From positions 1 to 35,132 of the forward strand of contig JAJRQG010000045.1 in NCBI GenBank assembly GCA_024280395.1: DNA of 35,132 nt. The letters are read 5' to 3'. The translations under genes were made by a program, and so were the position numbers. The notes beneath the pieces are model-generated. The model searched no databases. It was not told the DNA's origin and was given only the letters and a program-made list of their open reading frames with translations. This document shows, one piece after another, positions 1-35,132 of this stretch. Position 1 is the first letter of the stretch. Each line of letters begins with the position of its first letter. Source of the DNA: Gammaproteobacteria bacterium (GTDB lineage Bacteria > Pseudomonadota > Gammaproteobacteria > Xanthomonadales > Marinicellaceae).

Positions 1-216
1 ATAGCCGAAATTTCTGCAGCATCAATTCTGGCAAAAAATGCCCGCGATAGATTAATGCACACATTGCATGAAGAATTCCCCCAATATGGCTTTGATAAAC
101 ACAAAGGTTATGGAACACAATACCATTTACAACAATTACAAATACATGGACCCTGTAAACACCACAGCAAATCTTATGCACCGATTCAACTATTGTTGCA
201 AGGAGAGTTGTTTTGA
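1..216 (+). CDS. rnhB: Ribonuclease HII, C-terminal part (cut by window edge)
   Basis: The reading frame is open from base 1 and ends at TGA 214-216, so only the last 71 residues are present. They carry the RNase HII signatures [11 protein letters not shown] and the later [12 protein letters not shown], followed by a GP...H..SYAPI-type tail. The enzyme cleaves RNA in RNA/DNA hybrids and removes misincorporated ribonucleotides. The 3' end overlaps the dnaE start, so the two are probably co-transcribed, matching the common proteobacterial lpxB-rnhB-dnaE order. The 5' end and the catalytic acidic residues of the N-terminal half lie outside the window. Confidence 0.93.
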
Positions 217-3200
217 AGGCTAAATTCATCCATTTAAATCTACACTCTGAGTATTCAGTTGTGGATTCAACTCTGCGTATAGGGCAAGTGGTGGAGTCTT
301 TGAAACAATCTGATTCGCCAGCAGTAGGCATCACTGATTTCAACAACATGTATGCTGCCATTAAATTCTATAAGGCAGCGACGAATGCGGGCATTAAACC
401 ATTAATGGGTGCTGAAGTTTTAGTTTTAGATGATAAGAGTGACACGAGTTATCGGGTGACTTTTTTGTGCCAAGACAAGCAAGGGTATTTAAATTTGAGC
501 GAGCTGATTTCCATGGCCCATCAACAAGGCTATCACCAAGCAAAACCGATGGTCAAAGAAGAGTGGGTTACAAAATTTAATCAAGGGTTAATTGCTATCA
601 GTTGTAATATGCGTGGCGACATTGGGCAATTGATTTTGGCAAAAAAAATGGATCAGGCTTCTGATAAAATTGATGCATGGAAAAAGACATTTGGTAACCG
701 CTTTTATTTAAGTATCGCGCGCATTAATCGACAAAATGAAAAATCACACAATGACGCGACTATTTATTTGGCTGCCCATCACCAAGTTGGTTTAGTCGCG
801 ACCAATGATGCTAGATTTATGCAAAGTTCTGATTTCAATGCACATGAAGCCCGTGTTTGTATCAATCAAGGGTTGATAGTAGCAGACCCAAGGCGTGAAA
901 AAGTGTATACCAGAGATCAGTACTTGTCTTCTCCGGATGAAATGATTGAGAAGTTCAAGGATATTCCACAAGCGATTCAAAATACGGTTGAAATAGCCAA
1001 AAGATGTAATTATCGGTTTGAGTTGGGTGAGTATTTTTTGCCAGCGTTCCCAATTCCAGAAGGTGAAACAGAATCTGAGTATTTCAGACGTTTAACCAAA
1101 GAATTGCTAAGTGAACATCTAGAAAAACATGGAACTGCATTAGATTATACAGAACAGGACTATTTTGATCGGCTAAAATTTGAAGTCGATATTATTTTAC
1201 AAATGGGTTTTCCGGGCTATTTCTTAATCGTTGCAGACTTTATCAATTGGTCAAAAAACAATAAAATTCCAGTAGGCCCTGGCCGTGGTTCTGGAGCGGG
1301 ATCTTTGGTCGCATATGTGATGCGAATTACTGATCTGGATCCATTACAATATGAATTGTTATTTGAAAGATTTCTAAATCCAGAAAGATTATCTATGCCT
1401 GATTTCGATGTCGATTTTTGTATGGATAGACGCGATGAAGTGATCGAATATGTGGCCAAAACGTATGGTGCAAATCAAGTAAGTCAAATTATCACATTTG
1501 GAACATTGAGTGCAAAAGCTGTAGTAAGAGATGTCGGCAGAGTATTGGGTTATCCTTATCCAATGGTTGACGGCATTGCGAAACTTATACCCAATGATTT
1601 GGGCATAACTTTGCCTAAAGCATTAAAAGAATCCAAAGAATTAAGCTTAAAGAAAGAAACCGATGATGAGGCCTGTGAATTGTTGGATATGGCTTTGCAA
1701 TTAGAAGGTTTAATTAGGAATACAGGAAAACACGCTGGGGGTGTGGTGATTGCACCCAGTAAACTCAGTGATTTTTGTCCCGTTTACAAAGACGAACATG
1801 CACAAGGAATACTCAGTCAATACGATAAAGACGATGTGGAGACCATCGGCTTGGTTAAATTTGATTTCTTGGGGTTGCGTACTTTAACTATTGTGGACAA
1901 TGCCGTTATCGCCATTAATAAATCCAGAGATGAAGATAATCAATTAGAAATATCACAAATTCCACTCGATGACCCCAAAGTATTTGAACTGCTAAAAAAA
2001 TGCCAAACCACTGCGGTTTTCCAGTTAGAGTCAGACGGCATGAAAGAATTAATAGGACGTCTGATACCTGATTCATTTGCCGAAATTATTGCTTTAGTTG
2101 CACTGTATCGTCCAGGCCCATTGGATTCGGGTATGGTAGATACCTATGTGGAATGTAAACATGGCCGCATTGAACCTGATTATTTACACCCAGATATTGA
2201 AGAAATTCTCAAACCCACTTATGGCGTAATATTGTACCAAGAACAAGTAATGAAAATTGCTCAAGTGTTATCGGGTTATTCATTGGGCGGTGCCGATATT
2301 TTGCGCAAAGCCATGGGTAAAAAGATTGAGTCCGTGATGCTTGAACAGGCCGAAGTTTTTCAAAAAGGGGCAGAAGACCGTGGTGTTGATGGCAAAGTAG
2401 CCAAAGAAATATTTGATATCATTATTAAATTTGCAGGCTATGGATTTAATAAGTCCCATTCAGCAGCTTATGCTTTAATTGCCTATCAAACCGCATGGCT
2501 AAAAGCACACTATCCTGTGGAGTTTATGGCATCTGTTCTATCTGCAGACATGGATAATACAGACAAAGTGGTGCATTTGATACAAGATGTAAAGTCCATG
2601 AATATAGAAATTCAATTGCCACATGTCAATCAATCGGATTATTATTTCAAAGCAGGCGAGGGACTGTCTATTGTTTATGGATTGGGTGCAATTAAGGGAG
2701 TGGGTAAAGGTGCTATCCAAAGTGTTATGCACGAACGTGAAGCCAATGGCAATTTTACTTCTATTTATGATTTTTGTGTTCGTGTTGATTTGCACAAGGT
2801 CAATAAACGCACACTTGAAGCGCTTATTTTATCCGGAGCATTCGATACCATTCATCCCAACCGACTAGCACTGATGACGGGCATGGAAAATATACTAAAA
2901 GCAGCACAACAAAAGAACCATGACCAAGAATCAGGCCAAGTGGATTTATTTGGTGCAGCGACGGCTGTCAGTTCCAATGAAATGTTGGTTCCTTTACCTG
3001 ATGTTGAGGACTTTGAACCCAATCAACGTTTATTCAATGAAAGAAACATGTTGGGTCATTTTATGACAGGTCATCCCATGGCAACAGTTCAACAGTGGCT
3101 CGATGCAGTGACCAGTCAGAACATTGGCAAAGTATTGGACATGCGCCCTGAAGAAATGCCCAAAAAAGACGCTGAAGATGATTTTGCCAAAAAGCGGTAT

Positions 3201-3698
3201 TTCGATGGAACGCCGGTATTGGTTGGAGGTTTGATTAATTCGGTTAGGGTGCGCAATGAAAATTCAGCAACAGTTTTGATTACTGATCAAACCCATGAAA
3301 TAGAAGCCACATTTTTTCGAGATACCTATTTTGAAAACCAAGAAAAAATGTTAAAAGACGAAATTGTTATTATTGAAGGAGAGGCGGGTGTTGATAATTT
3401 CTCAAATAAATTCATCATTCGGGCCAAACACATACTGACCTTAAATGAAGCCATCGCGACCTATTGTTCTAAAATTGGTTTTATCACCTCTACCAGTGAC
3501 TATCAACGGTTCTCAGATAATTTAAAAAACCTGATGAAAACTCATGGTCGTGGCAAAGCCCGTATTTATATTCATCACGAGCAAAACGGCATTGTTTCCA
3601 ACTTAAAATTGGGTGATAATTTTAAAATTAGACCTTCGCATAATTTACTGATAGAAGCCGAAGAACTGTCTAATATTGATAAAATTATTTTAAAATAA
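213..3698 (+). CDS. dnaE: DNA polymerase III alpha subunit
   Basis: This is the replicative polymerase catalytic subunit. At 1161 residues it is essentially the length of E. coli DnaE. It begins with a PHP domain (HLNLHSEYS, residues 8-16). The polymerase active site includes [14 protein letters not shown] near 355 and PDFDVDF at 396-402 with catalytic Asp399 and Asp401. The third acidic residue is Asp551 in KFDFLGL. A beta-clamp binding pentapeptide QVDLF lies at about 909-913, followed by an OB-fold region ([13 protein letters not shown]). The start is TTG at 213, overlapping the rnhB stop as TTGA. It is chosen because AGGAGAG at 201-207 is well spaced and the protein begins where the family does. 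A 16-bp perfect AT-rich palindrome covers the stop codon region, but it is too AT-rich to call a terminator. Confidence 0.98.
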
Positions 3699-4051
3699 TA
3701 GTTGCATACATTTAAGACATTAATAAATTAGTAATTGAATAACATTCTTGATAATTAAATCACATAGATATAAAACCATTATTCTTTTGTTCATACTTTT
3801 AATAAATTATGACAAGCTTTAGTGATGTACTTTATCGGAAAATATGGTAAAATAACTGCGAGTCATGATGCTATAATGAATCATGATGTTTGTCCCAAAC
3901 CACTGACTATTGACTATTGACTATTGACTATTGACTATTGACTATTGACTATTGACTATTGACTATTGAAGTTCTTTCGATATTCAGGGTTTGGAGTTTT
4001 ATTTATGTTTCTATATGCTAGAAACAAATATTATTCTAATAGGAAAAAACT
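3699..4051 (+). other. Intergenic region with heptamer array
   Basis: This 353-base gap lies between dnaE and the next gene. It is very AT-rich and holds the TGACTAT array at 3904-3966. Direct TCATGATG copies sit just before the array, near 3873-3890. No ORF crosses the array because a 7-bp unit containing TGA puts stops in every forward frame. No convincing promoter or RNA gene was recognised. Confidence 0.6.
3904..3966 (+). repeat. Perfect tandem array, 9 x TGACTAT
   Basis: Nine exact head-to-tail copies of the 7-mer TGACTAT occupy 63 bases and are followed by a partial TGA. The array is bracketed by a 7-bp inverted pair, CCAAACC (3895-3901) and GGTTTGG (3988-3994), which could form a hairpin base with the array in the loop. 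It lies 85 bases upstream of the start of the secreted-protein gene at 4052. Perfect short-unit arrays are prone to slipped-strand length change, so spacing here could vary between strains. A regulatory effect is inference. Confidence 0.95.
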
Positions 4052-4798
4052 ATGATTAAAATTTTAAAATATACAATAACACTTCTAGTGTTAATTTACA
4101 GTAATACTTCGTTTTCAAGTTTGTATGATGATTATATTAGTGGAAATCTTGAAATTTCAACTATGCTAAACATAAATCCAGACATAATTGATTATGTTGG
4201 TCCGTTACAAGGGTTACAATTTTATAATGCTAATGATAAAGGGTATGATTTTAAACCCAATTTGTTTGGGGGGATTGCTAATAATGAAACTGAATTTCTA
4301 TCATTTGAATTCCAAACTAAAAATTTATTTGATGACATCAATATGCATTTAGCTATAGCGTTACGAGGGCATTCTGATTCAATGACTAACACCTTGCGAG
4401 GTAGAGGATTAGCAATTGGTAGTACTCTAAATTGTTCGGAAGGCATTGCAATTGAAGATTTTACAATTAATGCTTTAGGTGGAGGTGACGGCATTCCTTT
4501 AAAAGGTTGTAAGAATTTTCAGTTTTGGAATAATTCAAATTACAGAATTGATATACATGCATCAAACAACAATATACTGTATTACATTTTTAAGGAAAAC
4601 TTATTATTTTTACAAATGTATTATGGATATCCAAAGTGGAGTTTGCAATTAACAGGAGGGTGTTCATCTTCTCCCTATAGTGCTTGTCTTGGACACATTG
4701 AAGATATTGGTGGTCAAAATGTGATAATAGGTACAGCATTTAGATCTAGTTCATCATATGATTATACAATATCTAAGGTTTATATAGCAAAATTCTGA
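4052..4798 (+). CDS. Secreted protein of unknown function
   Basis: This 248-residue product has an N-terminal hydrophobic signal peptide (KYTITLLVLIY, residues 6-16) with probable cleavage after a serine-rich stretch near residues 21-23. The mature part is rich in Asn, Gly, Ser and aromatic residues. It has several Cys that could form disulfides (C in LNCSEG, KGCKNF, GGCSSS and SACLG), as expected of an exported beta-rich protein. No family was recognised. The ATG at 4052 follows the A-rich tract TAGGAAAAAAC, where AGGA can act as ribosome binding site. The gene stands alone between dnaE and a convergent methyltransferase gene, and its AT content is higher than that of dnaE. Function is unknown. 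Confidence 0.75.
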   Translation: MIKILKYTITLLVLIYSNTSFSSLYDDYISGNLEISTMLNINPDIIDYVGPLQGLQFYNANDKGYDFKPNLFGGIANNETEFLSFEFQTKNLFDDINMHLAIALRGHSDSMTNTLRGRGLAIGSTLNCSEGIAIEDFTINALGGGDGIPLKGCKNFQFWNNSNYRIDIHASNNNILYYIFKENLLFLQMYYGYPKWSLQLTGGCSSSPYSACLGHIEDIGGQNVIIGTAFRSSSSYDYTISKVYIAKF

Positions 4799-4867
4799 CA
4801 AATAACATTTAGAAAATTTAGATAGAAATGTATGCTATAAAAATTTCTTGGATTCAAGTTAGTTGGA

Positions 4868-6028
4868 TTATTTTAAAATAAAAGTAGCGTACATTTCTCT
4901 GACGGCCAGATTATTGATAGAGAGTTTCTGCATTTCATCGGTGTATTCGATAACATTTGATGACCTCAATGCCACACGCCATGGTTCGTACCCCAAAGCC
5001 CTGAGTTCTTTTTCGAGTGAGTCGGCAGTGATGGGGTTAAGTTCAGTGTACCATTGCCAGTAATCTTCTGGGGGAAAGGTTTGCCCTGACCTGTCCATAT
5101 AATTGGCTTTGGTGTTTAGCAAACGTGATTTCAGTTCTTCTCTTGGGATTTTTAAATGAATAAAGGGGTCATCAAAAAACTCAGCCAAGTGATTGCCATA
5201 TTCCCCATAAAATAAACCAGGATGAGCAAATAAAATCCCACCGGGTTTTAAGACTCTTGTTATTTCAGAAAGCGTTTGTTCATGACCACCCGCAATATGT
5301 TCTAACGAGCCCCAAGACAAAACCACATCAAAAGTATTGTCTTCATAAGGAATCTCATTGCCACTAGCATTGGAGAATATTAAATTGTCATGATTGATTA
5401 ACCCATTGGGTAAGTTATTCTCGTTACAAAATTTGTTCAAATTATTAAATCCTTCAAAGGGATCAATTCCAACCAGTAACTCAGGTTTTACTCTCAGGAA
5501 CAATCCCAAGTCTGTTATGCCATCTCCACAACCGACATCTAGGATTTTTCCCTTTAACTTGTCAGAATTGGCAAACATCAAGTCCTTAATGACTCTGGAG
5601 GCATGGTCGAAATGGCGATAAAACCAATCAGCATGCCCTTTTTTCCAGCTAAACTTATTTACATCAAAATCAGATGATTGTATGTCCCAGTGTATGCTCG
5701 GCGACAACACCTTGCGTATTTGTGTTATTTCAATGTTGCCATGACATTCGTCTAGCACAGTGGCTGTACAGTTGGCGTCATGCATCACCACCAATCTAAT
5801 GGAATAATCTTGCTCAACAATATCCGATTCACTTAAGTTGATGATTACTTGGTAAGTGCCTTTTAATAACCAAGATACATCCCAACCCTTTTGCCTTATG
5901 TGAAAAGACTGTTGTTGATTGTCATGGGTAAGATCTAGTTGGAGGTCGATATCAAAAAGAATGGAAGAGAGCACTTCTAATTGACAAGTGATGACATTGT
6001 TGTTGAAAGATTGGATTGAAATTTTCAT
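4868..6028 (-). CDS. SAM-dependent methyltransferase with N-terminal beta domain
   Basis: About 386 residues. The C-terminal two thirds form a class I Rossmann methyltransferase: motif I ILDVGCGDGITDLG, the motif II region LVGIDPFEG, then VLSWGSLEHIAGG and RVLKPGGILFAHPG. The first 130 or so residues have no methyltransferase motif and alternate hydrophobic and polar residues like a beta-sandwich. They loosely resemble the polysaccharide-binding domain found at the end of Wzt-type transporters, which is a guess. The substrate is not identifiable. It is divergent from a second methyltransferase gene at 6179, with sulfotransferase and deacetylase genes beyond, which suggests modification of a surface glycan or related metabolite. 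The ATG at 6028 is preferred; a GTG at 6034 in the same frame is an alternative. Neither has a clear Shine-Dalgarno sequence. Confidence 0.85.
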   Translation of the reverse strand: MKISIQSFNNNVITCQLEVLSSILFDIDLQLDLTHDNQQQSFHIRQKGWDVSWLLKGTYQVIINLSESDIVEQDYSIRLVVMHDANCTATVLDECHGNIEITQIRKVLSPSIHWDIQSSDFDVNKFSWKKGHADWFYRHFDHASRVIKDLMFANSDKLKGKILDVGCGDGITDLGLFLRVKPELLVGIDPFEGFNNLNKFCNENNLPNGLINHDNLIFSNASGNEIPYEDNTFDVVLSWGSLEHIAGGHEQTLSEITRVLKPGGILFAHPGLFYGEYGNHLAEFFDDPFIHLKIPREELKSRLLNTKANYMDRSGQTFPPEDYWQWYTELNPITADSLEKELRALGYEPWRVALRSSNVIEYTDEMQKLSINNLAVREMYATFILK

Positions 6029-6178
6029 GCGCACAGTTTAACTGATTCAGAAAAAAAAAACAGTATAAAATAGCCAGCATCAATGGCATATTATTCCACA
6101 AGGTTAATAATACTAACATTTATTTGTAACTGTAGTTTTAATCTGTTAATCTGAATTTTTTCGAATAATACTACAAAT

Positions 6179-7102
6179 ATGGATCGCAATAACTACAAAG
6201 ATAAGTGGAATGACCGTGTTAGTTCACTTAAATCTGGTGCAATTGCCGTTGACGGCAGTACCGATGAAGAAACATTACTAAGCAATGGGCAGTGGACATC
6301 TGATCAGATGCAAATTGCATTGAATATTAACAAAGATGATACCGTATTAGAAATGGGTTGTGGTGTTGCTCGCATTGGCAAATTATTGGCGCCTCATTGT
6401 AAAAAATGGATTGGTGTCGATATATCAGAAAACATGTTAAACGTTGCGAAAGAGCGTTTGGGTGATCTAGACAATGTTGAATTTCATGACTTAAAAAGAA
6501 ATGACCTGGCTTGTATCCCAGATAACAGTGTTGATAAAGCTTACAGTGTTGCTGTGTTTTGTCATTTGGATAAGGAGGATTTGTTCAATTATCTGAGAGA
6601 AATGTACCGCATTTTAAAACCTGGTGGAACGATTTATGTGGAAACATGGAATCTGGCGCATGATATCGGTTGGAAACGGTGGCAGTATGAAGCCGACAAC
6701 TGGTTTATAGCCGACCATTCACAACGAAAAGATGTGACTAGAAATCAGTTTTGTTCTCCAGACGAATTTGATTTGTATGTTAAAAAATCAGGATTTGATA
6801 TTCTTGGAAGTTACAGTGATTCTGTTTGGAATCAAATTGTTGCAGTTAAAGAAGCTACAGACGATTCAAAGCAATCTCATATTGATTATTTGGTAAAGCA
6901 TGAAAGTGATTTTGTTTACTCGGCTACTTTTTCAAAATTATTTGAATACGCTATGGATGTCACCTATAACGCGATTCACCCCAAAGAAATGATGACCTAT
7001 ATTGATTCATTGGGTGATGTGCCTGTTGCAGTCTTGTATCGCCGATTTCTAATCGGGCTCTGGGGCAACAATGTTGAATTGTGGGGCGACGTTGAACAGT
7101 AA
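6179..7102 (+). CDS. Class I SAM-dependent methyltransferase
   Basis: A 307-residue protein with a clear SAM-binding core: VLEMGCGVARIGKLLAPHCK (motif I), IGVDISENMLNVAKERL (motif II) and MYRILKPGGTIYVETWN after the acidic loop. The N-terminus contains YKDKWNDRVSSL, as in many glycan-locus methyltransferases. No further substrate-defining domain was recognised. The gene starts a three-gene plus-strand run: the next ORF begins inside its 3' end and the one after starts at that gene's stop, so they are likely translationally coupled. There is no good Shine-Dalgarno upstream of ATG 6179; the leader is T/A-rich and may be short or leaderless. Confidence 0.88.
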   Translation: MDRNNYKDKWNDRVSSLKSGAIAVDGSTDEETLLSNGQWTSDQMQIALNINKDDTVLEMGCGVARIGKLLAPHCKKWIGVDISENMLNVAKERLGDLDNVEFHDLKRNDLACIPDNSVDKAYSVAVFCHLDKEDLFNYLREMYRILKPGGTIYVETWNLAHDIGWKRWQYEADNWFIADHSQRKDVTRNQFCSPDEFDLYVKKSGFDILGSYSDSVWNQIVAVKEATDDSKQSHIDYLVKHESDFVYSATFSKLFEYAMDVTYNAIHPKEMMTYIDSLGDVPVAVLYRRFLIGLWGNNVELWGDVEQ

Positions 7103-7862
7103 GCCGGACAATAAATCAAACAACAAGGACTTGTTCTTTATTTTGGGTAGCGTTCGTTCTGGAACAACGCTACTTCGAGACCTGTTAAAGAAGCATCACA
7201 ATCTAATATGCCCTGAAGAAACCCATATGTTTAGGTGGGGAGAACCTTTTGCTTCAACTGAGTATCTTCATGTGAACAAAGTGGCAGATACTTTGATTCT
7301 GCATCGAAAAATGGATGGAGTGGATGAGTCAAAATTCGTTAAAATATTAGAAGATTCTTCTGATAGAAGTGATTTTATGTTGAGGTACATGGATTTATTT
7401 AAACAGGCTCAAAATAGCACATCTGGTCGTTGCTTTGACAAAACCCCGCAAAATGTTTATGGACTGCCCTTGATTAGGGCTTATTTCCCACAAGCGAAAA
7501 TTATTCACATTATTCGAAATCCATTGAATGTAGTCGCTAGCTTAAAACAAGGTAAAGTAATGTCTGTGCAAACCTTAACGGGTGCTATCAATTTCTGGAA
7601 AGAGTCCATCTTGATTATAAATACTTTAAAACCCCTATTGGGTGATGATTTATATGAATTTAAATACGAAGACTTAACGCATAATCCTGAAGCTGAAATT
7701 TCAAAACTTTTGGCTTTTCTAGATGAACCTCAATTCACTGAGGACATCAATTTTGATCATGTTAATCCAGCAATAAACAGCTATCTTGAAGTGTTAACTA
7801 ACGATGAAATAATGGTGGTTAAAAGTGAACTGGGCGACCTCATGAATCAGTATGGATATTGA
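7071..7862 (+). CDS. Sulfotransferase family protein
   Basis: A 263-residue PAPS-dependent sulfotransferase-fold protein. The 5'-phosphosulfate loop is FILGSVRSGTTLLRDLL near residues 23-39. The 3'-phosphate binding element is KIIHIIRNPLNVVASLKQGK near 143-162. The sequence CFDKTPQNVYGL between them is also typical of the family. It would transfer sulfate from PAPS to a hydroxyl or amino group of a carbohydrate or lipid acceptor. The start at 7071 overlaps the preceding methyltransferase by 32 bases. A TTG at 7092 would shorten the overlap, but the motifs do not decide between them. Its location among methyltransferase and deacetylase genes suggests a surface-glycan role. Confidence 0.88.
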   Translation: MLNCGATLNSKPDNKSNNKDLFFILGSVRSGTTLLRDLLKKHHNLICPEETHMFRWGEPFASTEYLHVNKVADTLILHRKMDGVDESKFVKILEDSSDRSDFMLRYMDLFKQAQNSTSGRCFDKTPQNVYGLPLIRAYFPQAKIIHIIRNPLNVVASLKQGKVMSVQTLTGAINFWKESILIINTLKPLLGDDLYEFKYEDLTHNPEAEISKLLAFLDEPQFTEDINFDHVNPAINSYLEVLTNDEIMVVKSELGDLMNQYGY

Positions 7863-7864
7863 GG

Positions 7865-8662
7865 ATGAGGATACCTGTTCTAACCTATCATGCAACCAAT
7901 ATTTCTGGCAATTCTTATCAAAGTAATGACCTGTTGGCTTTTGAAGAAGACCTGCAATTAATACACCAATTAGGTGTTAATATACTGTCTACTTATGATT
8001 TGTTGAAATGGATTGAAGGTGATTTAACCTTGAATGATTCGCAGCATTATGTGGTTATCACGTTTGACGACGGTAGTGAATTGGATTTCTACGATTGGCA
8101 ACACCCCACTTATGGGCAACAACAGTCGTTTTATTCTACATTGAAATCTTACCCAAATTATGCTCACACAACTTCATTTGTGATTGCTTCTCCTGATACT
8201 CGTTCTGTTCTTGTTGATACCTGTACTGCTGGTCACTCTATCTGGGGCGATGATTGGTGGCAAAAGGCTGAGAAAAGTGGATTGTTGTCAATTGAAAACC
8301 ATTCTTGGGACCATTTACATGAGACGTTAGACATTGTTGCGCAACAAAACAATGAGAAAGGAGATTTTTCGAAAATAACAAGTCTTGAAGATGCCAATGC
8401 CCAAATCAATGAAGCGTCACAATATATTGATTCACAGATTGATAACAAACAAGTCACTTTGTTTGCCTACCCTTATGGGGATTATAATCGGTACTTAACT
8501 GAGGATTATTTCCCAAATCAGCAAAGTAACATTAAAGCGGCATTTACTTGTGAAGCAAAGCATGTCACTCAAGAAACCAATAATTGGAAAATCCCGCGTT
8601 ATGTTTGTGGTTTACATTGGAAAACAAACGCGGAATTAAAGAATTTATTATTTTCCCAGTAG
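7865..8662 (+). CDS. Polysaccharide deacetylase-like protein (NodB fold)
   Basis: About 265 residues. The start region IPVLTYHATN is typical of the family. The metal-site motifs are present: VITFDDGSELD (motif 1, catalytic and metal Asp), ENHSWDHLHE (motif 2, the H-x3-H pair) and FAYPYGDYN (motif 3). Such enzymes remove N- or O-acetyl groups from polysaccharides. No signal peptide is visible, so it may act in the cytoplasm or the family may have been recruited to another substrate. ATG 7865 lies 2 bases after the sulfotransferase stop. An in-frame TTG at 7859 overlaps that stop as TTGA and is an alternative start. The 3' end overlaps the convergent prk gene by 15 bases. Confidence 0.85.
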   Translation: MRIPVLTYHATNISGNSYQSNDLLAFEEDLQLIHQLGVNILSTYDLLKWIEGDLTLNDSQHYVVITFDDGSELDFYDWQHPTYGQQQSFYSTLKSYPNYAHTTSFVIASPDTRSVLVDTCTAGHSIWGDDWWQKAEKSGLLSIENHSWDHLHETLDIVAQQNNEKGDFSKITSLEDANAQINEASQYIDSQIDNKQVTLFAYPYGDYNRYLTEDYFPNQQSNIKAAFTCEAKHVTQETNNWKIPRYVCGLHWKTNAELKNLLFSQ

Positions 8663-9517
8663 CTTTTCAATAATCGGATGCAGTATGACTTCCATGGCCA
8701 ATTGCATTTTTCCACCAGGTACTACAATCGTATTTCGTCTTGACATGAATGAATCTTTCAGCATGGCTTGTAAGTAAGGAAAATCAATATTTAATGCTTT
8801 GTAGTCACGAAAGCGAATAACTACCATAGATTCATCGCTGGTTGGTATGTCTCTTGATATAAATGGATTTGAAGTATCCACCAGTGATACCCTTTGAAAA
8901 TTGATGTCTGTATTAGAGAACTGAGGTGTTATTACACCCACATAATCTCGCATACGTCTTAATATCGTATTGGTTACATCTTCTGGTTTGTATCCACGTT
9001 GAGCTGTATCTCTATGGATTTTTTGTATCCATTCAAGATTAACAATCGGTACTACTCCAATCTTAAGATCTGAATGTTGGGCTATATTGATGTCGTGTTT
9101 TTCATTGATTATGGCGCCATGTAGTCCTTCATAAAGCATTAAATCACTGCCTTTTCCTGCCTCTTCCCATGGCGTAAATTCTCCAGGATTTTGACCATAT
9201 GGTTCGGCTTCTTCTTCCGAATGTAAGTAGTATCTTCGATTGCAGTAACCCTTTTCTCCATAGGTTTTAAACATGTTTTCCAAATCTTTTAGAATGTTGG
9301 CTTCAAAACCAAAATGACTAAAATTACGTCTCTCTTTCTGAGCCTGTTGGACTTTCTTTTTCATCGATTTGCGGTCATAGCGGTGAAAAGAATCACCTTC
9401 AACGATAACGGGTTCAATATTTTGTCTGTGAAAAATATGTTCGAATGCTTTTTTTACAGTGGTTGTTCCTGAACCTGAGGAACCAGTTACTGCAATAATT
9501 GGATGTGTCTTAGACAT
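8648..9517 (-). CDS. prk: Phosphoribulokinase (PrkB-like)
   Basis: A 289-residue enzyme that phosphorylates ribulose 5-phosphate to ribulose 1,5-bisphosphate using ATP, the step feeding RuBisCO. The P-loop is GSSGSGTTT at residues 12-20, where Thr replaces the usual Lys as in the PrkB family. It is followed by VEGDSFHRYDR, LMLYEGLHGAI, GVVPIVNLEWIQKIHRDT, VDTSNPF and a conserved VVPGGKMQLAMEVI ending. It is strikingly close in length and sequence to E. coli PrkB. The ATG at 9517 has AGGTG a few bases upstream and overlaps the cbbY stop by 8 bases; a GTG at 9526 is less likely. It is the last gene of the tkt-fba-cbbY-prk operon. Because E. coli PrkB is an orphan enzyme, the family alone does not prove a Calvin cycle, but the neighbours support one. 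Confidence 0.95.
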   Translation of the reverse strand: MSKTHPIIAVTGSSGSGTTTVKKAFEHIFHRQNIEPVIVEGDSFHRYDRKSMKKKVQQAQKERRNFSHFGFEANILKDLENMFKTYGEKGYCNRRYYLHSEEEAEPYGQNPGEFTPWEEAGKGSDLMLYEGLHGAIINEKHDINIAQHSDLKIGVVPIVNLEWIQKIHRDTAQRGYKPEDVTNTILRRMRDYVGVITPQFSNTDINFQRVSLVDTSNPFISRDIPTSDESMVVIRFRDYKALNIDFPYLQAMLKDSFMSRRNTIVVPGGKMQLAMEVILHPIIEKLLGK

Positions 9518-10217
9518 AGTTTTCACCTATAAGTTGATTGAGTGTATGTGTGTTGATTTCGCTAAAACTTGGGTAGACTTTAAGAGCTTTAGAAAAATCT
9601 TGGTTTTTTGTGTATTCATTTGTAGTTACAATGGTCTTGATTCCTGCATCTACCGCTGATGCTAGTCCTGCTGACGAATCTTCAATTGCAATACAGGTTG
9701 ATGCTTCAAGACAGAGTTTTTCTAAGGCATAGTTGTATATATCTGGAGCAGGTTTTTTGTTGGGTATAACATCTCCAGCGGCAATGACTTTGAACAAGGA
9801 TTCGGCTTTTTCGCCAAGTGTAGATTTAAGCAATGTGCTTACGTTGATGGGTGTTGTTGTTGTTGAAATGGCCAAGGTTATATTTTGATCTATTGCTTCA
9901 TTTATCAACTGTTTCACACCTTTTCTCAATGGTATTTTTCCAGATTCTAGTAGCTCTACATAATGTTTGGTTTTACATTGATGCATGTCTTTTATTTCTT
10001 CATTATTCAATACTTCTTTCTTAAGAAAATCATTTTGGTAGTAATTCATGCGTTCTTTACCGCCAGTGATTTTTAATAATTGGCCGTAAAGATCTTCATC
10101 CCAGTGCCAGTCTAAGTCTTTTTCTTTAAAAGCCAAATTAAATGCGACGCGGTGACCATCACGTTCGGTATCGGCCATGGTTCCATCAACATCAAAGATT
10201 ATGCATTTTAGTATCAT
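9510..10217 (-). CDS. cbbY: CbbY-type HAD phosphatase (xylulose-1,5-bisphosphate phosphatase)
   Basis: A 235-residue HAD-superfamily phosphatase. Motif I is FDVDGTMADTE at the N-terminus with nucleophile Asp. The CbbY-typical ITGGKERMNYY element follows in the cap. Later come AISTTTTPINV (motif II Thr/Ser), KKPAPDIYNYALEKL (motif III Lys) and AIEDSSAGLASAVDAGI (motif IV acidic pair). CbbY removes the RuBisCO inhibitor xylulose 1,5-bisphosphate, so it normally accompanies RuBisCO. The start at ATG 10217 gives the family-like MILKCIIFDVDGT. In-frame starts at 10229 and 10235 exist, but 10235 lies inside a dispersed repeat. The gene sits between fba and prk in the same direction. Confidence 0.87.
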   Translation of the reverse strand: MILKCIIFDVDGTMADTERDGHRVAFNLAFKEKDLDWHWDEDLYGQLLKITGGKERMNYYQNDFLKKEVLNNEEIKDMHQCKTKHYVELLESGKIPLRKGVKQLINEAIDQNITLAISTTTTPINVSTLLKSTLGEKAESLFKVIAAGDVIPNKKPAPDIYNYALEKLCLEASTCIAIEDSSAGLASAVDAGIKTIVTTNEYTKNQDFSKALKVYPSFSEINTHTLNQLIGENYV

Positions 10218-10229
10218 ATAATTTACCAT

Positions 10230-10296
10230 CGTCATTCCCGCGAAGGCGGGAATCCATCTTATTTAAAACTGGATTCCCGTCTTCGCGGGAATGACG
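10230..10296. repeat. Dispersed palindromic repeat, copy 1 (GTCATTCCCGC-type)
   Basis: Two 27-base arms (10230-10256 and 10270-10296) are inverted and match at 26 of 27 positions around a 13-base AT-rich centre. Each arm is itself a hairpin: ATTCCCGC pairs with GCGGGAAT across a 4-base loop. The same unit recurs at 18493-18556. Sequences of this kind occur as abundant intergenic repeats in many proteobacteria. This copy begins 22 bases after the fba stop codon's last base in the direction of transcription and ends just before cbbY. In mRNA it would form a strong stem between the two cistrons, which could stabilise the upstream message or dampen downstream expression. Confidence 0.93.
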
Positions 10297-10305
10297 GTTG
10301 AGTGT

Positions 10306-11343
10306 TTATTTGTATCTATCAGCCATATCATCCATGGAAATCGGCTTGATTTTAGAAGCATTTCCAGCTGAACCAAAGGCATTGAATCTATCAACACAAA
10401 TCCCTCGCATGGCATCAGTTGCAGCACGTAGGAACTTACGCGGGTCAAAATTACTTGGGTTTTCGGCTAGAAATTTACGTACAGCACCGGTCGATGCAAG
10501 GCGTAAATCTGTATCAATATTAACCTTACGAACACCATGTTTTATGCCTTCTTGTACTTCTTCTACTGGTACACCATAGGTTTCAGGAATATCACCACCG
10601 TATTGATTGATGATTTTCAGCCATTCTTGAGGAACAGCAGAAGAACCATGCATCACCAAATGGGTATTGGGTATTTTTGCATGAATTTCTTTGATGCGTT
10701 GAATAGATAAGATATCACCTGTTGGTGGTTTGGTAAATTTGTAAGCACCGTGAGAAGTGCCAATCGCAATTGCCAATGCATCTACATTAGTCTGCTCAAC
10801 AAAGTCTTTGGCTTCATCTGGGTCAGTCAGCATTTGTTCCATGGTCAATTGACCTTCAGCCCCCGAACCATCTTCTTCGCCAGCTAAACCAGTTTCTAAT
10901 GAACCCAAACAACCCAGTTCGCCTTCAACCGATGCGCCACAAGCATGCGCCATAGCAACGGCCTGTTTTGTAATGTCTACATTGTATTCGTAACTAGAAG
11001 GTGTTTTCATGTCGCTCATCAATGACCCGTCCATCATCACCGAGGTGAATCCCAGGTACAAAGATTGTTGACAAACAGCTGGTGATGCACCATGATCTTG
11101 GTGTAAAACTACAGGAATATCAGGCCATTGTTTAACTGCTGATGCCACTAATCCTTTGATAAAAGCAGGGCCTGCATAGTTTCGCGCACCTGCCGAACCT
11201 TGTAAAATGACAGGTGAGTTGGTTAATGCTGCGGCTTCCATGATGGCATGGATTTGTTCCATATTATTAACATTAAATGCGGGCATGCCATAACTGTTTT
11301 CAGCGGCATGATCCAATAATTGTCTAAGTGAAATTAAAGCCAT
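10306..11343 (-). CDS. fba: Class II fructose-bisphosphate aldolase, Calvin-cycle subtype
   Basis: A 345-residue zinc-dependent aldolase that interconverts fructose 1,6-bisphosphate with DHAP and glyceraldehyde 3-phosphate. It can also condense erythrose 4-phosphate with DHAP. It has the opening [20 protein letters not shown] typical of the Calvin-cycle subtype. The metal and active-site segments are [55 protein letters not shown] and [13 protein letters not shown]. Only 2 bases separate it from the tkt stop, so they are co-transcribed. Its 3' end abuts the palindromic repeat at 10230-10296. Confidence 0.96.
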
Positions 11344-11345
11344 GT

Positions 11346-13343
11346 TTATTTCTCCAGTACGTTGTTAACAGTTTCAACGACTTTATCCACCGTAAAACCA
11401 AAATATTCAAAAAGTACAGCACCAGGGGCTGATTCGCCAAAGGTGTCTTGTGAAATTACAGCGCCATTTAAGCCTACATATTTGTACCAAAAATCACCTT
11501 GTCCAGCTTCAACTGCAATACGCTTAGCTACGTTGCTTGGCAATACACTTTCTTTGTATTCATCGGATTGCCTATCATATATATTTGTACATGGCATTGA
11601 CACCACGCGAATATTGTCACCAATTTTCTCAGCTGCTTGCATGGCAAGTCCAACCTCAGAGCCGGTAGCAATTATTATTGCATCAGGCGTGCCATTTGAG
11701 TCTTTTAAAATGTAACCACCTTTAGAAATGTCAGCCACTTGTTGTGAATTTCTTTCTTGCTTATCGGTGTTCTGACGGGTAAAGGTTAAACAACTGGGAC
11801 CGTCCTTGCGTTCGATAGCCGATTTCCATGAAACAACAGATTCGGTAGCATCACAAGGCCTCCACACATTCATGTTGGGTATTAAGCGCAAAGTTGAAGT
11901 TTGCTCCACGGGTTGATGGGTCGGGCCATCTTCACCTACACCAATTGAATCATGGGTGTAAACAAATAAACCACGAATCTTCATTAAAGCAGCCATGCGT
12001 AGGGCATTCCTGGCATATTCTGAAAACATCAAGAAAGTCGCGCCATATGGCATTAAGCCACCGTGCAACATCATGCCATTCATCATTGCAGTCATGCCAA
12101 ACTCACGCACTCCGTAGGATAAATAATTCCCACTAAAATCTAATTTGCCTGAATCATTGACCGCTTTTGAACCTGACCAAAATGTATTATTAGAGGGGGT
12201 TAAATCAGCAGACCCGCCAAATAACCCAGGAACCAAAGGCCCCAATGCTTCTAGAGCATATTTAGACGCTTTACGGGTTGGCATGCTTTCTGTTTCTGCT
12301 TGTGCTTTTTCAACTGCTTGTGTTGCCAGTGCTTCAAAATCAGCAGGAAGTTCGTTGTTCATGCGAGCGCTATATTCTGCAGCTTCTTCAGGGAATTTTG
12401 TAGTGTATTCAGAGAATTTCTTATTCCACTTGGCTTCTTGTTTTGCGCCTTTGTCTGCAGCATTCCAGCCATCGTACACTTCTTGAGGGATTTCAAATGC
12501 TGGAGAAGTCCAACCAAGGGCTTTGCGAGTAGCTTCTATTTCTTCAGTTCCAAGTGGGGCGCCATGACATTCATGTGAGCCAGCTTTGTTTGGAGCACCT
12601 TTTCCTATGATGGTTTTGGCAATAATCATAGAGGGCTTGTCTTTGACTTTTTTTGCTTTTTTAATGGCTTTTTTGATGGCCTTAGGATCATGGCCGTCAA
12701 TTTTTTGTACATGCCAGCCATAAGCTTTAAAACGTTTACCTGTTTTGTCAGTAAACCAGCCATCAACTTCTCCATCAATGGAAATATTGTTGTCATCATA
12801 AAGTGCAATAAGTTTGCCCAGTTTTAATGTGCCAGCAAATGAACACGCTTCATGTGAGATGCCTTCCATTAAACAACCATCGCCTAGAAATACATAAGTA
12901 TGGTGGTTGACTATTTTTAATCCGTCCTTGTTAAATTCATTCGCCAATAGTTTCTCGGCCAGTGCCATACCAACGGCATTGGTGATGCCTTGACCCAATG
13001 GCCCTGTGGTGGTTTCTATGCCAGCGGTATAGCCATATTCAGGATGGCCAGGTGTTTTTGAATGTAGTTGTCTAAAATTTTTGATGTCGTCCATTGACAA
13101 ATCATATCCCGTTAAATGCAACAAAGAATACATCAACATCGAACCATGGCCATTGGACAGTACAAATCTGTCGCGGTTGAACCATTTTGGGTTTTTAGGG
13201 TTGTGGTGCATGAAGTCGTTATACAAAACTTCAGCCATATCGGCCATGCCCATGGGTGCGCCAGGGTGACCAGAATTTGATTTTTGAATGGCATCCATAG
13301 ACAAAACACGGATAGCATTGGCAAGAGTTGCTCTTTTAGTCAT
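11346..13343 (-). CDS. tkt: Transketolase
   Basis: A 665-residue thiamine-diphosphate enzyme that moves two-carbon ketol units between sugar phosphates in the pentose phosphate and Calvin pathways. Visible signatures are [18 protein letters not shown] near the N-terminus, the ThDP/Mg motif [13 protein letters not shown] with the Asn of [10 protein letters not shown], and [18 protein letters not shown] in the pyrimidine-binding domain. The C-terminal domain contains [18 protein letters not shown] 13343 is chosen because it gives [18 protein letters not shown], aligned with E. coli TktA; an ATG 30 bases upstream would add a non-family extension. It is the first gene of the tkt-fba-cbbY-prk operon. 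Its promoter should lie in 13344-13500, shared with the divergent met leader. No CbbR gene is in view. Confidence 0.97.
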
Positions 13344-13495
13344 ATCAGTAAGCTCAATTGTAATATAGAGCACATATTATAGCAGAACAGCGATAAATAA
13401 AAGTCACGATAATTTATATAAAGTATAAAATAAATTTATGCATGTTCTTTCATCTCTATATCTTGATAAAAGAATGTAAAATTATAATAAAAACA

Positions 13496-13523
13496 TTGCA
13501 TTTATGATTTTTTCTGATAAATT
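13496..13523 (+). promoter_or_regulatory. Candidate sigma-70 promoter for the met operon
   Basis: TTGCAT (13496-13501) and TAAATT (13518-13523) are separated by 16 bases. A start site near 13530 would place the riboswitch about 45 bases into the transcript. The region 13344-13573 is a divergent intergenic stretch, so other AT-rich promoter-like boxes (for example TATAAT near 13483) are also possible. Confidence 0.35.
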
Positions 13524-13573
13524 ACCCTCATAGGTTTTAATAACAACAAAAAATGATGTTTTAAGAATCTATA

Positions 13574-13681
13574 CTTTATAACGATGAGGTGAGAGACAGG
13601 CTCGATGACCCTCAGGCAAGTTCGACAAATAATTCTTTTTGCGATAGTGCCAAATCCTGACCAATACTGGTGAATATAAAG
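13574..13681 (+). promoter_or_regulatory. SAM-I-type riboswitch upstream of metX-hom
   Basis: This leader matches the SAM-I riboswitch architecture. P1 is CTTTATA (13574-13580) pairing with TATAAAG (13675-13681). GAG...CTC forms the P2 helix in GAGAGACAGGCTC, followed by the kink-turn GATGA and the conserved GGCAA. After the P3 arm comes GTGCCAAATCCTGACC and then GGTGAA just before P1 closes. It is about 108 nt. Ligand binding stabilises P1. The first ribosome binding site downstream (AAGAGAG) overlaps the P1 3' strand, so SAM could reduce translation of the leader ORF. The same element occurs inverted at 22847-22962 with conserved core and diverged arms, which supports the call. SAM-I/SAM-IV variants are an alternative subtype assignment. 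Confidence 0.9.
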
Positions 13682-13689
13682 AGAGCATT

Positions 13690-13788
13690 ATGAAACAAAC
13701 ACTCAACACATTTCAATTATCACATAATAGCCATTTTATTGGCTCGCATTCTATTATGCCTATGCGAATGCTATTTTTGGCTTGCTAA
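13690..13788 (+). CDS. Short Met-rich leader ORF between riboswitch and metX-hom
   Basis: A 32-residue ORF starts at ATG 13690, 8 bases after the riboswitch, with AAGAGAG as a good Shine-Dalgarno. Its C-terminal part reads GSHSIMPMRMLFLAC, so Met codons cluster at residues 23, 25 and 27. That composition, its position between a SAM sensor and a methionine-pathway gene, and the presence of pairable sequences downstream suggest a regulatory leader peptide. Direct ribosome occlusion of the hairpin at 13828 is not obvious, because it starts about 58 bases after the Met codons. It could instead be a chance ORF; conservation would decide. Confidence 0.5.
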   Translation: MKQTLNTFQLSHNSHFIGSHSIMPMRMLFLAC

Positions 13789-13827
13789 TTCAAATTATTT
13801 AAACCTTTACTTAATTCGATTTTCAGG

Positions 13828-13912
13828 CCATTGCAAATATAAGCATAAGCAATGGACACATTTATTCTTATATTTAGCAATAGTCTGATTTTCCCCAAGA
13901 AAAATTGGAAAA
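13828..13912 (+). promoter_or_regulatory. Mutually exclusive hairpins before metX-hom (possible attenuator)
   Basis: Hairpin A pairs CCATTGC (13828-13834) with GCAATGG (13849-13855). Hairpin B pairs TTGCAAATATAAG (13831-13843) with CTTATATTTAGCAA (13867-13880), 13 pairs with one bulged A. A and B share TTGC and cannot coexist. A third stem, TTTTCC (13889-13894) with GGAAAA (13907-13912), would hide the likely ribosome binding site of the gene at 13916. No strong U-tract follows, so control at translation is as plausible as termination. The whole scheme is inference from pairing. Confidence 0.4.
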
Positions 13913-13915
13913 CAG

Positions 13916-16132
13916 ATGTTACAAACTTTAAAAACAAACAATACTCAACAGCCCTCGGTACTGCAATTTGATCAGGGTTCAACTCTTCATAATACTGGCC
14001 TATTCCAGTTAGAAGAAGCCATTGAATTAGAATGTGGAGATGTATTATCACAGCTAAAAATCAGTTATAGTACTTACGGAAAGCTCAATGCCGATAAGTC
14101 AAACGTCATTTGGGTTTGTCATGCATTAACAGCAGATGCCAATCCCAAAGATTGGTGGCAAGGACTGGTAGGAAAAGAGGATTTTTATAATCCTGATGAG
14201 TATTTTATTGTCTGTGCCAATGTGATTGGCTCTGCTTATGGTTCAACTTCACCGTTGGTTTGTGACTTGGATAAAAGGTATGATCAATTTCCCACAATCA
14301 GCATCAGAGACAATGTAAGAGCCTTTGTTGAGTTAAGAAAACACTTGAAAATAGACAGTATTCATACGCTAATCGGTGGTTCTATGGGTGGTCATCAAGC
14401 TGTAGAATGGGCAATATTAGAGCCCAGTGTGGTTAAACATTTAATTTTGCTGGCAACTTCAGCTGTCATGTCAGCCTGGTCGACTGCTTTCAATCAATCT
14501 CAACGGTTGGCAATACAGGCCGATGAAAGTTTTGGTAAAAAATATCCTGAAGCAGGTAAATCAGGTCTCAAAGCAGCGCGCAGTATCGCTTTGTTGAGTT
14601 ATAGAAACAATCAAGCCTACAACCAAACACAAGTCGATACCTTTGATTTTAATCGCACCACAAAGGCCGTGAGTTATCAAAATTACCAAGGCGATAAATT
14701 AGTGAGCCGTTTTAATGCCTATAGTTATTTCGCCCTAACAAAAACCATGGACTCACATGATGTCGGTCGCAGTCGAGGAGGAATAGAGCAAGCATTGAGT
14801 GCGATAAATGCAAAAACATTGGTCATTGCCATCGATTCAGATATTTTATTTCCAGTTGAGGATTCAAAAATATTAGCAAAACATATACCCAATGCCAAAT
14901 TACAAGTTATTGGCTCTGACTTCGGCCATGATGGGTTTTTAATTGAAACCACCAAGATAAGCCAATGCCTTGCAAACTTTTATACACAAAAAAATAATTT
15001 ACAGGAAAACAAAGGAACAATTGGCATGGTTGGTTTGGGCTGTGTGGGTCAAGGTGTGTTTCAATTGTTAGAAAATTCAAAAAATAAAATAAAAACCATT
15101 GCGGTCAAGCATGAATTTAAAGCCAGAAGTTATGCCTGTGATTTATTGACAACTCAGTTATATAATGTACTGAATGATTCGCAGATTAAGACAATAGTAG
15201 AGGCCATTGACGACGATAAAAAAGCATTTGATATTGCAAAATCAGCAATACGACAGGGAAAAAACCTAATCAGTGCCAACAAAAAAATGATTGCTGAGAA
15301 TTTATCTGAAATAATAAGATGGAATAAAAATCACGAGTCATCATTCTTATATGAAGCGGCTGTTGCAGGAAGTATTCCTATTTTAAGGAGCTTAGATAAC
15401 TATTTTGAACAAGAGAATAACCAAAAAATCACCGGAATACTGAATGGATCAAGCAACTATATTCTGACTCAATTGTTTCAATCTAACTGTACTTACCAGC
15501 AAGCTTTAGAACAAGCACAGGCTAAGGGCTATGCAGAAAGTAATCCAATTTCAGATGTGGGTGGATTTGATGCCAAATACAAAGCTGTCATTTTGGCGGC
15601 ACATGCTTTTGGGTTTTTGATACACCCTGATTTAGTCAACAATTATGGTATTCAAAATATCTCAGACCAAGACATAGAGTTTGCCAAAGCCCATGATTTA
15701 ATTATCAAACAAGTAGTCACCATTGAAAAGAACTCTCAGGATAAAATATCGGTCACGATATTGCCTGAATTCATTGATATGTGTGAAGAACTAACCAAAA
15801 CCGACAATGAAAACAACACCATAATTGTGCACAACAATGATACTGATTTTCTATTTAAAGGGGCTGGTGCAGGCTCTATTGCGACTGCAACAGCCATCAC
15901 TGCTGATTTAAATGCGATAAATAGAAATTACAGTTACCATTATGACATTAATCCACAATTGGCTTTGGATACAGGATTTGCGATAAAACTGTATATCAAT
16001 AAACAACATTTAACTCAAAAACCTCAAGGAAAAATTCTTGATGAAACAAATGATTACCTTATTATCGAAACCTGTTATGATGAATTGAATCGAATCAATA
16101 CCCAAAAAAACTTTATAGCTAAAATTAATTAA
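13916..16132 (+). CDS. metX: Homoserine O-acetyltransferase / homoserine dehydrogenase fusion
   Basis: A 738-residue bifunctional protein. Residues 1 to about 355 form an alpha/beta-hydrolase acyltransferase of the MetX type. It has VCHALTADANPKDWW, nucleophile Ser156 in GGSMGG, an acidic residue in AIDSDILFP near 307-309, and His338 in FGHDGFL. Residues from about 365 form homoserine dehydrogenase: NAD(P)-binding GLGCVG at 373-378, ANKKMIAE, EAAVAGSIPIL, GILNGSSNYIL, AKGYAESNPISDVGGFDAKYK. No C-terminal ACT domain is evident. One polypeptide would thus make homoserine from aspartate semialdehyde and activate it with an acyl group. It is read through continuously with no frameshift. It is preceded by the SAM riboswitch leader and followed by metZ after 7 bases. 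Acetyl versus succinyl donor cannot be told from sequence by eye. Confidence 0.93.
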   Translation: MLQTLKTNNTQQPSVLQFDQGSTLHNTGLFQLEEAIELECGDVLSQLKISYSTYGKLNADKSNVIWVCHALTADANPKDWWQGLVGKEDFYNPDEYFIVCANVIGSAYGSTSPLVCDLDKRYDQFPTISIRDNVRAFVELRKHLKIDSIHTLIGGSMGGHQAVEWAILEPSVVKHLILLATSAVMSAWSTAFNQSQRLAIQADESFGKKYPEAGKSGLKAARSIALLSYRNNQAYNQTQVDTFDFNRTTKAVSYQNYQGDKLVSRFNAYSYFALTKTMDSHDVGRSRGGIEQALSAINAKTLVIAIDSDILFPVEDSKILAKHIPNAKLQVIGSDFGHDGFLIETTKISQCLANFYTQKNNLQENKGTIGMVGLGCVGQGVFQLLENSKNKIKTIAVKHEFKARSYACDLLTTQLYNVLNDSQIKTIVEAIDDDKKAFDIAKSAIRQGKNLISANKKMIAENLSEIIRWNKNHESSFLYEAAVAGSIPILRSLDNYFEQENNQKITGILNGSSNYILTQLFQSNCTYQQALEQAQAKGYAESNPISDVGGFDAKYKAVILAAHAFGFLIHPDLVNNYGIQNISDQDIEFAKAHDLIIKQVVTIEKNSQDKISVTILPEFIDMCEELTKTDNENNTIIVHNNDTDFLFKGAGAGSIATATAITADLNAINRNYSYHYDINPQLALDTGFAIKLYINKQHLTQKPQGKILDETNDYLIIETCYDELNRINTQKNFIAKIN

Positions 16133-16139
16133 AAAAATT

Positions 16140-17309
16140 ATGAAAAACAAAAACTTTGAAACCCAAGCCATCAGAACACAGATTGAACGCAGTCAATTTT
16201 TGGAACATTCCAGTCCTCTGTACCTTAGCTCTAGTTTTGTCTTTGAAGATTCAGAAGACATGCGTGCATCTTTTGCAGAAGAAAAGGAAAAGAATATCTA
16301 TAGCCGATTTTCCAACCCCAATACCTCTGAATTTGTAGAAAAAATCTGCCAGATGGAAGGAGCAGAGTCTGGTTATGCGTTTGCCACAGGAATGGCCGCG
16401 ATTTATTCGACATTTGCTGCATTGTTGAACAGTGGTGATCACATAGTTTCGTGCAGAAGTGTCTTTGGATCGACCCATACTTTACTCACCAAATATTTTC
16501 CCAAATGGGATATTCAGCACAGTTATTTTGATGTCAATGACATTGATAAAGTGGAAAGTTTAATCAAAGAAAATACCAAGATACTTTATGCCGAATCTCC
16601 GACCAATCCAGCTGTAGATATTTTAGACTTAGAAAAATTGGGCCAAATCGCCAAGAAGCACAATTTAATTTTGATTATTGATAACTGTTTTGCAACACCC
16701 TATCTACAAAACCCCATAGACTTTGGTGCGGATATTGTAATTCATTCGGCCACAAAATTGATTGATGGTCAAGGAAGGGTGCTTGGAGGTGTGGCAGTTG
16801 GTCGAGCTGATTTAATAGAAGAAATCTATCTGTTCTCACGCAACACGGGACCGAGTTTATCGCCTTTTAATGCTTGGGTATTATCCAAAAGTTTGGAAAC
16901 TTTGCCTGTGCGTTTGGACAGACACTGTGAAAATGCCCTGAAAGTAGCAGAGTTTCTTGAAGCGCATGAACAAGTCAACTGGGTTAAATACCCTTTTTTG
17001 AAATCTCATCCACAGTATGATGTAGCCAAAAAACAGATGAAACAAGGTGGAAATATCGTGGCCTTTGAAGTCAAAGGCGGAATCGAAGCAGGTCGAAAAT
17101 TCATCGATGCAATAAAATTATGTTCGTTATCTGCAAATCTTGGCGATACCCGCAGCATTATCACCCATCCCGCTTCGACTACCCATTCTAAATTATCTGA
17201 AAGCGATAGATTACAAGCCAGTATTACCGATGGTTTAGTGAGAGTTTCGGTTGGTTTGGAACATATTGATGATGTGATTGCAGATTTGGAGCAAGCACTT
17301 GGTAGTTAA
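16140..17309 (+). CDS. metZ: O-acyl-homoserine sulfhydrylase (MetZ-like, PLP-dependent)
   Basis: A 389-residue member of the Cys/Met-metabolism PLP family. Visible are YSRFSNPNTSEFVEKI (start of the PLP domain), FATGMAAIYSTF, ESPTNPAVDILDL, IDNCFATPYLQNP and the Schiff-base lysine Lys206 in IHSATKLIDGQGR. The C-terminal SLGDTRSIITHPASTTH-like segment reads as LSANLGDTRSIITHPAST. It most resembles MetZ, which makes homocysteine directly from acyl-homoserine and sulfide. Cystathionine gamma-synthase is the main alternative. It lies 7 bases after metX-hom with a poor Shine-Dalgarno (only an A-run), so translation may depend on coupling. It should share the SAM-riboswitch control. Confidence 0.92.
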   Translation: MKNKNFETQAIRTQIERSQFLEHSSPLYLSSSFVFEDSEDMRASFAEEKEKNIYSRFSNPNTSEFVEKICQMEGAESGYAFATGMAAIYSTFAALLNSGDHIVSCRSVFGSTHTLLTKYFPKWDIQHSYFDVNDIDKVESLIKENTKILYAESPTNPAVDILDLEKLGQIAKKHNLILIIDNCFATPYLQNPIDFGADIVIHSATKLIDGQGRVLGGVAVGRADLIEEIYLFSRNTGPSLSPFNAWVLSKSLETLPVRLDRHCENALKVAEFLEAHEQVNWVKYPFLKSHPQYDVAKKQMKQGGNIVAFEVKGGIEAGRKFIDAIKLCSLSANLGDTRSIITHPASTTHSKLSESDRLQASITDGLVRVSVGLEHIDDVIADLEQALGS

Positions 17310-17313
17310 ATTT

Positions 17314-17456
17314 TTAACCACAGAGTGCAAAGCAGAGTTTGTGAAATAACTTTCGGAATCGCGAATTCAGTCGCGCTAAGTCCAGTAAAATGGCGGGGCT
17401 CAAGCCCTGGTTCTGTAGAAATCTCTTGCTTTTACCTCTGTGAACTCTGTGGTTAA
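17314..17456. mobile_element. MITE-like element with 12-bp perfect terminal inverted repeats
   Basis: The 143-bp segment begins TTAACCACAGAG (17314-17325) and ends with its exact reverse complement CTCTGTGGTTAA (17445-17456). Similarity continues inward a little. It encodes no plausible protein; the 64-residue minus-strand frame through it has no family features. It fits neatly between the convergent metZ and yeiH-like genes, 4 bases after metZ and 6 bases before the yeiH stop, and a stem there could also act as a bidirectional terminator. Short elements with AACCACAGAG-type ends are known as intergenic repeats in various bacteria. Confidence 0.8.
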
Positions 17457-17462
17457 GCTTTT

Positions 17463-18476
17463 TTAAGAAAGATTTAAGGTCAAAAAATACCCTGCCGTTA
17501 CCAACCATACAAACAAAAACAAGGCCAATAACACAGGTCTTAAACCCGCTTGTTTAAATTTGGCTATATGGGTTTCCATGCCCAATGCAGTCATTGCCAT
17601 AGTCAGTAAGAAGGTATCAACGTGATTAATTTGATTGACCAAAGTGACAGGTAAAAGGTGTAAGGAGTGAAAACCTGCTACCGCTATAAATAGGATGGCA
17701 AACCATGGGATGACCAGTTTTTTTGCTCCTTTTGAGGAGTGATTGCCTAATTTGCTTAAAAATAGTCCTAAAATCAATAACATGGGTGCAATCATCATGA
17801 CTCTGATCATTTTTACAATAATCGCAGTGTCACTAGAAATGGCATCAACGGCCCCACCTGCAGCAACAACTTGAGCCACTTCGTGTACACTTGAGCCGAC
17901 ATATAAGCCAAACTGAGTTACATCCATGTCCAACAATCCCGCTTCATACATGATCGGATACAAAAACATGGAAATGGTGCCAAATAAGACAACAGTTCCT
18001 ACTGCTATGGCTGTTTTGTGCGGTTCTGACTTTAAGACTTCTTCGGTTGCCAGTACCGCTGCAGCCCCACAAACAGCACTGCCTGAAGCTACCAAAATTG
18101 CGGTATCTCGATCAAGTTTCAATAATTTTATTCCAATAACAATGCCTAAAATCATAGTAGTGGACAACATAATTGTTGAAATCAAAAGGCCTTCAATACC
18201 AACAGAAGCAATCTGTTGAAAGGTAATGCGGAATCCATAAAAAACAATGGCAATGCGCAATAAAGTTTTGGCGGAAAATAAGATTCCAGGCAACCAGGCT
18301 GTTGGAATTTTATTGCGGACGGTATTGGCAAAAATTATGCCCAAAACAATGCCAATAACCAGTGGGCTGATTGCCAAAGATCTAACCTGAGGGATTTGAG
18401 CAATAACAGTTGCGATGGTAGCAAATAGTGCAACTGTAAGAATGCCGTAGATTTTATTGCTTGTAAATATGTTCAT
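17463..18476 (-). CDS. YeiH/UPF0324-family membrane transporter
   Basis: A 337-residue integral membrane protein with about ten hydrophobic segments. It carries family signatures such as SPLVIGIVLGIIFANT, LLRIAIVFYGFRITFQQI, LVASGSAVCGAAAVLATEEV and YVGSSVHEVAQVVAAGG. Members are annotated as putative sulfate or other anion exporters, with limited experimental support. Its place near methionine and sulfur-uptake genes fits a sulfur-compound role, but that is inference. It is co-oriented with serA, with a palindromic repeat in the 126-base gap between them, so read-through from serA is possible. Confidence 0.9.
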   Translation of the reverse strand: MNIFTSNKIYGILTVALFATIATVIAQIPQVRSLAISPLVIGIVLGIIFANTVRNKIPTAWLPGILFSAKTLLRIAIVFYGFRITFQQIASVGIEGLLISTIMLSTTMILGIVIGIKLLKLDRDTAILVASGSAVCGAAAVLATEEVLKSEPHKTAIAVGTVVLFGTISMFLYPIMYEAGLLDMDVTQFGLYVGSSVHEVAQVVAAGGAVDAISSDTAIIVKMIRVMMIAPMLLILGLFLSKLGNHSSKGAKKLVIPWFAILFIAVAGFHSLHLLPVTLVNQINHVDTFLLTMAMTALGMETHIAKFKQAGLRPVLLALFLFVWLVTAGYFLTLNLS

Positions 18477-18492
18477 TGGTTCGGGTACCGTC

Positions 18493-18556
18493 CGTCATTC
18501 TCGAGAAGGTGTGAATCCAGTTTTTTTATTAGATTCCCGCCTTCGCGGGAATGACG
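18493..18556. repeat. Dispersed palindromic repeat, copy 2
   Basis: Same unit as 10230-10296. The right arm (18531-18556) is intact; the left arm (18493-18519) differs from its complement at about five positions, so this copy is older or decaying. It lies between serA and the yeiH-like gene, again 3' of one minus-strand gene and 5' of another. Confidence 0.9.
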
Positions 18557-18602
18557 AAAAATTTGTGAGTATCTCAAAGCTTGGGAATGACAATGAAGTG
18601 CA

Positions 18603-19841
18603 TCAACCACCATGCAAAACACGTACTCTTAATGTACCGTCAATTGATTTTAACTCATTTTTCAACTCATCTACTTCAGTACAATCCACGTCCATTATCA
18701 CATAACCAATTTCACCTTCGGTTTGTAAATGTAACGCAGTAATATTCATACCATGTTTACTAAAGACGTGATTGACTTTCTCTAGCATACCCGGTTTGTT
18801 TTGATGAATATGCATAACTCGGGTTTGCTTTTCGCCAATTTCTGGTAATGAGACCTGTGGAAAATTAACTGCTGATGAAGTGCTGCCGTTATTAGAATAC
18901 TTGATTAATTTTTGACTAACCTCTTTGGCAATGTTGACTTGTGCTTCCAATGTACTGCCACCAATATGTGGTGTGATAATAACTTGGTCGAATTTAATCA
19001 GCTCTGATATAAAAGGGTCTTTGTTGCTGCTGGGTTCTTCAGGGAATACATCGAGAGCAGCGCCTTTGATATGTTCATTGTCCAATTGTTCGATTAAGTC
19101 TTCGATATTAACCACGTCACCTCGTGCTGCATTGATCAGCAAGCTTCCTGGCTTCATCTGTTGTAATTGTGCTTTACCAATCATGTTTTTGGTTTGGGGA
19201 GTTGACGGTACATGTAAACTTAATACATCGACTTTAGCCAATAACTCATTCAAAGTCTCCATGTGTTTGGCATTGCCCATCGGTAATTTGTTTTCAATGT
19301 CATAGAAGTATACTTTCATGCCCAATGATTCAGCGATAACACTCAGTTGTGATCCAATATGACCAAATCCAACAATACCCAATTTTTTACCACGAATCTC
19401 AAATGAACCATCAGCTGATTTGATCCATTGTCCGCGATGTGCAGCAGCATTCTTCTGTGGGATTCCACGCATAAGAAATATAATTTCAGCCAATACCAAC
19501 TCAGCGACTGATCGTGTGTTTGAAAAAGGGGCGTTAAAGACAGGAATGCCGTGATTTCGGGCTTCCGTTAAATTAACTTGGTTGGTTCCAATGCAGAAAG
19601 TACCAATCGCCATGAGTTTTTTACATGACTTTATGATGTCTTGGTTAACGTGCGTACGAGAACGAATACCAAGAATATGTGCATCAGACAACAACTCTTT
19701 TAGCGCAACAGAATCTGGAGTGCCTTTAAAGTAATGTATGTTGTTGTAACCGTCTTTTCGAAAGGCTTCTTCTGCTAAAGGGTGAACACCCTCTAATAAA
19801 ACCACCTTTATTTTCTCTTTACTTAATGACAGCTTGCTCAT
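18603..19841 (-). CDS. serA: D-3-phosphoglycerate dehydrogenase
   Basis: A 412-residue enzyme that oxidises 3-phosphoglycerate to 3-phosphohydroxypyruvate, the first step of serine synthesis. It has ILGIRSRTHV, the substrate loop CIGTNQVNL, the NAD-binding GFGHIGSQLSVIAESLGM, NAARGDVVNIEDL, ALDVFPEEP and ITPHIGGST with catalytic His. A C-terminal ACT domain (VMHIHQNKPGMLEKVNHVF) indicates serine feedback. The layout and length match E. coli SerA (410 residues). ATG 19841 has AGGA 6 bases upstream. It is divergent from the D-2-hydroxyglutarate dehydrogenase-like gene; E. coli-type SerA can reduce 2-oxoglutarate to D-2-hydroxyglutarate, which that neighbour would recycle. Confidence 0.97.
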   Translation of the reverse strand: MSKLSLSKEKIKVVLLEGVHPLAEEAFRKDGYNNIHYFKGTPDSVALKELLSDAHILGIRSRTHVNQDIIKSCKKLMAIGTFCIGTNQVNLTEARNHGIPVFNAPFSNTRSVAELVLAEIIFLMRGIPQKNAAAHRGQWIKSADGSFEIRGKKLGIVGFGHIGSQLSVIAESLGMKVYFYDIENKLPMGNAKHMETLNELLAKVDVLSLHVPSTPQTKNMIGKAQLQQMKPGSLLINAARGDVVNIEDLIEQLDNEHIKGAALDVFPEEPSSNKDPFISELIKFDQVIITPHIGGSTLEAQVNIAKEVSQKLIKYSNNGSTSSAVNFPQVSLPEIGEKQTRVMHIHQNKPGMLEKVNHVFSKHGMNITALHLQTEGEIGYVIMDVDCTEVDELKNELKSIDGTLRVRVLHGG

Positions 19842-19898
19842 AATCCTATGTTATCCTATATAATTGGCAACTTTAAAAAGACATATTGTAAACCGCTG

Positions 19899-21275
19899 AT
19901 GGATAAACTTGAAATAATTAATCAATTTAAATTAGAAATTGCTAATATAAGCTATTCTACAGATGCCGATGACCTACAGGTCTATGGACAGGATTGGACA
20001 CGGTTCAATCAAGTTAATGCTGCCGCAGTGCTGTTTCCCAAATCGGTTGAAGAAGTTCAGGCCATTGTCAAATTGGCGAATAAATTGAATTTTAAAATCG
20101 TTCCATCCGGTGGTAGAACGGGCTACAGTGGTGGCGCTGTGGCATGCAAAGGAGAGTTTGTTTTGTCATTGAAAAAAATGCGAAGTATCTTAGAATTCAA
20201 TGCCGATGATTCGCAGGTAACAGTACAAGCCGGTGTGATTACTGAACAGTTACACAACTTTGCCGAAGAAAAAGGCTTGTTTTATCCCGTTGATTTTGCC
20301 TCCAGTGGCTCCAGCCAAATCGGCGGTAATATTGCCACCAATGCAGGTGGAATACGGGTTTTGCGTTATGGCATGACACGCGATTATGTGGCGGGCTTGA
20401 AAGTGGTCACGGCAACTGGCGAAATTTTAGAGTTAAATCAAGGCTTAATCAAAAATGCAACGGGTTATGATTTGCGTCATTTAATGATTGGTTCTGAAGG
20501 AACACTCGGTATTATTGTTGAAGCCACCATGCAATTGATCAAACCGCCAACGGAACAATCGGTGATGTTGTTAGCATTGGACTCTTTGGATTCTGTAATG
20601 CGGGTATTTTCTCTGGCCAAGAAAGAATTAACCCTATCGGCCTATGAATTCTTTACTGATATTGCCCTAAAACATGTCTGTGGACACCGCAATTTAGATA
20701 ATCCTTTTGAGGATTCGGCCCCTTGCTATGTATTGTGTGAATTTGACGAAGACGAAGACGCCGTGATGCAAGTATTTGAACAAGGCATGGAAAATGGCGA
20801 TATTCTAGATGGCTTGATTTCACAATCGCGTGAACAAGCCAAGCAATTTTGGCAATACCGCGAAGGTATTAGTGAATCCATAGCCCATTTTTCACCCTAT
20901 AAAAATGACATTGCCGTAAAAGTATCACTGGTTCCAGAATTTATGAATCAATTGGATGCTTTGGTTAAAGAACACTATCCACAGTTCGAACTGGTCTGGT
21001 TCGGTCATATCGGCGATGGCAATCTACACCTGAATATCATCAAGCCTGAAGACATGAGTATCGCTGATTTTCAAACCGAATGTGAAAACGTCAATAAACA
21101 TGTCTATGGTTTAATCCAACAAATGCACGGCAGTATTTCCGCTGAACATGGCGTTGGATTGATTAAAAAACCTTATTTGGGGTATTCAAGAAGCCAATTT
21201 GAAATTGAATTGTTAAAAGGCATCAAAAAAGTCTTTGATCCTAATAATATTTTAAATCCAGGGAAGTTGGTTTAA
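19899..21275 (+). CDS. FAD-linked D-2-hydroxyacid dehydrogenase, probably D-2-hydroxyglutarate dehydrogenase
   Basis: About 458 residues. The N-terminal FAD-binding (PCMH-type) domain contains IVPSGGRTGYSGGAV, SQIGGNIATNAGGIRVLRYG and IGSEGTLGIIVEATMQLI. The C-terminal FAD-oxidase domain contains WFGHIGDGNLHLNI with metal-site His residues and SAEHGVGLIKKPYLG. The family includes D-2-hydroxyglutarate, D-lactate and glycolate dehydrogenases. The divergent serA gene favours D-2-hydroxyglutarate, giving 2-oxoglutarate and electrons to an acceptor such as ETF or quinone. ATG 19899 is preferred because it leaves 57 bases for divergent promoters. An upstream in-frame ATG at 19848 would leave only 6 bases and add an unlike-family extension. 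Confidence 0.92.
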   Translation: MDKLEIINQFKLEIANISYSTDADDLQVYGQDWTRFNQVNAAAVLFPKSVEEVQAIVKLANKLNFKIVPSGGRTGYSGGAVACKGEFVLSLKKMRSILEFNADDSQVTVQAGVITEQLHNFAEEKGLFYPVDFASSGSSQIGGNIATNAGGIRVLRYGMTRDYVAGLKVVTATGEILELNQGLIKNATGYDLRHLMIGSEGTLGIIVEATMQLIKPPTEQSVMLLALDSLDSVMRVFSLAKKELTLSAYEFFTDIALKHVCGHRNLDNPFEDSAPCYVLCEFDEDEDAVMQVFEQGMENGDILDGLISQSREQAKQFWQYREGISESIAHFSPYKNDIAVKVSLVPEFMNQLDALVKEHYPQFELVWFGHIGDGNLHLNIIKPEDMSIADFQTECENVNKHVYGLIQQMHGSISAEHGVGLIKKPYLGYSRSQFEIELLKGIKKVFDPNNILNPGKLV

Positions 21276-21320
21276 ACTGTGTTATAGTTATTACTCCACT
21301 TAATCCATGCGAGGTAAAAT

Positions 21321-21851
21321 ATGAAATGGTTGTTTGCGATTCTATTTGTCTTTCTGTTTGGTTTATCTAAAGCTGGGAATAATCCAAATTTTTTCATATT
21401 ACCTGAAAATCCCTTTCAAGACCAAAGTATTACCATAGGTATATGGTTAGGGTATTCTACATGTGATGCCTTAATTGTAGAAGGAAATGGTATTTTAAAG
21501 AAAAACTTCATAGTGGAAGGAAATACCATAAAGCTTTTGGTGTATTCTGAAAATTTATCATTCTGTCCGCCAATAGTACCGATTCCTACAATACAGTATT
21601 CTTTTGGAAGCTTGGGCTTTCCTGCAGGAGATTATACACTTGAATTATATATTCTTAACGAAGGGACCCCTTTTCCATTGCCTTCGAATTTCGTTTTGAA
21701 CCTCGTAGACTCTTTACAGTTCCAAATTTTGGCGCCTATTATTATCCCTTCAACTACAAAGTTAAGTTTGTTAATAAGTGTTTTTTTGTTATTGATTGTT
21801 GGATATAAAAAAATTCAGCATCATGCGCCTATGGGAGAAAAAGTTAATTAA
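21321..21851 (+). CDS. Exported protein with C-terminal sorting-like tail
   Basis: A 176-residue protein with an N-terminal signal peptide (MKWLFAILFVFLFGLSKAG). The mature region of about 120 residues is beta-rich. The end has a tripartite pattern: IIPSTTK, then a hydrophobic helix LSLLISVFLLLIVG, then basic YKKIQ. This resembles IPTL- or PEP-CTERM-type sorting tails, although the usual Trp-Gly after the motif is missing, so a plain membrane anchor is equally possible. Two Cys are in the mature part (STCDA and SFCPP). GAGGTAAA before the ATG serves as ribosome binding site. It converges with the YeeE/YedE pair, overlapping by 8 bases. No function could be assigned. Confidence 0.75.
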   Translation: MKWLFAILFVFLFGLSKAGNNPNFFILPENPFQDQSITIGIWLGYSTCDALIVEGNGILKKNFIVEGNTIKLLVYSENLSFCPPIVPIPTIQYSFGSLGFPAGDYTLELYILNEGTPFPLPSNFVLNLVDSLQFQILAPIIIPSTTKLSLLISVFLLLIVGYKKIQHHAPMGEKVN

Positions 21852-22257
21852 ACCTAAACAACCGAATTAAGCCAATCGCCAACACCATAGGAATCACAAA
21901 TACCAAAAATTCAATGGGATTGATATACGCCACACCAATCACAGGAGCAGGGCAGTAGCCTGAAATTCCCCAGCCGATGCCGAACAATGCTGCACCAATA
22001 ATCAAAGGTTTATCTATGGTTCTTCTTTCGTGCAAATGGTATTCTTTAGCAAAAGCTGGTTTTTTGATTTTAAAGACAAGTTTGTAGCCTAACAAGGTCG
22101 TTAATAAAGCAGAGGCGAATACCCACAATAACATTGGGTTGAAATCACCGAATAGATCAAAGAAATCTAAAACAACTTGTGGATCGGTCATTTTTGAAAA
22201 GCTTAAACCTAACCCGAATAAAACGCCAAACAACAATCCAAATAAATTCTTTTTCAT
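21844..22257 (-). CDS. YeeE/YedE-family half transporter, second subunit (DUF6691-like)
   Basis: A 137-residue membrane protein with four hydrophobic segments. It starts MKKNLFGLLFGVLFGLGLSF and carries the family signature ALFGIGWGISGYCPAPVIG, whose Cys is expected to line the path in thiosulfate-type YeeE/YedE channels. It is the partner of the preceding 141-residue protein; together they equal one full-length YeeE/YedE, as in PmpA/PmpB-like pairs. ATG 22257 overlaps the upstream stop as ATGA. An in-frame TTG at 22272 is less likely. It would import a reduced sulfur species (thiosulfate or a related compound; the exact substrate is inference). SAM-riboswitch control through the operon leader is expected. 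Confidence 0.9.
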   Translation of the reverse strand: MKKNLFGLLFGVLFGLGLSFSKMTDPQVVLDFFDLFGDFNPMLLWVFASALLTTLLGYKLVFKIKKPAFAKEYHLHERRTIDKPLIIGAALFGIGWGISGYCPAPVIGVAYINPIEFLVFVIPMVLAIGLIRLFRFN

Positions 22258-22679
22258 GGCGCTATCCCCCAAAGGGTATGAAACACATAACGGGTGATTA
22301 ATGCCAATGCAAAGAAGACAAGGGTCGCAATCAATGAGCGTTTAGAAAAGCGACTCAATCCACAAATGCCATGACCACTTGTACAGCCATTGCCTAAAGC
22401 AACGCCCAATCCAACCAATACACCCGAAAATGCCAATAATCCCAATGGAAATCCTTGGCGTTCTGCAATGTGCCCTGGGTTAAAGTAATGAAACAGGCTG
22501 GTGGTTGCCAGCAAGCCAATTAAAAACAGGATGCGCCAACTTTTTTCATTCGACCAAAAAGCGGCTTGAAGAATTCCACTCACACCGGCTATTCTTCCCA
22601 AAGTATACATCAGCCCAATAGCACTGATACCGATTAATGAGCCACCAATGACCCCGAAATATACATCGTTTATATTCAT
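22254..22679 (-). CDS. YeeE/YedE-family half transporter, first subunit
   Basis: A 141-residue membrane protein with four hydrophobic segments and the hallmark GNGCTSGHGICGLSRFSKRS near residues 96-115, containing the conserved Cys pair seen in sulfur-transporting YeeE/YedE proteins. GAGGAAAAAG lies just before ATG 22679. A perfect 8-bp hairpin (22691-22709) sits immediately 5' of it. It is the first gene after the SAM-I-type riboswitch at 22847-22962 and is translationally coupled to the second half transporter. Repression when SAM is plentiful would make sense for uptake of sulfur for methionine synthesis. Confidence 0.92.
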   Translation of the reverse strand: MNINDVYFGVIGGSLIGISAIGLMYTLGRIAGVSGILQAAFWSNEKSWRILFLIGLLATTSLFHYFNPGHIAERQGFPLGLLAFSGVLVGLGVALGNGCTSGHGICGLSRFSKRSLIATLVFFALALITRYVFHTLWGIAP

Positions 22680-22690
22680 CTTTTTCCTCG

Positions 22691-22709
22691 AATCACGAAT
22701 GTCGTGATT
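22691..22709 (-). promoter_or_regulatory. Perfect 8-bp hairpin at the YeeE/YedE ribosome binding site
   Basis: AATCACGA and TCGTGATT flank a 3-base loop. On the minus strand it ends only two bases before GAGGAAAAAG, the ribosome binding site of the gene at 22679. It has no U-tract, so a terminator is unlikely; it may affect ribosome access or be a protein-binding palindrome. Confidence 0.45.
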
Positions 22710-22720
22710 GTAATAGTATT

Positions 22721-22759
22721 AAAAAAGTAATGAGAGCTTCGCATGGTTGTGCATAGCTC
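22721..22759 (-). terminator. Possible intrinsic terminator in the riboswitch expression platform
   Basis: On the minus strand GAGCT (22759-22755) can pair with AGCTC (22738-22734), followed after 7 bases by a run of six T (22726-22721). The stem is short and the gap to the T-run is unusual. An upstream segment (CACTT pairing with AAGTG across 22760-22785) overlaps it and could be an antiterminator. The assignment is weak. Confidence 0.3.
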
Positions 22760-22846
22760 ACTTATAATAACGAAGTGAAGATAAGTTGATTAGGACAGTG
22801 TAAAAGATTAATAATGTGTTAATAACTTTGTACAATATCTGATTTG

Positions 22847-22962
22847 ATTTATATTCACCTAAATTATTCATTTAAGTTCAGGAATTGGCACTACTAAAAC
22901 TTGAAAAGTGTTTAGCTTGCCTGAGGGTCATCGAGCCTGTCTCTTGCCTCATCTTTATAAAG
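22847..22962 (-). promoter_or_regulatory. SAM-I-type riboswitch upstream of YeeE/YedE pair
   Basis: Reading the minus strand, this repeats the metX leader. P1 TTTATA (in plus 22956-22962) pairs with TATAAA (plus 22847-22853). The core AGACAGGCTCGATGACCCTC is identical, and GGCAAG follows. The P3 arm differs in sequence, then GTGCCAATTCCTGAAC and AGGTGAA lead to the P1 closing strand. Identical core with diverged loops is what a second functional riboswitch, rather than a recent duplication, would show. Genes downstream on this strand are the half-size YeeE/YedE transporters at 22679. The plus-strand yqhD frame can be extended through this region, but that extension is antisense to the riboswitch. 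Confidence 0.88.
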
Positions 22963-22995
22963 TTGCAGTTGTGAAAAAAGCTCAACCACAAGTTC

Positions 22996-23023
22996 ATGAT
23001 ACTGTATTAGAGGGCAATGGCAA
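22996..23023 (-). promoter_or_regulatory. Candidate promoter for the YeeE/YedE riboswitch transcript
   Basis: On the minus strand TTGCCA (plus 23018-23023) and TATCAT (plus 22996-23001) are 16 bases apart. A start near 22989 would leave about 27 nt before the riboswitch. It lies in the gap between the riboswitch and yqhD. Confidence 0.4.
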
Positions 23024-23099
23024 GCTTATATTGCAAATAATTTTACTCTGTGTTATTTTTCAGTTCTTATTGAAAATTTTAACTGCAGAAAAGCCCATG

Positions 23100-24254
23100 A
23101 TGAACTTTACCTTTTATAACCCTACACGTATTCACTTCGGCGAAGGCCAAATCGCTAAAATTTCCAAAGAAATTCCAAAAGATGCCAAAGTATTAATGAT
23201 TTACGGAGGAGGTTCAATTAAATCCAATGGCATTTATGAGCAGGTTAAAGAGGCATTGAGTCATCATGAATGGTCTGAGTTCTCTGGCATTGAACCCAAT
23301 CCAAAATACAACACAGCAATGCAAGCCATAGAAATTATCAAAGAGAAAAACATCGACTATCTCTTGGCTGTGGGTGGTGGTTCGGTTATTGATGCGGTTA
23401 AGTTTATTGCTGCAGCTGCTTTGTTTAAGGGCGATGATCCTTGGGACATGTTGGCCAAGCAAACCAAGGTGGAACAAGCCATTGATTTTGGTGTGGTATT
23501 AACCTTGCCAGCTACTGGTTCAGAAAGCAATTCAGGCAGTGTAATGACTCGAGATGGCAATAAATTATTTTTTGGTTCGCCATTGGTCTATCCTACATTT
23601 GCCATCCTTGATCCTTCGGTTACATTGTCCTTGTCAGATAGACAAATCAGCAATGGTGTGATTGATGCCTTTGTACATACGGTTGAACAGTATTTAACCT
23701 ATCCTGTCAATGCCAAAATCCAAGACCGATTTGCAGAAGGCATTTTACAAACCTTAGTTGAAGATGGCCCATTGGCATTGGATGATGATACAAAGGACAA
23801 TATAGAAGTAAGGGCAAACCTCATGTGGTCGGCAACCATGGCATTAAACGGCTTGATTGGACTTGGTGTTCCCCAAGATTGGGCAACCCACATGATTGGC
23901 CATGAGCTCACTGCTTTACACGGCATTGACCATGCCCGAACACTCTCGATTGTTTATCCAGCAGTATTAAAGATGTGTAAAACTGCCAAGCGCGAAAAAT
24001 TGATTCAATACGGCAAGCGTGTGTGGAATTTAACCAATCAAGATGAACAAGAATTAATCAACCAAGCGATTGCCAAAACAGAAGAATATTTCCGAACCAT
24101 GCAAGTCCCAACCCGTTTATCCGATGTGGATTTAACCAACAGTGATATTGATCCTGTTTTGTCCAAGTTAAAGCAACACCGCATGGTTATGCTGGGTGAA
24201 CACCAAGACATAGATTTGGATAAAAGTAGAGAGATTTTAACAATGGCTTTGTGA
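23100..24254 (+). CDS. yqhD: NADPH-dependent alcohol/aldehyde reductase, YqhD-like
   Basis: About 384 residues; iron-type alcohol dehydrogenase fold. It matches E. coli YqhD along its whole length: NFTFYNPTRIHFGEGQIAKI, YGGGSIKSNGIY, FSGIEPNPKYNTAM, LLAVGGGSVIDAVKFIAAA, LTLPATGSESNSGSVMTRD, and the metal-site region DAFVHTVEQY with GHELTALHGIDHARTL. The enzyme reduces toxic aldehydes using NADPH. The start is ATG 23100 (or 23097 immediately before). The upstream in-frame ATG at 22908 is rejected because that extension has no YqhD counterpart and runs antisense through the SAM riboswitch. No clear Shine-Dalgarno is seen. Confidence 0.95.
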   Translation: MNFTFYNPTRIHFGEGQIAKISKEIPKDAKVLMIYGGGSIKSNGIYEQVKEALSHHEWSEFSGIEPNPKYNTAMQAIEIIKEKNIDYLLAVGGGSVIDAVKFIAAAALFKGDDPWDMLAKQTKVEQAIDFGVVLTLPATGSESNSGSVMTRDGNKLFFGSPLVYPTFAILDPSVTLSLSDRQISNGVIDAFVHTVEQYLTYPVNAKIQDRFAEGILQTLVEDGPLALDDDTKDNIEVRANLMWSATMALNGLIGLGVPQDWATHMIGHELTALHGIDHARTLSIVYPAVLKMCKTAKREKLIQYGKRVWNLTNQDEQELINQAIAKTEEYFRTMQVPTRLSDVDLTNSDIDPVLSKLKQHRMVMLGEHQDIDLDKSREILTMAL

Positions 24255-24433
24255 GTAATGATTGCGCTAAAACACCTGTGTCGAGTTATGTGGTTTAATC
24301 ATGAATATTAATTCCATAAAAAATTGAGGTTTTATTCTAACTGAATTTTAATATTATTAAGCACTGTTTTTTTTGGTGTTAATTGTAATCTCGAAAACCG
24401 TACTTGTAGCGATATGTTAGTAGATTACAAAAA

Positions 24434-25648
24434 TCAGTAATTAATTTCTGAAAATATAGATGCATTAAATGGGCCATTAAAGCCAGGAAATACGCTACTT
24501 AAATCATTTGCACTCAATCTATTGATAAGAACATCGCTAAGAACAGTTCGGTAATCAGTTGTAATGGCCAAGTCGCCATCAGAAAGCTGGTTATTGGCCA
24601 GTCCTGGCCAGTCTGTAATCACTTGACCACCATTAACGCCCCCACCCATTAAAAACATACTACCTCCATGACCATGGTCGGTTCCTTGAGAGGCATTTTC
24701 TTGAACCCTGCGGCCAAATTCGGTCATTGTTACTACACTGACGTTTGCCATAGTATCGCCTAAATCGGTATAAAAAGCAGCAAGAGAATTCGCAAAATCT
24801 GCCGAAATTGCTGTCATTGCTTGGACTTCTTGATCGTGATGGTCCCAACCATGAATATCAACACACGCGACTTCAAGTCCAATACCGGCTTTAATTAATT
24901 GTGCCAGTTGTTGCATGTCAGATCCAAAAGAAGTATTGGGATATTCTGCCCCATTTTCTATAGGTATTGAGGCAGGATCGGAAATATCTAACTCCTCAAC
25001 TGCGGCAATTACTCCAGAACTGACATTGTCGATTGCTAAGTTTTGATTAAATAAACTTTGTATTGCTTGCTGCACAACATCTTCTTGCCCTTCTTTAGTA
25101 ACCAAGGAAAAACTTTCAATTGAATTCATGCCTATGGCCGGAGCAATCCCTTTTAGGGCCAATTGAACTTGGCCAAATCCCACTGCTTGGAAGGTTGATG
25201 CCTGTTCAGACAAGGTCTCTAAATACCTATTTAACCACCCATCAACTGTCGAATTTATCCCTGGAGTGCCCAATTCCATATAGTCTTGTGCAGTAAAATG
25301 TGAACGAGATGAATCAGGTGACCCAACGGCATGCACCATGGCTAGATCTCCATTATTGAAAATTGGCATTAAGGCAGACATATTTGGATTTAAGCCAAAA
25401 AAACCATCTAAATCAAGGGCTCCATTTTCCTGTCCTGGTTTAGGTACAGCAATGGTTGGCCGTTTATTGTAATAGTCATCATCGGCATAAGGCACAACCA
25501 TGTTAAGACCATCAGCAGCTCCACGCTGGTAAACACAGACCAACACGTCCTTGTTGTTTGTACCATGACTATTACCAAATACCAACTGAGGTTTAATAAG
25601 CGGGAGTGTTGCCAATCCTGATGCTATAAGAAATTCTCTGCGTTTCAT
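24434..25648 (-). CDS. DUF1501 protein with Tat signal
   Basis: A 404-residue protein. The N-terminus MKRREFLIASGLATLPL has a twin-arginine signal, so the protein is probably exported folded. Family features include CVYQRGAADGLNMVVPY, FGLNPNMSALMPIFNNGDLAMVHAVGS, SRSHFTAQDYMELG, DIHGWDHHDQ, TMTEFGRRVQENASQGTDHGHGG and TDYRTVLSDVL. This pattern is sulfatase/alkaline-phosphatase-like, but no reaction has been established for the family. It pairs with DUF1800 genes in many genomes; here the gap is 14 bases. GGGAGA before ATG 25648 is a strong ribosome binding site. It is the last gene of a four-gene export operon. Confidence 0.92.
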   Translation of the reverse strand: MKRREFLIASGLATLPLIKPQLVFGNSHGTNNKDVLVCVYQRGAADGLNMVVPYADDDYYNKRPTIAVPKPGQENGALDLDGFFGLNPNMSALMPIFNNGDLAMVHAVGSPDSSRSHFTAQDYMELGTPGINSTVDGWLNRYLETLSEQASTFQAVGFGQVQLALKGIAPAIGMNSIESFSLVTKEGQEDVVQQAIQSLFNQNLAIDNVSSGVIAAVEELDISDPASIPIENGAEYPNTSFGSDMQQLAQLIKAGIGLEVACVDIHGWDHHDQEVQAMTAISADFANSLAAFYTDLGDTMANVSVVTMTEFGRRVQENASQGTDHGHGGSMFLMGGGVNGGQVITDWPGLANNQLSDGDLAITTDYRTVLSDVLINRLSANDLSSVFPGFNGPFNASIFSEINY

Positions 25649-25662
25649 GTGTTGTCTCCCAT

Positions 25663-27237
25663 TTAGCGTTGTTGAAAGTACCGCGATGCAAGTAATGCGG
25701 CTAAAACTGCCCGTGCACTTGCTAAAGCCTGATCAAGTGGCAATCTCGCTGTTGTTGCTTTTCCATTTGCAGCAAATTCAATTAATGTTTTGCGGTCTTC
25801 GATGTCGATTGGCCGATGTAAAACCTGATTTATCATTTGGTCTGTTATTTCAGCCGCAGTTCTTGCTTCATCTAACATCTTTAATACAGGTACTTGTAAA
25901 AAATCTGCAGCTACTAGCGTCTCATTAGAACCGTTATCATTGCCAATTGTGCGAATCAGGGGAATATCACCATAGCCAATAGCAAAGCCTAAATTCCAAC
26001 GATCTAACAATGCATTGCTATTTAGCCAAGTATCAGAAACATCGCTGAAACCCGTTGGAGCATGATAGGTAAAGGGTACTTGATTAAGCTTATCAATATT
26101 ATAATAGAGCAACTCAAAAATGTTACTCGCATTAACAGGCTGTAAAGTTCTGACCAGTGATGTTAAAAATTCTACAGGGCGTTTAAACTTTAAATCTTGG
26201 GACTCTGCAAATTCTTGTGAGCTGAACAAAGCCCTTAGCATGTCTTTAATGTTTCCGCCTGTTGATTGATAGGTTGCTGCCACTTGGTCAATGATGGATT
26301 GAGAGGGGTTGTCACGAATAAATCGACGGCACAATTTGAAAGCTATAAAGTTAGCTGTAGATTGATGATTGGCTAAGATATCTAACACCATTTCACCATC
26401 TTCGATGCCTCCTCCAGCAGGGATTGTCTGACCCAAAACTACTTTACTCTCACTATCGTGTAATTCAGGAACGAAAATAAAAACATCCTCAGTTTCATCT
26501 GTGATACTCCAACCAGTAAAACACCGTGCAACCTCCTTTACGTCATCCTCTGTATATCCCCCTCCAACTCCTAAAGTGTGCAGCTCCATTAATTCACGTG
26601 CATAATTCTCATTTGGTCCATTGACTGTATTGGAATATCCATCTAGATAGTAGAGCATTGCTGGTGATTTTGCATTTGCAAACAACAAATCTTTAAAAGT
26701 TTCTAATGCATTTGGGCGTATATTGTCTCTGTCATCAACGGTTTTTAAATACAGTACAGCACCATCAAATACGTTAACATTAAAGTGGTTACTCCAAAAT
26801 TCAACCATAAGCTCATGTAATTGCCGTGCAGAAAATGAAGCCCTTAATAAAGATGCAGCAATGATTTCGAAGCCTGGGAAGAAGTCATCATTTTCTCGTG
26901 ATTCTGTAAAAATTTCCTGATAACTCATTTGTAATGAAGGCAGAATTTCGTTAAGAAAGCCTTCTAACACAGAGGTATCTATGGAAAAAGCATCTAATTG
27001 GAACTCTAAATAATTATCGAAGCCCAAATCATTGGCTAGGTCTATATCAGCTTGAGTGAAACCATAGCTAATTCGATGCAATAGATGAATGATTGCATCT
27101 GCTTGTTGGTCTTGCGACTTGTTTTGGTATATGTTCTTACTGTTGAAGCTTGAATTATTCAATCCTGCAGTAAGATTGCTATTTGACAATAATCGCGATA
27201 CGTCTTGTATCTGTTGAAGTTGTTTTTTATTCATCAT
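25663..27237 (-). CDS. DUF1800 family protein
   Basis: A 524-residue protein. Family signatures include LLHRISYGFTQADIDLANDL near residues 49-68, FWSNHFNVN, RDNIRPNALETFKDLLFANAKSPAMLYYLDG, NENYARELMELHTLGVGGGYTE, DVKEVARCFTGWSI and KFKRPVEFLTSLVRTL. The N-terminus lacks a classical hydrophobic signal, although the partner DUF1501 has a Tat signal, so piggyback export is conceivable. The biochemical role of DUF1800 is not established. It is co-transcribed with DUF1501 and two secreted 'SGQG' proteins. Confidence 0.92.
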   Translation of the reverse strand: MMNKKQLQQIQDVSRLLSNSNLTAGLNNSSFNSKNIYQNKSQDQQADAIIHLLHRISYGFTQADIDLANDLGFDNYLEFQLDAFSIDTSVLEGFLNEILPSLQMSYQEIFTESRENDDFFPGFEIIAASLLRASFSARQLHELMVEFWSNHFNVNVFDGAVLYLKTVDDRDNIRPNALETFKDLLFANAKSPAMLYYLDGYSNTVNGPNENYARELMELHTLGVGGGYTEDDVKEVARCFTGWSITDETEDVFIFVPELHDSESKVVLGQTIPAGGGIEDGEMVLDILANHQSTANFIAFKLCRRFIRDNPSQSIIDQVAATYQSTGGNIKDMLRALFSSQEFAESQDLKFKRPVEFLTSLVRTLQPVNASNIFELLYYNIDKLNQVPFTYHAPTGFSDVSDTWLNSNALLDRWNLGFAIGYGDIPLIRTIGNDNGSNETLVAADFLQVPVLKMLDEARTAAEITDQMINQVLHRPIDIEDRKTLIEFAANGKATTARLPLDQALASARAVLAALLASRYFQQR

Positions 27238-27251
27238 TATTCATACTCCAG

Positions 27252-27950
27252 TTATTGACATAACTCGGATAAATACAATCTAGACAATGGAAAATTGCCA
27301 GAATGACCTTCCACGCTGGCATTAAACCACGCATGCGCATTGTTACAATCAGAAAATTCAATGGTTAATTCTCCCCATATAGGCAGTTCTACTTCCTGAG
27401 AATCATTGATTTTCCCACCCTGTGGTTCTCGAACAATTAAGGTAACTTGATTGCCATTGGGAACACCTTGAGCAATGAACCACTGTTGAGACTTGCCATC
27501 TTTTCTGTACGCAAACCAATAGGCCACCAATTGATTGTTACTCGGGACATATTCAAATAAAATACCTTGCCCTGAGGTTACTGGGTTATAAAACCCTGCA
27601 TTTATTCGCTCATCTATGATAAAACTTGAAGGTGCTTGCTTTATTAGGACGGCACCTGTCATATTTTCATCTACGGAGCTGCTGTATTTAATTTCACCAC
27701 CAGTGCCAGAAAAAGTTTGAAGATATTCTGAGTCAGGAGTTAAGACAGGTGATGTTATGTTTATGTTTTGATTGTTATCTTCTGATGTTAAAGTATGTGA
27801 TCCTTTAATGACAGTCCATTTAACAGTATCTCCTGGCTGGATTGCCACTACCTCTGGATCAAATCTATTGGCATGAATAGCCACTTCAAAAGTTGCTGCA
27901 ATCAACAGTTGTGAAAGTAACAAAGAAGCAAGTATAACAGAAATTTTCAT
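27252..27950 (-). CDS. Exported degenerate cupredoxin fused to an 'SGQG' domain
   Basis: About 232 residues with signal peptide KISVILASLLLSQLLIAA. Residues 21-103 look like a plastocyanin/azurin-type domain: RFDPEVVAIQPGDTVKWTV and KGSHTLTSED with His52. The usual Cys and His of the copper-binding loop are replaced, giving KYSSSVDENMTG with Ser91 and Asp94 where Cys and His would be; Met97 remains. A type 1 copper site is therefore unlikely. Residues from about 113 contain NAGFYNPVTSGQGILFEY, LVAYWFAYRKDGKSQQWFIA and an AHAWFN segment, shared with the protein encoded just upstream. ATG 27950 is preferred to GTG 27962 because it starts the signal peptide and avoids overlap with the upstream stop. 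Confidence 0.82.
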   Translation of the reverse strand: MKISVILASLLLSQLLIAATFEVAIHANRFDPEVVAIQPGDTVKWTVIKGSHTLTSEDNNQNINITSPVLTPDSEYLQTFSGTGGEIKYSSSVDENMTGAVLIKQAPSSFIIDERINAGFYNPVTSGQGILFEYVPSNNQLVAYWFAYRKDGKSQQWFIAQGVPNGNQVTLIVREPQGGKINDSQEVELPIWGELTIEFSDCNNAHAWFNASVEGHSGNFPLSRLYLSELCQ

Positions 27951-27951
27951 G

Positions 27952-28377
27952 TTATGTCTCACTGCAGTTTATCGGTTGAGAAATTCGAACCAGATTAATA
28001 CTTCCCGAAACCACACCATTAAAAACAAACTTGGCTGAAGTACAGCTAATAAATTCTATAGAGCCTGTTCCCCAATTATTTTGTTGTGGGATTGGTGGTC
28101 TTGAATTTAAAACACCACCAGTGAATTTACTTATTTCTAAATTTATTGGGTTTGAGTCAAGTGTTCCTTGTGCCGTCATCCATTGTTGTGTGCCTCCTTG
28201 TTCATCATATGTAAACCATGTGATAAATATTAGATTGTTATTGGGGATAACATGCATCACGAATCCCTGACCTGACTGATCGGGATCATACCAAGCTCCA
28301 TTCAACCCAGTATGTAGTTCAACAGCGTGCACAGTTTGTGCGAACAATATCATTGTAATAAAAGTAATTGTTTTCAT
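27952..28377 (-). CDS. Secreted 'SGQG' domain protein
   Basis: About 141 residues. The signal peptide MKTITFITMILFAQTVHA is followed by a single domain with GAWYDPDQSGQGFVMHV, FITWFTYDEQGGTQQWMTAQ and a C-terminal SIEFISCTSAKFVFNG. The same order of motifs is present in the C-terminal half of the next gene, so the two are paralogous domains. The function is not known to me; aromatic-rich exported beta domains of this sort could bind ligands. ATG 28377 has GGGG at a suitable distance and begins the signal peptide. A TTG at 28389 is an inferior alternative. It is the first gene of the DUF1800/DUF1501 operon. Confidence 0.82.
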   Translation of the reverse strand: MKTITFITMILFAQTVHAVELHTGLNGAWYDPDQSGQGFVMHVIPNNNLIFITWFTYDEQGGTQQWMTAQGTLDSNPINLEISKFTGGVLNSRPPIPQQNNWGTGSIEFISCTSAKFVFNGVVSGSINLVRISQPINCSET

Positions 28378-28640
28378 ATAATGCCCCAAGAATCAACATA
28401 TTATGATTCAATTATAACATGAATTCCTTGCAAGTTTAAGAAACAGGTTGTTGATGTGTGAGCCTACTGTTATTTTTTTAAGTTTTAAATGATAGATAGT
28501 TCGTTCGTGCCAATTAAATTTTGCTCTTAGGAATTGGTAGAGTGTTGTACTTTTAAGCACTGCTTTTTCTCGGGGTATTACATACATACTCGATAAAAAA
28601 ATTAGTTTGACTTAATTATGCAGTGAAAATTTCAAACTGG

Positions 28641-30647
28641 TTAATCAATTGTATTGACCGCTTTTCTTCCTATGTTCTGATCCAAAAATTTCAATATTTT
28701 ACTGTACACTTTTTTGCGATTTTCTTCGTCATAATAACCATGAGCTTCATCATTCAGTTTTAGCCATTGGTAATTTTTACCAACCTTGTCAAAGGCTTTC
28801 ATTAAAGATTTAGCTTGAGCAATTGGAGCACGACCATCTTTAGCGCCATGAATTAATAAAACTTCTGCTTTGATTTTATCTGCATAATAAACAGGAGAGC
28901 GTTTTTTCTGAACTTTTATGTCATCACCTAAAACTTTACTTAAGTAGTTTAAGCCTCTTTCATCTTGAGGGATATCTCCTTTTTTAAACATCATGGGTAA
29001 ATTGTAAACACCCATTGAGCCAATGACGCATTTATAGAGTTCAGGTTCTCTAACGGCTCCAGTTAATGCTGCATAACCGCCATAACTAGACCCGTAGATG
29101 CATATCCTTTCAGAATCGACAATTCCCTTGTTTATCATGTCTAAAGTGCCATCAGTTATATCATCCTGCATAGAAGTACCCCAATTGCCATGGCCTAGTT
29201 CTTCAAAAGAAGTTCCAAAACCACCAGACCCTCTGAAATTAATTTGCAATATAGCATATCCTTTATTGGCCAACAACTGCACTTCCCAGTCATAACCCCA
29301 AAAATCTCGGATACCATGTGGTCCACCGTGGGGTAACACTATCATTGGAAGTTTCTCATCGGATTGATTGATAGGTTTGGTTAAATACCCGTTAATATTC
29401 ATACCATCACGTGCTATGAAACTAATGCTTTGAGTTTTAGCGAGCAGCTTTGAATCTAATTGAGGATGTCTTTTAAATAGATGCCTTGCTTTAAAGCTTT
29501 TGGTGTCAAATAAATAGTAATTACCAGGGTTAATGTCAGAGTAGACGTAAACAATAGCGATGTTTTTATCTTTTGAAGTGCTTGTAATAATGACATCATT
29601 GCCTTTAAATGCCTTAAGTAGTTTTTTATGTAGCACAGCTTTGAAATTGTTTTCATCTAAATAATAGTAGCTGGGAAAATCAAGGTCAGTACCTACAGCT
29701 ACAATACTCTTTTCTGTAAAATCATGTATGAGTAGCGATACATCTACTTTTTTATCGTGGAATATATTTTTTATATTTTTAGTTTTAATGGTGTATAAAA
29801 ATAATGCTCGTGTGCCCTTACTAACATTTGCCAACAAGTATATACTTTTATTGTCTTTAGAAAAACTGAGTGGTGTAATGTTTTTACCTTCAAAATTTTC
29901 TAATAACAATTCACTCCACTTATCGTTTGCCGAATCTCTATAAAAAACAATACTATCACCATTTGTCTTTTCCCCACTAGCGATCCTCACCACACCAAAG
30001 TTGTCAACTATACCAGTAGAAAAAGGCAATGGAAGAGTGCCTATTTTGTGTTTCTTTCCTGAGTAGACATTAAGAGTGTATAGAATAGGCAGTGCTTTTT
30101 TATTTGAAACCCAATAATTTCCTTTAATCCTCCATGGGTAAAAAGCAAGAAGTATATTTTTCTTATCTCCTTTCATTAAATCTATAATTTCTTGATGTCC
30201 AAATTCTGCTTGATGAGTTTTAATGCGTTTGTCAGCTTGATTTTTACCTGATTTATAACCAAAAATAGTTTTGTGTTCAGAGCCATCAATATTAACTCCA
30301 ATTAATTCGCCATTATCGAATTGGGTTTTATCCCAAGCGTAACTCTGGTTTACTGTATAGACAAGCCTTTTGTTATTAACCCAATGCACATCGCCAACCG
30401 ATTTTCTATTGCCCTTTACACCAAATAGTCCTTTAGGTTTCATTGTCTTTCTATCTAATATTGCTAATAAATTTTCACCATCTTGTCGTATAACAACAGA
30501 AATATGTTTGCCATCAGGGGAAATTTTTACGTTACTTGAAGATGCTAAATTTGTAAAGTCTTCAATGGCAATTAGCCTAGAAGTGGCAAAGGTTATAGTC
30601 GGTATAAAGTTTACGATTAAGATTAACCCTAGGAATAAATTTTTCAT
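28641..30647 (-). CDS. Secreted S9-family prolyl oligopeptidase-like peptidase
   Basis: About 668 residues. The signal peptide is KNLFLGLILIVNFIPTITFA. The middle is a beta-propeller-like region with SPDGKHISVV and repeated strand patterns, followed by an alpha/beta-hydrolase domain. Catalytic residues: Ser near 520 in CIYGSSYGGYAAL, Asp near 603 in GAKDGRAP, His near 635 in NDEAHGYYDE. Also visible are VLPHGGPHGIRDFWGYDWEV and LQINFRGSGGFG. This is the S9C/acylaminoacyl-peptidase-type layout, acting on peptides in the periplasm or outside. ATG 30647 is chosen because it starts the signal peptide; an upstream in-frame ATG at 30722 adds an unrelated 25 residues. Confidence 0.93.
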   Translation of the reverse strand: MKNLFLGLILIVNFIPTITFATSRLIAIEDFTNLASSSNVKISPDGKHISVVIRQDGENLLAILDRKTMKPKGLFGVKGNRKSVGDVHWVNNKRLVYTVNQSYAWDKTQFDNGELIGVNIDGSEHKTIFGYKSGKNQADKRIKTHQAEFGHQEIIDLMKGDKKNILLAFYPWRIKGNYWVSNKKALPILYTLNVYSGKKHKIGTLPLPFSTGIVDNFGVVRIASGEKTNGDSIVFYRDSANDKWSELLLENFEGKNITPLSFSKDNKSIYLLANVSKGTRALFLYTIKTKNIKNIFHDKKVDVSLLIHDFTEKSIVAVGTDLDFPSYYYLDENNFKAVLHKKLLKAFKGNDVIITSTSKDKNIAIVYVYSDINPGNYYLFDTKSFKARHLFKRHPQLDSKLLAKTQSISFIARDGMNINGYLTKPINQSDEKLPMIVLPHGGPHGIRDFWGYDWEVQLLANKGYAILQINFRGSGGFGTSFEELGHGNWGTSMQDDITDGTLDMINKGIVDSERICIYGSSYGGYAALTGAVREPELYKCVIGSMGVYNLPMMFKKGDIPQDERGLNYLSKVLGDDIKVQKKRSPVYYADKIKAEVLLIHGAKDGRAPIAQAKSLMKAFDKVGKNYQWLKLNDEAHGYYDEENRKKVYSKILKFLDQNIGRKAVNTID

Positions 30648-30919
30648 GTTAATTGCGTTCTCAATCCTTTTGAAGTTTTCTATCAATATACATGAAAAAT
30701 CTAATTTTACAAGGTACAACAAGTTTGGAGTGGGGAATATCTTTGTGGAAACAGAAATCTAATAATGGATAAGTTCTGGTTGTACTTGTAAATAAAAAAA
30801 TCTAGGCTCTTAAATATTCATAATCTGTGCGTCTAGGACTACACTAATAAATGAAGCAAACGGTAAAGCTTTGGGTTATAATTACTAAAACAATTTATTA
30901 ATAGTCAGGAGATACTGAG

Positions 30920-31627
30920 ATGAAATATTTACTTTCCATATTTTTGCTTATCATTATGAGCAATACTGCTAGTTCCAATATTAAAACAGATTTATCAATC
31001 AATTATGATGACAGAGCTTCAAGCGAAGAAGAAAATAAATATTTTAATGAATTGTTAGAGCGTGCTGAAAATGATAACCCTTATGCGCAGAATCTTTTAG
31101 GAAATTATTATCAATCACCTGAATCGCCCAAACGAGATTTAGAGCAAGCTGCTTTTTGGTACAATAAATCAGCAGAAAATGGCAATTCAAATGCCGCAAT
31201 GAGTCTTGGTCAGTTGTATAGTGCAGGCATCTTGGATGAAGAGAAAAAATGTGAAATGGCGGTGTATTGGTATGGAAAAGCCACAGAAAAATACGAAAAT
31301 CCAATTGCTTGGGCAAATATAGCATGGCAACTGGTGACCTGTGATAATTCTGCCTTTCGTGATGCTAAAAAAGCATTTGAAATTATGCAGAACTATGGCG
31401 ATTATACGGATAATGTCGCAGGAACTATAGATACAATGGCTGCTATTTATGCCGAACTGGGTAAATTTAAAAAAGCAATAATATTGCAAGAAACAGCAAT
31501 CATACTGTTAGAAAAACACGGCAATGAAAAACGTATTAAATCACACAAATACCGTTTAGAGCTTTATAAAAAGAACAAAACATTTTCAGGATTTGCGCAT
31601 GAAAACCCAGAAGATTTTATTGAATAA
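30920..31627 (+). CDS. Exported Sel1/TPR-like repeat protein
   Basis: A 235-residue protein with signal peptide KYLLSIFLLIIMSNTASS. Two or more Sel1-like repeats follow: NPYAQNLLGNYYQSPESPKR and NSNAAMSLGQLYSAGILDEE with AAFWYNKSAENGN and AVYWYGKATEK. A later part has TPR-like helices (TMAAIYAELGKFKKAIILQ). Such solenoids mediate protein-protein contacts, and no enzymatic function is implied. A ribosome binding site AGGAG lies at 30907-30911 before ATG 30920. The upstream gap 30648-30919 separates it from the divergent S9 peptidase gene and should hold promoters for both. Confidence 0.82.
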   Translation: MKYLLSIFLLIIMSNTASSNIKTDLSINYDDRASSEEENKYFNELLERAENDNPYAQNLLGNYYQSPESPKRDLEQAAFWYNKSAENGNSNAAMSLGQLYSAGILDEEKKCEMAVYWYGKATEKYENPIAWANIAWQLVTCDNSAFRDAKKAFEIMQNYGDYTDNVAGTIDTMAAIYAELGKFKKAIILQETAIILLEKHGNEKRIKSHKYRLELYKKNKTFSGFAHENPEDFIE

Positions 31628-31890
31628 ACTTGAGCAAAGGGTCAAAGAAAATAATCAGATGCCTCATTATTTAAAGAGTAGCAAAGGTTCAACAGAGTGC
31701 TGTTAATACATTTAGCATGTTGAACATGTTAGCAAGTTGCCAATGCCAATTATACATTAGAAGCCAGTGTTGAATAGACTTTATATTGCGTTAGAAATTC
31801 TCAAGGTCAATTTTCAAAAATAGGAGTTTTTCCCATAAATGGTTCTTTTTTAAGTATGGAGATTTATAGCGTCATTTAAAGTGAATAAAA

Positions 31891-31918
31891 TGGTGCCGGG
31901 GCCAGGGACGAACTGAGG
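31891..31918 (-). other. Possible attachment-site remnant (tRNA 3' end-like)
   Basis: On the plus strand TGGTGCCGGGGCCAGGGA (31891-31908) reads, on the other strand, as a tRNA acceptor end: CCCCGGC followed by ACCA. The next bases resemble a T-arm, but the helix does not pair properly, so it is not an intact tRNA. It lies about 150 bases before a P4-type integrase, where such integrases commonly leave an att copy of a tRNA 3' end. It could also be chance similarity. Confidence 0.4.
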
Positions 31919-32005
31919 TTTCAATAGTATTCATAAGTAATCATAAATCACTTTATAAACAATAAGTTACAATAATTTATATTTCAATATAGTTCAAGAG
32001 AGTTC

Positions 32006-32035
32006 TTTACATTCCGTTATTTTAGATGGTACAAT
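32006..32035 (+). promoter_or_regulatory. Candidate sigma-70 promoter of the integrase gene
   Basis: TTTACA (32006-32011) and TACAAT (32030-32035) are 18 bases apart, 31 bases before the integrase ATG. Both boxes are near consensus. Confidence 0.55.
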
Positions 32036-32065
32036 TAGTGGCATAAATTACAAAGAGCCCATTAC

Positions 32066-33277
32066 ATGAAGCTATCAGTTACAAAAATAAACAGCTTAAA
32101 GTCTAAAAAATCCATTACAAAGTACAGTGATGGTAAAGGACTGTTAATTCTTGTGCACCCCAATGGTTCAAAATACTGGCGTTTGAATTATCGCTTTCAC
32201 TACAAACAAAAAACTTTAGCATTAGGTGTCTATCCATATGTTTCACTAGCTCAAGCAAGGGAAAGGGCGTTTAAAGCCAAATGTTTGATTGCTGATGGCA
32301 TAGATCCAAGTACAATAAAAAAGCAAGAAAAAGCAAAGATAAAAGGCACTACCTCATTTAAAAAAATTGCTCAGGCTTGGTATGATAAGAAAAAAAACAA
32401 ATGGTCTGAAGGTCACGCCAAAGATGTTTGGAAGTCACTTGAAAGAGATATCTTTGATTACATTGGTGATAATCCAATAGATAGCATTACATCAACAAAA
32501 GTTCTTAAAGTTTTGCAAAGAATTGAGAGTAGAGGTGCTTTAGAACAGCTAGGTAAGATAAAACAAAGATGCAGTAATATTTTCATATTCGCTAAAGCTC
32601 AAGAGTTAATTAATAGCAATCCGGTTGAGGGATTAGAAATACTTTTAAAGGAACACAAGTCAAAGAATTTTACACACATTACAGCTGAAGAGCTTCCAGA
32701 GTTAGTTAAAAGCATTGATTCACTTCAGGCTGATCCAACAACAAAGTCTGGATTAATCATTGCATTGCACACTTTTTTAAGAACTAGCGAAATCCGTTTC
32801 TTAACATGGGATTGTATCAATTTTGAAAATAGCATTTTGACAGTTCCAAAAGAACTGATGAAAATGAAACGAGAACATGTGGTACCAATGAGTAAAACAG
32901 TTTACAACGCATTGAAAGACTTACAGAAGATTACAGGTATACACAAATATGTTTTTGCATCAATCAAAAAGCCTGAGACACAACCTTTTTCTGAAAACGC
33001 CATGTTATATGCACTTTATAGACTTGGTTGGAAAGGCCGAACAAGCGTACATGGTTTTCGACATTTAGCAAGTACCACACTTCGAGAATTAGGGTTTCAA
33101 AGACACGTAGTTGAAAAACAATTAAGCCACGAAGTCAAAAATAAAGTAGAAGCCAGTTATAACAAAGCAGAGTATTTATCTGATAGAACAAAGATGATGC
33201 AGTTTTGGAGTGACTTTATTAAAAATTCAAATGGAAAAATTATTCCATTTAATAAACATTTAAAAAGCAATCAATAA
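32066..33277 (+). CDS. P4-type tyrosine recombinase (integrase)
   Basis: A 403-residue site-specific recombinase. The N-terminal DUF4102-type arm-binding domain covers residues 1-90: YSDGKGLLILVHPNGSKYWR and LALGVYPYVSLAQARE. A core-binding SAM-like domain lies at about 95-190. The catalytic domain has Arg239 in FLRTSEIR, Lys in KMKREHVVP, His329/Arg332 in HGFRHLAST, His355 in LSHE and nucleophile Tyr365 in EASYNKAEYL, so it is complete. It would integrate and excise the element, typically at a tRNA 3' end. Two bases separate it from the next ORF, suggesting one transcript. It is AT-rich relative to the chromosomal genes to the left. Confidence 0.96.
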   Translation: MKLSVTKINSLKSKKSITKYSDGKGLLILVHPNGSKYWRLNYRFHYKQKTLALGVYPYVSLAQARERAFKAKCLIADGIDPSTIKKQEKAKIKGTTSFKKIAQAWYDKKKNKWSEGHAKDVWKSLERDIFDYIGDNPIDSITSTKVLKVLQRIESRGALEQLGKIKQRCSNIFIFAKAQELINSNPVEGLEILLKEHKSKNFTHITAEELPELVKSIDSLQADPTTKSGLIIALHTFLRTSEIRFLTWDCINFENSILTVPKELMKMKREHVVPMSKTVYNALKDLQKITGIHKYVFASIKKPETQPFSENAMLYALYRLGWKGRTSVHGFRHLASTTLRELGFQRHVVEKQLSHEVKNKVEASYNKAEYLSDRTKMMQFWSDFIKNSNGKIIPFNKHLKSNQ

Positions 33278-33279
33278 AT

Positions 33280-34395
33280 ATGATAAAGAGAAAAAAATAC
33301 ACTATAGAAACTCCTTCTTGGTATGTTCAAGAAGAGTATGACTTAATGTACAAAAAACTTGATTTGCCAAATTTGTATTGGAATATTTCTGAAAGATTAT
33401 CGTTGTTTGAAACACAAGGAATGAAAGAGCCTCCTATGTATGACTGTATATTGTTTGATGAATTTAGATATCATGAGGGCTCGATATTGGATTTTTTAGA
33501 AAGAAAAGAAGGCTTTCAATATTATAATTTTGCTGATGATGTAGATAAAGAGTTTAAAAGAATAACTGAGAAAAAAATTCTTGAAATGGATAAAGAAACT
33601 CAAGATGCTTTTTTTAGTGATAAGGTTAGATATCATTTATCAACTTTACATGATAAAAGCTTAGATCTTCCAGGATTACACCCCTTAGCCTATTGGGAAA
33701 TGAATGAAGAAATTGATAGAATAAATTGTTTAATCGATAACGAACCAAATTTTATTGAAAACACTAATAGAGCTAACTACAAAGAAGCGAATGCTGATGA
33801 AATCGAAATAGCTAGATTAGGCAAAGAAGTTGAACCAGGATATCGAGGACAATTTATTGAAGGTTATAGTTTTAAATCCTTTGACGAAATTCAACAACTG
33901 TCTCAATCAAATAGAAACTTTATTCATGATTACTTATTTACAATCAACCCTTCAGATCAAAATAAGCAAGTAGATGTGAAAATCGATCTATCTGAGTCTG
34001 ATAACACGCTTAAAGATAGTTTTGAAAAACTTCTTGCCTCGCTCCGTAAGCGGCTGAGTATAGAAGATAAAAAGTGTAGAGATAATCTTATGGTTAATAA
34101 AGGAGGCAACTATTTAGAACTTGGTGACAAAGTTTTAAATGAGTTCGTAAAATATAGAGTCTTTGAGTATTTTGATTTGATGTTTTGGGCAATGCTAACG
34201 AATAAATGCTATAAATATACAACATTACAAAAAATCTTATTTGAAGACAAAGCAACGTCAAACTCCCCATCTTACTCAAATACTAGAGCTAAAGAATTAA
34301 TTGAAGACTACTTTTTATTATCAAGGAATGGTTTTAAGTCAATTGAGTCCCAAGCAAAGGCATATATAAAATATCAAGCATTCTCAAAAAATTAA
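33280..34395 (+). CDS. Hypothetical protein of the integrated element (DUF6387-like?)
   Basis: A 371-residue, charged, apparently soluble cytoplasmic protein with no signal peptide or membrane segment. It is 2 bases downstream of the integrase and likely co-transcribed. The C-terminal part, with VLNEFVKYRVFEYFDLMFWA and a helical tail, loosely recalls DUF6387 proteins found beside P4-type integrases, but I cannot confirm this by eye. No catalytic motif was recognised. Codon use is A-rich like the rest of the element. Confidence 0.72.
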   Translation: MIKRKKYTIETPSWYVQEEYDLMYKKLDLPNLYWNISERLSLFETQGMKEPPMYDCILFDEFRYHEGSILDFLERKEGFQYYNFADDVDKEFKRITEKKILEMDKETQDAFFSDKVRYHLSTLHDKSLDLPGLHPLAYWEMNEEIDRINCLIDNEPNFIENTNRANYKEANADEIEIARLGKEVEPGYRGQFIEGYSFKSFDEIQQLSQSNRNFIHDYLFTINPSDQNKQVDVKIDLSESDNTLKDSFEKLLASLRKRLSIEDKKCRDNLMVNKGGNYLELGDKVLNEFVKYRVFEYFDLMFWAMLTNKCYKYTTLQKILFEDKATSNSPSYSNTRAKELIEDYFLLSRNGFKSIESQAKAYIKYQAFSKN

Positions 34396-34492
34396 CTGAA
34401 CAAAAAAAGTAGAAAAACTGATTATTTTTTTCATGTTTCAATTTGGCATCTAAAATATAATAATGAAGCCTCTTAACTACTAGAGCTTCAAA

Positions 34493-34708
34493 ATGAAACA
34501 AAATGACAATACAAAAAATGACAATACAATATATCGCCCTAAAACAGTTTGTGGAATATTAGACTGTTCTAGCTCAACACTCACTAGAATGGTTCAAGCA
34601 GGCTCACTCAAACCACCAATCAAATTAGGTGCTCGCTCAGTAGGTTATCCAAAATCAGAAATTGACGCATTCCTTCAGATGCGAATAGAAGAACGCGATA
34701 ATGCTTAA
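34493..34708 (+). CDS. AlpA-like small DNA-binding regulator / excisionase
   Basis: A 71-residue winged helix-turn-helix-type protein. CGILDCSSSTLTRMVQAGSL followed by PPIKLGARSVGYPKSEIDAF matches the AlpA/excisionase (MerR-like) fold of P4-like elements. Members activate integrase expression or direct excision. ATG 34493 is used; the N-terminus contains a short duplicated NDNT motif (two NDNT copies). It stands between the hypothetical gene and a truncated ORF. Confidence 0.88.
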   Translation: MKQNDNTKNDNTIYRPKTVCGILDCSSSTLTRMVQAGSLKPPIKLGARSVGYPKSEIDAFLQMRIEERDNA

Positions 34709-34734
34709 TAATCAAAACTTACTAACCCTGCAGA

Positions 34735-35034
34735 ATGATTATGTCTATGGATAGTACAGATCAATCACAGGCTCCAGTTGAAGCGGAGAGAAGACTAGCG
34801 CCAAAAATGGAGAGGACATACCAGTTGGATATGTTTCAGACTTTTATCGGTGATAAAAATGTTTATCCGGAGCTTTCAAATTTATTTATGCTCTGGGATC
34901 GTCTGCCAAAGTATTCAATTTCTATGAAGCAACAAGAAATTTGGAGAAAGGAAAATAAATTTCATATAGTCATCTTTGAAATTGAAATAGATGATGTCAA
35001 CACCGGTCCAAAACTGAGCCACTTCACCAGTTGA
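34735..35034 (+). pseudogene. Element gene truncated by an IS-like end
   Basis: The frame opens at ATG 34735 (other ATGs at 34741 and 34747). The first 86 or so residues look natural: APKMERTYQLDMFQTFIGD and LFMLWDRLPKYSISMKQQEI. The last 13 residues (from VNTGPKLSHFTS) are encoded by the putative IS terminus beginning at 34995, so the original 3' end is missing or displaced. In P4-like islands this slot often holds a replication or regulatory gene, but I do not recognise the family. Confidence 0.55.
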
Positions 35035-35132
35035 AAAGTGAGCCACTAATATTTTAATAATTTATCTTAATTCAAGTTTGTTTCATATGACCCTCCTTAA
35101 AAAAAACGCCCGTAGGGTGCAGGTGCACGGAT
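34995..35132. mobile_element. Putative IS21-like terminus (continues past window)
   Basis: From TGTCAACACCGGTC at 34995 the sequence changes character. It contains two spaced copies of a GTGGCTCA-type motif, read on plus as AACTGAGCCACTT (near 35011-35023) and AAGTGAGCCACTA (near 35035-35047). A 5' TG and multiple internal subterminal repeats are features of IS21-family ends. On the minus strand a CCC-TAC-GGG hairpin followed by eight T (near 35100-35118) resembles a terminator. No transposase is inside the window, so family assignment is tentative. Confidence 0.5.

Follow-up and report, generated by a model that had tools for sequence, protein, structure and literature searches.

A SAM-I riboswitch followed by a putative cysteine/methionine-sensing leader peptide in a gammaproteobacterial genus and in Bacteroidota

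What does the RNA in front of a methionine operon measure when a riboswitch and a short open reading frame (ORF) follow one another within a single leader? The question is raised by the metX-hom leader of a gammaproteobacterial genome (GCA_024280395.1), located in the window analysed in the present study, i.e. the whole stretch of 35,132 nucleotides of contig JAJRQG010000045.1. The leader and the genes behind it are laid out as follows.

13573-13682, + strand: SAM-I riboswitch aptamer (RF00162), found by cmscan over model positions 1-108
13675-13682, + strand: P1 3' strand of the aptamer (Rfam alignment), joined to the SD-like GAGAG of the leader ORF (13681-13685)
13690-13788, + strand: leader ORF of 32 codons (MKQTLNTFQLSHNSHFIGSHSIMPMRMLFLAC, then stop), based on the sequence, relatives of the genus and Bacteroidota
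13756-13770, + strand: Met-Pro-Met-Arg-Met, codons 23-27, predicted stall sites (sequence, accessibility model)
13783-13785, + strand: Cys codon 32 (TGC), last sense codon and second predicted stall site (sequence, accessibility model)
13916-16132, + strand: metX-hom fusion (homoserine O-acetyltransferase and homoserine dehydrogenase; Pfam, NCBIfam), the regulated gene
16140-17309, + strand: next gene, an O-succinylhomoserine sulfhydrylase-like (MetZ-type) PLP enzyme (best NCBIfam model 517 bits, slightly below its cut-off of 522)

This RNA apparently measures two inputs, SAM through the riboswitch and Met/Cys supply through the leader ORF. As far as sequence alone can establish, the leader is a SAM-I riboswitch combined with a ribosome-mediated attenuator; the sequence test for the former and the sequence features of the latter are met, and SAM binding and ribosome stalling are inferred.

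The initial annotation of the locus had staked its reading on a SAM-clan match, and one was found: the complete SAM-I-type aptamer that it placed at 13574-13681 passes the RF00162 gathering threshold over the full model (60.6 versus 44.4 bits), from which SAM binding is inferred. Against R1, a model of the leader-type aptamers, the locus scores 86.2 bits, being itself one of the 26 R1 training rows. The contact between the leader SD and the P1 3' strand is also as described; the two have 13681-13682 in common, P1 lies within the initiation region, and the join (TATAAAGAGAGCAT) is identical across the six leaders of the genus. The source genome has two SAM-I matches, both inside the window. The second (22846-22963, - strand; 54.7 bits), of the same leader-type subtype, lies upstream of a YeeE-like/DUF6691 gene pair and lacks a nearby leader ORF, and a sister genome (L012) has an arrangement resembling this YeeE-type copy. 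MetJ was ruled out as a competing regulator, as the whole source assembly (99% complete) has no match to it, and with MetJ absent SAM-I may be a main methionine control of the source species. SAM-I was called sporadic in gammaproteobacteria in 2007 (PMC2258182, in the part of that paper available), and the initial annotation likewise thought it uncommon there; this fails for the order of the window, in which 314 of 398 sampled genomes match RF00162.

The 32-codon ORF, expected 8 bases after the aptamer, is present and starts at 13690, 7 nt past the aptamer end (13682). Its end had been characterised as Met-Pro-Met-Arg-Met-rich, which is correct for the Met cluster at residues 23-27 but overlooks that the cluster stops five residues before the last, which is Cys. 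With three Met and one terminal Cys, the window leader is unusually Met-biased and poorer in Cys than any of the other five genus leaders. SAM-I is present in six of the 11 genomes of the genus (source genome counted), and all six of its SAM-I leaders preceding met genes have a Cys/Met leader ORF, so that the ORF is kept in homologous leaders, as the initial reading required. The metY leaders of the sister species (5/5) have an ATG 8-10 bases past the aptamer and Cys/Met-rich ends (e.g. ...CCMCMCMP...), ending in SCCMCMCMPTMQ, SCCMCMRMLKNAIV, SCTCCMCMCRMP, SCCPMAMCCMCMPRMQ and CSMCMSNMQ; the leader of L010 may serve as an example (MKNETISTNQNFNSTQILQSCLMQSCCMCMCMPTMQ). Two of these metY calls, L013 (= L007) and L014 (= L008), match the O-acetylhomoserine aminocarboxypropyltransferase/cysteine synthase subfamily, and the other three were judged from the same protein start. 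In these five species metY stands directly 3' of the leader, and the gene behind metX-hom in the window is MetZ-like. The aptamer of L011 (genome G025; L011 660-850) is about 80 bases longer than those of its relatives, owing to an insertion in one arm, and still exceeds the Rfam threshold.

A comparison of synonymous and nonsynonymous change did not clearly support the ORF in the manner anticipated. Codon-position counts in eight close pairs give no clear synonymous excess and hence no clear sign of purifying selection, with 17/17/22 differences at positions 1/2/3 of the last ten codons and 62/56/70 in the rest; Cys codons in these pairs were identical in 29 cases, synonymous in five and replaced in 11. 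In another genus of the same family (g3; L003-L006), SAM-I precedes a gene judged metY-like by eye, without a leader ORF, and a hairpin directly follows the aptamer. Likewise judged by eye, this GGTGG-type hairpin with its T run suggests ordinary termination control.

Support for the ORF comes instead from its recurrence. We applied a rule (ATG/GTG ORF of 12-62 codons, starting -4 to +22 from the aptamer end, with at least four Cys/Met in the last 12 residues) that was met by 60 of 88 leader-type loci and by none of 146 control SAM-I loci (0/146), 65 of which have some near-aptamer ORF of any kind. The leader-type set comprises the six genus loci together with 35 metX-hom loci and 48 R1 hits, after removal of one duplicate (L245); since it was assembled by homology, 60/88 is not a population frequency. 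Its metX-hom loci are regular-expression aptamer finds among the best 80 of 106 metX-hom relatives (37 including L013 and L014), and its R1 hits are 48 of 75 listed places, several lower-scoring others being already controls, without near leaders. Among the controls, Bacteroidota contribute 80 classical and 29 top-scoring copies and the window's order another 29, to which four metH copies and L002-L005 are added. The classical Bacteroidota controls are high-scoring copies with a P1 3' strand of mostly GATAAG or GATGAG; L002 has the leader-type aptamer subtype. Three sites occur in both the R1 and control sets (L249/L209, L257/L233 and L270/L185), none of which meets the threshold, and L104 (contig edge), L146 (shortened), L006 and L012 were outside the controls, L012 having no near ORF with a Cys/Met end.

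The 77 distinct leader ORFs, mostly ~30-47 codons long, contain 283 Cys and 101 Met in their last ten codons (384/770 in frame), compared with 94 + 4 = 98 and 14 + 4 = 18 Cys + Met in the other two frames and 58.6 ± 7.0 (maximum 79) in 500 shuffles. Cys frequency is near zero from residue -13 outward and reaches ~0.5 at the last three positions, Met frequency peaks at -5 to -7, and the Cys codons are TGT (180) and TGC (152). Start codons lie +6 to +10 nt from the aptamer end in 62 of the 77. Below the threshold are 17 of the 77 ORFs, and 11 leader-type loci have no ORF at all. The leader ORF as a predicted reading frame, together with its codon bias, is thus a feature of these loci. The four metH copies without a Cys/Met leader (presumptive metH, recognised by eye) sit in genomes G398, G399, G400 and G402, each of which has a leader-bearing copy elsewhere, so that presence of the ORF goes with the gene rather than with the genome. 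In two controls a Cys/Met-ending ORF lies further away, in L147 at +146 (...MMCCCCCCMPFGA, ..FTHMMCCCCCCMPFGA; metY-like gene next) and in L178 at +103; the tight join to P1 is therefore not universal, and a looser version of the SAM-I plus Cys/Met ORF design may exist. The stacking of a SAM sensor on a Met-codon sensor, as first proposed, is supported by the genus leaders (6/6), by 60/88 versus 0/146 and by the modelled window switch described below, but it missed cysteine: in most of the 77 leaders the ORF closes with a run of Cys codons, and Cys outranks Met as a residue in the family.

How the ORF could control metX-hom is suggested by the region between them, where mutually exclusive hairpins and a stem over the metX-hom ribosome binding site (RBS) had been predicted. 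The elements concerned are listed here.

13778-13790, + strand: strand 1, over the leader ORF end and stop, pairing with strand 2 (13818-13830)
13818-13834, + strand: strand 2, partner of either strand 1 or strand 4, near-identical in five of the six genus leaders
13877-13893, + strand: strand 4, partner of either strand 2 or the metX-hom SD/start
13883-13894 : 13907-13917, + strand: sequestering hairpin, hiding the SD GGA (13907-13909) and the AU of the start codon

All three pairings outdo nearly every one of 1000 one-strand shuffles: the 1:2 duplex (-12.1 kcal/mol) is equalled in stability by a fraction of 0.001, 2:4 (-14.3 kcal/mol) by none (0.000) and 4:SD (-10.7 kcal/mol), which is present in the minimum free energy (MFE) structure of the leader, by 0.002. 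Folding of the leader (13573-13920) has a z-score of -2.84. Over the metX-hom SD and start, taken as the start codon together with the 16 bases preceding it, modelled accessibility is 0.40 with strand 1 free, 0.69 with the leader end masked and 0.35 if strand 2 is masked too, and the rise on masking was matched by 0 of 400 dinucleotide shuffles (window only), the masked positions averaged in this test having been picked after viewing the masking profile. When a ribosome was placed codon by codon, with an assumed footprint of 16 bases from the P-site codon, accessibility rose from 0.38 to 0.65 with Met27 in the A site and stayed raised to Cys32 (0.67) and the stop. The fold model leaves out ligand, tertiary contacts and co-transcriptional folding. 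In the window leader it thus predicts mutually exclusive hairpins, one over the ORF end and one hiding the RBS, which are weaker in relatives and weakest in L013 and L014.

The relatives temper this picture. Shuffle fractions for 4:SD are marginal at 0.03, 0.031 (L010), 0.056 (L011) and 0.10 (L013), and 0.79 in L014, in which the pairing is absent. The masking effect is clear in L001 (the window locus) and L011, slight in L009, L010 and L014, and hardly any in L013 (0.45 to 0.48); in L009, L010, L011 and L014 it is smaller than in the window. The modelled jump in accessibility falls after most of the Cys/Met run in L009, L010 and L011. The marginal 4:SD pairing, the weak masking and the late jump are evidence against a simple common model. 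The covariation called for by the initial annotation was seen in part: among the genus leaders, only six in number, some pairings are kept with different letters (4:SD is TTTTCC:GGAAAA in the window and has a TCTC:GAGA core in L010, L011 and L013), but covariation is weak in 12 Bacteroidota leaders, where a consensus fold of the post-ORF regions gave one 5-pair stem with five conserved pairs, one of them with a double change.

SAM-gated translational attenuation is, we think, probably the best explanation of the window leader, in the absence of bench data. With SAM bound, P1 would form abutting and slightly overlapping the leader SD and leader translation would fall, a step inferred from geometry. 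The end of the leader ORF would then be free of ribosomes, 1:2 would pair, and strand 4 would cover the metX-hom SD and start, switching translation off. If charged Met-tRNA or Cys-tRNA were short and the leader translated, a ribosome would be expected to stall at Met27 or Cys32 and cover strand 1 (the structure being modelled and the biology inferred), upon which strand 2 would pair with strand 4 and free the metX-hom SD and start. The operon would thus be on, roughly, if SAM is low and Met/Cys short. That SAM should lower leader translation is an inference from the overlap of P1 with the leader SD, the position of P1 in the initiation region and the precedent of an RBS within the P1 3' side as a known SAM-I platform (PMC2258182, from the portion available). 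A simple consensus scan of 13370-13960 for an intrinsic terminator (G+C hairpin followed by a U run) returned no site; intrinsic termination was rejected on this ground, and control in the source species most likely acts on translation, a prediction that rests on this absence.

SAM need not act through the leader ORF, however. The riboswitch and the attenuator could be two independent controls on metX-hom, SAM working by another route such as transcript elongation or decay, a possibility that we regard as unlikely without being able to dismiss it. The YeeE-type copies of the genus (L002, L012) lend it weight, as they have the same aptamer subtype and no near Cys/Met ORF, so the aptamer can use another route. 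The ligand-free MFE points the same way: P1 is unformed and the leader SD region (13678-13682, 13684-13689) is paired with the ORF end, so that even without SAM the leader RBS may be inaccessible, and SAM may contribute little to leader shut-off. Set against this, starts clustered at +6 to +10 nt (62/77) and a P1/SD join invariant in six genus leaders are what an action of P1 on the leader RBS would predict. Classic amino-acid attenuators act by transcription attenuation, and such an output, intrinsic or Rho-dependent, deserves weighing here. Rho has been proposed for mycobacterial Cys leaders (PMC1262725, in the text available from it). We consider this output distinctly improbable in view of the missing terminator-like site and of a last hairpin that lies over the SD and start codon, although Rho cannot be excluded from sequence.

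The ORF itself might not be a sensor. Runs such as CCMCCCCC could bind metal and most of the ORFs reach ~30-47 codons, as a functional Cys-rich microprotein (metal/thiol binding) encoded as an operon gene would; yet Cys/Met enrichment is confined to approximately the last 12 residues, the remainder drifts, the arrangement of the Cys residues is variable and the stop codon falls in strand 1 of the switch, which leaves this reading very little room. Nor is a short open frame arising by chance in AT-rich leader DNA credible to more than a minimal degree: the window ORF by itself only just meets the rule (four Cys/Met in the last 12 residues), but position and composition are conserved (60/88 versus 0/146), and these counts together with the frame and shuffle tests rule chance out for the family.

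Leader-type aptamers are not confined to this genus. RF00162 matches at E ≤ 0.001 were present in 247 of 296 sampled Bacteroidota genomes, and R1 at E ≤ 1e-8 had matches in 57 of 395 genomes. With R1, seven of the genus's eight SAM-I copies score 81.8-87.8 bits, and L011, with its insertion, 54.5; the 34 other SAM-I copies of the order searched score 39.1-56.0 bits. As R1 was trained on 26 aptamers including L001, L013 and L014, the scores of these three are partly circular; L002, L009, L010 and L012, outside the training set, reach 81.8-84.9 bits. A search of 369 sampled genomes from the class with R1 (E ≤ 1e-7) matched the source genome only. A peptide-pattern search of one genome per species (84,980 species) for metX-hom relatives, of which the best 80 of 106 were kept, gave only Bacteroidota groups, Ignavibacteria or Chlorobiota among these 80, except for L013 and L014 of this genus. 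MetX and Hom share one frame in the window and, of the 56 fetched loci having both, in L013 and L014 only. In the MetX tree (MetX alone, first 45 of 67 rows, midpoint-rooted, no other gammaproteobacterial MetX) the window groups with L013 and L014 at 100/100 amid Bacteroidota rows. These comparisons are most simply read as a transfer from Bacteroidota of the aptamer together with its leader and operon, which is likely but not proved.

Genes downstream of the leaders, where identified, mostly act on sulfide, sulfite, PAPS or homoserine esters. In Bacteroidota they include metY (L019; others by eye), PAPS reductase (L260, L277, L281), sulfite/nitrite reductase (L132), amino-acid permease (L280, L286), OsmC (L265) and a MetX-like hydrolase (L256); the protein downstream of L267 has no Pfam match. 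Leader-type loci occur in Sphingobacteriaceae, i.e. Pedobacter, Mucilaginibacter and Arcticibacter. From position 387, L132 has two consecutive Cys-rich short ORFs (..SCLCCCCCM, ..HCCMCCVCCCML) after one SAM-I aptamer. Three to five R1-type SAM-I copies apiece, a small regulon, are found in genomes G789, G474 and G568 (L266-L268, L274, L276, L277, L280-L283, L285, L286). Several of these copies have a Cys-rich ORF beginning with GTG at +3 or +10, and the genes behind the copies include PAPS reductase, permease, metY-like and others. The Bacteroidota leaders have their sensors in common with the window, and no claim is made on their output step, the consensus fold being weak.

On present sequence evidence, the window leader is not a lone oddity but one instance of a recurrent two-sensor design, found in sister species and in front of Bacteroidota sulfur genes. 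We further propose, tentatively and with a confidence slightly short of even, that Bacteroidota have a recurrent, undescribed hierarchical RNA regulator in which the output of SAM-I is translation of a Cys/Met-sensing leader peptide, SAM permitting or forbidding the attenuator; that it stands before sulfur-assimilation genes (metY, metX, PAPS reductase, sulfite reductase), metH there having the riboswitch alone; and that it was carried with its operon into the gammaproteobacterial genus and re-wired to hide SDs. One leader would then put a riboswitch and a leader-peptide attenuator in series, the riboswitch acting on the start of the sensing peptide, and cells could distinguish Cys/Met shortage from SAM shortage. 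The design would account for a SAM-I P1 with an adjacent start codon yet no full gene behind it, would probably exemplify a regulatory RNA that has crossed from one phylum to another and adjusted to a different mode of translation initiation, and is directly testable given the loci in Pedobacter, Mucilaginibacter and Arcticibacter.

No combination of a SAM-I aptamer with a Cys/Met leader peptide turned up in the literature searched, which left out most subscription papers and all preprints and offered some sources only in part. Poly-cysteine leader peptides of Actinobacteria were reportedly described by Canestrari et al. in 2020. Riboswitches and leader-peptide attenuators are generally regarded as alternatives that replace each other between lineages (e.g. 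PMC2965389, in the excerpt available). Closer to the Bacteroidota loci, amino-acid operons in a flavobacterium have been inferred to be preceded by leader-peptide attenuation (PMC9723704), and work on Bacteroides notes short ORFs that resemble leader peptides (PMC7366714), both according to partial texts. The poly-Cys leaders of actinobacterial cys operons (PMC1262725) are alike in that a short ORF, with consecutive Cys codons close to its stop, precedes sulfur genes; the accessible part of that paper mentions no riboswitch and reports conserved terminator hairpins as missing, whereas the leaders described here intersperse Met codons and have an ORF that begins at the SAM-I P1. The uORFC-8-2 motif before cysS in Rhodobacterales (PMC8632094) similarly has a uORF with tandem Cys codons and stems, but differs in its transcription terminator output, its gene and, in the sections available, the lack of any mention of a riboswitch. 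Salmonella mgtCBR (PMC3641672, seen in part) likewise has a layered leader with two short ORFs and stem-loops, without a SAM aptamer and responding to other signals. The aptamer described here fits the SAM-I (S-box) family model (RF00162) with an RBS at the P1 3' side, the difference being that this RBS serves a leader peptide and not a metabolic gene. Two sensors per leader are known from the tandem SAM-I and AdoCbl riboswitches before metE of Bacillus clausii (PMC2258182, from the same available portion), where both sensors are aptamers; in the leader proposed here, the second sensor would be the translating ribosome.
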